From contig CAIYDT010000132.1 of assembly GCA_903924985.1 (NCBI GenBank), positions 1 to 45,116 on the forward strand: 45,116 nucleotides of DNA. Reading direction: 5' to 3'. The first letter of the stretch is position 1. Each line of letters opens with the position of its first letter. The notes beneath the pieces were generated by a model. That model did not search any database, had not been told where the DNA came from, and saw only the letters and a program-made list of their open reading frames with translations. Source of the DNA: an uncultured Acetobacteraceae bacterium (lineage in GTDB: Bacteria; Pseudomonadota; Alphaproteobacteria; Acetobacterales; Acetobacteraceae). This document shows, in pieces, positions 1 to 45,116 of this stretch. The translations under genes and the position numbers were made by a program.

Positions 1-131
1 CGATCCACCCCTTGCGCCTGCCAGATACGGTCTGAAACGCGGTCCAGCCAGCACGGCGGAGGCGCGTCCATTATGTTGCGTATGGTTAAATATTATGGTG
101 CCGTCTCATGACCCCGAAACGCGATGAATAA

Positions 132-449
132 GATGGGCTATGGAATGCCATTCCCCGCGATTGGGCGGATCCCGACGGTTGGCTGGACCTGGCATTGGCA
201 CAGGTATCGGCTCAGCCCGACACCCTGATGGTGCTGCACGACATTCCCAGCGGAGCGATGCGACATCTGCCGCGTTTCCTTGACGAAGTCGCCAACCGCG
301 GAGGCCGTATACGGCAGGAATTCCCGCCGGAGTGTCTGCCGATCGTTGCTGGCGAGGTTGTTTTGCCGATTGACGGCTTTGTTGCCGATCATTCCGGTCG
401 ACTGGGGATGACCGGACCCCGCGGAAACGCTCTAATATCATTACGATAG
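132..449 (+). pseudogene. C-terminal remnant of a polysaccharide deacetylase (NodB-like)
   Basis: The frame is open from 132 (after a TAA at 129-131) to 449. It reads like the last third of an alphaproteobacterial polysaccharide deacetylase: a DGLWNAIPRDWADPDGW stretch, then TLMVLHDIPSGAMRHLPRF and an acidic, proline-rich tail. The segment carrying the NodB catalytic core (metal-binding Asp-His-His) is absent, and bases 1-131 show no frame that supplies it. A TTG at 195 could start an 84-residue product, but the homologous reading begins upstream of it without a start codon. I read it as a 3' gene fragment left by a deletion or rearrangement. The window begins 131 bases upstream, so a more distant N-terminal part cannot be excluded. 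The family call rests on recognition of the conserved C-terminal motif. Confidence 0.6.
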
Positions 450-1331
450 ACGTGATTTGGGTGCGGGAGATGGTGTTCCTCGCGCATTGACCAGCGCGCA
501 CCCCAGGGACGCGACCGTCAGCCCGGCGATGGCGAGGGGCGTCAGCCGCTCGTGCAGCACGATCCATGACAGCAGAGCCGCCATGCCGGGCACGAGGTAG
601 AAGTTGGCCGACACGCGGGCGGCGGAGCCTCGGGCGAGCATGAAGGCGTAAAGACCCATGCCGCCGAGGGACACCATCACCGTGTTCCAGGCGACAGAGG
701 CGATGGCGTCCGGCGTCCAATGCGCGCTCGGCGTTTCCAGCACCCAGGCGCAGAGGCCGGCGACCGCGGCGCCGGACAGGAATTGCGCGGTGGCACCAGG
801 GAGCAGCGGGATGTCGCGGCAGAAGCGCCTGAAATAGAGAGTTCCCGCGACCAGTCCAATCACGCCCAGGAACGCGAGGGCCAACCCCTCCAGATGGGTG
901 GCGCTGCCGAACGCGGCGGGACCGACCACGATCGCGACGCCGGTCATGCCGAGCACGAGACCCATCCATTGGCGGGGCCGCAACGGTTCGCGCAGCAGCA
1001 CGACGCCCAGAGCCGCCGTCAGCAGCGGCGTCAGGGATTGCACCAGCGCGATGTGGGCGGCGGGTACCCAGCGCATGCCGACATGCGGCGGCATTAGCGT
1101 CAGCGCATTCAGTAACGCTCCGGCGACCGCGCAGTGGAACCAGCGCCAGCCTGCAAGCGGCCGCCAGGACTCCCGCCGCACAACCATCAGCAACAGCAGA
1201 CCCGCCGCGCACAGTCCGAGTCGGATCACGACGAACAGCAGCGGTGACAGGTCCCGCAAGCCGGTTTTCGACGCGATGAACGACGAACTCCAGAGGAGGA
1301 CGAACAGGAAGGGGATGAGGCGGAGGAGCAT
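441..1331 (-). CDS. DMT-superfamily permease (EamA domain), probable metabolite exporter
   Basis: This 296-residue protein is very hydrophobic, with about ten membrane segments. It has the two-fold EamA repeat: an N-terminal half starting LLWSSSFIASKTGL and a second half ending ALAIAGLTVASLGCALVNARG. The length matches the drug/metabolite transporter family. Members typically export amino acids, nucleosides or small metabolites across the inner membrane; the substrate cannot be read from sequence. I start it at the ATG at 1331. The frame runs open upstream to 1847, but that extension is antisense to the MmgE/PrpD gene and has no membrane-protein character. No strong ribosome binding site is visible. 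It diverges from the MmgE/PrpD gene across 63 bases, so the two may share a promoter region. The 3' end overlaps the deacetylase remnant by 9 bases. Confidence 0.85.
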   Translation of the reverse strand: MLLRLIPFLFVLLWSSSFIASKTGLRDLSPLLFVVIRLGLCAAGLLLLMVVRRESWRPLAGWRWFHCAVAGALLNALTLMPPHVGMRWVPAAHIALVQSLTPLLTAALGVVLLREPLRPRQWMGLVLGMTGVAIVVGPAAFGSATHLEGLALAFLGVIGLVAGTLYFRRFCRDIPLLPGATAQFLSGAAVAGLCAWVLETPSAHWTPDAIASVAWNTVMVSLGGMGLYAFMLARGSAARVSANFYLVPGMAALLSWIVLHERLTPLAIAGLTVASLGCALVNARGTPSPAPKSRLS

Positions 1332-1394
1332 TCGACCGGTTTGCTCAATTTCGCCACCGGCCGCAAACTCCCCCTCAGAGACGGAGAAGCGCCA

Positions 1395-2789
1395 ATGACC
1401 ATCGCCCGCCAGATCGCCGACCGCATCCATGCGTTGAACTTCGAGGACATTACGCCGACGGCCCTCGAATGGACCCGCCACGCCTTCACCGACACAATCG
1501 GCTGCGCGCTCGCCGGCATGATGGACCAGGGTCCGCGCATCCTGATGTCCGTGCCGGGTGTGGCGGAGGCCCCCGGCCCGGCGTTGATCTACGCCACCAA
1601 CACCCGGACCTCCGTCCTCGACGCCGCGTTGGTGAACGGCACCGCGTCCCACGCGCTGGACTACGACGACGTCGCGGCCTCGATGGGCGGGCATCCCTCC
1701 GCGGTTCTGGTGGCGCCGTTGATTGCCCTGGGCGAGCAAACCAACGCCTCCGGCCGCGACCTCGCGCTGGCCTACGTCGTCGGCTTCGAAGCAGAGTGCC
1801 GCATCGGCCGAGGCGTCCACTTCCACCACTACGAGAAAGGCTGGCATCCCACCGCAACCCTGGGCATCTTCGGCACCGTCGCCGCCGCCGCGCGGTTGCT
1901 GAACCTGACCATCGACCAGACTGCCGTGGCGCTAGGCATGGCCGCGTCTTTCGCATCCGGCCTCAAAGCCAATTTCGGCACCATGACCAAGCCGCTGCAT
2001 GTCGGCCACACGACCCGCAACGGCATCTTCGCCGCCCTGATGGCGCAGCGGGGCTTCACCGCCAACCCCGGCGCGTTCGAGCACAACCACGGTTATCTCA
2101 ATGTGCTTAACGGCCCGGGCACCTACGATGTCGATAAGATGCTCGCCGACTGGTACGCGCCGCTGGAGTGCGGCGGCGAGGGCGATCCCGGCCTGAAACC
2201 CTACCCGTGCTGCGGCTCCACCCACGCATCCGTCGCCCGCATGATCGACCTCGCCACCACCCACGACCTGAAACCCGACATGGTCGAAAGGATCGAGGTC
2301 ATGCCGCACGCCCGCCGCCTGCCACACACCGACAATCCCAACCCGCAAACCCCGCTCGGCGCCAAATTCAGCATCCAGTATTGCGTCGCCCGCGCCTTGA
2401 ACGAGCGCGCCGTCACCCTGCGCCATTTCGAGCCCGACGCCCATTTCGACCCGGCGATCCACGCACTGATGGCCCGAGTCGAGGCCAAACCGCACCCCGA
2501 AATCTCCGCCGACGGAAGGCACCCCTGGGGCGCCGAGGTGATCGTCCACACCAAGGACGGAAAGCGCCTGGCCTCCCGCCTCGACGACTACCCCAGCCGC
2601 GGCCCGGCCGGCGTGCCGATGACGCGGGAGGAGCTGTGGACGAAATTTTCCGACTGCGGCCAACTGGCGCTACCCGCCGCGCAGGTGACGCCGCTATTCG
2701 ACAAACTGATGGCGATCGAGACACTGACTGCGACTTCCGATCTGACCAAGCTGCTGGAAGCCCCAAGAACCCAATCGCGGGCGGCCTGA
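1395..2789 (+). CDS. MmgE/PrpD family protein (2-methylcitrate dehydratase / cis-aconitate decarboxylase fold)
   Basis: The protein has 464 residues, the usual size for this family. The family signature is visible: GTASHALDYDD at about residues 82-92, followed by GGHPSAVLVAPL at 98-109, with the lid-type second domain after residue 270. Known members dehydrate 2-methylcitrate (PrpD) or decarboxylate cis-aconitate (Irg1/CadA), but many proteins of this subgroup are uncharacterised and occur beside CoA-transferases and binding proteins. I chose the ATG at 1395 because GGAGA lies 7 bases upstream and the MTIARQIAD start aligns with the family; the frame is open further upstream. No prpB or prpC neighbour is present, so a role in the methylcitrate cycle is not supported. 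The product is probably a cytoplasmic hydro-lyase for a carboxylic acid. Confidence 0.85.
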   Translation: MTIARQIADRIHALNFEDITPTALEWTRHAFTDTIGCALAGMMDQGPRILMSVPGVAEAPGPALIYATNTRTSVLDAALVNGTASHALDYDDVAASMGGHPSAVLVAPLIALGEQTNASGRDLALAYVVGFEAECRIGRGVHFHHYEKGWHPTATLGIFGTVAAAARLLNLTIDQTAVALGMAASFASGLKANFGTMTKPLHVGHTTRNGIFAALMAQRGFTANPGAFEHNHGYLNVLNGPGTYDVDKMLADWYAPLECGGEGDPGLKPYPCCGSTHASVARMIDLATTHDLKPDMVERIEVMPHARRLPHTDNPNPQTPLGAKFSIQYCVARALNERAVTLRHFEPDAHFDPAIHALMARVEAKPHPEISADGRHPWGAEVIVHTKDGKRLASRLDDYPSRGPAGVPMTREELWTKFSDCGQLALPAAQVTPLFDKLMAIETLTATSDLTKLLEAPRTQSRAA

Positions 2790-2805
2790 AAAAACTTTGC
2801 CGGCG

Positions 2806-2822
2806 TTAACCTTTCGTTAACC
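2806..2822 (+). promoter_or_regulatory. CtrA-type binding box upstream of the FlaG-like gene
   Basis: The sequence TTAACCTTTCGTTAACC fits the full CtrA consensus TTAA-N7-TTAAC exactly. It lies in the 100-base gap between the MmgE/PrpD gene and the FlaG-like gene, 68 to 84 bases before the ATG at 2890. CtrA is the cell-cycle and motility response regulator of alphaproteobacteria, and flagellar genes are its classical targets. This fits the FlaG-like product. Activity is inferred from the sequence match only. Confidence 0.6.
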
Positions 2823-2889
2823 AGTGCGGTGGTAAGGCAGGGAAAACCTCAGACGCCAGAACGGCGTGGTTTTCCTGGTGACATCCGCC

Positions 2890-3177
2890 ATGCCGAACGA
2901 ACTGACGATCCCGGCCGTGCAATCGGCCGCCGCCTCGGGGCAAGCCCCAGCCCGCGCTAAAGTGTCCGCGACCGCCACGCCGGCGCACGTGCAGCCTTTC
3001 AACAACCCCTCGCTCCGGCTCGATCCGGCCCTGGGGCTGGTGGTGATCGAATTCCGCAACGAATCCGGCGCGGTGACCCGATCCATTCCCAGCCAGCAGC
3101 AAATGGACGCCTATAAGCAGCACGAGCAAACCCCGCCCGGCCCCGACGGCCCGCCCGCCGAGGAACCAAAAGCATGA
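2890..3177 (+). CDS. Small FlaG-like protein
   Basis: This short protein (95 residues from the ATG at 2890; a GTG at 2866 would add 8) has a low-complexity Ala/Pro-rich N-terminal half. Its C-terminal core, LRLDPALGLVVIEFRNESG followed by VTRSIPSQQQMDAY, resembles the FlaG family core (a beta strand, then 'G-x-V-x-x-x-IP'). FlaG proteins affect flagellar filament length in other bacteria. The stop overlaps the start of the downstream glycosyltransferase (ATGA at 3174-3177), so the two are translationally coupled. A CtrA-type box lies upstream, which fits a motility role. No other flagellar gene is in the window. The FlaG assignment is a motif-level resemblance; the protein could also be an unrelated conserved hypothetical. 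Confidence 0.6.
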   Translation: MPNELTIPAVQSAAASGQAPARAKVSATATPAHVQPFNNPSLRLDPALGLVVIEFRNESGAVTRSIPSQQQMDAYKQHEQTPPGPDGPPAEEPKA

Positions 3178-4097
3178 CCCGCCTGCTGCTGGCGGACCGG
3201 GTGAAGACGGAGGCGGACAGCTTCCTGCTCCCCCTGCTGCCCGCGCTGCGGCGAGCCTATGAGGTGCGCTTCATCTCCGTCGGACCAGGTGAGGCGTTGG
3301 CCGAGGCCATCGGCTGGGCCGATATCGCTTGGCTGGAGTGGTGCTGGGACCATGCCGTCTGGGCCACCCAAACCGGCCTGCTACGCGGCAAACCCTGCGT
3401 GGTGCGGCTGCATTCGATCGAGGCGCTGCAAACCGCGTACCCCGGGGGGATCGACTGGACCCAGGTCGACCGCCTGATAACGGTCAGCGACGACATCGCC
3501 GAAACCCTGCTCGGCCGGTTCCCGGCGGCGCCCGCCCCGGTGGTCATCCCCAACGGCATCGACATGGATCGCTTCGCCCCCGGCGATCCGGACCGGTTTA
3601 AAGTCGCCTGGGTCGGGCACCTTGAGCCGAAGAAGAACCCCATGCTGCTGCTGCAAATCGCGCACCGCCTGCACCAACTCGATCCGCGCGCCACCTTCCA
3701 CGTCGCCGGGGCGTTCACCGACCTTCGCACCGCCCGCTATTTGCAACAGATGCTGCCAGCGCTGGGCCTGGGCCAGGTCGTCACCTTCGATGGGCCAGTC
3801 GAAGACATGCCGAACTGGTACGCCGACAAAGGCGTGCTGCTGTCCACGTCGATGTACGAGAGCTTCGGCATGAACATCGGGGAGGCAATGGCCGTCGGCG
3901 CCTTCCCCGTGGTGCACGCCTTCCCCGGCGCCGACCGCCTATGGCCACATGAGTGCCTGTTCGCCAGCACCGACGACGCGGTCGCGCTGATCCGAGCGGC
4001 TCGATCGGGGTTGTATCGGGACTGGGTCGCCGAGCATTATGGACTGGAGCGGCAGACCGCCGCGATATTGACGTTGCTGGCAGGACTCTCGCCCTAA
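3174..4097 (+). CDS. Glycosyltransferase family 4 protein
   Basis: This 307-residue protein has the GT-B fold pattern of family 4. The C-terminal Rossmann domain starts at VIPNGIDMDRFAPG (about 124-137), followed by VAWVGHLEPKKNP (144-156). The donor-binding EX7E motif is visible as E229 and E237 in the STSMYESFGMNIGEAMA stretch. The N-terminal acceptor domain is short (about 120 residues), so the protein is smaller than most GT4 enzymes (350-400 residues). Acceptor and sugar are unknown. Four-base coupling to the FlaG-like gene and the CtrA-type box upstream suggest that it may glycosylate flagellin or another surface component (inference). Its TAA overlaps the stop codon of the convergent aldolase gene by 3 bases. 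Confidence 0.85.
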   Translation: MTRLLLADRVKTEADSFLLPLLPALRRAYEVRFISVGPGEALAEAIGWADIAWLEWCWDHAVWATQTGLLRGKPCVVRLHSIEALQTAYPGGIDWTQVDRLITVSDDIAETLLGRFPAAPAPVVIPNGIDMDRFAPGDPDRFKVAWVGHLEPKKNPMLLLQIAHRLHQLDPRATFHVAGAFTDLRTARYLQQMLPALGLGQVVTFDGPVEDMPNWYADKGVLLSTSMYESFGMNIGEAMAVGAFPVVHAFPGADRLWPHECLFASTDDAVALIRAARSGLYRDWVAEHYGLERQTAAILTLLAGLSP

Positions 4098-5038
4098 ACC
4101 ACCATCGCCCGCTTCTGGTGCGCCCGACCGATGCGGGCTGTTTCGGGGTCGTGCCCAGCAATCACCCGCACGCCCTCATCCAGACGAGCCACGATGGTGC
4201 TCGGCGAGCAGCCCTCCAGGAACGCAATGCCGTTCCGCAGGCAGGCGTTCAGGACCTTGTTCCGAGCCGCGGCCATCACCGGGGGATAGGGATCGCGCAT
4301 GATGGCGACCGAGCCCAGCGACAGGCTCAGATCGCCCGGTCCCATTTCGGCGAATCCCAGACCGGGAACGGCACAGATGGCGTCGGCGTTGGCGATCCCC
4401 TCCGGGCTTTCCAGCTTCACGCCGAGCAGCAGTTCTCCGTTCGGGTTCAACGGCCAGGGTTCGCATCTGTTCATGTATTCCGTCCCCGACAGGCCCCAGA
4501 TGGGCGCGGCGGTGTTCTCCGATCCTCGGCCGCGCGTGCCGATCCCCAGCAAACCCGCCGCCGCCACCGGCCGCACCGCGCCGTCCAACCGAGCCTCGGG
4601 GGTGGGTAAGGATGGATCGACGCCCTGCGGGTGGTGCGGGTAGCGGCACGCCTCCACGAAGGCCTGCACCGCATCTACCGTTTCAGCCTGGCACAGCAGG
4701 ATACCATGCACGCCGCGCCCGAGGATTTGCCGGAATTGCCATGCGTTGAACCGCACGTTGGCTTCGTCGGTGCCGTTGACGGGTGCCTCCACGATCACCG
4801 CCGGAGTGCGGTGGCCGGAGCGTGTGGGTCCGGCGTCGACCATGCCGCGCAAATACTCCGCGAGGCCGGCCATGTCGAAGGAGCCATGCTCCATCCCGAC
4901 ATTCATGTAATCCGCCCAGGTGCCGGCATCGACTTTGCCCTGCTCGTACGTCAGCACGTGGCCGCTATGCGGGCCATCGTAATAGATCGCCTGCCCGGCA
5001 CTCAGCAGTTCGATGGCTCGGTTGATGCGGTTGGCCAT
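4094..5038 (-). CDS. HpcH/HpaI family aldolase (class II, metal dependent)
   Basis: This 314-residue member of the HpcH/HpaI aldolase/citrate-lyase-beta superfamily forms a TIM barrel that cleaves or condenses hydroxy-oxo acids with pyruvate or acetyl units. The expected landmarks are present: EHGSFD with His51, a Glu in VKLESPEG (E210) and an Asp in EMGPGDLSLSLG (D236) as metal ligands. The usual glycine-rich loop is replaced by a longer insertion around residues 132-190, which marks an uncharacterised subgroup. The start is the ATG at 5038, preceded by an excellent AGGAGGGG ribosome binding site at 5043-5050. It is transcribed alone, convergent with the glycosyltransferase. The substrate cannot be inferred; with PrpD- and CoA-transferase-type neighbours, a role in carboxylic-acid catabolism is likely. 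Confidence 0.83.
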   Translation of the reverse strand: MANRINRAIELLSAGQAIYYDGPHSGHVLTYEQGKVDAGTWADYMNVGMEHGSFDMAGLAEYLRGMVDAGPTRSGHRTPAVIVEAPVNGTDEANVRFNAWQFRQILGRGVHGILLCQAETVDAVQAFVEACRYPHHPQGVDPSLPTPEARLDGAVRPVAAAGLLGIGTRGRGSENTAAPIWGLSGTEYMNRCEPWPLNPNGELLLGVKLESPEGIANADAICAVPGLGFAEMGPGDLSLSLGSVAIMRDPYPPVMAAARNKVLNACLRNGIAFLEGCSPSTIVARLDEGVRVIAGHDPETARIGRAHQKRAMVV

Positions 5039-5634
5039 GGTGCCCCTCCTGTTCGGTCACCGGATTGTGCGTCAACCCGCCACCCGTTGACAGCCCTCGC
5101 CGGGGGGCCCTGGCCGCGCTTTACACCGATACCGCCACCGTCTTGCCGCCGGGTGCCGAAAGGCTCGAAACTGATATCTGAAACCTCAACAAAGCCCCCC
5201 TTGAGCGGCTCCGTTCCCGCTGTTCATGGGGTAATCCTGTACGAAAAACGATCTATCCGCCGTCCAGGGGCACATCTTCTCGCCCCGGACGCTGTCCGGC
5301 AACGTGGGCGCGGCGGGTTTGGCGGGCGATAACGGCGGGTCGCGAACCAAGCCGCAAAGGCTGACGATGGTGGCATCCATCCCCGCCGCTATACCGATCT
5401 CGGCCGCTTCCCATGCGTTGTTCGGACCATAGGCGGCGGAAAAGTATTCAAGACGTTACTGAAACAAACTACCTCGCGTCAAGGAAAATTCGCGGCGGCT
5501 TGACGAACCCCGCCTTCGAGGCCAACACGCAACGCCGCTCCGTTCGCGCAGAGCCGAGCACCCCGATCCAAGCCCAGCTGCCGAGTCCTGTCGAAGGGCC
5601 GCTGGGTTCATCCGGCAGGTGGAGGAGCGTATTC
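5039..5634. other. 596-base intergenic region with no supported gene
   Basis: I see no convincing gene here. The minus strand has an open frame from a TAA at about 5458 down to 5186, containing a protein-like stretch (LEYFSAAYGPNNAWEAA, then MDATIVSLCGL). It lacks a start codon before 5380 and a ribosome binding site, and it ends in unconvincing sequence, so it could be a decayed gene fragment. The plus-strand frame leading into the membrane protein at 5635 is open from 5413 but low-complexity. The region probably holds promoters for the aldolase (minus) and the membrane protein (plus). Confidence 0.5.
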
Positions 5635-6435
5635 ATGCCCGCCTTGTGGATGCCCATCCTGGCCAAGGCCGCCTCGACCGCGCTGGTTGTCGTTCTCGCG
5701 TCCGCGTTGGCGGAAGCCATCGGTCCGTTCTGGGGTGCTCTGGTCGCCAGTCTCCCGGTGTCCGCGGGGCCGGCCTACGTGTTCCTCGCGATGCAGCACG
5801 ACGGCGATTTCGTCGCCGCCAGCGCCTTGAGCAGCTTCGCGGCCAACGCATCCGTCGGCCTATTTCTGATCGTCTACGCCTTAACCGCCGGCAGGCGGTC
5901 GTTGTGGCAGAGCCTTGGCGCTGCCTTGGCGGCGTGGCTGGTCGCAAGTCTCGCGATCCGACAGATCGGCTGGACAACCGGTTCGGCTCTTCTGCTGAAT
6001 TTGGCCGTGTACAGTGCGGGTTTTTCGCTCCTTCGCGGCATGACAACGACCGGCCGAGCAAACGTCATCGTCAAACGGTCATGGTTCGACCTGCCACTGC
6101 GGGCCGCCGCGGTCGCCATCTTTGTCTCGGGCCTCGTCCTCGCCAGTTCGGTGCTCGGCCCCGAGGCGACCGGTATCGCCGCTGTATTCCCGATCAGCCT
6201 TTCCAGCCTGCTTGTCATCGTGCGACCCCGCATCGGCGGTCCGGCCTCGGTGGTGCTCGCGGCAACGGCGTTGCGAGCAATGGCGGGTTTCGGTCTGGCA
6301 CTATTGGCCCTGCATCTCGCCATCCCACCGTGGGGGACAAACGCGGCACTGGCGTTGGCGTTATGCGTGACGATGGCGTGGTCCGGCGGGTTGCTGGCGC
6401 TGAAAACCCGCTCGCGAGCCGGGTTGCCGGATTGA
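5635..6435 (+). CDS. Uncharacterised polytopic membrane protein
   Basis: This 266-residue protein is almost entirely hydrophobic, with roughly eight membrane helices and short loops. There is an internal similarity between the segment near ALAEAIGPFWGALVASLPVSAGP and a later one (GPEATGIAAVFPISLSSLLVI), suggesting an inverted or repeated transporter-like design. I chose the ATG at 5635 because GGAGGAG sits 7 bases upstream (5621-5627) and hydrophobic sequence begins there; the longer frame from 5413 adds 74 residues with no ribosome binding site. I do not recognise a named family. It stands alone, between the aldolase and the vestigial FAD protein. A transport role is plausible from topology only. 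Confidence 0.7.
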   Translation: MPALWMPILAKAASTALVVVLASALAEAIGPFWGALVASLPVSAGPAYVFLAMQHDGDFVAASALSSFAANASVGLFLIVYALTAGRRSLWQSLGAALAAWLVASLAIRQIGWTTGSALLLNLAVYSAGFSLLRGMTTTGRANVIVKRSWFDLPLRAAAVAIFVSGLVLASSVLGPEATGIAAVFPISLSSLLVIVRPRIGGPASVVLAATALRAMAGFGLALLALHLAIPPWGTNAALALALCVTMAWSGGLLALKTRSRAGLPD

Positions 6436-6494
6436 CACTGTGCGACGGCGCCCACAGGGTTGCGGCACGTTTACCACCCGTCAGGAAACCCAAG

Positions 6495-6572
6495 ATGACC
6501 TCCACCCGGTACAAGTCCGTCGATGTCCTCGCGATCGGCGCTGGTAACGCCGCCGTCTGGGAACAACGCTGA
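6495..6572 (+). pseudogene. Vestigial N-terminus of an FAD-dependent dehydrogenase (TcuA/FrdA-like)
   Basis: This tiny frame has a good ribosome binding site (AGGAAA, 6483-6488) and an ATG at 6495. It encodes 25 residues that begin exactly like a flavoprotein N-terminus: VDVLAIGAGNAA, the beta strand and GxGxxA turn of a Rossmann FAD-binding fold. After that it reads VWEQR and stops, where intact relatives continue the dinucleotide-binding helix. The stop overlaps the ATG of the next gene (TGATG, 6570-6574). The simplest reading is an internal deletion that removed nearly all of a TcuA-like dehydrogenase and fused its translation start to the binding-protein operon. It may now act only as a leader peptide that couples translation of the next gene. 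Confidence 0.65.
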
Positions 6573-7621
6573 TGCGCCTTGTTCCGATCGCCCTCGCCCT
6601 GGCCCTGGTGTGCGCGCATGCCGCTCATGCCTGCGACAATCCGCGCCAGATGGACGGGTTCAAGACCTGCGCCGACGTGGCGAAAGCCGAGGCCGAGGGT
6701 GCGGTGGTGGTGTACTCCCCCGACCCCGAAACCAATCAGGCGGCGCTAATGGCGTCGTTCGCCGCCGCGTTTCCGAAGATCAAAACCAACTTCCTGCGCC
6801 TGCAAACCGGGGCGCTCTATGCCAAGCTGATGGCGGAGCGGCAGGCGAAGACCTATACCACTGATATTCTTGTGCTGACCGACATGACCTTCACGATTGA
6901 TTTCCAGAAGCGGAAGGGCTGGATGGACTACGTGTCCCCGGAAAACGGCGCATACAAGCCGGCGTACAAGAGCACGCCAGAGGGGCTATACATGTGGGGC
7001 GCCGCGATCATCGCCGGCATCGCCTACAACCCCACCACGGTGAAGCCCGAGGACGCCCCAAAAAGCTGGGCCGACCTGACCAACCCCCGCTGGAAGGACG
7101 TTATCAACGTCAAGGTCTCCACGGCTGGATCTCAACACGAAGCCTGGTACCTGATGAAGGGCATCCTGGGCGACAAATACTGGCAGGATTTCGCCAGGCA
7201 AAACCCGCGAGCCTTCGACTCCTACATCCAGCAATTCGACCGCACCATCAGCGGCCAGGATCAGATCATCGAGACCGGGCAATATTCCGGGTATTTACAG
7301 TTCAAGGCCAAGGGCGCCCCAATCGCTTTCGTCTTCCCGACCGAGGGTGAAGTCGTGACGCCATCGATCTATGGCGCGGTCGCCGAGGCGCCGCATCCGG
7401 AGGCCGCAAAACTGTTCATGGACTGGTTCATGGGCGTCCCCGGCCAAACAGCGATGGTGAAGGCCATGGCTCTGCACTCCCTCCGAGCCGATGTCGCGCC
7501 GCCCGCCGGCGGAGTGCCGATCACGGAATTCAAGTTGCTCGCCCCCGACGACTGGGACGCCTTCCTGAAGACGCACAACCAGTTCGTGAAGGAATGGGAC
7601 AAGATCGTGGGGATGCGGTGA
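6572..7621 (+). CDS. Periplasmic solute-binding protein, ABC iron(III)/AfuA-like family (copy 1)
   Basis: This 349-residue secreted protein has a signal peptide (RLVPIALALALVCAHAAHA, cleavage near residue 20). The mature part is a type II periplasmic binding fold: VVVYSPDPETNQAALMASF near the N-terminus, then conserved IIAGIAYNPTTVKPEDAPKSW. Relatives are the binding components of ABC importers for ferric iron, spermidine-like or small organic ligands; the ligand here is unknown. Cys21 follows the likely cleavage site, but the preceding residues (AHA) do not form a classical lipobox. Cys21 and Cys33 may pair instead. The next gene is a paralogue, joined by a TGATG overlap. No ABC permease or ATPase lies in the window, so partners must be encoded elsewhere, or the protein serves as a chemosensory or two-component ligand binder. 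Confidence 0.85.
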   Translation: MRLVPIALALALVCAHAAHACDNPRQMDGFKTCADVAKAEAEGAVVVYSPDPETNQAALMASFAAAFPKIKTNFLRLQTGALYAKLMAERQAKTYTTDILVLTDMTFTIDFQKRKGWMDYVSPENGAYKPAYKSTPEGLYMWGAAIIAGIAYNPTTVKPEDAPKSWADLTNPRWKDVINVKVSTAGSQHEAWYLMKGILGDKYWQDFARQNPRAFDSYIQQFDRTISGQDQIIETGQYSGYLQFKAKGAPIAFVFPTEGEVVTPSIYGAVAEAPHPEAAKLFMDWFMGVPGQTAMVKAMALHSLRADVAPPAGGVPITEFKLLAPDDWDAFLKTHNQFVKEWDKIVGMR

Positions 7622-8673
7622 TGATCCGGTGGGCTCAATTTTATTTCCTCGTCCTCCTCCTTTTAGCCACCCCAACCTTCGCCTGCGATCGTCCCCGCCA
7701 GATGGACGGGTTCAAGACTTGCGCCGATGTGGACAAAGCCTTCCAGGAAGGCATGATCGTGCATTACGCGCCCGATCCGGAAGCCGAGATGGCCGGCTAC
7801 ATGGCCGCCTTCCACAAAGCCTTCCCACAAATCCAGACCAACTTCATGCGGCTACAGACCGGTGCCCTCTATGCCCGCCTGTCCGCCGAACGCCAAGCTA
7901 AGGTCTATACGCCGGATACGCTGATGCTGACCGAGATCGGTTTCGCCCTCGATTTCCAGAAGCGCGGCGGCTACCAGCTCTATGTCTCCCCGGAGGCATC
8001 CGCTTACAAAGCGAACGAGCAAAGCTCTCCACCCGGCTATTACACTTGGTATAGCCTGATCATCGCCGGCATCGCCTACAACCCCACGACACTGACACCC
8101 GCGCAGGCGCCGAAAAGTTACAAGGACCTGATCAACCCGCTTTGGGCGGATGGGGTGAACACCAAACTATCCACCTCCGGCCTGCAACATTTGGCCTGGT
8201 ACGCTCTGCGCCAACGCTACGGCGCCGACTTCTGGCAGAAATTCGGGGAGCTTCGGCCCCGCGGGTTCGACTCCTACGTGCAACAGTTCGACCGCACGAT
8301 CGGCGGACAGGACAAGGTCGTCGCTATTGCGCAATACTCCGGCTACCTGATCGCCAAGGCCAAGGGCGCACCCATCGAATTCGTGATCCCCGAAGAGGGC
8401 ATGATGGCGATCCCCGGCGTCATGGGCGTCGTCGACCACGCGCCGCACCCCGAGGCCGCGCGACTGTTCCTGGACTGGTACCTCGGCCAGCCCGGACAGA
8501 CGGTCATGGCCACCACCATGAAGAATTATTCCGCGCGCACCGACGTGGTCCCGCCGCCCGGTGGCGTACCCATTACGGATTTCAAGCTGATCGTACCTGA
8601 CGACTGGGGCGACTTCCTCAAAACCCACGCCCAGTTCGTCAAAGAATGGGATAAGATGTTAGGGATGAGGTAA
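7621..8673 (+). CDS. Periplasmic solute-binding protein, tandem paralogue (copy 2)
   Basis: This 350-residue secreted binding protein is clearly homologous along its whole length to the preceding gene. Both mature proteins start CD-x-PRQMDGFKTCADV and share the RLQTGALYA, SYxQQFDRTI and FxKTHxQFVKEWDK blocks. The signal peptide is hydrophobic (FYFLVLLLLATPTFA), with cleavage near residue 21. I start it at the ATG at 7621, which overlaps the stop of copy 1 (TGATG); the frame is open upstream only inside copy 1. The divergence spread over the whole length argues for an old tandem duplication rather than a recent one. Two binding proteins with different ligand pockets feeding one transporter is a known arrangement, but no permease is seen here. 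Confidence 0.85.
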   Translation: MIRWAQFYFLVLLLLATPTFACDRPRQMDGFKTCADVDKAFQEGMIVHYAPDPEAEMAGYMAAFHKAFPQIQTNFMRLQTGALYARLSAERQAKVYTPDTLMLTEIGFALDFQKRGGYQLYVSPEASAYKANEQSSPPGYYTWYSLIIAGIAYNPTTLTPAQAPKSYKDLINPLWADGVNTKLSTSGLQHLAWYALRQRYGADFWQKFGELRPRGFDSYVQQFDRTIGGQDKVVAIAQYSGYLIAKAKGAPIEFVIPEEGMMAIPGVMGVVDHAPHPEAARLFLDWYLGQPGQTVMATTMKNYSARTDVVPPPGGVPITDFKLIVPDDWGDFLKTHAQFVKEWDKMLGMR

Positions 8674-8677
8674 GCAA

Positions 8678-9613
8678 ATGCCCGATTTCTTCACAATGTG
8701 CGCCAGCATCTTCTCGCGCGATGGCGGGCTGGATGAGGCCGGCTTCCGCGGTTACCTGCAACGCCAGATCGATGCCCGACTGGGTGTTTACCTCGGCAGC
8801 GGCGGCAACGGCGAAACCCACGCCATGACCTCGGACGAACTGCACCAGATGTACCGCCTCGGTGTCGAAACCTGCCGCGGCAAGGTGCCGGTACACGCCA
8901 ACCTGCCGGAGGAAACCACCGCCGAAGCCACCATTGCGCAGGCCAGGCTCGCGGTCGATGCCGGCGTCGCGGCGCTGCACCTCTATACGGTCGAAGGCCG
9001 GCACGGTTACCACCCCACCGACCGGGAGCTGATCGGCTATTTCGACGACGTGCTATCGGTCGTCCGCCACCCCGTGGTGATCGCGGTGAACCCCACCATG
9101 GGCTACATCCCCCGCCCCCACGTCATCGCCGAAATCATCAACCGCCACCCGACCATCATCGGCGCGCGCCTCAGTTCGCAGCCGCAGGTCTACCTAATCG
9201 ACCTACAAGACAGCGTGACGCGACGGATAGAATACCACTGGCAGTTCGGCTCCGGCACCCTGGACCCGCTGGCCATGGGCGCCACTTTGTTCGCTGCCGA
9301 GGCCAACATCATCCCCGCCACCTTCCGCCGCCTGATCGACCATTACGATGCCGGCCGCATGACCGAGGCCGGCAAGGCCCTGGCAGACATGCGCCGCTTC
9401 AACCGCCTGGCGATGCAATGGGGCCCCTGCGCCCGCTGGATCAAGGCATGCATGAAAATCCTGAAAATTCCCGGCTGGGAAGGCGGGTTGCGCAAACCCT
9501 ATCTGATGCCGCCGGACGACGAGATGGAGGAATTCGCCCTCGCGCTGCTAGCCCTGCGCATCCCTGAAATCGATGCCATGGCACACGCCGCTGGCCTGAG
9601 CCTGCCCGCCTGA
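8678..9613 (+). CDS. DapA/NanA-fold protein lacking the usual Schiff-base lysine
   Basis: The 311-residue protein has the dihydrodipicolinate synthase/N-acetylneuraminate lyase TIM-barrel layout. It shows the N-terminal GSGGNGETHAMTSDE turn (about 41-54; family GTTGE), VPVHANL, and the IAVNP and IIGARLSS strands. In active class I members, a Tyr precedes the Asn of the YNxP motif and a Lys sits in the GxK motif. Here the aligned residues are Val137 (IAVNPTMGY) and Arg164 (GARLSS). It therefore probably does not form the canonical Schiff base; it may have a changed mechanism or a binding role. It begins 4 bases after the tandem binding proteins and ends 1 base before the MFS gene, so it belongs to the same operon. 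Alignment by eye; a shift of the Lys cannot be wholly excluded. Confidence 0.8.
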   Translation: MPDFFTMCASIFSRDGGLDEAGFRGYLQRQIDARLGVYLGSGGNGETHAMTSDELHQMYRLGVETCRGKVPVHANLPEETTAEATIAQARLAVDAGVAALHLYTVEGRHGYHPTDRELIGYFDDVLSVVRHPVVIAVNPTMGYIPRPHVIAEIINRHPTIIGARLSSQPQVYLIDLQDSVTRRIEYHWQFGSGTLDPLAMGATLFAAEANIIPATFRRLIDHYDAGRMTEAGKALADMRRFNRLAMQWGPCARWIKACMKILKIPGWEGGLRKPYLMPPDDEMEEFALALLALRIPEIDAMAHAAGLSLPA

Positions 9614-9614
9614 C

Positions 9615-10889
9615 ATGCTTCCCAAACGGACCCTGATCGCGCTGTTCCTGTTCTCCCTGACCGCGATCAACTACGTCGACCGGCTGGCGCTTTCCATGGC
9701 GGCGAAGCCCATCGCGACGGAGTTCCATCTCTCCCCCGTTGCGATGGGATACCTGTTTTCGTCCTACCTGTGGGCCTACGTGCTCATGAGTATCCCAATG
9801 GGGCTGCTGGTCGACCGCTATGGCTCCAAGCGGGTCGCGGGCATCGGCATCGCCGTCTGGTCCGCCGCCACGGCGGTGACCGGCCTCGGGGTAAACTACG
9901 TCATGCTCATGGCCTCCCGCTTCGTGATGGGCGGCGGGGAGGCAGTCACCAACCCCTGCGGCGCCCGCATCGTGCGGGAGTGGTTCCCGGCCGCCGAACG
10001 CGGCACCGTCAACGCGGTGTTCAACGCCGGGGCCTTCGCCGGGCCGACCATCTCTGCGCTGGTGGTCGGCTATCTGGTCCAGACAGTCGGCTGGCGCGTG
10101 GCCTTCATGGTCGCCGGGGCCATCGGCCTGATATGGCTGGCGGCCTGGATCCGCTGGTACGGACCACCCGAACGAGTCGCATGGCTGTCGGTGTCCGAAC
10201 GCCGGACCATCGTCGCCCAACGCGGCATGACCGACGCCCAATCACAGGACCGCTCGGGCACCTCCGGCCTCGGCGCCCTGCTGCGCACCCGCACCATGTG
10301 GGGCCTGGCGCTGATCGGCGGCGCGGACGCCTACTGCTCCTATTTGTTCCTGTCCTGGCTGCCGACCTACCTGCAAACCGCCCGTCATCTGACGCTGGCC
10401 ACCACCAGCCTCTACACCGCCCTGCCCTACGCCACCGCGTTCTGCATCTCCATCAGCGTGGCGCAGATCAGCGACCGTTTCCTGAAGGGGGGAGGCGTCA
10501 AAAGCGGCCGCCGGAGGTTCTTCATCGCCGGCTCCTCCCTGACCGCCGCCAGCCTCATCGCAGCCGTCCCCTTCGTCGATAGCGTCCCCGTGCTGATCGG
10601 CATGATCGGGGTCGCCATCGGTTGCATCGCCACCAACACGTCCCAGGTGTTCGCTTTGACCAGCGACCTGCTGCCCAACCCCAAGGACATCGGCAAGGCC
10701 ATGGGATTCGAGGTCGCGGCCGCCAACGTCATCGGCTTCATGTCCCCCATCGTCACCGGCCACATTGTTGGCTGGACCGAAAGCTTCAACGCCGCCTTCG
10801 TCGTCGCCGGCACCGTGATGCTGATCGGCACCTGCTCCGCTCTGTTCGTCGCGAACAGGGAGATCGTGGTGCCGGCAGCCGCACTCTAG
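9615..10889 (+). CDS. MFS transporter, anion:cation symporter type
   Basis: This 424-residue protein has twelve predicted membrane segments. It opens with LFLFSLTAINYVDRLALSMAAKPI, the form typical of the ACS family (glucarate, hexuronate, phthalate and tartrate transporters). The loop 2-3 motif is visible as GLLVDRYGSKRVAG, and SRFVMGGGEAVTNP is the characteristic TM4 motif. It follows the DapA-like gene after a single base (TGA C ATG) and is the last gene of the plus-strand operon from 6495. It is therefore likely to import the organic acid that this cluster handles, an inference from context. It converges with the methyltransferase; the two genes abut with no spacer. Confidence 0.88.
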   Translation: MLPKRTLIALFLFSLTAINYVDRLALSMAAKPIATEFHLSPVAMGYLFSSYLWAYVLMSIPMGLLVDRYGSKRVAGIGIAVWSAATAVTGLGVNYVMLMASRFVMGGGEAVTNPCGARIVREWFPAAERGTVNAVFNAGAFAGPTISALVVGYLVQTVGWRVAFMVAGAIGLIWLAAWIRWYGPPERVAWLSVSERRTIVAQRGMTDAQSQDRSGTSGLGALLRTRTMWGLALIGGADAYCSYLFLSWLPTYLQTARHLTLATTSLYTALPYATAFCISISVAQISDRFLKGGGVKSGRRRFFIAGSSLTAASLIAAVPFVDSVPVLIGMIGVAIGCIATNTSQVFALTSDLLPNPKDIGKAMGFEVAAANVIGFMSPIVTGHIVGWTESFNAAFVVAGTVMLIGTCSALFVANREIVVPAAAL

Positions 10890-11801
10890 TCACGCCACCC
10901 CCCCGCCGATCGCATGCCAGCGGACCAGGCGTAGACGCCCTTCGCGGAACAGGCGCAGCTTGACCAGCCAGATCTCAGCTTCATGGACCACCAGTTTGGC
11001 TTGCTGCCGGCCAGGCTTCTTGTCCTGCAAGGCGCGCACCAAGTGGCGCCAACCCATGATGCCCTGGTGCATGAAGCGCTGCGACACGTCCTCCACGATG
11101 CGCACATCGTAGCCTTGCCGGCCCAGGACACGGGTGATGGCGATCTCGGTGGGCAACGCGCGGGGATCGCGCCGTTCCAGCCTGGCCCATTGCGCCACCA
11201 AGGCCTCCTTGGGATTCAAGGGCGCATCAGCCACCAGCTCGGTCATCATGAGCTGGCCGCCTGGTTTCAGGGCGGTGGAGATAGCGGCCAGGATCGCCTC
11301 CGGCTGATGGTCGAGCAACGGCTCGAGCGCGAGGGCGTGGTGGTAGTAGCGGCGGGCGAATTTTGGGTCGGCGGGGTTCCAGATGCCGATCCGGGCACGC
11401 TTGCTCATGTTGGCGTACGCGACGTGCTGGGTGGCGGCCTCCACCAGGTCGGGATCGGCTTCGAAGCCGTTGACCCAAACGCCGAGGCTGGTCACCAGAC
11501 TACTGGCCGCGCCGCCACTGCCGGCCCCAAGAAGCAACAAACTCGCGGCGGCAGAGAGGCCGAGCGGCTTGGCGAGACGGAGAAGCTCGGTTTCACCGCC
11601 TGGGGTGAGGTAACCGTCCCCCCACAGCGCATCGGTGATGGCCAGCCGCCCGGGGTGCCAGACCCGCTCCGGGGCTGGTTCGGGGAGCGGCGGCGTTTCA
11701 GGCACCGCTTCGGCGGATGAGGCCAACGCAGGTTCCAACAGCATCGTGACCGTCGAACGGGACGACCGCCCGAACCAGTTTCGCATCGAGGGGGTGAGCA
11801 T
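10890..11801 (-). CDS. Class I SAM-dependent methyltransferase, orphan
   Basis: This 303-residue protein has a Pro-rich N-terminal region of about 50 residues followed by a Rossmann methyltransferase domain. Motif I is LLLLGAGSGG (about 88-97), an acidic residue ends the next strand (VNGFEADPDLVEAA), and ALKPGGQLMMTELV is the post-IV strand. The C-terminal region is basic (EAEIWLVKLRLFREGRLRLVRW). I chose the ATG at 11801, with AGGAG about 9 bases upstream. A perfect CtrA-type box lies at 11839-11854, immediately before it, so the gene may belong to the motility/cell-cycle regulon. The substrate is unknown; quinone/lipid-type and protein-type substrates are both possible. It does not look like the FliB flagellin methylase family. 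Confidence 0.78.
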   Translation of the reverse strand: MLTPSMRNWFGRSSRSTVTMLLEPALASSAEAVPETPPLPEPAPERVWHPGRLAITDALWGDGYLTPGGETELLRLAKPLGLSAAASLLLLGAGSGGAASSLVTSLGVWVNGFEADPDLVEAATQHVAYANMSKRARIGIWNPADPKFARRYYHHALALEPLLDHQPEAILAAISTALKPGGQLMMTELVADAPLNPKEALVAQWARLERRDPRALPTEIAITRVLGRQGYDVRIVEDVSQRFMHQGIMGWRHLVRALQDKKPGRQQAKLVVHEAEIWLVKLRLFREGRLRLVRWHAIGGGVA

Positions 11802-11838
11802 GGCGGCTATCTCCTGCCCCCATGCTACCGATCGAATG

Positions 11839-11854
11839 TTAAGAAACCGTTAAC
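11839..11854 (+). promoter_or_regulatory. CtrA-type binding box upstream of the methyltransferase
   Basis: The bases read TTAAGAAACCGTTAAC, again an exact TTAA-N7-TTAAC match. It lies in the 66-base gap between the cupin gene's stop and the minus-strand methyltransferase, 38 to 53 bases before that gene's ATG. This is a plausible promoter position. The box is oriented on the plus strand, but CtrA half-sites work in either orientation. Function is inferred from sequence only. Confidence 0.55.
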
Positions 11855-11867
11855 GATAACGATCTTT

Positions 11868-12200
11868 TCAGCCGAATTCGGTCAGGACGTAACGGACCAC
11901 CTCCTCGCCTATAACGCTTGGCTTGTGGCGGTGTTCCAGGCCGGCGGGGATGTGCAGCATGTCCCCGGGACCTGCTTCTACGGTGTGGTCGTCGAAGCGG
12001 TATTGAATACGGCCGGACAGGATGAAGATGGAGTGGCCGGTTTCGCACCAGTTCGGTTCAGGCGCAGCCGGATCCGGCGCCCGTTCCTGGTAGCGCAACG
12101 CGATGCCGAAGCCGGAATGGGCTTCCCGGACCTTCAGGCGCTCGTTGGCGGCCTTCAGGGGGTGGTCGGCGGCGCGGAAGAGGTAGGGGCTATCGGTCAT
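11868..12200 (-). CDS. Cupin-domain protein
   Basis: This small protein (110 residues) has a single cupin barrel. Cupin motif 1 is seen around WCETGHSIFILSGRIQYRFDD and motif 2 around EAGPGDMLHIPAGLEHRH, with several His residues suited to binding a divalent metal. I chose the ATG at 12200; a GTG at 12227 would add 9 residues with poorer spacing to a ribosome binding site. Single-domain cupins include sugar and oxo-acid isomerases, dioxygenases and ligand-binding proteins, so no reaction can be given. It lies 93 bases downstream of the enoyl-CoA hydratase gene on the same strand and may be transcribed with it. The CtrA-type box follows its stop codon and belongs to the next gene. Confidence 0.8.
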   Translation of the reverse strand: MTDSPYLFRAADHPLKAANERLKVREAHSGFGIALRYQERAPDPAAPEPNWCETGHSIFILSGRIQYRFDDHTVEAGPGDMLHIPAGLEHRHKPSVIGEEVVRYVLTEFG

Positions 12201-12293
12201 GGGGTGGGAACCTCGATATGGCGTCACCTTCTGGCGAGCCAGGATACTGCCTGATCCAGCCGTAAGTGGGGCAAATCGGCGGGGTCATCGCGT

Positions 12294-13067
12294 CTACCGC
12301 CCTGTCCAGATCGGCGCGCGTTTCTCGATGAAAGCCTGGCGGCCCTCGGCGGCGTCCTCGGTCAAAGCGAGAGTACCAATCTGCGCCTCCATGAACGCCG
12401 CCGACTGGTCGAAGTTCAGTTGTTCGGTGGTGCGCATGGCGTATTTGCCGCGGCGGATGGCGGTGGGGGATTTGTCCAGCAGGCGGGACAGCAGCCACTC
12501 GGTCTTGGCGTCCAGTTCGGCGGCGGGAACGACGTAGTTCAGCAGGCCGATTTCCAGGGCCTCGGCGGCGCCGATGGGTTCGCCGGTCAGGGCCATCTCG
12601 TAGAGTTTGCGGGAGGGGATAAGGCGTTGCAGCACCGCCATGATCTGCATGGGGAAGACGCCGACCTTGACCTCCGGCATGCCGAACAGGGCTTTATCGG
12701 TGGAGATCGCCATGTCGCACATGCCGAGCATGCCCATGCCGCCGGCCATGGTGTGGCCGTTGACACGGGCGATCAGGGGCAGCGTCAGGTCGCGGGCTTG
12801 CTTCATCAGTTGCACGAAGTTCAGGCCGACCTTGGAGTAGTCGTACTTGAAGGAGCCGGAGCCAGAGGACAGGTCGGCACCGGCGCAAAACGCTCTTTCT
12901 CCCACTCCGGTCAGGACAATGGCTCTGACGGAAGGGTCGTTCGACGCTTGGGCGAACCCGGCGGAGATGCCTTCGACCACCGCGTCGTTCATGGCATTGC
13001 GGCGTTCCTCGCGGTTGATGCTGATCCACTGCACGTGGCCGCGCTTTTCCGTCAGGACCTCGTTCAT
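12294..13067 (-). CDS. Enoyl-CoA hydratase/isomerase family protein (crotonase fold)
   Basis: This 257-residue crotonase has the oxyanion-hole motifs AFCAGADLSSG (about 59-69) and VNGHTMAGGMGMLGMCD (102-118), followed by FGMPEVKVGVFP. Of the two catalytic glutamates of classical hydratases, the second (PE; E132) is present. The first (GGGCE in the rat enzyme) aligns with Gly112, so simple water addition by the standard two-Glu mechanism is doubtful. Isomerase, lyase or thioesterase activity is also possible. The start is the ATG at 13067 with GGGAG about 8 bases upstream, overlapping the stop of the HMG-CoA lyase gene (ATGA). The tight pairing with an HMG-CoA lyase suggests a methylglutaconyl-CoA-like substrate, as in leucine or isoprenoid degradation (inference). 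Confidence 0.87.
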   Translation of the reverse strand: MNEVLTEKRGHVQWISINREERRNAMNDAVVEGISAGFAQASNDPSVRAIVLTGVGERAFCAGADLSSGSGSFKYDYSKVGLNFVQLMKQARDLTLPLIARVNGHTMAGGMGMLGMCDMAISTDKALFGMPEVKVGVFPMQIMAVLQRLIPSRKLYEMALTGEPIGAAEALEIGLLNYVVPAAELDAKTEWLLSRLLDKSPTAIRRGKYAMRTTEQLNFDQSAAFMEAQIGTLALTEDAAEGRQAFIEKRAPIWTGR

Positions 13068-14020
13068 GCTGACGCTCCCTGGCGGTATTTCGACAGGCTG
13101 CCGCCATGCATGATCTTGCCGGGCAACGCGTGCCCGACGATGGTTTCCGCCAAACGGGCACACTCAATCAGTGCGTCGAGGTCGATGCCCGTTTCGATGC
13201 CCATTTCGTGCGCCATGAACACCAGGTCCTCGGTGCAGATATTGCCGGCGGCGCCCTTGTGGCCGGCGAAGGGGCAGCCGCCGAGACCGGCGCAGGAGCT
13301 GTCGAAGTCGTCGATACCCATCTGCAACGCCATCAGCGCGTTGGCGAGGCCGGTGCCGCGCGTGTCGTGCAGGTGCAACGACAAATGCAGGTCGGGCCAT
13401 TTGTCGCGGACGGTGCCGACCACGCGCTGGACTTGCAGCGGGGAGCCCCAGCCGACGGTATCCGCCAGCCGCACGCGTTCGAGGGTGACGCCGAACTCGT
13501 CCGCGATATTCAGCAGCGAGCCCACGCAGTCCCGAACGGTTTCCGGTGCGATGGCGCCCTCGTAATTGCAGCCGAACGCGGTCATCACGATGGCGGAGTC
13601 CACGGGGATGTTTTTCTCCCGGAAGAACGCCATCTGGCGCCGCTGCTCGTGCAGGGTCTGCTCGTTGTTCTTGTTGGTGTTCTGCATGGAGAACGTGTTG
13701 GACGCGCTCATTTGCAGCCCGCCCCGGATGTGCAGCGGCGTCTCCACCGCGCGCTCATACCCGCGCAGGTTCAAAGCGATGCCGGTGTAATGCACGTCGG
13801 GGCGCTGGCGGATCGCCGCCGCCACTTCCATCGCGTCGGCCATGCCGGGGACGCGGCGGGCGTCGACGAAGGATACGCACTGGACCTCATGCAGGCCGGT
13901 CTCGGCCAGGGCTTCGCAGAACCGCACCTTGTCGGCGGTGGCGATGGGGCCGGTTTCGATCTGAAAGCCCTCCCGGGGGCCTTCCTCATGGACAGCTATG
14001 CGTTTGGGCAGATCGCTCAT
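13064..14020 (-). CDS. Hydroxymethylglutaryl-CoA lyase family protein
   Basis: This 318-residue TIM-barrel HMGL-like enzyme would cleave a 3-hydroxy-3-methylacyl-CoA to acetyl-CoA plus a keto acid. Landmarks: GPREGFQIE near the N-terminus (14-22), the metal-binding HxH (LHLHDT, H216 and H218), and GLGGCPFAGHKGAAGN with catalytic-loop Cys249 and Asn260. In characterised lyases the N-terminal metal ligand is Asp in an RDG motif; here it is Glu17 (REG), an unusual but conservative change. The start at 14020 has an excellent GGAGGAGGAAACC sequence just upstream; the frame is open to 14089 without support. It diverges from the TRAP transporter genes across 83 bases and is coupled to the crotonase, so a shared catabolic pathway is likely. 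Confidence 0.87.
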   Translation of the reverse strand: MSDLPKRIAVHEEGPREGFQIETGPIATADKVRFCEALAETGLHEVQCVSFVDARRVPGMADAMEVAAAIRQRPDVHYTGIALNLRGYERAVETPLHIRGGLQMSASNTFSMQNTNKNNEQTLHEQRRQMAFFREKNIPVDSAIVMTAFGCNYEGAIAPETVRDCVGSLLNIADEFGVTLERVRLADTVGWGSPLQVQRVVGTVRDKWPDLHLSLHLHDTRGTGLANALMALQMGIDDFDSSCAGLGGCPFAGHKGAAGNICTEDLVFMAHEMGIETGIDLDALIECARLAETIVGHALPGKIMHGGSLSKYRQGASA

Positions 14021-14103
14021 GGTTTCCTCCTCCGCGTTCGCGGGATATGTATGGACCACGACGCGCGGGCACGCCAAGCCGGCCGCCATAAACGAGGAAA
14101 CAC

Positions 14104-14673
14104 GTGAGCCTGCCGCGCGCCGCCCTGACGCATTACGCCACCCTGGTGCTATGGATCGAGCGCATCAGCATGGCCATCGCCGGCGTGTGCTTCGCCGCCA
14201 TCGCGGCCATTACCGGGGTGGACGTGGCAATGCGCTACGTGCTGAACGCCCCGCTGGTGTGGTCGTACGAGCTGATCTCCGACTACCTGATGGTGGCCAT
14301 TTTCTTCCTTGCGGTGGGCGCGACGCAGCGGCACGGGCAGCACATTGGGGTGGACATCCTGACGCGCCGGCTGCCGGAGCGGCTGCGGGCGGCCCTCGCG
14401 GCGGCCTGTCTGATCCTGATGATCGGTTACATCGTGCTGACGGCCTTCGCCGGGTGGGATGCGTTCTCCGACGCGTGGGAGAGCGGCGACGTGCTGGCCG
14501 GCGTCATCCCCTGGCCGCGCTGGCCGGCGCTGATGCTGGTGCCGCTCGGCTGTTTCCTGCTGTCGCTGCGCCTGATCGCCGACCTGCTGGGCAATATCGC
14601 GGCCGCCTGCGGCGCGCTGGATCTGGCAACGCACCGGCGAGTGCGGGAGCAGCATGGCATGAGGCTGGAATAA
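14104..14673 (+). CDS. dctQ: TRAP transporter small permease (DctQ family)
   Basis: The 189-residue protein has four membrane helices and is the small integral subunit of a tripartite ATP-independent periplasmic transporter. The family motif around DVAMRYVLNAPLVWSYEL and the AVGATQRHGQHIGVD stretch are present. It starts with GTG at 14104, preceded by GAGGAAA. The large permease gene follows after one base, then the binding protein and a CoA-transferase, giving a complete TRAP system in the order Q-M-P. TRAP systems import organic acids using an ion gradient. The gene diverges from the HMG-CoA lyase gene, so the 83-base gap (14021-14103) probably carries promoters for both directions. Confidence 0.9.
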   Translation: MSLPRAALTHYATLVLWIERISMAIAGVCFAAIAAITGVDVAMRYVLNAPLVWSYELISDYLMVAIFFLAVGATQRHGQHIGVDILTRRLPERLRAALAAACLILMIGYIVLTAFAGWDAFSDAWESGDVLAGVIPWPRWPALMLVPLGCFLLSLRLIADLLGNIAAACGALDLATHRRVREQHGMRLE

Positions 14674-14674
14674 T

Positions 14675-15964
14675 ATGGTCACGCTGCTGATCTTCGGCGC
14701 GCTGGTCGCGTTACTCGCATGCGGCATGCCGATCGGCTTCGCCATGGGGGTGGCGGGGGTGGTGGGCCTGCTCGCCCAGGGCGGCATGGACACGCTGATG
14801 GGCATCCTGTCGACCGCGCCCTTTTCCACGGTCTCCACCTACGCCCTGCTGAGCATCCCGATGTTCATCCTGATGGCGGAGTTCGTCATCGTTTCGAAGA
14901 TCGCCGATGAGCTGTACGACAGCATGGTGATCTGGGCCGGCCGGCTGCCGGGTGGGCTGGCCATCGCCACCGCGTTCGCCGGGGCGGGGTTCGGGGCGAT
15001 CTGCGGGTCCTCCACCGCCGGGGCGGCGACTTTGGCGTCGATTTCGCTGCCCGCGATGCTGCGGCATGGGTACGAACCCAAGCTGGCCAACGGGGTCGTC
15101 GCGATCTCCGGCACGCTGGCAATGCTAATCCCACCGGCCTTGGCGCTGGTGCTGTACGGGCTGCTGACGGAGTTGTCGGTCGCCAAGCTATTAATGGCCG
15201 GGCTGGTCCCCGGGCTGCTGGTCACGCTGCTGATCGCCGCCACCGTGCTGCTGCTGGTTTGGCTGGAACCGTCGCGCGCCCCGCCCGGCAAGCGGTATTC
15301 CATGCGCGAGAAGATCCTGTCCCTGCGGGTGACCGGTGCCATGCTGGTGCTGATCACGCTGGTGACGGGGGTGATCTACCTCGGCCTCGCCACCCCCACC
15401 GAGGCATCCAGCCTGGGCGCGCTGGGGGCCTGCGGCATCGCGCTATTTCGTGGCCGGCTGACGTTCAAGCTGTTCACCGCCGCCATCGCCAACGCAGCCC
15501 GCACCTCCGCCATGATTAGCATGATCATCGTCGGCGCGCATGTGTTCGGCTACGCGCTGACCTTGACGCAAACCACCCAGCATTTCGTCGCCATGATCGG
15601 GGCCCTGCCGGTCAACCGCTTCGTTATCATGGCGCTGATTCTGCTGCTGAAGCTGGCGCTGGGCTGCTTTCTGGATCAGGTCGCGATCCTGCTACTGACG
15701 GTGCCCATCATGGTGCCGGTGATCGTCAGCCTGGGCTTCGACCCCATCTGGTTCGGGGTCGTGCTGGTCCTGACGGCCGAGGTCGGCATGATCACGCCGC
15801 CCGTCGGCATGAACTGTTTCGTCGTCGCCCGCTACACCGGCCGCCCGGTCGAGGAAATCTTCGCCGGCATCTGGCCGCACTTCATCGCCCACATCCTGGC
15901 GATTATTTTCTTCACGGCCTTCCCCGGCGTCGTGCTGTGGCTGCCGACGACCATGGGTCACTGA
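14675..15964 (+). CDS. dctM: TRAP transporter large permease (DctM family)
   Basis: This 429-residue polytopic protein has the usual DctM length and about twelve membrane segments. Characteristic blocks include IPMFILMAEFVIVSKIADELYD, GAICGSSTAGAATLASISLPAML, and PPVGMNCFVVA near the C-terminus. It forms the ion-coupled transport channel of the system. Its ATG lies one base after the dctQ stop, and the binding-protein gene starts 18 bases downstream with its own AGGAGG. The substrate is set by the binding protein and is not known; the flanking CoA-transferase, crotonase and HMG-CoA lyase point to a dicarboxylic or branched hydroxy acid. Confidence 0.92.
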   Translation: MVTLLIFGALVALLACGMPIGFAMGVAGVVGLLAQGGMDTLMGILSTAPFSTVSTYALLSIPMFILMAEFVIVSKIADELYDSMVIWAGRLPGGLAIATAFAGAGFGAICGSSTAGAATLASISLPAMLRHGYEPKLANGVVAISGTLAMLIPPALALVLYGLLTELSVAKLLMAGLVPGLLVTLLIAATVLLLVWLEPSRAPPGKRYSMREKILSLRVTGAMLVLITLVTGVIYLGLATPTEASSLGALGACGIALFRGRLTFKLFTAAIANAARTSAMISMIIVGAHVFGYALTLTQTTQHFVAMIGALPVNRFVIMALILLLKLALGCFLDQVAILLLTVPIMVPVIVSLGFDPIWFGVVLVLTAEVGMITPPVGMNCFVVARYTGRPVEEIFAGIWPHFIAHILAIIFFTAFPGVVLWLPTTMGH

Positions 15965-15982
15965 TGTTATAGGAGGTTCCCG

Positions 15983-16990
15983 ATGCGTCCCCTACTCGCT
16001 GCTATGGCGTTGTTGGCTTTGGCCCTACCCGCTCGGGCCGACGACAAGATCGCACTGAAAATGGCCGATACGCTACCGGTCACGCATTACATGTCGATCG
16101 ACGGCGCCAAGTGGTTTCAGGCTCGGGTGACCGAACTGACCCACGGCCAGGTCGGATTCGAATATTATCCCTCCGAACAGCTCGGCAAGGCGCGCGACCT
16201 GCTGCGGCTGACGCAATCGAGCGTAACGGACATCGCCTATATCGCCCCCGGCTATGCGTCGGAAAAACTGCCGCTGTCGGGCGTGGCGGAACTGCCGGGC
16301 CTGTACAAAACCTCCTGCGAGGGGACGCACGGGTTCTACACCCTGGCCACCCATGGCGGCATTCTGGAGCAGCAGGAGTTCAAACCCCTCGGCCTGATCG
16401 TTCTGATGGCGTGGAACCTTGGGCCGTATCAAATTTCCAGCCGCACGCCGAACCTGCACAGCCTGGCGGATTTCAAAGGCATGAAAGTGCGCGGCGCGGG
16501 CGGCACCTGGGACCTGATCCTGCGGCGGCTCGGCGCTTCCCCAGTCAATTTCCCGGCGCCCGAAATGCGGGAGGCGATGGAGCGCGGCACGATCGATGGC
16601 TCCGTCGGACCCGCGATCAGCATGAAGCCCTACGACCTGCAATCCGTGGCAAAAAGCATGACCAACGGCGCGTCGTTCGGGAGCTTCGCCTCAACGTTCT
16701 CGATGAACCTTAAGAAGTTCCGGTCCTTGCCGCCGGCCGTACAGACGGCCCTGGTGCAGGCCGGGCAGGAGGCGACGGAGCATCTTTGCCAATACGTCGA
16801 TCCCAACAATGAGAAAGCCATCGCGGACGTCGAGGCCGCCGGTGTGAAGCAGTGGCATTTGACGCCCGCCGAACAGCAGGAATCCAACACGCTGCTCGCG
16901 CCGGTCGTGGATGAGTGGGCCAAGGAGTTGGACGACCGGCATTTGCCCGGCACCGCCGTTGCGAAAGCGTTCAAAGCGGCCGTGCACTGA
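15983..16990 (+). CDS. dctP: TRAP transporter periplasmic binding protein (DctP family)
   Basis: This 335-residue secreted protein has a clear signal peptide ending LALALPARA before DDKIALKMADTLP. The mature protein has the DctP pattern, including YPSEQLGKARDLL and the conserved DFKGMKVRGAGG region, where the Arg usually forms a salt bridge to the substrate carboxylate. That supports an organic-acid ligand. An AGGAGG ribosome binding site (15971-15976) precedes the ATG. It is the third gene of the TRAP set. Downstream, before the CoA-transferase gene, lies a 50-base palindromic repeat that may reduce read-through or stabilise the upstream mRNA. Confidence 0.92.
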   Translation: MRPLLAAMALLALALPARADDKIALKMADTLPVTHYMSIDGAKWFQARVTELTHGQVGFEYYPSEQLGKARDLLRLTQSSVTDIAYIAPGYASEKLPLSGVAELPGLYKTSCEGTHGFYTLATHGGILEQQEFKPLGLIVLMAWNLGPYQISSRTPNLHSLADFKGMKVRGAGGTWDLILRRLGASPVNFPAPEMREAMERGTIDGSVGPAISMKPYDLQSVAKSMTNGASFGSFASTFSMNLKKFRSLPPAVQTALVQAGQEATEHLCQYVDPNNEKAIADVEAAGVKQWHLTPAEQQESNTLLAPVVDEWAKELDDRHLPGTAVAKAFKAAVH

Positions 16991-16998
16991 GTTCCCCC

Positions 16999-17048
16999 TT
17001 TCGTCATCCTCGGGCGTGACCCGAGGACCGCCGCAACCACCGCCGTTG
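16999..17048 (+). repeat. Palindromic intergenic repeat, copy 1
   Basis: The core is an inverted repeat, CCTCGGG-CGTGA-CCCGAGG (17008-17026), followed by a C/G-rich tail. A second copy lies after ileS at 45051-45100, sharing TTTCGTCATCCTCGGGC and TGACCCGAGGAC around the palindrome. Both copies are intergenic, between or after genes. Such elements resemble the short palindromic (REP-like) repeats common in alphaproteobacterial genomes. Here it sits between dctP and the CoA-transferase gene; a role as mRNA stabiliser or weak terminator is inference. Confidence 0.7.
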
Positions 17049-17063
17049 AAAGGAGCCTGCCCC

Positions 17064-18182
17064 ATGCTGCGAGGAATCCGTGTCCTGGAACTAGGCCAGG
17101 TCCTGTCGGCACCCTTCGCCGGGGCAATCCTGGGGGACCTCGGCGCCGAGGTCCTGAAAATCGAACGTGTGGAGGGCGGCGACGACGCCCGCCGCATGGG
17201 CCCCGATTTCCGGCATGGCGACGCGCTGACGTTCCACATGGTGAACCGGAACAAGAAGTCAGTGGCGCTCGATTTGAAGTCCGAGGCCGGCAAGGCAGCG
17301 TTCGAGAAACTGGCCGCGACCGCCGATATCCTGATCCACAACCTCCGCCCCGGCGCGCCGGAGGCTTTGGGCATCGACGGCGCATCCATGACGGCAAGGC
17401 ATCCAAGCCTGATCTACTGCGCCATTTCCGCGTTTGGGCATAAAGGCCCCATGGCCGACCGGCCGGGCTACGAGCCCCTGATCCAGGCGTACAGCGGATT
17501 GTCGAGCTGCAACGGCGGCCCGGACGACCCGCCCATGCGGCTGGGAGTCGCGGTGTGCGACCAGGGCACCGGCATGTGGGTCGTGATCGGCGCCCTGGCC
17601 GCGCTGCAACGCCGCGCCGCCACCGGCCGAGGCTGCGTCGTCACCGCGTCCCTGCTGGAAACGGCGCTCGTCTGGGCCGCGCAGCGGGGGGATATGTGGG
17701 TAAATGAGGGGCGAATGCCGGAAAAACACCGCTCCGGCCATCCAGCGCTGGTGCCGTACGAGGCGTTCGATGCATCGGACGGGCCGTTCATCATCTGCTG
17801 CGGCAATGACCGGTTGTTCGTCAAACTGGCCGGCGCCTTGGGCCGCCCCGAATGGGCCGAGGACCCGCGTTTCGCCACCAACCGTGCTCGGCTGACGACC
17901 AAGACGACGCTGGTGGTGCTGATGGGGGAGATCCTGCGGCTGGTGCCACGGGCCGAATGGATCGCTCGGCTGGAGACGGTGGGCGTGCCGGCGGCGCCGA
18001 TCAATACGCTACCGGAGGCTTTGGCGGAGCCTCAGTCCCAGGTACTGGGGATTTTGCAGGATGTACCGGGGGAGGATTACCGGTTGACCGGGTCGCCGCT
18101 GTCGTTCGATGGGGTTCGGCCCGCGATAAGGAACGCGGCGCCACGGTTGGGGGATTGGACGGAGGGGACCTCGCACGCATAG
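17064..18182 (+). CDS. Class III (CaiB/BaiF) CoA-transferase
   Basis: This 372-residue member of the formyl-CoA transferase family moves CoA between carboxylic acids through a covalent aspartyl intermediate. The N-terminal Rossmann part opens GIRVLELGQVLSAPFAGAIL, and the catalytic Asp is seen at D166 in VAVCDQGTGM (aligned with Asp169 of the Oxalobacter enzyme). The C-terminal part closes with GSPLSFDG. The ATG at 17064 has AAAGGAG about 8 bases upstream; the frame is open upstream only through antisense-like sequence. It follows the TRAP genes in the same direction, so it probably activates the imported acid to its CoA ester for the crotonase and HMG-CoA lyase. A paralogue lies at 35428-36555. 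Confidence 0.9.
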   Translation: MLRGIRVLELGQVLSAPFAGAILGDLGAEVLKIERVEGGDDARRMGPDFRHGDALTFHMVNRNKKSVALDLKSEAGKAAFEKLAATADILIHNLRPGAPEALGIDGASMTARHPSLIYCAISAFGHKGPMADRPGYEPLIQAYSGLSSCNGGPDDPPMRLGVAVCDQGTGMWVVIGALAALQRRAATGRGCVVTASLLETALVWAAQRGDMWVNEGRMPEKHRSGHPALVPYEAFDASDGPFIICCGNDRLFVKLAGALGRPEWAEDPRFATNRARLTTKTTLVVLMGEILRLVPRAEWIARLETVGVPAAPINTLPEALAEPQSQVLGILQDVPGEDYRLTGSPLSFDGVRPAIRNAAPRLGDWTEGTSHA

Positions 18183-18195
18183 TCCGCACCATCAT

Positions 18196-18588
18196 TCAAT
18201 GCCGGTCGCTGCGATGCGGAATAGGCGCACCGCACGCGAGGTCCAAGGCCCGATAGGTCGACTGCCAATTCCTTGCCGCGACAAGTTGGTCGCCCCTCAG
18301 GAATTGGGCGTCGATCAGATTGGCGCCCGCCAGGTCGGCGCGATCGAGGACGGCCCTGAAGAAATTGGCACCTTCGAGATCGGCACCGATCAAGAGCGCA
18401 TCGCTTAAATTCGTTCCCCGTAAGTCTGCCTTGCGGAGATTGGCGCCGACAAGGTCGGCGCCGACAAGGTCCAGACCGTACAAGTGTAGATCGGACAGCT
18501 CAGGTCGCACGTCCGCGTTCGCCGCCCGCCATGCGTTCCAGGCGTCTACGCCACTGGTCAACAACGCCAACTGTGTTTTGTCAGCCAT
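18196..18588 (-). CDS. Pentapeptide-repeat protein
   Basis: This 130-residue protein has, from about residue 30 to 98, a run of roughly thirteen A(D/N)LxX pentapeptides (for example LVGADLVGANLRKADLRG). These build a right-handed quadrilateral beta-helix. The N-terminal 28 residues (TQLALLTSGVDAWNAWRAAN) match a short leader seen in many bacterial pentapeptide proteins. No DNA-gyrase-protection role can be claimed. The ATG at 18588 has a strong GGGAGGGAAACC upstream. It lies 68 bases downstream of hyfI on the same strand and could be the last gene of the hyf transcript; the association may be accidental. It converges with the CoA-transferase gene. Confidence 0.88.
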   Translation of the reverse strand: MADKTQLALLTSGVDAWNAWRAANADVRPELSDLHLYGLDLVGADLVGANLRKADLRGTNLSDALLIGADLEGANFFRAVLDRADLAGANLIDAQFLRGDQLVAARNWQSTYRALDLACGAPIPHRSDRH

Positions 18589-18656
18589 GAGGTTTCCCTC
18601 CCCATAAAGAGCCGCCTACCGTATCCGAACCGCCAGGAGGTGCCGCTTGCTCCATC

Positions 18657-19232
18657 TTATTCACCCGCGGCGGTCCGACGGCGGAAAAGCCTGGATGGCC
18701 ACCCATTTCCGTCACCGACCGCGTCGTCTTGAACAAGAGCCAGCAGGCCCTTTATCAGGTCTAGGGGCCTGGGTGGGCATCCTCGGATATGAAGGTCGAC
18801 TGGCACGACCGCCGATACGCCGCCAACACAGGCATAGCTGCCGGCGAACATGCCGCCATCGGCCGCGCAATCGCCAATGGCCACCACCCATTTTGGATTG
18901 GGAGTGGCCCGATAGGTGCGCTCGAGCGCTTCACGCATATTCTTGGTCACCGGGCCGGTGACCATGAGCACGTCGGCATGGCGTGGCGACGCGACGAAGT
19001 GGAAACCGAACCGTTCGATGTCGTAAAATGCATTGCCGAGGGCGTGGATTTCCAGTTCGCAGCCATTGCATGAGCCCGCATCGACCTCACGAATGGACAG
19101 GGAGCGGCCAAAGCGCTGCCGTGCCTGCCGTTTGAGCGCCGCGCCAAACTCCTCCAGCGCCGCCGGATCGGCACCCGGCGAAGGTTCGGTCAGAGGGCCG
19201 TGAACCAGACTTTCAAAAATGATCTTCCGCAT
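18657..19232 (-). CDS. hyfI: Hydrogenase-4/complex-I-like FeS subunit (HyfI/HycG, NuoB-like)
   Basis: This 191-residue small subunit carries the [4Fe-4S] cluster next to the catalytic-type subunit. All four expected ligands are present: C55 and C58 (DAGSCNGCE), C122 (GDCA) and C152 (RGCPPRP). The CxxC spacing is the hydrogenase type, not the adjacent-Cys pair of NuoB. The C-terminus is short and lacks extra FeS motifs. It starts 11 bases after hyfG on the same strand and ends the core operon. In hydrogenases this subunit passes electrons from soluble partners to the Ni-Fe site. Because HyfG here lacks that site, the cluster probably serves another redox or quinone-like reaction (inference). 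Confidence 0.92.
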   Translation of the reverse strand: MRKIIFESLVHGPLTEPSPGADPAALEEFGAALKRQARQRFGRSLSIREVDAGSCNGCELEIHALGNAFYDIERFGFHFVASPRHADVLMVTGPVTKNMREALERTYRATPNPKWVVAIGDCAADGGMFAGSYACVGGVSAVVPVDLHIRGCPPRPLDLIKGLLALVQDDAVGDGNGWPSRLFRRRTAAGE

Positions 19233-19243
19233 GCTGGTAGCCC

Positions 19244-20776
19244 CTAGAGGTCATGGCCGGAATACGAGCAATTGAACGATTTGTTGCAGAGCGGAAAGTC
19301 GGCGACGATGTTGCCTTCGACAACAGCCTCGATAAGCGGCCATTGGAACCACGACGGGTCGCGCAGATGACAGCGCTCGATCTGTCCGCCGCCGCTGACG
19401 CGCAGCCAAACCAGGATATCGCCGCGGAAGCCTTCCACGAGGGCAGCCCCCTCGCGGGCGCCACCACTGGCCGCGGCAACATCGGTGTGGATGCCACCCG
19501 ATGGTAGCAAATCCATGATCTGCTCCGCCAGCGATAAACTCTGTTCCACCTCGCGAATTCGTATCCACACGCGGGCGTTGACATCGCCGGCCTGCAGCAC
19601 GGGGACCTCAAACCGGAGCGTATCATAGGGCGGATACCCGGGGGTGCGGCGGGCATCGAAGTTCCGACCCGAGGCCCGCCCGATGGTGCCACCGCAGGCG
19701 TAGAGCCGTGCCAAATCCGGCTGCAACACGCCGGTGCCCACAGTGCGGTCTTGCAGCGAGGCGGTGTTGTCGTACAGCTCGACCAGAGCGGGAAACCGTC
19801 GCCGGATCTCGACAATAAGCGAGCGTAGCCCAGCGAGGCCTTCGCCGCCGAGATCGACGGCCACGCCGCCCGGCATAACGCAATCCCGCATCAGGCGGTG
19901 CCCAAAGCACAAATCCGCGGCACGCAGCACACGTTCGCGCAATACCCCGCAATTGGCATGCATCAGCGCGAAGGCGGCATCGTTACAAATCGCACCGATA
20001 TCGCCAAAGTGGTTCGCCAGGCGCTCGAGTTCCGCCATGAGCGCGCGCAGCCATACAGCTCGTGGTGGCACTTCGACGTCCAGAGCCGCTTCGACGGCGC
20101 GGGCGAACGCCAAACCATAGGCGACGGTGCTGTCACCCGACGTGCGTCCGGCCAGTCGCGCCGCGTGCCCGATATCCCGGCCGGCCATGAGGCCTTCGAT
20201 GCCCTTGTGGACATAGCCCAGTCGCTCCTCGAGGCGGACCACGGTCTCGCCATTGGCCGTAAAACGGAAATGGCCGGGCTCGATAATGCCCGCATGCACT
20301 GGACCGACCGCGATCTCGTGCAGGCTTTCGCCCTCGGCTGACAGGAAGGCATAAGGTGGGATCACGGGCAGGCCCTCGACCGGGCCATGCAGGCTCAGCG
20401 GATGGCGAACATCCCATCGTCCGTGATCGAGCCACGGCCGTTCGTCCGTCGATTCGGTCGGCTGCAACCCGAACAAATCCCGGATAGCTGCTTCGAGATG
20501 CAGGGCCGGGAGATGGGCTCGCGCGACCGACGGGAATGTCCCATCCGGGCAATGGAGGCTGAACACGCCGATTTCCACGAAGGACTCGTTACACAGTGCC
20601 ATATGAACGCTGCCACCGTCGCCCCAAAGACCGAGCAGCCCGCAGTGCCCCGCGGCGAGAAGCTCCACCGCGCCGCGCCACAGGTCAGGCGTTATCGCCG
20701 AACGCGGCCACGGATGGTGATGAGGGATCGCCTGTCCCTCCTTCATCAAGTCCGCGATCCCGGCGATGCTCCCCAT
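19244..20776 (-). CDS. hyfG: HyfG/HycE-like large subunit (NuoC-NuoD fusion) without the Ni-Fe cysteines
   Basis: This 510-residue protein has an N-terminal NuoC-like domain (to about 125, ending in the RDLFGLQP and DHGRWDVRHP region) fused to a NuoD/hydrogenase-large-subunit domain (about 150-510). In Ni-Fe enzymes the metal is held by an N-terminal RxCGxC and a C-terminal DPCxxC. Here the first reads RTSGDST (Ser213, Ser216 for the two Cys) and the second reads NKSFNCS (Asn498, Lys499, Ser500, Cys503). Three of four ligands are gone, along with the Asp-Pro. The rest of the subunit is full length and well conserved (RLEERLGYVHKGIE, HFGDIGAICND), so it is not a decayed gene. The TAG stop of hyfF lies 3 bases upstream. 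It fits Ehr-type complexes with no hydrogenase activity. Confidence 0.92.
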   Translation of the reverse strand: MGSIAGIADLMKEGQAIPHHHPWPRSAITPDLWRGAVELLAAGHCGLLGLWGDGGSVHMALCNESFVEIGVFSLHCPDGTFPSVARAHLPALHLEAAIRDLFGLQPTESTDERPWLDHGRWDVRHPLSLHGPVEGLPVIPPYAFLSAEGESLHEIAVGPVHAGIIEPGHFRFTANGETVVRLEERLGYVHKGIEGLMAGRDIGHAARLAGRTSGDSTVAYGLAFARAVEAALDVEVPPRAVWLRALMAELERLANHFGDIGAICNDAAFALMHANCGVLRERVLRAADLCFGHRLMRDCVMPGGVAVDLGGEGLAGLRSLIVEIRRRFPALVELYDNTASLQDRTVGTGVLQPDLARLYACGGTIGRASGRNFDARRTPGYPPYDTLRFEVPVLQAGDVNARVWIRIREVEQSLSLAEQIMDLLPSGGIHTDVAAASGGAREGAALVEGFRGDILVWLRVSGGGQIERCHLRDPSWFQWPLIEAVVEGNIVADFPLCNKSFNCSYSGHDL

Positions 20777-20779
20777 CGT

Positions 20780-22246
20780 CTACCCCAGTAGCCGAGCAAC
20801 ATGTTGAAACCAGGCCACCAGTGGCGGCGGCAGATAGAGGCCGGCGCCGAGCACGAGTGTCAGGTGCGCGTAGAGCGGTACGTAGGATGCCTCGGCAGGC
20901 TTCGTGCTACCCAACGGGTCGCCGAACGCAACGCCGTTCAGGTGCCGCATCAGGGCGCCGAAGGCCACCAGAATGCCGGCAACGAGCGGGATAGCCAACA
21001 AAGGCAGGCGCGCGAAGGTCGAACTGACGGCCAGAAATTCGCTCATAAAAATCCCGAATGGCGGCATGCCGGCGATCGCGAGTACACCGAGGACGAGGCC
21101 CCAGCCGAGCACTGGGTGGGTTTCCGTCAGCCCGCGGATATCGGCAAGCCTCTGCGTACCCTTGATCTGCGCGATATGGCCGACCGCGTAGAAAATCGCC
21201 GACTTGGTCAGGCTGTGCATGGTCATGTGCAGAAGACCGGCGAAATTGGCCAGCGGACCACCCATGCCAAACGCGAAGGTGATGATCCCCATATGCTCGA
21301 TTGAGGAATACGCGAACATGCGTTTGATGTCGCGGCGGCGGTATAACATGAAGGCGGCGAAGATCAGCGAGGTCAGCCCGATCGTCACCATGAGCGGCCC
21401 CGGCGCGATGGCCTTGGCATTGGCGACAAGCAACATCTTGAACCGCAACACGGCATAGAGCGCGACATTGAGCAGAAGTCCGGACAGCACGGCTGAAATC
21501 GGCGTCGGGCCTTCGGCGTGGGCGTCGGGAAGCCAGGCGTGCAGCGGCGCCAAACCAACCTTGGTCCCGTACCCGAGCAGAAGAAACACGAAGGCGGCAT
21601 CGAGGAGAGCCGGGTCGAAGCGCGCGACACGCTCGATGAGCAGCGTCCACACCATGGCATTGAGGCCACCGCCCATGACCGGCTGCGCCGCGAGATAGAT
21701 GAGAATGGTGCCGAACAGCGCCAGCGCGATCCCAACGCTGCCCAGGATGAAATACTTCCATGCCGCCTCGACTGCCTCATGGGTGCGATAGATGCCGACC
21801 ATGAGGATGGTGGTCAGCGTCGCCAGCTCGATCGCGACCCACATCAGCCCGATGTTGTTGGCGGTCAGCGCCAGGTTCATGGCGAACATCAGGACCTGGT
21901 ACATCGTATGATAGAAGCGCAGGTAATTCGGCGTCAGCCGGCCGATCTCCAGCTCATGCGCGATATAGGTGGCGCTGAACACGCTGGTCGTGAACCCAAC
22001 GAACGTATTCAGAACAATGAAAACGATATTGAGGTCGTCGACGAACAGATATTGGCCCGGTTCCGGCCGAACGGAGAAGAACAGCGAGAAGGAAGCCGCG
22101 AAAGTCAGCAACGCCGCCAAAACATTCAGACCCGCGCTGAGCCGATAGCTCGGCAGGAATGCCAACAGGGCAGCCGTCCCGACGGGGATCAGCAGGACTG
22201 CACGTAACGCATCGAAAGAGCCAGCGTCGAAGGGAAGCCCGCTCAT
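20780..22246 (-). CDS. hyfF: Hydrogenase-4-like membrane subunit F (NuoN/Mrp antiporter-like)
   Basis: The 488-residue, very hydrophobic protein has about fourteen membrane helices in the proton-pumping antiporter family (NuoL/M/N, MrpD). The hallmark charged residues are visible: a Glu in LMWVAIELATLTTILM (TM5-type), a Lys in AWKYFILGSVG, and the broken-helix region YGTKVGLAPLHAWLPDAHAEGP followed by KRMFAYSSIEHMGII. These form the proton half-channel. It overlaps hyfE by 4 bases (ATGA) and precedes hyfG by 3 bases, so it is tightly coupled. The intact channel residues suggest the complex still moves ions even though its Ni-Fe centre is missing. Confidence 0.92.
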   Translation of the reverse strand: MSGLPFDAGSFDALRAVLLIPVGTAALLAFLPSYRLSAGLNVLAALLTFAASFSLFFSVRPEPGQYLFVDDLNIVFIVLNTFVGFTTSVFSATYIAHELEIGRLTPNYLRFYHTMYQVLMFAMNLALTANNIGLMWVAIELATLTTILMVGIYRTHEAVEAAWKYFILGSVGIALALFGTILIYLAAQPVMGGGLNAMVWTLLIERVARFDPALLDAAFVFLLLGYGTKVGLAPLHAWLPDAHAEGPTPISAVLSGLLLNVALYAVLRFKMLLVANAKAIAPGPLMVTIGLTSLIFAAFMLYRRRDIKRMFAYSSIEHMGIITFAFGMGGPLANFAGLLHMTMHSLTKSAIFYAVGHIAQIKGTQRLADIRGLTETHPVLGWGLVLGVLAIAGMPPFGIFMSEFLAVSSTFARLPLLAIPLVAGILVAFGALMRHLNGVAFGDPLGSTKPAEASYVPLYAHLTLVLGAGLYLPPPLVAWFQHVARLLG

Positions 22247-22905
22247 TGCTGCTCTCCCCGGAACCGGTCGAGCGCCTTGACATCGACGGTATCAAAACGC
22301 TCGCGTATCCGAAACAGGAAGATGCCGATGATGATGAAGGCGATGAGAACGGAGAATGCGACGCTCATCTCGACGACGAGAGGCATCCCCTTGGCACCTG
22401 TTGCCGCCAGGATCAGCCCATTTTCCAACGACATAAAGCCGACCACCTGGCTCACGGCGTTGCGCCTGGTTACCATCATAAGGAGCCCGAGAAGAACGAC
22501 GGAAAGCGCCAGCGCCACATCCTCGCGCGCCAGACGGTCGGCTTCCGCGGTAACGCGCAGCATAACCGCCATGGACAACGCGACGAGTCCGATGCCGAAG
22601 AGCATGGTGGGCCCGATACCGACGACGGTCTCGATCTCGCGGTGAATGCCGAGGCGCTCGATGATGCGATGGAGCGAAACCGGGATGATGATGCCCTTGA
22701 AGACAATCGCGATCGCGGCGGTGATATAAAGGTGCGGCGCGTCCTGGATATAGGCCTGCCAGCCGACTGAAAAGGCCAGAACGATCGCGTGGAGCGCGAA
22801 GATATTGAGCATCGCGTAGAGACGGTCCTGATAGATCATCATGAAGCTCACCAGCACGAGACCGCCGGCGAGGAGATGCGCGATGTCGAAGTCGAGGCCG
22901 CTCAT
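22243..22905 (-). CDS. hyfE: Hydrogenase-4-like membrane subunit E (NuoK-related)
   Basis: The 220-residue membrane protein has about six or seven helices, matching the hydrogenase-4 component E length. The second half has NuoK/MrpC-like sequence around FMSLENGLILAATGAKGMP, with a membrane Glu likely in the proton path. The start at 22905 directly abuts the hyfC stop codon, and the end overlaps hyfF by 4 bases. The gene order B-C-E-F-G-I lacks hyfD, as in shorter Hyf/Ehr operons. The product acts in the inner membrane between the HyfC-like and antiporter-like subunits. Confidence 0.9.
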   Translation of the reverse strand: MSGLDFDIAHLLAGGLVLVSFMMIYQDRLYAMLNIFALHAIVLAFSVGWQAYIQDAPHLYITAAIAIVFKGIIIPVSLHRIIERLGIHREIETVVGIGPTMLFGIGLVALSMAVMLRVTAEADRLAREDVALALSVVLLGLLMMVTRRNAVSQVVGFMSLENGLILAATGAKGMPLVVEMSVAFSVLIAFIIIGIFLFRIRERFDTVDVKALDRFRGEQQ

Positions 22906-23856
22906 TTACAGTCCCCGCGAAACGAACAAGAGGAGCGTGCCGAGGAGGCCGAGCATCAACGCGGCACCGAGGAACACGGGCACCCGGAAAACCCGCATTT
23001 TGGCGATCAGGGTCTCGGACAGGGCAAGCAGAACACCACCTGCGGCGAGTTTCGCGACATAAGCGACTCCGGCGATGGAATAGGCCTCGGGACCGGCATT
23101 GGCTTGCGCCAATCCCCAGGGCACAAAGATGCAGATGATCAGCGAGACGTACAATAGAAGCTGCAGCGACGCCGCCAGCTCGATCACCGCCAGATGGCGC
23201 CCGGAGTACTCGAGGATCATGGCTTCGTGGACCATCGTCAATTCCAGGTGCGTCGCCGGGTTATCGACCGGGATGCGAGCATTCTCGGCGAGCGCGACAA
23301 TGACCAAGCCAACCAGCACCATCCCCAGCGAGATGCGCAACCCCACATGCGCGGAAAGCATGACGTTGGAAATGGTGGAGAGCTGAGTCGATCGGGCGAT
23401 CAGAGCCAAGGTGAACACAATCATCAGCATCGCCGGTTCGGCCAGGGATGCGATCATCATCTCGCGACTGGAGCCGATACCGCCGAAGCTGGTGCCTACG
23501 TCCATGCCGGCAAGTGCCAGGAAGAAGCGCACGCTGCCGAGCAGGGCCGTGATGGCGATGAGATCCGCAGCCCCGCTGAACAACAGGCCGGTGGCAACGG
23601 TCGGCACCATGGCAGCCGCCACCCACGTCGCGGCGAAAATCAGGTACGGGGCGACACGAAACAGCCAGGAGGCGTTATCTGCGAGTACGACCTCCTTTCT
23701 GAGCAAACGCCGGAGATCTCGATACGGTTGAATGATGGGCGGACCTTGGCGCCGGAGCAACCGCGCCTTGATCTTGCGCACGAAGCCTGTGAGCAGGGGT
23801 GCAAGTAGCAGAACCAGGAACATCTGGCCCCCCTGGATGGCGAGATCGAGAATCAT
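22906..23856 (-). CDS. hyfC: Hydrogenase-4-like membrane subunit C (HycD/NuoH-like)
   Basis: The 316-residue protein has about eight membrane helices and belongs to the NuoH/HycD family. This subunit joins the redox arm to the membrane arm. The conserved cytoplasmic loops are present: the N-terminal KARLLRRQGPPIIQPYRDL and ALAENARIPVDNPATHLEL followed by MVHEAMILEYSGR, with the acidic residues that line the quinone-like cavity in complex I. The start is the ATG at 23856, overlapping the hyfB stop (ATGA); the longer open frame to 24180 lies inside hyfB and is not coding. Retention of these loops suggests a live redox-to-ion coupling path. Confidence 0.93.
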   Translation of the reverse strand: MILDLAIQGGQMFLVLLLAPLLTGFVRKIKARLLRRQGPPIIQPYRDLRRLLRKEVVLADNASWLFRVAPYLIFAATWVAAAMVPTVATGLLFSGAADLIAITALLGSVRFFLALAGMDVGTSFGGIGSSREMMIASLAEPAMLMIVFTLALIARSTQLSTISNVMLSAHVGLRISLGMVLVGLVIVALAENARIPVDNPATHLELTMVHEAMILEYSGRHLAVIELAASLQLLLYVSLIICIFVPWGLAQANAGPEAYSIAGVAYVAKLAAGGVLLALSETLIAKMRVFRVPVFLGAALMLGLLGTLLLFVSRGL

Positions 23857-25862
23857 AGCCACATCACGAGTATCAGGAGCAGAACGATGAGAGCCGCGAA
23901 CACGAGGCTCAGATAGCGCCGGATGGTTTGGAACTGGAGCACGTTGAGGCGACCGGCCACCGCATCGACGGCGCGGGCCACTGGCGCATACAGCATTTCC
24001 CATATCAGATCGCGGATATCCACATGCAGGAGTGCCGGGCGCGGATCGCCGGGAGGCGCCATGCGCACGTGCTCTCGTGCACGGAAAACGCTCGTTCCGA
24101 ATACGCGCCGAATGGGCTGAGCAAAACTCCCCGCCGTGTACTGGGTAATGGGGCTTGCGTTGGGATAACCGCAATCCCACGGCGGCGCACGCCGCAATGC
24201 ATGGGATGCCAAACGATGGATCGCATAGCTGGCGAGCGAGGCGGAGACCGCGATGAAAAGGAAAATGAGCAGCCCGTTATAGGAACTCCGGCCTTCGGCG
24301 ATCGGCACGATAGACAGCCACGGGACCCCAAGCTGGACCGGCATGCGGTCGCCAACCAGCCCGCTGACGACCGGCGTCAAACTATCGATGACAAAGCCCG
24401 GCAGAACGCCCGCCAGCAGGCAAAGCCCAGCCAGGGCAAACATCGCGACGACCGAAAACCGGTCGACCTCGTGCGCGTTCACGGCGGCCGATGTGCGCGG
24501 CCGGCCGAGAAAGGTGACACCGAATGCCTTGACGAAGCAGGCTGCCGCGAGAGCCGCCGACAGCGCCAAAAGGCCGCCAGCTGCTGGAATGAAAACCTTG
24601 AGGCCCCATTGAGGCAAATCGGGACTCTGCAAAATGGCCTGAAAAGTCAACCATTCCGAGACAAACCCGTTGAGCGGCGGAAGCGCCGAGATCGCGACGC
24701 AACCAACAAGAAACGTAAAGGCCGTCAACGGCATCTGGTGGATAAGGCCGCCCAAATGCTCCATATCGCGCTCGCCCGTCGCCGTCAGCACCGCTCCCGA
24801 ACCGAAGAACAGAAGGCTCTTGAAGAGCGAGTGGTTAAAGACATGGAAGAGCGCCGCGGTAAGGGCGAGCGCCGCGGCCCAGGTGACATGGTTCGCCTGG
24901 AAAGCCAGCGCCAGACCGAGTCCGATGTAGATGATGCCGATGTTCTCGACCGTATGATAGGCAAGCAGCCGCTTGAGATCGTGCTGCATGAGCGCATAGA
25001 GAACGCCGAGCGCGGCGCTGACGCCACCGAGAGCGAGCACCACCATGGACCACCACCACTCCGGCGGTCCAAGAAGGTCCAGGACGATGCGGATAAAGCC
25101 GTAAACTGCGACCTTCGTCATGACGCCGCTCATCAACGCCGACACATGACTCGGCGCGGCCGGGTGAGCAAGCGGCAGCCACACATGAAGCGGCACGAGG
25201 CCGGCCTTCGAGCCGGCACCGAGCAGAACGAGCGCCAGCACCAGCGCCGACAACACAGGCCCCAGGCGGTTTGTTCGCATTGCCTCGAAACCGTACGCAC
25301 CATCGGGACCGGCCAGCAGCGCAAATGCAAGTAGCAGGCAAAGCGTGCCAAAACTCGCCATGATGATATAGATGTAGCCGGCTCGTACGTTCTCGCTAAT
25401 ACGATGATGGGCCATCACCAGCCCCCACGACGTAAGCGACATGAACTCCCAGGACAGAAGAAAAGTGAACGCATCGTCCGCCAGAACCACGAGATTCATG
25501 CCGGCCAGGAACGCTGGGAAGAGCGGCAATACCCGGTGGGGTGCCGACTCGTGGCGGCCATATCCGATCCCGTAGAGGCTCGCCGCGGCGCTTCCGAGAT
25601 TGACCACGATCAGAAAGAACGCGGCGAGTGGGTCGATACGGAAATGGGCGCCAAGCCAAGGGAGCCCAAACGGCAAAACGGCCGTGGCCGGCTCCGCACC
25701 ACCAAGGAGGCCATCCAGGGCGCCACCCAATGACACTAGCGAGACGGCAAGGCAGGCTCCATAGACGATCGGAGTGGCGACGAACCGCCGGGCGGTCGCG
25801 ATAGCCAAGGCGGACGTTGCAAGCAACGCCGCGGTGCACAACAGGGCGAGCGTGGCCAGCAT
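23853..25862 (-). CDS. hyfB: Hydrogenase-4-like membrane subunit B (NuoL/antiporter-like)
   Basis: This 669-residue protein has about sixteen membrane helices and is the largest pump-like subunit. The proton-channel residues are visible: Glu139 in LLSWEFMSLTSW, Lys219 in GAGSKAGLVPLHVWLP, Lys250 in SGVMTKVAVYG, and HDLKRLLAYHTVENIGII. The C-terminal extension carries PPWDCGYPNASPITQYTAGSF, typical of HyfB/HycC. The ATG at 25862 lies 6 bases after the stop of a small ORF and has no clear ribosome binding site of its own, so translation is probably coupled to that ORF. It leads the run of six hyf-like genes. Confidence 0.93.
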   Translation of the reverse strand: MLATLALLCTAALLATSALAIATARRFVATPIVYGACLAVSLVSLGGALDGLLGGAEPATAVLPFGLPWLGAHFRIDPLAAFFLIVVNLGSAAASLYGIGYGRHESAPHRVLPLFPAFLAGMNLVVLADDAFTFLLSWEFMSLTSWGLVMAHHRISENVRAGYIYIIMASFGTLCLLLAFALLAGPDGAYGFEAMRTNRLGPVLSALVLALVLLGAGSKAGLVPLHVWLPLAHPAAPSHVSALMSGVMTKVAVYGFIRIVLDLLGPPEWWWSMVVLALGGVSAALGVLYALMQHDLKRLLAYHTVENIGIIYIGLGLALAFQANHVTWAAALALTAALFHVFNHSLFKSLLFFGSGAVLTATGERDMEHLGGLIHQMPLTAFTFLVGCVAISALPPLNGFVSEWLTFQAILQSPDLPQWGLKVFIPAAGGLLALSAALAAACFVKAFGVTFLGRPRTSAAVNAHEVDRFSVVAMFALAGLCLLAGVLPGFVIDSLTPVVSGLVGDRMPVQLGVPWLSIVPIAEGRSSYNGLLIFLFIAVSASLASYAIHRLASHALRRAPPWDCGYPNASPITQYTAGSFAQPIRRVFGTSVFRAREHVRMAPPGDPRPALLHVDIRDLIWEMLYAPVARAVDAVAGRLNVLQFQTIRRYLSLVFAALIVLLLILVMWL

Positions 25863-25868
25863 ATTCGT

Positions 25869-26069
25869 TTATTGTCGTAGCGCGCGGAGCGAAAAGACCT
25901 CCGGCAGGTATTGCAAACGGGCATCGACATCGACCCGTGTCCCGCCCGGCTGGTCGCGGCCAATGCGGGGGCCGGCGTCCACAACAACAAGGCCCGCCGA
26001 GGGTTTTGAACGCCTGTGTTTGGCGAAGGGTTCCCAGCCACGCCAGCCGTCGTCACCGATTGCGCCCAC
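25869..26069 (-). CDS. Small hypothetical protein at the head of the hyf-like operon
   Basis: A 66-residue frame starts with GTG at 26069, behind an excellent AGGAGGG sequence about 5 bases upstream, and stops 6 bases before hyfB. The product is soluble and polar (GAIGDDGWRGWEPFAKHRR at the start, then LVVVDAGPRIGRDQPGG), with no Cys and no membrane segment. I recognise no family. The ribosome binding site and the near-contiguous placement, with hyfB lacking its own site, argue that it is translated and couples to hyfB. It may be a regulatory or assembly peptide, or only a leader. Bases 26070-26146 before it probably hold the operon promoter. Confidence 0.55.
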   Translation of the reverse strand: MGAIGDDGWRGWEPFAKHRRSKPSAGLVVVDAGPRIGRDQPGGTRVDVDARLQYLPEVFSLRALRQ

Positions 26070-26146
26070 CGATCCCTCCTGGATTACGGTGCAACTTATT
26101 GGAAGCTGGGCTTATTTTGCTTGGGTGTCAACTTTCGGGGGGCCCC

Positions 26147-27463
26147 TCAAGCCTCCCGCAACACGGCCCGCGCCTGCCGCCTCCCCCGCACCCCAAGCGC
26201 GATCATCGTCACCGTCGCCATCCCAGCCGTCACGCAGGTGACCAGGAAAATCTGTCTCGGCGGCCAACCCTGCCCGAGCAGATACCCACCGACCCAAGGG
26301 CCGGCGATGCCTCCGAGCCGCCCGACGCCCAGCGCCCACCCCATCCCGGTATTTCGCACCCGCGCGGGGTAAAGTGCCCCGGTGAAGCCGTTGATGCCGG
26401 TCATGCTCCCCACCGTGCAGGCTCCGATCAGGAACAGCACCAGCAGCAGCACCGTATACGGCAAATTCAGTAGCCCGATCGCGGCAACGCTCAGGATGCC
26501 GGTGAACAGCATCACCGTCAGAACGTTCGGCGGCCCGAACCGGGTCGCCAGCGGCACGACCAGGAAGATGCTGATCAGCGGCCCGGCGTCCGCGAAGGAC
26601 GAAGCCGCCACGGCATCGGCTGGGGACAGTCCGGATAGCGACAGCACTGTCGGCATCCAGTAGCTGACCAGATACAAGCTCATGAGATTGGCGAAATACA
26701 GCAGCCAGATCAAAATCGTGGTCGCCCCGAGCCCATCGCGGAACAACCCCGCTACGGGGTTGCCTTGCGCGACATCCAGTTCGTGCGATGGAGCGCTATA
26801 ATCGATATCGAGCCGCGCCAGCAGCCGCTTGGCGCTGTCGGTCAAGCGACCTTTGGCGAGCAGGAAGCGGGGGGATTCCGGCAACCACAGCAGCATCACC
26901 GGGATCAACGCCAGCGGCAGCAGTCCGCCGATCCAGAAAATCGCCGGCCAGCCATAGATGGGCAACAACTGCGCCACGATCTGCTTGCCCAGGAAGCCTC
27001 CTAATGGCGAACCCGTAAACACGATCATGATCGTGACGGCTCGCAGCCGTACGGGGATGTAGTCGGACGACAGCGCCACCGTAACGGGCATGACCGCGCC
27101 AATGCCGATGCCGGTGAACAGGCGGTATATCACCAGTTCGGATATCGATCCGGCTTGGGTGCAGGCCAGCGACGTGATCCCCAGGATCAGCAAAGCCCCA
27201 ATCATCACCGGTTTGCGCCCGATCCGGTCTCCCAACGGCCCAGAGCCTAGCGCGCCGATCATGATGCCCACGCTGGACATCACGAACGTATTGGCGAAAG
27301 CCGCGCCTGGCTGGTGCCACACCCGGATGAGCGCCGGCACCGCCATCGAAATGGAGGTTATATCGAACCCGTCGAACAACTGCGCCAATGTACACAACAA
27401 GGCGACGCGGATTTGCAGCGCCCCGATGGACTGGTTCTCAAGCCGAGATTCGGTGTGGGACAT
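26147..27463 (-). CDS. MFS transporter, aromatic acid:H+ symporter (AAHS) type
   Basis: The 438-residue protein has twelve membrane helices. AAHS traits are visible: LAQLFDGFDITSISMAVPAL in TM1 with the DGFD motif, LGDRIGRKPVMIGALL after TM2, and the central PESPRFLLAKGR. Members import aromatic or other weak acids with protons. The start is the ATG at 27463 with AAGGAA upstream; the frame is open further but overlaps the LLM gene. The first 26 bases overlap the 3' end of the LLM oxidoreductase gene, so the two are co-transcribed. The pair, plus the upstream binding protein, suggests uptake and oxidation of an organic compound. No aromatic-ring gene is next to it. Confidence 0.88.
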   Translation of the reverse strand: MSHTESRLENQSIGALQIRVALLCTLAQLFDGFDITSISMAVPALIRVWHQPGAAFANTFVMSSVGIMIGALGSGPLGDRIGRKPVMIGALLILGITSLACTQAGSISELVIYRLFTGIGIGAVMPVTVALSSDYIPVRLRAVTIMIVFTGSPLGGFLGKQIVAQLLPIYGWPAIFWIGGLLPLALIPVMLLWLPESPRFLLAKGRLTDSAKRLLARLDIDYSAPSHELDVAQGNPVAGLFRDGLGATTILIWLLYFANLMSLYLVSYWMPTVLSLSGLSPADAVAASSFADAGPLISIFLVVPLATRFGPPNVLTVMLFTGILSVAAIGLLNLPYTVLLLVLFLIGACTVGSMTGINGFTGALYPARVRNTGMGWALGVGRLGGIAGPWVGGYLLGQGWPPRQIFLVTCVTAGMATVTMIALGVRGRRQARAVLREA

Positions 27464-28661
27464 GGTCCGTTCCTTCCAACGCCGCGGGGACATGGGTGAT
27501 TTGGTGGGCTTGCAGGATGGGCAGCACATCGCGGCCGAAGCGGCGGATTTGTTCCACGAACATCTCCTGCGGCATGGCACCCCGGTTGAAGTTCACCTGC
27601 ACCGTGCCGGCGCCGGTGTGTTCGGCCAGGCGGATGATTTTGGCCGCGACCTCGCCCGGCGTACCCCAGGGTAGGCGGTCGGCCATTTTCTCCATGTCCG
27701 CCATGGTCATATTGCGGAAGTCGCCACGATTGAACTCGGCCGCGCGAAGGTTCTCGGCCCTCACGTAATCGGTGGACGACGTCGTGCTGTATCCCGTCTC
27801 CCGCTGCATCGCGGTTTCGGTGAAGTTGCCGTGGCTGAACAAGGTGCGGTTGAAATACAGCAGATACGGGCCGCACTCGCGGATCGCCGCCTCCTTGCTG
27901 TCAGCCACATACGCCGACACGCCTACGGACAGATGGTCCGGCGTAATGCGCACACCGTTCGCCGCGAGGCACTTGGCGTAATAAGCAATGATATCGTCTT
28001 GCAACCCGCCCGGCGCCAAACCCGGCGTGATGCGGATATCGTTGCGCGCCGCGAACTCGATCGACTCCTTGCTGCTGACAACGGGGGTCCAGATCTCCGG
28101 CCGGGGTTGCTGCACCGGCCGAGGCCAAAGCGCCACATCCTTGTACGACCAAAAGCGACCCTGATAGGAAAACACGTCCTCGGTCCAGACCCGCGTCACG
28201 ATATCGAACGCTTCCTCGAACCGAGCCCGCGAATCCGCCAGCGGGACGTTGTGCACCTGGTATTCCCGGGGGATGCCCCGCGCGAAACCGGAAATCAGCC
28301 GCCCGTTCGACAGGCAATCCAGCATCGCCAGCTCTTCCGCCAGCCGCAACGGCTCATGCAGTGGCAACAGATTGCCATAGATCAGCAGCTTGCACCGCTT
28401 GGTCCGCTGCGCTGCCGACGCCGCCATCAAATTGGGAGAGTTCATCAGGCCGTATGGGGAACAATGATGCTCATTGAACCCCAGCCCATCGTAACCAAGT
28501 TGGTCGATCAGCTCCCACGCATCCAGATGTTCCGCGTAGGTGCGAACCGCGACCTCCGGCTTGAAGTGCCGTGACGAAAGCGGATAGGGCAACTCGCCCC
28601 CGGTTTTCAAGTGGTCGAGTTGCTCCCCGTAGGCTAGCAGGTCGAAAACGAAGACTTTCAT
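27438..28661 (-). CDS. LLM-class flavin-dependent oxidoreductase (luciferase-like monooxygenase)
   Basis: This 407-residue TIM-barrel protein belongs to the bacterial-luciferase superfamily. Typical blocks are YDGLGFNEHHCSPYGLMNSP (about 56-75), the LLPLHEPLRLAEELAMLDCLSNGRL stretch and SGFARGIPREY. Members use reduced FMN (or F420) to oxidise small molecules or cleave C-S bonds; the reductase partner is not in the window. It overlaps the binding-protein gene at its start (ATGA, 28658-28661) and the MFS gene at its end by 26 bases, so the three form one operon (binding protein, LLM, MFS). The C-terminal 30 residues are variable. The substrate is unknown. Confidence 0.88.
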   Translation of the reverse strand: MKVFVFDLLAYGEQLDHLKTGGELPYPLSSRHFKPEVAVRTYAEHLDAWELIDQLGYDGLGFNEHHCSPYGLMNSPNLMAASAAQRTKRCKLLIYGNLLPLHEPLRLAEELAMLDCLSNGRLISGFARGIPREYQVHNVPLADSRARFEEAFDIVTRVWTEDVFSYQGRFWSYKDVALWPRPVQQPRPEIWTPVVSSKESIEFAARNDIRITPGLAPGGLQDDIIAYYAKCLAANGVRITPDHLSVGVSAYVADSKEAAIRECGPYLLYFNRTLFSHGNFTETAMQRETGYSTTSSTDYVRAENLRAAEFNRGDFRNMTMADMEKMADRLPWGTPGEVAAKIIRLAEHTGAGTVQVNFNRGAMPQEMFVEQIRRFGRDVLPILQAHQITHVPAALEGTDHVPHRISA

Positions 28662-29899
28662 GGGCTTCCAATCTGGTAGGGCGTGCGCAGAGTCCCGGAA
28701 CGGTACTCCTTCGGGATCAACACTATCTCGGTCTCAGGGTTACGGAACTGATCCAGATCGTTGCCTTTGATCCCCTGGAACTGCGTCCAGACCAGCCGGT
28801 TCTCCGCCCACTCGCCATCCTTACTATAAACGATGTCGCCAACAACGGTCTTGAACGTGTGCGAGTGCATGTAGTCCGCCAGCTTGCCATCATCCAGCGA
28901 ATGAACCGCGTTCACCGCCTGCTCCAGCACCTGCATCCGAGCATAGGCAAACGGCGGCAGGAACACGCCCAGTGGGTCCACGCCCTCCGCCACTGCTCGG
29001 GATTGGTAAATTTTCAGGAATTCCATCACCCCCGGGAATTGTAGCTTGGGTGCCGGAACCCATTGCTCGCCGAGTACGATATCGTTCAGCAACGGCCCAA
29101 GCTGGGTTTTCATCGACGCGGTTGCCAAACCGACCAGGCTGCCGCCGAGCATGCGCGCTTTCAGCCCCATCTCCGTGGCGGCACGTAGGATGCCCGTGGT
29201 ATCCGCGGGATACGACGCGATGTAGATCAGGTCTGGGTTGGTGGCTTTCAGTGCGCGCACGATCGGGGTGTAGTCGGTTGTGGTGGGCGGGTAGCTGCCG
29301 TCGTAGACAACTTTCAGGCCCGCGGCTGCGGCGTTGACCTTGGCGCCGTCGGTGCCATTGCGCGCGAACTCGGTATCCGAACCCAGGATCGCCACCGTAG
29401 TCGGTTTCGGGTCCAGTTCCATCGCCAGATCGAAATAGCCCTTGGAAAACGCCACCTTGGCGTCCGGCCCCGTGGCGATCATCGAGAACGATCGCGGGTA
29501 ATGAAACTGCGCGTTGGTCGCCAAGGAGAACAACGACAGGTACAGCTTCTTATGGGTGATCGCCACGGGCATCGCCGGCACCGCCATATTGGTGGCATAA
29601 CCGGACAGCACGAAGTCGACATGGTCGACGTCCAGCAGCTTCACATACAGGCCGGGGACGTTCGCCGGGTTGCTCTGGTTGTCGTAGTAAATAAGCTTCA
29701 CCGGCCGCCCGAGCAATCCGCCCTTCGCGTTGATCTGCTCGGCCCAGATTTGCATGGCAACGATGCCGGACTTGCCTATGACGGCCAGACTGCCCGTCAA
29801 GGCCTCCCCGAAGCCGATTTTGATCGGTTCTGGCTCCGCCGCTCGGGCTGGCACCCACGCCAGCGTAACAGCGAACAACAAGGCGATAATGGATCGCAT
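28658..29899 (-). CDS. Branched-chain amino acid-type (LivK-like) ABC substrate-binding protein
   Basis: This 413-residue secreted protein has a signal peptide (RSIIALLFAVTLAWVPARA) and a type I periplasmic binding fold. The Liv-family start, IKIGFGEALTGSLAVIGKSG, the NAKGGLLGRPVKLIYYDNQS segment and NPDLIYIASYPADTTGIL are characteristic. Relatives bind amino acids, amides, urea or aromatic acids. The start ATG has GGGAGGAAAACC just upstream. No Liv-type permease or ATPase genes accompany it; the next genes are an LLM oxidoreductase and an MFS carrier. It may serve a transporter encoded elsewhere or a sensory role. Confidence 0.9.
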   Translation of the reverse strand: MRSIIALLFAVTLAWVPARAAEPEPIKIGFGEALTGSLAVIGKSGIVAMQIWAEQINAKGGLLGRPVKLIYYDNQSNPANVPGLYVKLLDVDHVDFVLSGYATNMAVPAMPVAITHKKLYLSLFSLATNAQFHYPRSFSMIATGPDAKVAFSKGYFDLAMELDPKPTTVAILGSDTEFARNGTDGAKVNAAAAGLKVVYDGSYPPTTTDYTPIVRALKATNPDLIYIASYPADTTGILRAATEMGLKARMLGGSLVGLATASMKTQLGPLLNDIVLGEQWVPAPKLQFPGVMEFLKIYQSRAVAEGVDPLGVFLPPFAYARMQVLEQAVNAVHSLDDGKLADYMHSHTFKTVVGDIVYSKDGEWAENRLVWTQFQGIKGNDLDQFRNPETEIVLIPKEYRSGTLRTPYQIGSP

Positions 29900-29965
29900 G
29901 GTTTTCCTCCCGTGCCCGGCATTTTGCGGGCTTAACGGCAGGATGCTACAGCTTGCGACGGTTGG

Positions 29966-30733
29966 CTACCGGTCGCCGCCAAAAATACCGCGGAACACGG
30001 CACCGGCCGCGGCGGTGCCGGGATCGGTGGTCGTGGCCACGGTCTCCCCATGCGGCAAATAGGGCGACAGCGCGTGCGCCAAAGTCGGCACCGTCATGGT
30101 TTGCAGCCAAACCCGGCCGGGCCCGACCAGCCGGACGAGAAAAATCCCATCGCCGCCGAACAGAGCGTTCTTGATGCCGGGGATGGTGGTGATGTCGAAG
30201 GTCACGCTGTCCTCGAACATGCCGACATGCCCGGGATGAACCAGCAGCGTTTCGCCAGGTTGCAGCTCCGGGTTGACGATTTCCCCGCCCAGCGCGACCC
30301 AGGCTTGGCAGTTGCCGGTGATGTGCTGCAGCAGGAATCCCTCCCCGCCGAAGATGCCGGCACCGAGGGATCGTTGCAGGGCGGTGGTCAGAACCACGCC
30401 CTGGGTGCCGCATAGGAACCCGTGCCGGTGCACCATGTAGCCGCGCCCGTCCCGCACATCGACGGGCAGGACCTGGCCGGGGACCTTGGGGGTGAAGGCC
30501 ACGCCCCCAGTGCCACCGTTGGACGAGAACTCCGTCATGAACAGCCCGCCACCCGACACCGCGCGGGTGATCGCCCCCCACAGGCCGGAGGACCCGGCGG
30601 TGGCGGTGGTGGTGTTCATCTGGATGTTCGGCGTCATCCAGGCCAGCTCGCCAGGGGGTGCAACCACGACTTCCCCGGGTTCGAGCGCCAGTTCCAGAAC
30701 GGGCAACAAGCTACCGGAGATCAGCGATTGCAT
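29966..30733 (-). CDS. AIM24-family protein
   Basis: This 255-residue, all-beta, glycine-rich protein matches the AIM24/TIGR00266 family: ALEPGEVVVAPPGELAWMTPN near the N-terminus and GGGLFMTEFSSNGG in the first repeat. It has a double-stranded beta-helix-like two-domain form and no signal peptide. In yeast, Aim24 affects mitochondrial inner-membrane organisation; the bacterial role is unknown, though it often appears with stress or membrane genes. It is followed upstream by the RraA-like gene (10 bases away) on the same strand, so the two are likely co-transcribed without an obvious shared function. Confidence 0.85.
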   Translation of the reverse strand: MQSLISGSLLPVLELALEPGEVVVAPPGELAWMTPNIQMNTTTATAGSSGLWGAITRAVSGGGLFMTEFSSNGGTGGVAFTPKVPGQVLPVDVRDGRGYMVHRHGFLCGTQGVVLTTALQRSLGAGIFGGEGFLLQHITGNCQAWVALGGEIVNPELQPGETLLVHPGHVGMFEDSVTFDITTIPGIKNALFGGDGIFLVRLVGPGRVWLQTMTVPTLAHALSPYLPHGETVATTTDPGTAAAGAVFRGIFGGDR

Positions 30734-30742
30734 GGGACGGTC

Positions 30743-31450
30743 CTATTTTTGGCCGGCTTTCCAGGCGTCGTAGCGGGCCTTGTTCTCGGCGTTGGGCGGA
30801 TACAGGCCGGGCAGAGAGGCGCCGGCATTCACCTCACCCATGATCCACTCTTCCATCTGCTCCTGTTCGGCGGCAACCGCGGCGACTTCCTCGATCATCG
30901 CCTTGGGGATCACCACAGCGCCGTCGTCGTCGACCATGATCAGGTCGTCGGGAAACACCGCGACTCCGCCGCAGCCGATCGGCTCCTGCCAGTTGATGAA
31001 GGTCAGCGCGGCGACAGACGCCGGGGCGGCGGTGCCCTGGCACCACACCGGCAGCCCGGTGCCCAGCACGCCGAACATGTCGCGCATCACCCCGTCGGTG
31101 ACCAGCCCGGCCACGCCCTTCTTGGCCATGCGGGCGCACAGAATGTCCCCGAAAATGCCGGCATCGGTCACGCCCATGGCGTCGGCGACGGCGATGCAAC
31201 CCACCGGCATCGCCTCAATGGCGGAGCGGGTGGAGATCGGCGAAGACCAGGACGCCGGCGTCGCCAGGTCCTCCCGCGCCGGCACGAACCGCAGCGTGAA
31301 CGCGTGGCCCAGCAGGCGGGGCTGCCCGGTGCGCACCGGGCGGGTGCCGCGCATCCAAACGTTCCGCAGCCCCTTCTTGAGCAGCACGGTGGTGATGGTG
31401 CCGGTGGAAACGCCCGCAAGGGCGGCGGCGATCTTGGGGTCGACGGTCAT
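30743..31450 (-). CDS. RraA-like / HMG-aldolase family protein
   Basis: The 235-residue protein belongs to the RraA/4-hydroxy-4-methyl-2-oxoglutarate aldolase family. The signature is GLVTDGVMRDMFGV (Arg123-Asp124, which bind substrate and metal in the aldolases), with MPVGCIAVADAMG and FGDILCARMAKKG upstream. Family members either cleave oxo-dicarboxylic acids or modulate RNase E. The catabolic context here favours the aldolase reading (inference). The C-terminal tail is longer than in RraA proper. The start ATG at 31450 has only a weak ribosome binding site. It diverges from the pfkB gene, leaving 173 bases between the starts. Confidence 0.85.
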   Translation of the reverse strand: MTVDPKIAAALAGVSTGTITTVLLKKGLRNVWMRGTRPVRTGQPRLLGHAFTLRFVPAREDLATPASWSSPISTRSAIEAMPVGCIAVADAMGVTDAGIFGDILCARMAKKGVAGLVTDGVMRDMFGVLGTGLPVWCQGTAAPASVAALTFINWQEPIGCGGVAVFPDDLIMVDDDGAVVIPKAMIEEVAAVAAEQEQMEEWIMGEVNAGASLPGLYPPNAENKARYDAWKAGQK

Positions 31451-31623
31451 GGATGGGGTCCCGATGCGGCATCACGAAGGCCGCGATCTTGCCCCGTCCG
31501 ACCGCCGAACGCCAGACACAACCAATTCAGGTGGATACCGGCTTGCGGCGATCGCGTCCTGCGTTCCCCCGTTCAGTCGATCTATGTTGGCGCGAAACGC
31601 CTTTCTGGGGCAAGTTGGGCGCC

Positions 31624-32556
31624 ATGACCGGCCGCATCGTGACCCTGACGTTGAATCCCGCCGTCGATCTGGCATCGACCGCGGAGACCGTAATCCCAAC
31701 GCACAAAATCCGCACCACGAATGAGCACATCGACCCCGGCGGCGGCGGCATCAACGTGTCGCGCGTTATCCACGCGCTCGGCGGGGACACGCTGGCGCTG
31801 GTGCTGGCCGGCGGGGCAACCGGGCATTTGATCGCGGAGATGCTGCGGGAAGCTGAGGTGCCCACCGAAATTCTGCCATTGGCCGGCCGCAGCCGCGTCA
31901 GCCTGACGGTCTACGACCGGTCGACGCAGCAGGAGTACCGCTTCGTGCCGGAAGGCCCCACCGTTTCGCCCGATGAACTACGCGCGACGCTGGACGCGAT
32001 CGGGAAAACGCGGGGCGCCTGGCTGGTCGCCAGCGGCAGCCTACCGCTCGGCGCACCCGACGGCATCTATGCAACGGTGGCTGGGATCGCGTCCGCGCAC
32101 GGCATGCATTTCGCCCTGGATACATCGGGAAAGGCGCTGGAGGCCGCACTGCACACCGGCCTCGATCTGATCAAACCGAGTCTGCGGGAGCTGGAGCATC
32201 TGGTCGGGCGGGCGTTGCCGGATGCGGCGTCCCAGGATGCCGAGGCGCTGAAGCTTGTGGAGTCCGGCGCGGCTCGGATGGTGGTGGTGACCCTCGGCGC
32301 CGACGGGGCGTTGTTGGCGACCCAGGATGGCGTGGCCCGTATGCCGGCACTGAAAGGCCCGGTGCGCAGCGCCGTGGGTGCGGGAGACGCGTTTCTGGCA
32401 TCGATGGTACTGGCGTTGGCGCGCGGTGCGGCTCCGACCGAGGCCCTGGCCTGGGGCATCGCCGCCGGTGCGGCCGCGATCGAGGGCGTCGGCACCGCTC
32501 GTGTGACACGAGCCGCCGTAGAGGCGTGCTACGAGAGACTGTCCAGCAACGCCTGA
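31624..32556 (+). CDS. pfkB: PfkB-type 1-/6-phosphofructokinase
   Basis: This 310-residue ribokinase-family kinase starts IVTLTLNPAVDLAST and closely follows the Escherichia coli PfkB layout. It has PGGGGINVSRVIHALGG (about 38-54) and the C-terminal anion-hole and catalytic motif VGAGDAF with Asp255. The PfkB form (GGGGINV) favours 6-phosphofructokinase-2 over LacC or FruK, but tagatose-6-phosphate or fructose-1-phosphate kinase cannot be excluded. The frame is open from 31453, yet homology begins at the ATG at 31624; the ribosome binding site is weak. It has no sugar-transport or glycolytic neighbour. The product is cytoplasmic and ATP-dependent. Confidence 0.88.
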   Translation: MTGRIVTLTLNPAVDLASTAETVIPTHKIRTTNEHIDPGGGGINVSRVIHALGGDTLALVLAGGATGHLIAEMLREAEVPTEILPLAGRSRVSLTVYDRSTQQEYRFVPEGPTVSPDELRATLDAIGKTRGAWLVASGSLPLGAPDGIYATVAGIASAHGMHFALDTSGKALEAALHTGLDLIKPSLRELEHLVGRALPDAASQDAEALKLVESGAARMVVVTLGADGALLATQDGVARMPALKGPVRSAVGAGDAFLASMVLALARGAAPTEALAWGIAAGAAAIEGVGTARVTRAAVEACYERLSSNA

Positions 32557-32630
32557 GCACGCGCCCGCTTCGCCGCATCGGCATCGCGGGCAACGATCCG
32601 ATGTAACACCGACCGTGCACGCGGATCGCG

Positions 32631-32945
32631 TTATTCGCCGAGCTTGAAGGCCCTGTTATCCCGCTTGTCGAACCAGGTCCGGTCGAACTCTCTGAGCGTC
32701 AGCAGTATTCGTTTCCAGTAGTATTTCAGGGCATCTGATTTCCACCCGGCGTAGATGTCGTCCCATGACAGCGGCTGCCCGTCCGCCTTGGCATTGTCGG
32801 GGTTGAAGGGCTCGCTGGCGCGTTGGTAGCGCACATCCATCGACATGCGCAATTGGCTGCCTCGGTTCGGCACGCCCTTATGCACCGGCATACTGTGGAA
32901 AATCAGCACGTCCCCAACCGAGAAGGGGCCGCCGCGATAATCACC
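32631..32945 (-). pseudogene. C-terminal fragment of a phytanoyl-CoA dioxygenase (PhyH) family protein
   Basis: The frame reads DYRGGPFSVGDVLIFHSMP and continues VHKGVPNRGSQLRMSMDVRY, the C-terminal third of a PhyH-family Fe(II)/2-oxoglutarate dioxygenase. It carries the distal metal-binding His and the 2-oxoglutarate-binding Arg. The N-terminal two-thirds, with the HxD pair, are missing. The open frame starts directly after the TAA stop of yciB and is in the same frame, so a deletion seems to have joined the two. A GTG at 32909 could start a 92-residue product, but that would lack the first metal ligands. It is probably non-functional. Confidence 0.7.
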
Positions 32946-33545
32946 TTACGCTCGGTCGTCGGCCACCTTTGGCAAGATGCCAATTCTAACCCCGAAATCG
33001 AACAAGACCTGGGCCTTCCAGCTAACCAGCATCATTGCGCCCAGACTCACCATCCCGACGACAGGGCGGACGGTCAGCGCTTCGTCCATCGGCAGGATCG
33101 CGCCGAGCCATAAATAAACGGCCGCCTTTAGCACGAAATAGACCATCCATAGCTGGGTAAACAGTTTGAAGAACCGGCGGATATCCGGCCCATCTTCGAA
33201 GCCGTCGGGGTTCTGCTGTTCCACCAGACCCTGGATCATGGATTTTTTGCCGCGCGCGCCCCAACCCAGGGCGGCCGCGATGAGGACGCTTGTGATCACA
33301 TCTTCGTATTTCAGCATGAAGGGTGTCTGCGCGAAGATGTCAATGCAGCCGAACAGCACCGTCAATCCGCCGGACAGCAGATACAGTTTCGTAATCGGCA
33401 TCTCCCGCCAGCGCCGATAAGCAGCGTCCGCCAGCAGCAGAGCGACCCCAACCCCAATGGCGATTTTCAGATCCGCCGTCCACAGCAGTATCCAGAAAAT
33501 CGCCAGCGGCCCCAGTTCCAGCAGGGCCGGGAGGAAACGTTTCAC
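32946..33545 (-). CDS. yciB: YciB/IspZ-family inner-membrane septation protein
   Basis: The 199-residue protein has five membrane helices and the family pattern: LLELGPLAIFWILL near the N-terminus, KLYLLSGGLTVLFGCIDIFAQ in the middle, and the W-rich TQLWMVYFVLKAAVYLW. YciB is involved in cell envelope integrity and septation in enterobacteria. It starts with GTG at 33545, overlapping the stop of the upstream LLM gene (GTGA), and its stop directly abuts the PhyH fragment. Its place between an LLM oxidoreductase and a pseudogene is unusual for a cell-division protein. The C-terminus (ILPKVADDRA) appears complete. Confidence 0.85.
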   Translation of the reverse strand: MKRFLPALLELGPLAIFWILLWTADLKIAIGVGVALLLADAAYRRWREMPITKLYLLSGGLTVLFGCIDIFAQTPFMLKYEDVITSVLIAAALGWGARGKKSMIQGLVEQQNPDGFEDGPDIRRFFKLFTQLWMVYFVLKAAVYLWLGAILPMDEALTVRPVVGMVSLGAMMLVSWKAQVLFDFGVRIGILPKVADDRA

Positions 33546-34585
33546 CGGCCGCTAAACCCCTTGAACGTGCCCGGAATCTTCTGCACCGCCTCGATTACCC
33601 CGCGCCGCGTCGCCACACTGGTGCCGGGGGCAAAATCGATCGACACAGTATCCACGATGCCGCCGTAGCGCTTGGCGATCGCCTCAGGCAGACCCTCATA
33701 CGTTGCGCGAGCGACGAACAGGTCCAGCACATCGTCGGATACTTCGGCTGCCATTTTGCTCCAGGCGCCCTGCTTGGACATGTCGGTCAGCTTCACGCCC
33801 AGATCGCTCAACCCATGCAGGTCGAACACCGGGCGATACGCGGGGGTGGAGCCGTAGAAGGCCACGCGGTAGCGTACTTTCTCCGCCGCCTCGCGAACCG
33901 CCGCTTCGTCTGGGCCTGTGGCGATGAAGCCACCACCGGTGATCTCGAAGTTGTCCAGCGACTTGCCGGCCGCGGCCAGTTCGGTGGCCAGCAGCGGCCG
34001 CACCACTTCCTCCAAGTACTTGCGGGTGGCGAAGCTGTGCAGGCGCACGCTGTCGGCGACGCGGGCGGCGGCCTTCAGCATCAGCGGGCCGACGGCCGCC
34101 ATCGCCACGGGGGGTAACGGCAGCTTCTGCGCGGGCGGGGAGAACTCCGGCGTCATCAGTGAAAAATTGTAGTATTTGCCCTTATACGAAAGTTTTTCGC
34201 CATATTCCCAGCAGCGGAAAATGGCGCGCAGGGACTCCACATATTCGCCCAGCCGGGCAGCCGGGGCGATCCAGGGCACGCTGAAACGGCGCTCGTTGTG
34301 GGCCTTCACCTGGCTGCCGAGGCCCACAACAAAGCGGCCCTTGGAGTGCTTGTGCAGGTCCCACGCCTGGTTGGCCACGATCATCGGGCTGCGCGGGAAG
34401 GCGATGGCGACGGACGTAACCAGCTGCACCCGCTCCGTCGCCAAAGCGGCGAAGGCCAGGGGGGCGAAGGGGTCGTATTTCAGCTCATTGCTTTGCACGG
34501 AGTCGAACCCGTCGTCCTCCGCCTGGCGCGCGGCCGGGCCGCACAGCGACCAGTCGTGACTGGGCAGGCTCATGGATACGCGCAT
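33542..34585 (-). CDS. LLM-class flavin/F420-dependent oxidoreductase (TIGR03617-like)
   Basis: The 347-residue luciferase-like TIM barrel has ARQAEDDGFDSVQSNEL near the start, followed by RVQLVTSVAIAFPRSPMIVA and KGRFVVGLGSQVKAHNERRF. This is the pattern of a subgroup often called F420-dependent by analogy with actinobacteria. Alphaproteobacteria generally use FMN, so the cofactor is uncertain. The ATG at 34585 is preceded by GGGAGA. It overlaps the yciB start by 4 bases. It is not closely similar to the LLM protein at 27438-28661. It diverges from the SDR gene across 81 bases; a shared control region is possible. Confidence 0.85.
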   Translation of the reverse strand: MRVSMSLPSHDWSLCGPAARQAEDDGFDSVQSNELKYDPFAPLAFAALATERVQLVTSVAIAFPRSPMIVANQAWDLHKHSKGRFVVGLGSQVKAHNERRFSVPWIAPAARLGEYVESLRAIFRCWEYGEKLSYKGKYYNFSLMTPEFSPPAQKLPLPPVAMAAVGPLMLKAAARVADSVRLHSFATRKYLEEVVRPLLATELAAAGKSLDNFEITGGGFIATGPDEAAVREAAEKVRYRVAFYGSTPAYRPVFDLHGLSDLGVKLTDMSKQGAWSKMAAEVSDDVLDLFVARATYEGLPEAIAKRYGGIVDTVSIDFAPGTSVATRRGVIEAVQKIPGTFKGFSGR

Positions 34586-34666
34586 CGTGTTGTCTCCCGT
34601 GCAAGGCGGGCTATTTGCCCCGACGGCGACCGTCCCGTAAAGCGTGGGTAAACAGGAGTACGACCC

Positions 34667-35428
34667 ATGGGTAGGCTGACAGGCAAAGTTATCATCGTCA
34701 CCGGCGCCAGCCGCGGCATCGGCGCCGCCGCGGCCGCCGCTTTGGCCAAGGAAGGCGCGACATTGATCTTGATCGCTCGGGACAGCAATCGGCTCGCCGA
34801 GGTGGCGCTGCCGCTAGCCAGGGCTGGCGGCACCGTACTCTCGCGCGGTTGCGACGTGTCGTCCTATGCCTCCATGCGGGCGCTGGTAGCGGAAACCGAG
34901 GACCGATTCGGGCATGTGGACGTGCTGGTCAACAACGCCGGTGTGATCGAACCCATCACGTCAGTCGCCGAGAGCGACCCGGAGGCCTGGGCGCGCAACA
35001 TTCAGATCAATCTGACCGGCGCCTATTACGGGATACGGGCGGTGCTGCCGGGCATGATCGCGGCCGGTGGGGGCACCATTATCAACGTGTCCTCCGGCGC
35101 CGCGATCCGCCCGCTGGAGGGATGGAGCGCCTACTGCACCGGCAAGGCCGGCGTGCACATGTTGACACGAGCGGTGGCGCTGGAAAACATCGATAAGGGC
35201 ATTCGAATTTTCGGTTTTCAGCCGGGCACGACCGACACCGACATGCAGGTTATTATCCGCGCGTCCGGGGTGAACCCGATCAGCCAAATCCCACGGGAGA
35301 ATTTGACTCCCGTGGCGCATCCAGCCGCCGCGATCGTCTACCTATGCACCCCGGCAGCAGACGACCTGAACGGACAAGAGCTTAATCTGCGCGACGATAC
35401 TTTCCGAGCCCGATTGGATCTGAGCTGA
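34667..35428 (+). CDS. Short-chain dehydrogenase/reductase (SDR)
   Basis: This 253-residue classical SDR has the NAD(P)-binding TGASRGIG at 12-19, NNAG at 89-92, and the catalytic Ser142/143, Tyr156 and Lys160 (YCTGK). It oxidises or reduces a hydroxyl/keto group; the arginine in the first loop after strand 2 (ARDSNRL) hints at NADP. AGGAG at 34654-34658 precedes the ATG. Its stop overlaps the start of the CoA-transferase gene (TGATG), and an M20 hydrolase follows, so the three form a plus-strand operon. The substrate is unknown. Confidence 0.9.
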   Translation: MGRLTGKVIIVTGASRGIGAAAAAALAKEGATLILIARDSNRLAEVALPLARAGGTVLSRGCDVSSYASMRALVAETEDRFGHVDVLVNNAGVIEPITSVAESDPEAWARNIQINLTGAYYGIRAVLPGMIAAGGGTIINVSSGAAIRPLEGWSAYCTGKAGVHMLTRAVALENIDKGIRIFGFQPGTTDTDMQVIIRASGVNPISQIPRENLTPVAHPAAAIVYLCTPAADDLNGQELNLRDDTFRARLDLS

Positions 35429-36555
35429 TGTCGGGGCCGTTGGACGGCGTACGGGTCGTCGAGATCGGGCAGGCCCTGGCTGGGCCGTTGGCCGGGGTGA
35501 TCCTGGCGGACATGGGCGCCGACGTCATCAAGGTGGAAAAACCCGACGGCGGCGACGATGCTCGGCTTTGGGGTCCTCCGTTCGTGGATGGAGATTCCGT
35601 GAGCTTCCACACCAACAACCGCGGCAAGCGGTCGGTGACGCTGGACATCAAGAACCCGGAGGACGTCGAGAGGCTGAAGGCGCTGACCGCGCATGCCGAC
35701 ATCCTGATCCAGAATTTACGGCCGGGCATCGTGGATGACTGCGGCATCGGGCCGGATGTCATGATGGCGATCAATCCGGGGCTGATTTATTGCTCGATCT
35801 GGGCATTCGGGTTCGCGGGGCCGCTGAAGCTGGCGCCGGGATTCGATCCGCTTTTGCAATGCTACGGCGCAGTGGTGTCGCTGACCGGCCGGCCGGAAGA
35901 TCCGCCGACCTTTTGCGCCCCCGCCATCAATGACACGGCGACGGGCATGTGGTGCGTGATCGGTGCGCTGGCGGCGCTGAAGCAGCGGGAGACCACCGGC
36001 AAGGGTTGCGTGGTGGATGCGTCGTTGTTCGAAAGCGCGGTGGCCTGGGTGCAGGGTCCGTTGAACGCATACAATCACACGGGCAATTTGCCGAAGCGTC
36101 ATGGTGCTGCCAGCGCCACGCTAGCACCCTACCAGATATTCGAAACCGCCGACCGCCCACTATGCATCGCGGCTGGCAACGATCGTCTGTTTGTGAAGCT
36201 CGCCAGGACGATGGGCCATCCGGAATGGGCGGTGGATGCGCTATTCTCCGACGGCCGCCGCCGAGCGGCGAACCGGGAGGCGTTGGTGGATGTCATGCAG
36301 CCGGTGCTGCTGACCAAGACCCGGGTGGAATGGCTGGGGATCATTGGGGAAGCAGGCGTGCCGGTCGCGCCCGTGAACAACATCGCCGAGTTGGCCGAGA
36401 CTGAGCAGTTGCAGGCGATGGACATGATTCGGGTATTGCCGGGCAGCGGCTTGAAAATCGTGGGTTTGCCCATCACCTTCGACCGGAAGCGGCCGCACCC
36501 CGACGGGGACTCGCCGAAACTGGGCGAACACAACGCTGAAATTTTTGGGGAATAG
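35428..36555 (+). CDS. Class III (CaiB/BaiF) CoA-transferase (second copy)
   Basis: The 375-residue CoA-transferase is of the same family and layout as the one at 17064-18182: it opens GVRVVEIGQALAGPLAGVIL and has the catalytic Asp169 in AINDTATGM. The two differ widely, so they are separate paralogues with different acid specificity. The start overlaps the SDR stop (TGATG), and the M20 hydrolase starts 3 bases after its stop. It probably transfers CoA to the acid produced or released by its operon partners (inference). Confidence 0.9.
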   Translation: MSGPLDGVRVVEIGQALAGPLAGVILADMGADVIKVEKPDGGDDARLWGPPFVDGDSVSFHTNNRGKRSVTLDIKNPEDVERLKALTAHADILIQNLRPGIVDDCGIGPDVMMAINPGLIYCSIWAFGFAGPLKLAPGFDPLLQCYGAVVSLTGRPEDPPTFCAPAINDTATGMWCVIGALAALKQRETTGKGCVVDASLFESAVAWVQGPLNAYNHTGNLPKRHGAASATLAPYQIFETADRPLCIAAGNDRLFVKLARTMGHPEWAVDALFSDGRRRAANREALVDVMQPVLLTKTRVEWLGIIGEAGVPVAPVNNIAELAETEQLQAMDMIRVLPGSGLKIVGLPITFDRKRPHPDGDSPKLGEHNAEIFGE

Positions 36556-36558
36556 ACC

Positions 36559-37728
36559 ATGACCACGATCGACGACGCGCGCCGCTATCAAGCGGAGCTG
36601 ACCGCAATCCGCCGCGACATTCACGCCCACCCCGAACTGGGGCTGGAGGAAGTGCGCACGGCGGACATCGTTGCTCGTAAGCTCGAGGAATGGGGCATTG
36701 AGGTGCACCGCGGCGTCGGCGTCACTGGCGTGGTCGGCGTGCTGCGGAACGGCAACGGCCAGGACTCCATTGGCCTGCGCGCCGACATGGACGCGCTGCC
36801 GGTGCTGGAAATTACGGATGTTCCCTACGCCAGCCAAAATCCCGGCCGTATGCACGCCTGCGGCCACGACGGCCACACCACCATGCTGCTCGGCGCCGCG
36901 AAGTACCTGGCGGAGACTCGCAATTTCAACGGCACCGTCAATTTTATTTTCCAACCCGCCGAGGAAGGCACCGGCGGCGCGCTGGCAATGATGAAGGACG
37001 GGCTGTTCGAGCGGTTCCCGTGCAATGCAGTCTACGGCATGCACAACCGCCCCGGCATGCCAGTTGGCCAGTTTGCATTGGGTAGCGGCACCCGTTCGGC
37101 GGGCGGCGCGTTCTTCGACATCGAAATCACCGGCAAAGGCGCGCATGGGGCGAGGCCGGAACAAAGCATCGATCCGGTGCTGGTCGCCTGCCATATCGGC
37201 ACCGCGCTGCAATCCATCGTGTCTCGCAACATTTCGCCCCACGATACCGGGGTGCTGAGCATCACGCGCATCGTCAGCGGCGACGCCTATAACGTCATCC
37301 CGCAACACGCCACCATGGCGGGCACGGTGCGAACCATGAAGCGCGATACCATGACCCAGATCGAGACCAACATGCGCCGCATGGTGGAAGCCGTTGCCTC
37401 TGGTTTCAGCGCGACGGCGACGCTGGATTTTCGCGTGATCTTCGCCCCGATGGTGGCCGTGGACGAGGAAGCTCTGCTGATGGGCGACGTCGCCGCCGAA
37501 CTGGTGGGTGAAGAGAAAGTCCGCCGCGATGCCCCCGCCGGTATGGGATCGGAAGATTTCAGCTTCATGATGGAAAAAGTGCCGGGCGCGCATATCGGCA
37601 TCGGCAACGGACCGAGTGCCGCGTTGCACAACCATCTGTACAACTTCAACGATGAGGCGATCCCCTTCGGCGTCGCGCTCTGGGCGAAAATCGCGGAGCG
37701 GAAGTTGCCGAAAGGGACGGGGGACTAA
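36559..37728 (+). CDS. M20D-family amidohydrolase (hippurate hydrolase/IAA-amino-acid hydrolase-like)
   Basis: The 389-residue metallohydrolase has all the M20D landmarks: IHAHPELGLEE, GLRADMDALP, MHACGHDGHTTMLLG (Cys101 and His103 as metal ligands), FQPAEEGTGG with the catalytic Glu135/136, and GMHNRPG (His162), followed later by ALHNHLYNFND. Members hydrolyse N-acyl amino acids such as hippurate or indole-acetyl conjugates to acid plus amino acid. This fits the preceding CoA-transferase, which could activate the released acid. The stop overlaps the convergent GMC gene by 4 bases. The exact substrate is not known. Confidence 0.9.
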   Translation: MTTIDDARRYQAELTAIRRDIHAHPELGLEEVRTADIVARKLEEWGIEVHRGVGVTGVVGVLRNGNGQDSIGLRADMDALPVLEITDVPYASQNPGRMHACGHDGHTTMLLGAAKYLAETRNFNGTVNFIFQPAEEGTGGALAMMKDGLFERFPCNAVYGMHNRPGMPVGQFALGSGTRSAGGAFFDIEITGKGAHGARPEQSIDPVLVACHIGTALQSIVSRNISPHDTGVLSITRIVSGDAYNVIPQHATMAGTVRTMKRDTMTQIETNMRRMVEAVASGFSATATLDFRVIFAPMVAVDEEALLMGDVAAELVGEEKVRRDAPAGMGSEDFSFMMEKVPGAHIGIGNGPSAALHNHLYNFNDEAIPFGVALWAKIAERKLPKGTGD

Positions 37729-39434
37729 GCCCCCGCCAAAATCGCGTCGGCCATCTTCTCCGCCGTCATCAGCACCGGAAAATTGGTGTTGGCACAGGGC
37801 ACGACGGGGAAGACCGACGCATCCACCACGCGCAGTCCATCGACACCGCGCACCCGTCCGGCATTGTTTGTCACCGCCATCGGGTCATCGTCGCTGCCCA
37901 TACGGCAAGTGCACGACGCGTGCCACACACCGACCGAAGCTTTGCGCACGAATTGCTCCAGCGCGTCGTCATCGGTCAGCATGTCATGCAGAGTCACGCC
38001 CTCCATCACCAGCGTCTTGATCAGATAGGTGCGCAACGCCGCCGGGCCATCCAGGCAGCGGCCCAGGATATCGGTGATGAATTTGTTTTTCTTGCTGTGC
38101 AGCCCGACCTGCCGGACCTTGTCGCTGTAGCTGGCGGGGAACGGATCGGACGTCACCGTTTGCATGATCGGCGTCAGGTGCATGGCGCTGAAGCGGCGGA
38201 TACCGTCCATCATACGCTCCAGGTCGCGCTGATCCGACAATAGATTGAAATCAACGGACGGTTCGTCGTTCGGGCTGGCCGATCGCAGCTTCACCTCCCC
38301 GTTTTCGGAGTAGGTCTTATAGACGGTGACGATGAAGGACCCGATCTGCTCCCCGATCCGGTGCCACGACGTCTTGTTGGTCACGACGGTCATCATATCG
38401 CCGGATGGAATGCCGGGCAGGTTCGAGGAATACCGCAGCGCCGTATAAATATGCCGCCGCGAATAATCGTGAATAATCCGCGCATGCGGTTTCAGGAACG
38501 CAGCCACCGCCGCTGCCGGGTGATCCTGCAACCGCTGTCCCACGCCCGGCAATGCCACGCGCACGTCGATACCGAGGTCCCGCAGATGCCCCGCCGGGCC
38601 GATCCCCGCCCGCATCAGATGCGCGGGGGAGTGGATGGCACCGGACGACAGAATAATCTCCTTGCCGCGAAACTCCTGCGCCCGCCCGCTGACGGTCGCC
38701 TTCACGCCAACACACGTATGGCCTTCGAACACCAACCCGGTCGCGACCGTATCGGTGGAAATAGTCAAATTCTCCCGCAGCCGCGTTCCGGGATCCAGAT
38801 AGCCGATGGCGGCGGAAACCCGGCGCTCATAGGCATTGGAGATGGTGATAGGGAAATACCCGTCTTTCCATTCCGCATTCTGATCCCGGATATACTCCCA
38901 GCCCGCATCTTTCAAAGCGATCGCCACCGCCTTGGCATGTTCCGGCCACAGATCGGGAAAGATGCGTCGGACAGGGATGCGGCCTTCGCGGCCGTGATAG
39001 GGACCCTCGAAGTCCATATCGCGCTCGACCTTCTTGAAATACGGCAGCACCGCATCCCAGTTCCAGCCCTTGGCGCCGCGCGCTTCCCACTCGTCGTAAT
39101 CGGTGGGAGCGCCGCGATTGGCGAGCTGGCCGTTGATCGACGACCCCCCGCCCAGGATGCGCGCCTGCTCGTACGTGCGCAGCGGCGGCGGCCTTTCCTG
39201 GGGGTTATTGTGCGAAATGGCCTCGGTCGTGACCTTCAGTTTGTTCCAGGTATACGCGGGGTTCAGATACGCGGTACCGGGGTAGGAATCCAGTACGGCA
39301 GCCGGAACCTTGCCGTGTGGCGTGTCTTGGCCGGCTTCCAGCAGCAGCACCTTGTTGCTGCCTCGGACCGACAATCGGTTGGCCAAAACGGAACCCGCCG
39401 ACCCGCCGCCGACGATGATGTAATCGTAGATCAT
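37725..39434 (-). CDS. GMC-family FAD oxidoreductase (choline dehydrogenase/alcohol oxidase-like)
   Basis: The 569-residue flavoprotein has the ADP-binding start YIIVGGGSAGSVLANRLS, RILGGGSSINGQLANRG (GMC signature 1), and SSGAIHSPAHLMRAGIGP (signature 2). The C-terminal catalytic stretch is VGVWHASCTCRMGSD, with the active-site His. It oxidises alcohol groups to aldehydes or ketones, passing electrons to oxygen or quinone. I start it at the ATG at 39434; the frame is open to 39590 but overlaps the NTF2-like gene. Its start overlaps the NTF2-like gene's stop by 4 bases (ATGA). It is the last gene of the minus-strand SDR/TcuA-like/NTF2/GMC operon. Confidence 0.9.
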   Translation of the reverse strand: MIYDYIIVGGGSAGSVLANRLSVRGSNKVLLLEAGQDTPHGKVPAAVLDSYPGTAYLNPAYTWNKLKVTTEAISHNNPQERPPPLRTYEQARILGGGSSINGQLANRGAPTDYDEWEARGAKGWNWDAVLPYFKKVERDMDFEGPYHGREGRIPVRRIFPDLWPEHAKAVAIALKDAGWEYIRDQNAEWKDGYFPITISNAYERRVSAAIGYLDPGTRLRENLTISTDTVATGLVFEGHTCVGVKATVSGRAQEFRGKEIILSSGAIHSPAHLMRAGIGPAGHLRDLGIDVRVALPGVGQRLQDHPAAAVAAFLKPHARIIHDYSRRHIYTALRYSSNLPGIPSGDMMTVVTNKTSWHRIGEQIGSFIVTVYKTYSENGEVKLRSASPNDEPSVDFNLLSDQRDLERMMDGIRRFSAMHLTPIMQTVTSDPFPASYSDKVRQVGLHSKKNKFITDILGRCLDGPAALRTYLIKTLVMEGVTLHDMLTDDDALEQFVRKASVGVWHASCTCRMGSDDDPMAVTNNAGRVRGVDGLRVVDASVFPVVPCANTNFPVLMTAEKMADAILAGA

Positions 39435-39805
39435 GCGCGCGTCTCGGTGTGGAAGGTCTTCGACACGATCTTCCACCCCTCCGCGAGCTTCACGAAGGTC
39501 AAATAATCGGTGAAATAGCGCGGTGGTATCTGGCAATTCACCTTGACGAACGCCGTATTGGGACCGGAGCGGTCGATGTGCACCACCCAATCCTTGCGCG
39601 GCAGATCGCGGCTGACCGCCGAGGGGCGGCCCTTCACCATCTCAAACCATTGCGAACGTGGCAGGTCGTCCAGTTTGCCGTCGGTCACGCTGAACAGGTG
39701 CGAGACCTCATGAAAGACGCTGCCGAGTTTGGCGGTGTCGCCCTCATATAGCCCGTCGAAATAGGTTTGGACGGCGTATTCCAGGTCATTCAGGTCGCTT
39801 GCCAT
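39431..39805 (-). CDS. NTF2-like (SnoaL/lumazine-binding type) protein
   Basis: The 124-residue protein has a cone-shaped NTF2-like alpha+beta fold: an N-terminal helical YAVQTYFDGLYEGDTAKL that closes the pocket, followed by sheet strands to TFVKLAEGWKIVSKTFH. Related small proteins act as isomerases, dehydratases or ligand binders in catabolic operons; no catalytic residue set can be assigned. It lies 9 bases after the FAD dehydrogenase gene and overlaps the GMC gene, so it probably works on a shared intermediate or stabilises one of the two oxidoreductases (inference). Confidence 0.82.
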   Translation of the reverse strand: MASDLNDLEYAVQTYFDGLYEGDTAKLGSVFHEVSHLFSVTDGKLDDLPRSQWFEMVKGRPSAVSRDLPRKDWVVHIDRSGPNTAFVKVNCQIPPRYFTDYLTFVKLAEGWKIVSKTFHTETRA

Positions 39806-39814
39806 AACGCTCTC

Positions 39815-41260
39815 CTATTGGTTCATCATGCGCGCGGCGTGCTGTCCCGCGATGCGGCCAAACACCGCACCGCGCAGCACCGATGTCGATCCAGTGTAGG
39901 TTTTATAGAACAGCCCCATGGTTTCGCCGGCCGCATACAGGCCGGGAATCACCTCCCCGTCGGCATTCACCACCTGCGCATCCGGATTCACTTTCAACCC
40001 GCCATAGGTGAACACGTTGGCGGAGATGATCGGATAGGCCTGGAACGGCGCGGTATCGATGGGCCGCGCCCAGTTGGATTTCTCCGGGGTGACGCCATGC
40101 GTGGCCAGCCCGTCGACCTCCAGCGCTTTGAAGGTCCCTACCCCGCATGCGGCGTTGTAGGACGCGATGGTTTGTTCCAGCACCGACACCGGCATGCCCA
40201 GCTTGCCCGCCAGTTCGGCGATTGTGTTCCCGGTAATTGCTGGCTGATCGGTCTTGATTGCGCGATGATACCCCGGCACGTCGGTGATTTTGCCGTCCAG
40301 GATGCAGTAGGCCATCCCCTCCGATTGATAGTGAATCTGGCGGGTGATTTCCTCGTAGCACGCATCGACCGAAGCAGGAGCTTCGTTGGTGAACCGCTTG
40401 CCCTCCCGGTTCACCAGTATCCCATATGGGAAAATAAAAATCGACGGCTCCGAAATGCCTGACCGAGGGTCGATCGGCTCCGCATGCCAGCCCCCAAAAT
40501 CGCCGCAGGGGGCGGCGCCGATATCCAGCGCCATGCGGATGCCCTCGCCTTTGTTGTAGTTGCCGCCTCGGCATACCGGGCGCAGAAACAACGCGCGCGG
40601 CCCCAGATACCGCGCCTGCATTTCCTGATTCCCCTCGAACCCGCCGCACGCCAACACGACCGCCCGAGCATTCACCACCACCGGCTTATTGCGAGCGCCA
40701 GTAGCGCGAATACCGCCAACGCCGCCGTCCTCCCGCATGATCAGATCGCGTGCGGCGGTGTCGTACAGGATCGGCACGCCCTGGGCTTCCAGGTAGGCGC
40801 ACACCGCCTCCACCATCGCCAACCCGCCGCCAATCGGCAGCAGGCGGGGCGTAGTCGTCGTGATGAACGCCGTGGGCAGAAAATCGAACCGTACGCCCTT
40901 GTCGCGCAGCCATCGCAGTGCTGGTCCTGCATTTTCCGCGAAAGTCGCGATCACGTCGGGATCGGCGAAACTCATCGACTTCAGAATGGACGGCCAATCG
41001 CCCCGCCCACCCGAGGTCAAATCGACCAACGACGGATCCAGGTGCCCGCCGCCGAACAAAGCCAGTTTCTCCTCGAAATCGTCCGAGACCTCATCGATGC
41101 TGTTCATCCGCAGATAGGCTTCCGTGTAGCGGGTGTTACCGCCGCGCTCCTCCTTCGGGGCACGTTCCAGCACGACCACACGCGCCCCAGCTTCATGCGC
41201 GGCGGCAGCGGCCGACAATCCGGCGATGCCGCAGCCCACGACGACGATATCGGCGTCCAT
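39815..41260 (-). CDS. FAD-dependent dehydrogenase, fumarate reductase/TcuA-like
   Basis: The 481-residue protein has an N-terminal FAD-binding fold (IVVVGCGIAGLSAAAAAHEAG, GxGxxG at 9-14), the family-typical GGNTRYTEAYLR, and a fumarate-reductase flavoprotein middle domain. The C-terminus GLYAAGETMGLFYKTYTGST is also typical. The nearest characterised match by pattern is tricarballylate dehydrogenase TcuA; 3-ketosteroid dehydrogenases are more distant. I chose the ATG at 41260 with CGGAGAG upstream; a TTG at 41278 would add 6 residues and overlap the SDR stop. TcuB, the usual electron-transfer partner, is absent. The vestigial peptide at 6495 begins like a protein of this class. Confidence 0.87.
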   Translation of the reverse strand: MDADIVVVGCGIAGLSAAAAAHEAGARVVVLERAPKEERGGNTRYTEAYLRMNSIDEVSDDFEEKLALFGGGHLDPSLVDLTSGGRGDWPSILKSMSFADPDVIATFAENAGPALRWLRDKGVRFDFLPTAFITTTTPRLLPIGGGLAMVEAVCAYLEAQGVPILYDTAARDLIMREDGGVGGIRATGARNKPVVVNARAVVLACGGFEGNQEMQARYLGPRALFLRPVCRGGNYNKGEGIRMALDIGAAPCGDFGGWHAEPIDPRSGISEPSIFIFPYGILVNREGKRFTNEAPASVDACYEEITRQIHYQSEGMAYCILDGKITDVPGYHRAIKTDQPAITGNTIAELAGKLGMPVSVLEQTIASYNAACGVGTFKALEVDGLATHGVTPEKSNWARPIDTAPFQAYPIISANVFTYGGLKVNPDAQVVNADGEVIPGLYAAGETMGLFYKTYTGSTSVLRGAVFGRIAGQHAARMMNQ

Positions 41261-41274
41261 CTTCGTCTCTCCGT

Positions 41275-42039
41275 TCAATCGATCCAGGCGCCGCCGTTCA
41301 CGTCCAGGATTTCCCCGGTCGTGAAGCTTGCCTGCTCGCCCGCCAGATAGGCGACGGCATCCGCGATCTCCTCGGGGCGGCCCAGGCGCCCCACCGGCAG
41401 CAAGGTCTTGATGCTGTCGGGCAGATTCACTGTCATGGCCGAGGCGATGGGGCCGGGAGCCACGCAGTTCACGGTGATGCCCTCAGCGGCGAGTTCCTTC
41501 GCCAGATACAGCGTCATCGCGTGCACCCCGGCCTTCGCCGAACCGTAAGCCACGTTCCCCGCGCGATCCTGATCCGCGCGATTGATCCAGGGCCGTGGGT
41601 TGCCGCCGTTCTTCGCCAGCAGGGAGCCGATGTTGACGATCCGCCCGTAGCCGGCCTTGCGCATCGCCGGAATAACCGCCTGGCACGAGAAAAAAACGCC
41701 CTTCATGTTGATCGCCATGACGCGGTCCCACTCGGCCTCGGCCAGGGTCTCGGCGTTCCCCACGGACACCACGCCGGCGACGGTGACCAGGATATCGACC
41801 TTGCCGAACGTGGCGAGGGTCCGGTCCACCATGCCCACCAGCGATTGCCGGTCGGTCACGTCGACGGTCAGGTCCAGTACCTTCCGGCCCGCCGCGGCAA
41901 CCTCGGCAGCCACATCGGCGCAGCCGCGCCGGCCGGCGAGGCACAGGTCAGCACCCTCGGCCGCGAACCGGCGCGCAATGGCGCCGCCGATGCCTCCGGC
42001 CGCGCCGGTGATGATGGCAACCCGTCCAGCCAGCCGCAT
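41275..42039 (-). CDS. Short-chain dehydrogenase/reductase (SDR), first gene of the minus-strand operon
   Basis: The 254-residue classical SDR has the cofactor motif TGAAGGIG at 11-18, catalytic Ser139, Tyr165 and Lys169 (YGSAKAG), and the C-terminal GEILDVNGGAWID. The usual NNAG motif reads TVAG (about 86-89), a mild departure. The ATG at 42039 has a purine-rich GAGGGAAA upstream; a longer open frame to 43218 is antisense to ileS. It heads the set SDR, TcuA-like dehydrogenase, NTF2-like, GMC, a group of three oxidoreductases that may carry out successive oxidations of one hydroxy compound (inference). Confidence 0.9.
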   Translation of the reverse strand: MRLAGRVAIITGAAGGIGGAIARRFAAEGADLCLAGRRGCADVAAEVAAAGRKVLDLTVDVTDRQSLVGMVDRTLATFGKVDILVTVAGVVSVGNAETLAEAEWDRVMAINMKGVFFSCQAVIPAMRKAGYGRIVNIGSLLAKNGGNPRPWINRADQDRAGNVAYGSAKAGVHAMTLYLAKELAAEGITVNCVAPGPIASAMTVNLPDSIKTLLPVGRLGRPEEIADAVAYLAGEQASFTTGEILDVNGGAWID

Positions 42040-42240
42040 GATCGTTTCCCTCTTCCACGTTGCACCCACGATGCCCGCTCGGCGCACGGCGGTCCAGATC
42101 GGCCTTGACCTCACCGCACCGCACAACGCATGGTCCCGCCCATGGCAACCGTGTACAAGCAGGCGCGAATTACCGGCCCGGTGGCTTCCTAAGCCCCGGG
42201 ACCCGACCCATGCCCTGACCCAAGACTGCTCGGAATTGCC

Positions 42241-45024
<2,784 letters not shown>

Positions 45025-45050
45025 CGTTGGGCACGCGCGGCGACTCTTTT

Positions 45051-45116
45051 TTCGTCATCCTCGGGCTTGACCCGAGGACTGCCCTCACCGCCGGCGTTTG
45101 TGGCGGTCCTCGGGTC
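45051..45116 (+). repeat. Palindromic intergenic repeat, copy 2 (runs to the window edge)
   Basis: The core is CCTCGGG-CTTGA-CCCGAGG (45059-45077), matching copy 1 near 17.0 kb. It is followed by a longer inverted pair: GACCCGAGGAC (45069-45079) is complementary to GTCCTCGGGTC at the very end (45106-45116), with a 26-base G/C-rich loop. A run of T precedes it. It may form a stem at the 3' end of the ileS mRNA; the element continues beyond the window. Confidence 0.7.

Follow-up and report, generated by a model that had tools for sequence, protein, structure and literature searches.

The operon hyfB-C-E-F-G-I on the analysed stretch of DNA (45,116 nucleotides from an uncultured Acetobacteraceae bacterium, hereafter the window) almost certainly encodes the Hyq complex, a six-subunit, Ni-Fe-free relative of complex I of the Ehr type. 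It raises the question of what job is done by a pared-down complex I that has a single cluster and whose hydrogenase pocket has been emptied, which bears on the origin of complex I from hydrogenases and on the balance of ferredoxin and quinone pools in alphaproteobacteria, including rhizobia. A reduced genome (G227) that retains Hyq while its complex I is broken offers a natural test case.

Operon layout and relation to Azorhizobium Hyq

The six genes run on one strand from 25862 to 18657 and are joined by 4-nt overlaps, abutting ends, or gaps of 3 and 11 nt. They are listed here with the gene that follows them:

hyfB/hyqB, 23853..25862, minus strand: 669 aa, antiporter-like pump subunit
hyfC/hyqC, 22906..23856, minus strand: 316 aa, NuoH-like anchor; Pfam NADHdh, 3.6e-35
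hyfE/hyqE, 22243..22905, minus strand: 220 aa, NuoK-like membrane subunit
hyfF/hyqF, 20780..22246, minus strand: 488 aa, second antiporter-like pump subunit
hyfG/hyqG, 19244..20776, minus strand: 510 aa, fused NuoC/NuoD-type large subunit without Ni-Fe cysteines
hyfI/hyqI, 18657..19232, minus strand: 191 aa, NuoB-like; Pfam Oxidored_q6, 3e-34
pentapeptide-repeat gene, 18196..18588, minus strand: directly downstream of hyfI; Pfam Pentapeptide

HyfB and HyfF both belong to the Proton_antipo_M family and match the NCBIfam models for hydrogenase 4 subunits B (889 bits, cut-off 667) and F (877 bits, cut-off 533), respectively. HyfE scores against Oxidored_q2 and the model for the hydrogenase-4 membrane subunit, in each case below the curated cut-off (84.8 bits versus 136 for the latter), while HyfG carries Complex1_49kDa and NiFeSe_Hases domains (28.2 bits for the second, cut-off 25.8). 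At least 574 matched stretches encode relatives, so the operon is not a chance arrangement. By gene clusters, the order B-C-E-F-G-I is contiguous in 73 of 101 loci; many of the other 28 are contig ends or missed gene calls, and L025, L040-L043 and L035 truly differ. HyfG is under purifying selection (dN 0.18, dS 1.11, pairwise against L046). The pentapeptide-repeat gene is a putative operon member, and in L046 a gene 64% identical to it likewise follows hyfI.

These results agree with the preliminary description as to six co-directional, overlapping or near-abutting genes, their subunit families, and intact genes under selection. Its extent to 26069 needs correction, since the operon begins at 25862 and the remainder is a small reading frame with no resemblance to the regulator that precedes the operon in relatives. 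"Ehr-type" was right in kind but missed a named family: work published in 2009 described Hyq as an "endo-hydrogenase" encoded by hyqRBCEFGI in Azorhizobium caulinodans (PMC2650096, PMC2930871, PMC3357923). Because that complex has deletion mutants and measured H2 phenotypes, the operon is not the uncharted complex it had been taken for. Some database records name the large subunit HypE, nickel-dependent hydrogenase or complex I subunit.

Azorhizobium Hyq and the window share six genes in identical order. According to the published description, HyqI has Cys 55, 58 and 152 as in the window's HyfI; the number printed for the remaining cysteine is 112, against C122 in the window. Cys 258, 491 and 497 of HyqG (504 aa) correspond to C264, C497 and C503 of HyfG with a constant offset of 6, and both proteins are NuoC/NuoD fusions in which the two CxxC motifs are absent. 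In 2012 the same laboratory reported the loss of both motifs and judged the presence of a Ni-Fe site "uncertain, if not unlikely" (PMC2650096, PMC2930871, PMC3357923). The orthologues listed there come from R. leguminosarum, Bradyrhizobium, Rhodopseudomonas and Azospirillum, genera also represented in the loci retrieved here.

The emptied active site, the HyfI cluster and the membrane arm

The preliminary description had HyfG lacking three of the four Ni-Fe cysteines; in fact all four are replaced. HycE C241, C244, C531 and C534 align with HyfG S213, S216, S504 and G507 (0/4 ligands), as the codons below reflect, with positions counted from the gene start at 20776:

codons of S213-G214-D215-S216, 20129..20140, minus strand: replace HycE CGIC
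codons of residues 501-510, 19247..19276, minus strand: FNCSYSGHDL replaces HycE LDPCYSCTDR

C503, apparently the cysteine counted earlier as retained, sits opposite HycE Pro530 in the alignment; other residues take its place in 4 of 77 close rows and in 8 of the 18 wider ones. Across the 77 close rows, S213 is found in 76, G214 and D215 in all, and S216 in 72; serine at position 213 in 76/77 rules out the sequencing errors that had been considered for the Ser codons. R211, D215, R451 and D509 are invariant (95/95 rows), and E166 is the counterpart of HycE E193, a proposed proton donor. HyfG lacks the quinone-head residues of complex I: I165/E166 stand in the Nqo4 H38 region and G214 at the Y87 position. 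The canopy Asp529 of HycE is Asn502, and hyfG stops where HycE is processed, at Arg537, as do NuoD and the Ech-like L140. Of the marks of a group 4 [NiFe] hydrogenase, the two CxxC pairs are missing from HyfG and HypD was not found in the window's own genome. Judged by its sequence, the complex can hardly be a Ni-Fe enzyme.

The closest solved structure by sequence is the HycE/HyfG-type 7z0s (2.3e-52), and the best Foldseek match is 7z0s_E (HycE), with a TM of 0.85 by query length. The predicted model has a pLDDT of 82 and a pTM of 0.87 overall, with residues 142-190 and 487-510, the pocket itself, below 50, which is too low to support conclusions on the pocket. In a tree of 54 rows, three of them Ni-Fe and none a published Ehr reference, HyfG stands apart from the NuoD and Ni-Fe rows with 100/100 support.

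As previously claimed, the four HyfI cluster cysteines are intact: C55, C58, C122 and C152 occur in 90/90 rows and form a single [4Fe-4S] site with a hydrogenase-type CxxC on a loop equal in length to that of HycG. For HyfB, HyfC, HyfE, HyfF and HyfI, the counts include the window and omit the divergent loci L025 and L040-L043. In HyfB, E139, K219, K250 and E403 are conserved in 77/77 rows; in HyfF, E140 and K229 in 89/89 and E403 in 88/89. HyfC retains E140 (83/83), D198 (81/83), and E205 and E216 (82/83 each). HyfE retains E161 (83/85) and E179 (84/85), both also present in E. coli HyfE and shifted in the alignment relative to NuoK E36/E72. An apparent loss of the NuoK glutamates was rejected, as pairwise alignment revealed conserved Glu residues only a short distance off. 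The description of the channel Glu and Lys residues as intact thus holds for most, with two exceptions: the NuoH E216 position is Ala in HyfC (here and in 69/83 rows), and the NuoM K265 position is Asn in HyfF (89/89 rows, likewise in E. coli HyfF).

Hyq shares with the NuoB-C-D-H core of complex I the absence of Ni-Fe cysteines and a common architecture; unlike complex I, the operon has no NADH module (NuoE/F/G) or NuoI, HyfG lacks the quinone His and Tyr and forms a separate clade, and HyfI has a CxxC where the complex I small subunit has adjacent cysteines. The hydrogenase-type CxxC and the E193 counterpart are common to E. coli formate hydrogenlyase/hydrogenase-4 (HycE, HyfG; 7z0s), whereas HyfA, HyfD, HyfH and HyfJ are missing from the operon here and the four cysteines are lost. 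MBS/Mbx (6u8y, PMC7684303) has also lost Ni-Fe and lacks the quinone His/Tyr; MBS differs in keeping two of the four Ni-Fe cysteines and in having a three-Cys proximal cluster, extra antiporter subunits, and MbsN with two clusters. The Ehr complexes described in PMC6349859 and PMC10284858 have a group-4-like large subunit without Ni-Fe ligands and antiporter-like membrane subunits, as here, and are placed near group 4f or paired with formate dehydrogenases as candidate partners. Unlike those, no formate dehydrogenase was found among the scanned window genes, and this partner was rejected; a set of FdsGBA plus FdhD is located on a different contig.

Genomic surroundings and distribution

Apart from a small XRE-type gene found in 38 of the 101 loci, genes outside the operon recur in 16 loci at most, so there is no dedicated partner gene nearby, which makes a general soluble donor plausible. 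This XRE-type gene is related to hyqR and, at 38/101, is not constant among relatives. A luciferase-like monooxygenase was considered as a partner, as it occurs in 7/101 loci, but the listed identities of 26-34% point to chance recurrence of a large family. Two of its loci, L028 and L070, are probably one contig.

Unlike Azorhizobium Hyq, the window has no similar hyqR-like frame upstream and no NifA or sigma-54 site in the 638 bases upstream, and neither nifD nor HypD was found in its own genome (98.7% complete). Among 63 named loci we observed no sigma-54-like site and four TGT-N10-ACA sites, in a set that does not include Azorhizobium as a positive control. NuoA and NuoD were also not found in the own genome, where the sole NuoF-like match is FdsB-like; NuoA is present in 21 of 23 same-genus genomes searched, making an assembly gap likelier than a loss of complex I.

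New here is a survey of HyqG against nifD and HypD in 98 relatives (42 with HyqG, 56 without) and in a class-wide set (24 with, 265 without). For the 42 HyqG genomes, nifD is missing from 35, HypD from 30, and both from 29; class-wide, 19 of 24 lack both and 19 of 24 lack HypD. The complex is therefore not specific to nitrogen fixers, and nitrogenase-linked H2 recycling cannot be its general role. We treat NifA control and co-occurrence with nitrogen fixation as particular to Azorhizobium and other diazotrophs rather than as family traits. HypD was nevertheless commoner with HyqG, both in the relatives (12/42 vs 2/56, p 0.0007, kinship ignored) and class-wide (5/24 vs 14/265, p 0.014, kinship ignored).

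Two genomes are unusual. In G227 (0.9 Mb), Hyq is kept while complex I genes are broken, alongside fixABCX, a 2[4Fe-4S] ferredoxin, fumarate reductase and AtpA/AtpD; it is the one genome in which FixABCX was seen together with Hyq. Searches of G227 with E. coli and G100 queries, which could miss a cbb3 oxidase, gave no match for CyoABC, CydAB, Ndh, UbiB, Lpd, AceF, YdbK or RsxC. At L035 (genome G043), hyfG-hyfI occurs without hyfB, C, E or F within a 19.5-kb stretch, so the pair may work apart from the pump in one genome.

Proposed mechanism and competing readings

We tentatively propose, at somewhat short of an even chance, that Hyq works as a ferredoxin (or flavodoxin):quinone oxidoreductase that is reversible and pumps protons, with ferredoxin and quinone as putative partners. 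A soluble carrier of low potential, most probably ferredoxin or flavodoxin, would dock directly on HyfI, because the operon lacks a HyfH/NuoI or HyfA electron-entry subunit, and would reduce its single [4Fe-4S] cluster. Electrons would then pass to quinone in a HyfG/HyfI/HyfC chamber, and this redox step would drive protons through the HyfC/HyfE glutamate path and the pumps HyfF and HyfB. Being reversible, the complex could also use quinol and membrane potential to yield reduced ferredoxin. In diazotrophs, Hyq might be tied to nitrogenase's ferredoxin pool, changing H2 fluxes indirectly.

The replaced Ni-Fe ligands (0/4), the searches that found no HypD in the own genome or in most HyqG genomes (30/42 and 19/24), the conserved membrane machinery, the intact HyfI site and the lack of a recurrent neighbouring partner gene suggest such a mechanism, as do the natural experiment of G227 and two published findings: NifA control of hyq in Azorhizobium, and slower growth on N2, with a doubling time rising from 7.2 to 8.8 h upon hyq deletion (PMC2650096, PMC2930871, PMC3357923). 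Against it stand the absence of the quinone His/Tyr from HyfG (though MBS also lacks them), the lack of matches for UbiB, Lpd, AceF, YdbK and RsxC in G227, the positive HyqG-HypD association, the L035 pair without a membrane arm, and FixABCX in one genome only. The Azorhizobium authors' reading of direct H2 turnover also counts against the ferredoxin:quinone mechanism, which does not simply explain the 15-fold rise in H2 in a hyq deletion at 20 uM O2.

H2 activity depending on the operon had been named as a finding that would speak against the Ni-Fe-free reading, and hyq deletion does alter H2 fluxes in vivo (PMC2650096, PMC2930871, PMC3357923). We do not regard this counter-observation as decisive, given that its authors had no cell-free assay and that in most sampled HyqG genomes neither nifD nor HypD was found. 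The discoverers' proposal of an H2:quinone oxidoreductase, here without a Ni-Fe centre and with its H2 chemistry at some other site, seems to us improbable. Below 1 uM O2, H2 evolution (pmol per 1e9 cells per min) was 61,000 in a hupSL mutant and 14,000 in one that also lacked hyq; at 20 uM O2, loss of hyq alone raised it ~15-fold over the parent, and strains without the entire hup/hyp operon reportedly still recycle H2; the retained E166 and the commoner HypD in HyqG genomes point the same way. The missing ligands and the HyqG genomes without nifD and HypD (29/42 and 19/24) argue otherwise, as do the lack of a cell-free assay by the authors, their naming of a further H2 source, and their own doubt about the Ni-Fe site. 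That Hyq turns over H2 by a new hydrogenase chemistry at or near the HyfI cluster and the S213/D215/S216/E166 pocket is a long shot; if true, G227 would gain a proton pump that runs on H2 or ferredoxin and feeds the reduction of fumarate.

It is also unlikely, if less so, that Hyq resembles the sulfane-sulfur reductase MBS in reducing a small or hydrophobic non-quinone substrate at the proximal cluster while pumping ions. MBS shows that Ni-Fe loss can adapt the pocket to another substrate and likewise lacks the quinone His/Tyr, and HyfG has a new invariant Asp (D215, 95/95 rows) in a Ser-rich pocket. The MBS cluster, however, has three cysteines and a shortened loop where HyfI has four and a loop as long as that of HycG, the E21 glutamate absent from MBS has a counterpart in HyfG, and the hyf operon has no gene for an MbsN with two further clusters. 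The single cluster site, intact pump residues, and lack of a donor module or recurrent partner gene would suit an ion transporter that is not a redox enzyme and whose HyfI cluster senses redox state. We consider this doubtful at best, as conservation of the old active-site pocket (R211, D215, R451 and D509, 95/95) fits substrate handling better, and hyfG-hyfI without a membrane arm at L035 is unlike a pure transporter. Loss of the active-site ligands could even mark a decaying, functionless hydrogenase remnant, a reading that is exceedingly improbable: the genes are full-length and open, dN is well below dS, Hyq survived in a 0.9-Mb genome whose complex I genes decayed, and its deletion has a growth phenotype in Azorhizobium.

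Operon content and the Ni-Fe site of HyfG

The operon under study occupies the following place in the window:

25862 to 18657, minus strand: hyfB, hyfC, hyfE, hyfF, hyfG, hyfI, six genes in that order

Overlaps of 4 nt were observed at hyfB/hyfC and hyfE/hyfF, hyfC abuts hyfE, and gaps of 3 nt and 11 nt precede hyfG and hyfI, respectively. All six gene identities were concordant between Pfam and NCBIfam, with HyfE matched only below curated cut-offs. The preliminary description listed the same six genes; its upper limit of 26069 does not stand, since it includes a short frame unlike the upstream regulator of relatives. Two subunits are antiporter-like, and the pump and channel residues of the membrane subunits are conserved among relatives. 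No counterparts of HyfD, HyfH, HyfA, or NuoI were found within the operon, so the electron path that it encodes is a single cluster. A pentapeptide-repeat gene (18196-18588) lies immediately after hyfI; in another locus, L046, hyfI is likewise followed by one (64% identity).

Gap-free alignment of HyfG with E. coli HycE, using HMMER and MAFFT, sets RVCGIC against RTSGDS and SLDPCYSCTDR against SFNCSYSGHDL. The HycE ligands C241, C244, C531, and C534 correspond to S213, S216, S504, and G507. Three of the four Ni-Fe cysteines had been described as lost; the loss is upheld, and the finding that all four are replaced strengthens it. C503, which falls at the position of HycE P530, seems to be the residue that was counted as a kept ligand. 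Serine occupies the S213 position in 76/77 close rows. The sole exception, L069 (2009-3538), is a Hyq copy whose only ligand-position Cys is the first of the N-terminal pair (TCGDS), the other three being missing. Because R211, D215, R294, R451, S500, G507, and D509 are identical in 95/95 rows, and E166 (equivalent to HycE E193 and MbhL E21) is kept in 94/95, with Asp in the remaining one, we conclude from these alignments that the pocket is not a product of random decay. The hyfG stop aligns with HycE R537, the cleavage site of the maturation protease. This alone proves nothing, because NuoD and an Ech-like sequence (L140) stop there too.

As judged from sequence, the pocket differs from those of complex I, MBH/FHL, and MBS (sulfane-sulfur reductase), as described in passages of PMC7684303 and PMC9474812. 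Complex I lacks the Ni-Fe Cys, has the quinone His and Tyr, and has small-subunit Cys that are adjacent to each other; MBH/FHL combines all four Cys with the Glu and a CxxC; MBS retains two Cys, is devoid of both the quinone residues and the Glu, and its cluster is bound by three Cys. In contrast, the window complex has zero Ni-Fe Cys, I165/E166 and G214 in place of the quinone His and Tyr, and retains the Glu and four HyfI Cys with the CxxC.

Relatives and the published Hyq family

In an IQ-TREE analysis of 54 rows, of which only three were Ni-Fe rows and none published Ehr rows, Hyq-like rows split from NuoD together with HycE, E. coli HyfG, and the Ech-like row (support 100/100), and, in keeping with the preliminary description, the window HyfG fell outside the Ni-Fe clade. 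Two same-genus lineages likewise without Ni-Fe Cys, L141 and L043, grouped with NuoD and HycE, not Hyq; their branches are long and their place unsure, and, if it is right, Ni-Fe loss would have occurred in more than one lineage. The HyfI frame of L043 begins with a NuoI-like ferredoxin part. The window HyfG was placed among Rhizobium, Mesorhizobium, Bradyrhizobium, and Rhodopseudomonas plus one Rhodospirillaceae copy (support 96/87). Its own genome (5.59 Mb, 285 contigs, 98.7% complete, 7.5% contamination) carries three Hyq-type operons of two classes, on contigs C160 (L024) and C89 (L025) and in the window. The L024 copy pairs with a congener (support 100/99). The third copy, at L025, is more divergent; its HyfG ends in SGMDL and lacks part of the middle, and its HyfE and HyfF are apparently shorter. 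NuoA and NuoD were not found in this genome, probably owing to an assembly gap, and the sole NuoF-like protein is part of an FdsGBA formate dehydrogenase.

A scan of GTDB species genomes found at least 574 stretches encoding relatives, from which 80 loci were retained, mostly alphaproteobacterial by record title. They include Mesorhizobium, Bradyrhizobium, Rhizobium johnstonii 3841 plasmid pRL11, Rhodopseudomonas, and Azospirillum, and a few are titled Betaproteobacteria, Gammaproteobacteria, or Terriglobia. Together with the window and 20 earlier-found relatives, these make up 101 loci, 73 of which have the contiguous full order B-C-E-F-G-I; many of the other 28 are interrupted by contig ends or missed gene calls. 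True exceptions in order were L025 and L040-L043, which have divergent membrane subunits (hyfB comes last in L043), and L035. The last, from genome G043, is a peripheral arm without a membrane arm nearby: a hyfG-hyfI pair (8938-10979) with no hyfB, hyfC, hyfE, or hyfF in 19.5 kb, inside a 1.45-Mb contig. About 4 kb from this pair is a tRNA synthetase gene 67% identical to a class I gene in the window (42241-45024; isoleucyl type judged by its zinc finger), a match that supports assigning the window contig to the same family as G043. A small XRE-type gene was observed in 38/101 loci, ahead of the operon in many, and each further non-operon gene is present in at most 16/101.

Its sequence places the window operon in the hyqRBCEFGI type of Azorhizobium (PMC2650096, PMC2930871, and PMC3357923): it is intact, adds a new member to the Hyq family, and is Ehr-like in kind. 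Marreiros et al. (2013) reportedly treat Ehr complexes. Here, we drew on characterizations of such complexes in passages of PMC6349859 and PMC10284858. The cysteine loss is already in print, because passages of a 2012 paper (PMC3357923) report HyqG of eight genera without both CxxC motifs. Three Cys are described there as kept (258, 491, and 497 of 504 residues), equivalent at an offset of 6 to window C264, C497, and C503, and these were variable in a wider set of relatives (retained in 13/18, 10/18, and 10/18, respectively). The earlier interpretation correctly called the Ni-Fe loss and the selection and covered only part of existing knowledge, Hyq having been published; the genome survey of HyqG and the reduced genome G227 are new here. 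Large subunits of Hyq among plasmid-record matches (H5, H7, H13, H14) are recorded under the names nickel-dependent hydrogenase, NADH-quinone oxidoreductase subunit C, or HypE.

Proposed reaction and distribution of HyqG

Beyond the observed gene content, ligand loss, conserved pump and cluster sites, and distribution, we infer that Hyq would take electrons from ferredoxin or flavodoxin, deliver them to a quinone, pump protons, and act reversibly. The Azorhizobium H2 data could be explained via the ferredoxin pool. Counting against this proposal, hyq deletion in Azorhizobium raised H2 fifteen-fold at 20 uM O2, a rise that is hard to derive from such a pool. The Azorhizobium authors had no cell-free H2 uptake assay, and passages of PMC3357923 report an additional H2 source of unidentified nature.

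Passages of a 2010 paper (PMC2930871) describe hyq as generally absent from non-diazotrophs. We counted HyqG (best E <1e-100), nifD (TIGR01282), and HypD (PF01924) in the same 98 genomes throughout, scoring HyqG only and not the whole operon. HyqG was found in 42/98 genomes, nifD in 7/98 (6 above cut-off, one partial), every one among the 42, and HypD above cut-off in 14/98, 12 of them with HyqG. Among the 42, 35 were without nifD, 30 without HypD, and 29 without both; for the 26 of higher quality (≥95% complete, ≤5% contaminated), the corresponding counts were 22, 19, and 19. A second sample, 289 genomes drawn evenly from the class (HyqG cut-off E <1e-60), partly overlapping the first sample and sharing the window's own genome with it, gave 24 with HyqG, of which 3 had nifD, 5 HypD, and 19 neither; 5/8 nifD genomes were without HyqG. 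With kinship ignored, HyqG was positively associated with nifD (p 0.002 in the 98 genomes, 0.02 class-wide) and HypD (0.0007 and 0.014), which counts against our reading of Hyq. The pattern agrees with use of Hyq in diazotrophs and H2 users, not with exclusive use.

Hyq in the reduced genome G227

G227 has a listed size of 0.9 Mb and a completeness of 100% (954,167 bases including overlaps, 33.3% GC, stretches L161-L231). Its hyq genes are split between two contig ends, one carrying hyqB and the first part of hyqC, the other the remainder of hyqC together with hyqE, hyqF, hyqG, and hyqI; all frames are open except the cut hyqC, and HyqG ends in SFNCSYSGVDL. The sole Complex1_49kDa match is hyqG. 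The hyqB contig also holds pieces of nuoB, nuoC, and nuoD interrupted by many stops (L165:6331-5151), while NuoE to NuoK were unmatched in G227 and NuoL, M, and N matches land on hyqB and hyqF. Also unmatched there were CyoABC, CydAB, Ndh, UbiB, SucA, SucB, AceE, AceF, Lpd, YdbK, AckA, RsxB, RsxC, RsxD, nifD, and HypD. Possibly, this genome belongs to a host-bound anaerobe whose sole complex-I-like pump is Hyq.

FixABCX has a bifurcating role, and G227 has an ordered fixA-B-C-X set as well as a YfhL-type 2[4Fe-4S] ferredoxin, both from family matches below curated cut-offs. It also has frdCAB (frdA and frdB above cut-off) and glpC (above cut-off); AtpA, AtpD, and UbiE are matched too. The gene content of this one genome would fit a chain in which FixABCX passes electrons from NADH to ferredoxin and quinol, Hyq would carry them from ferredoxin to quinone, and quinol would reduce fumarate.
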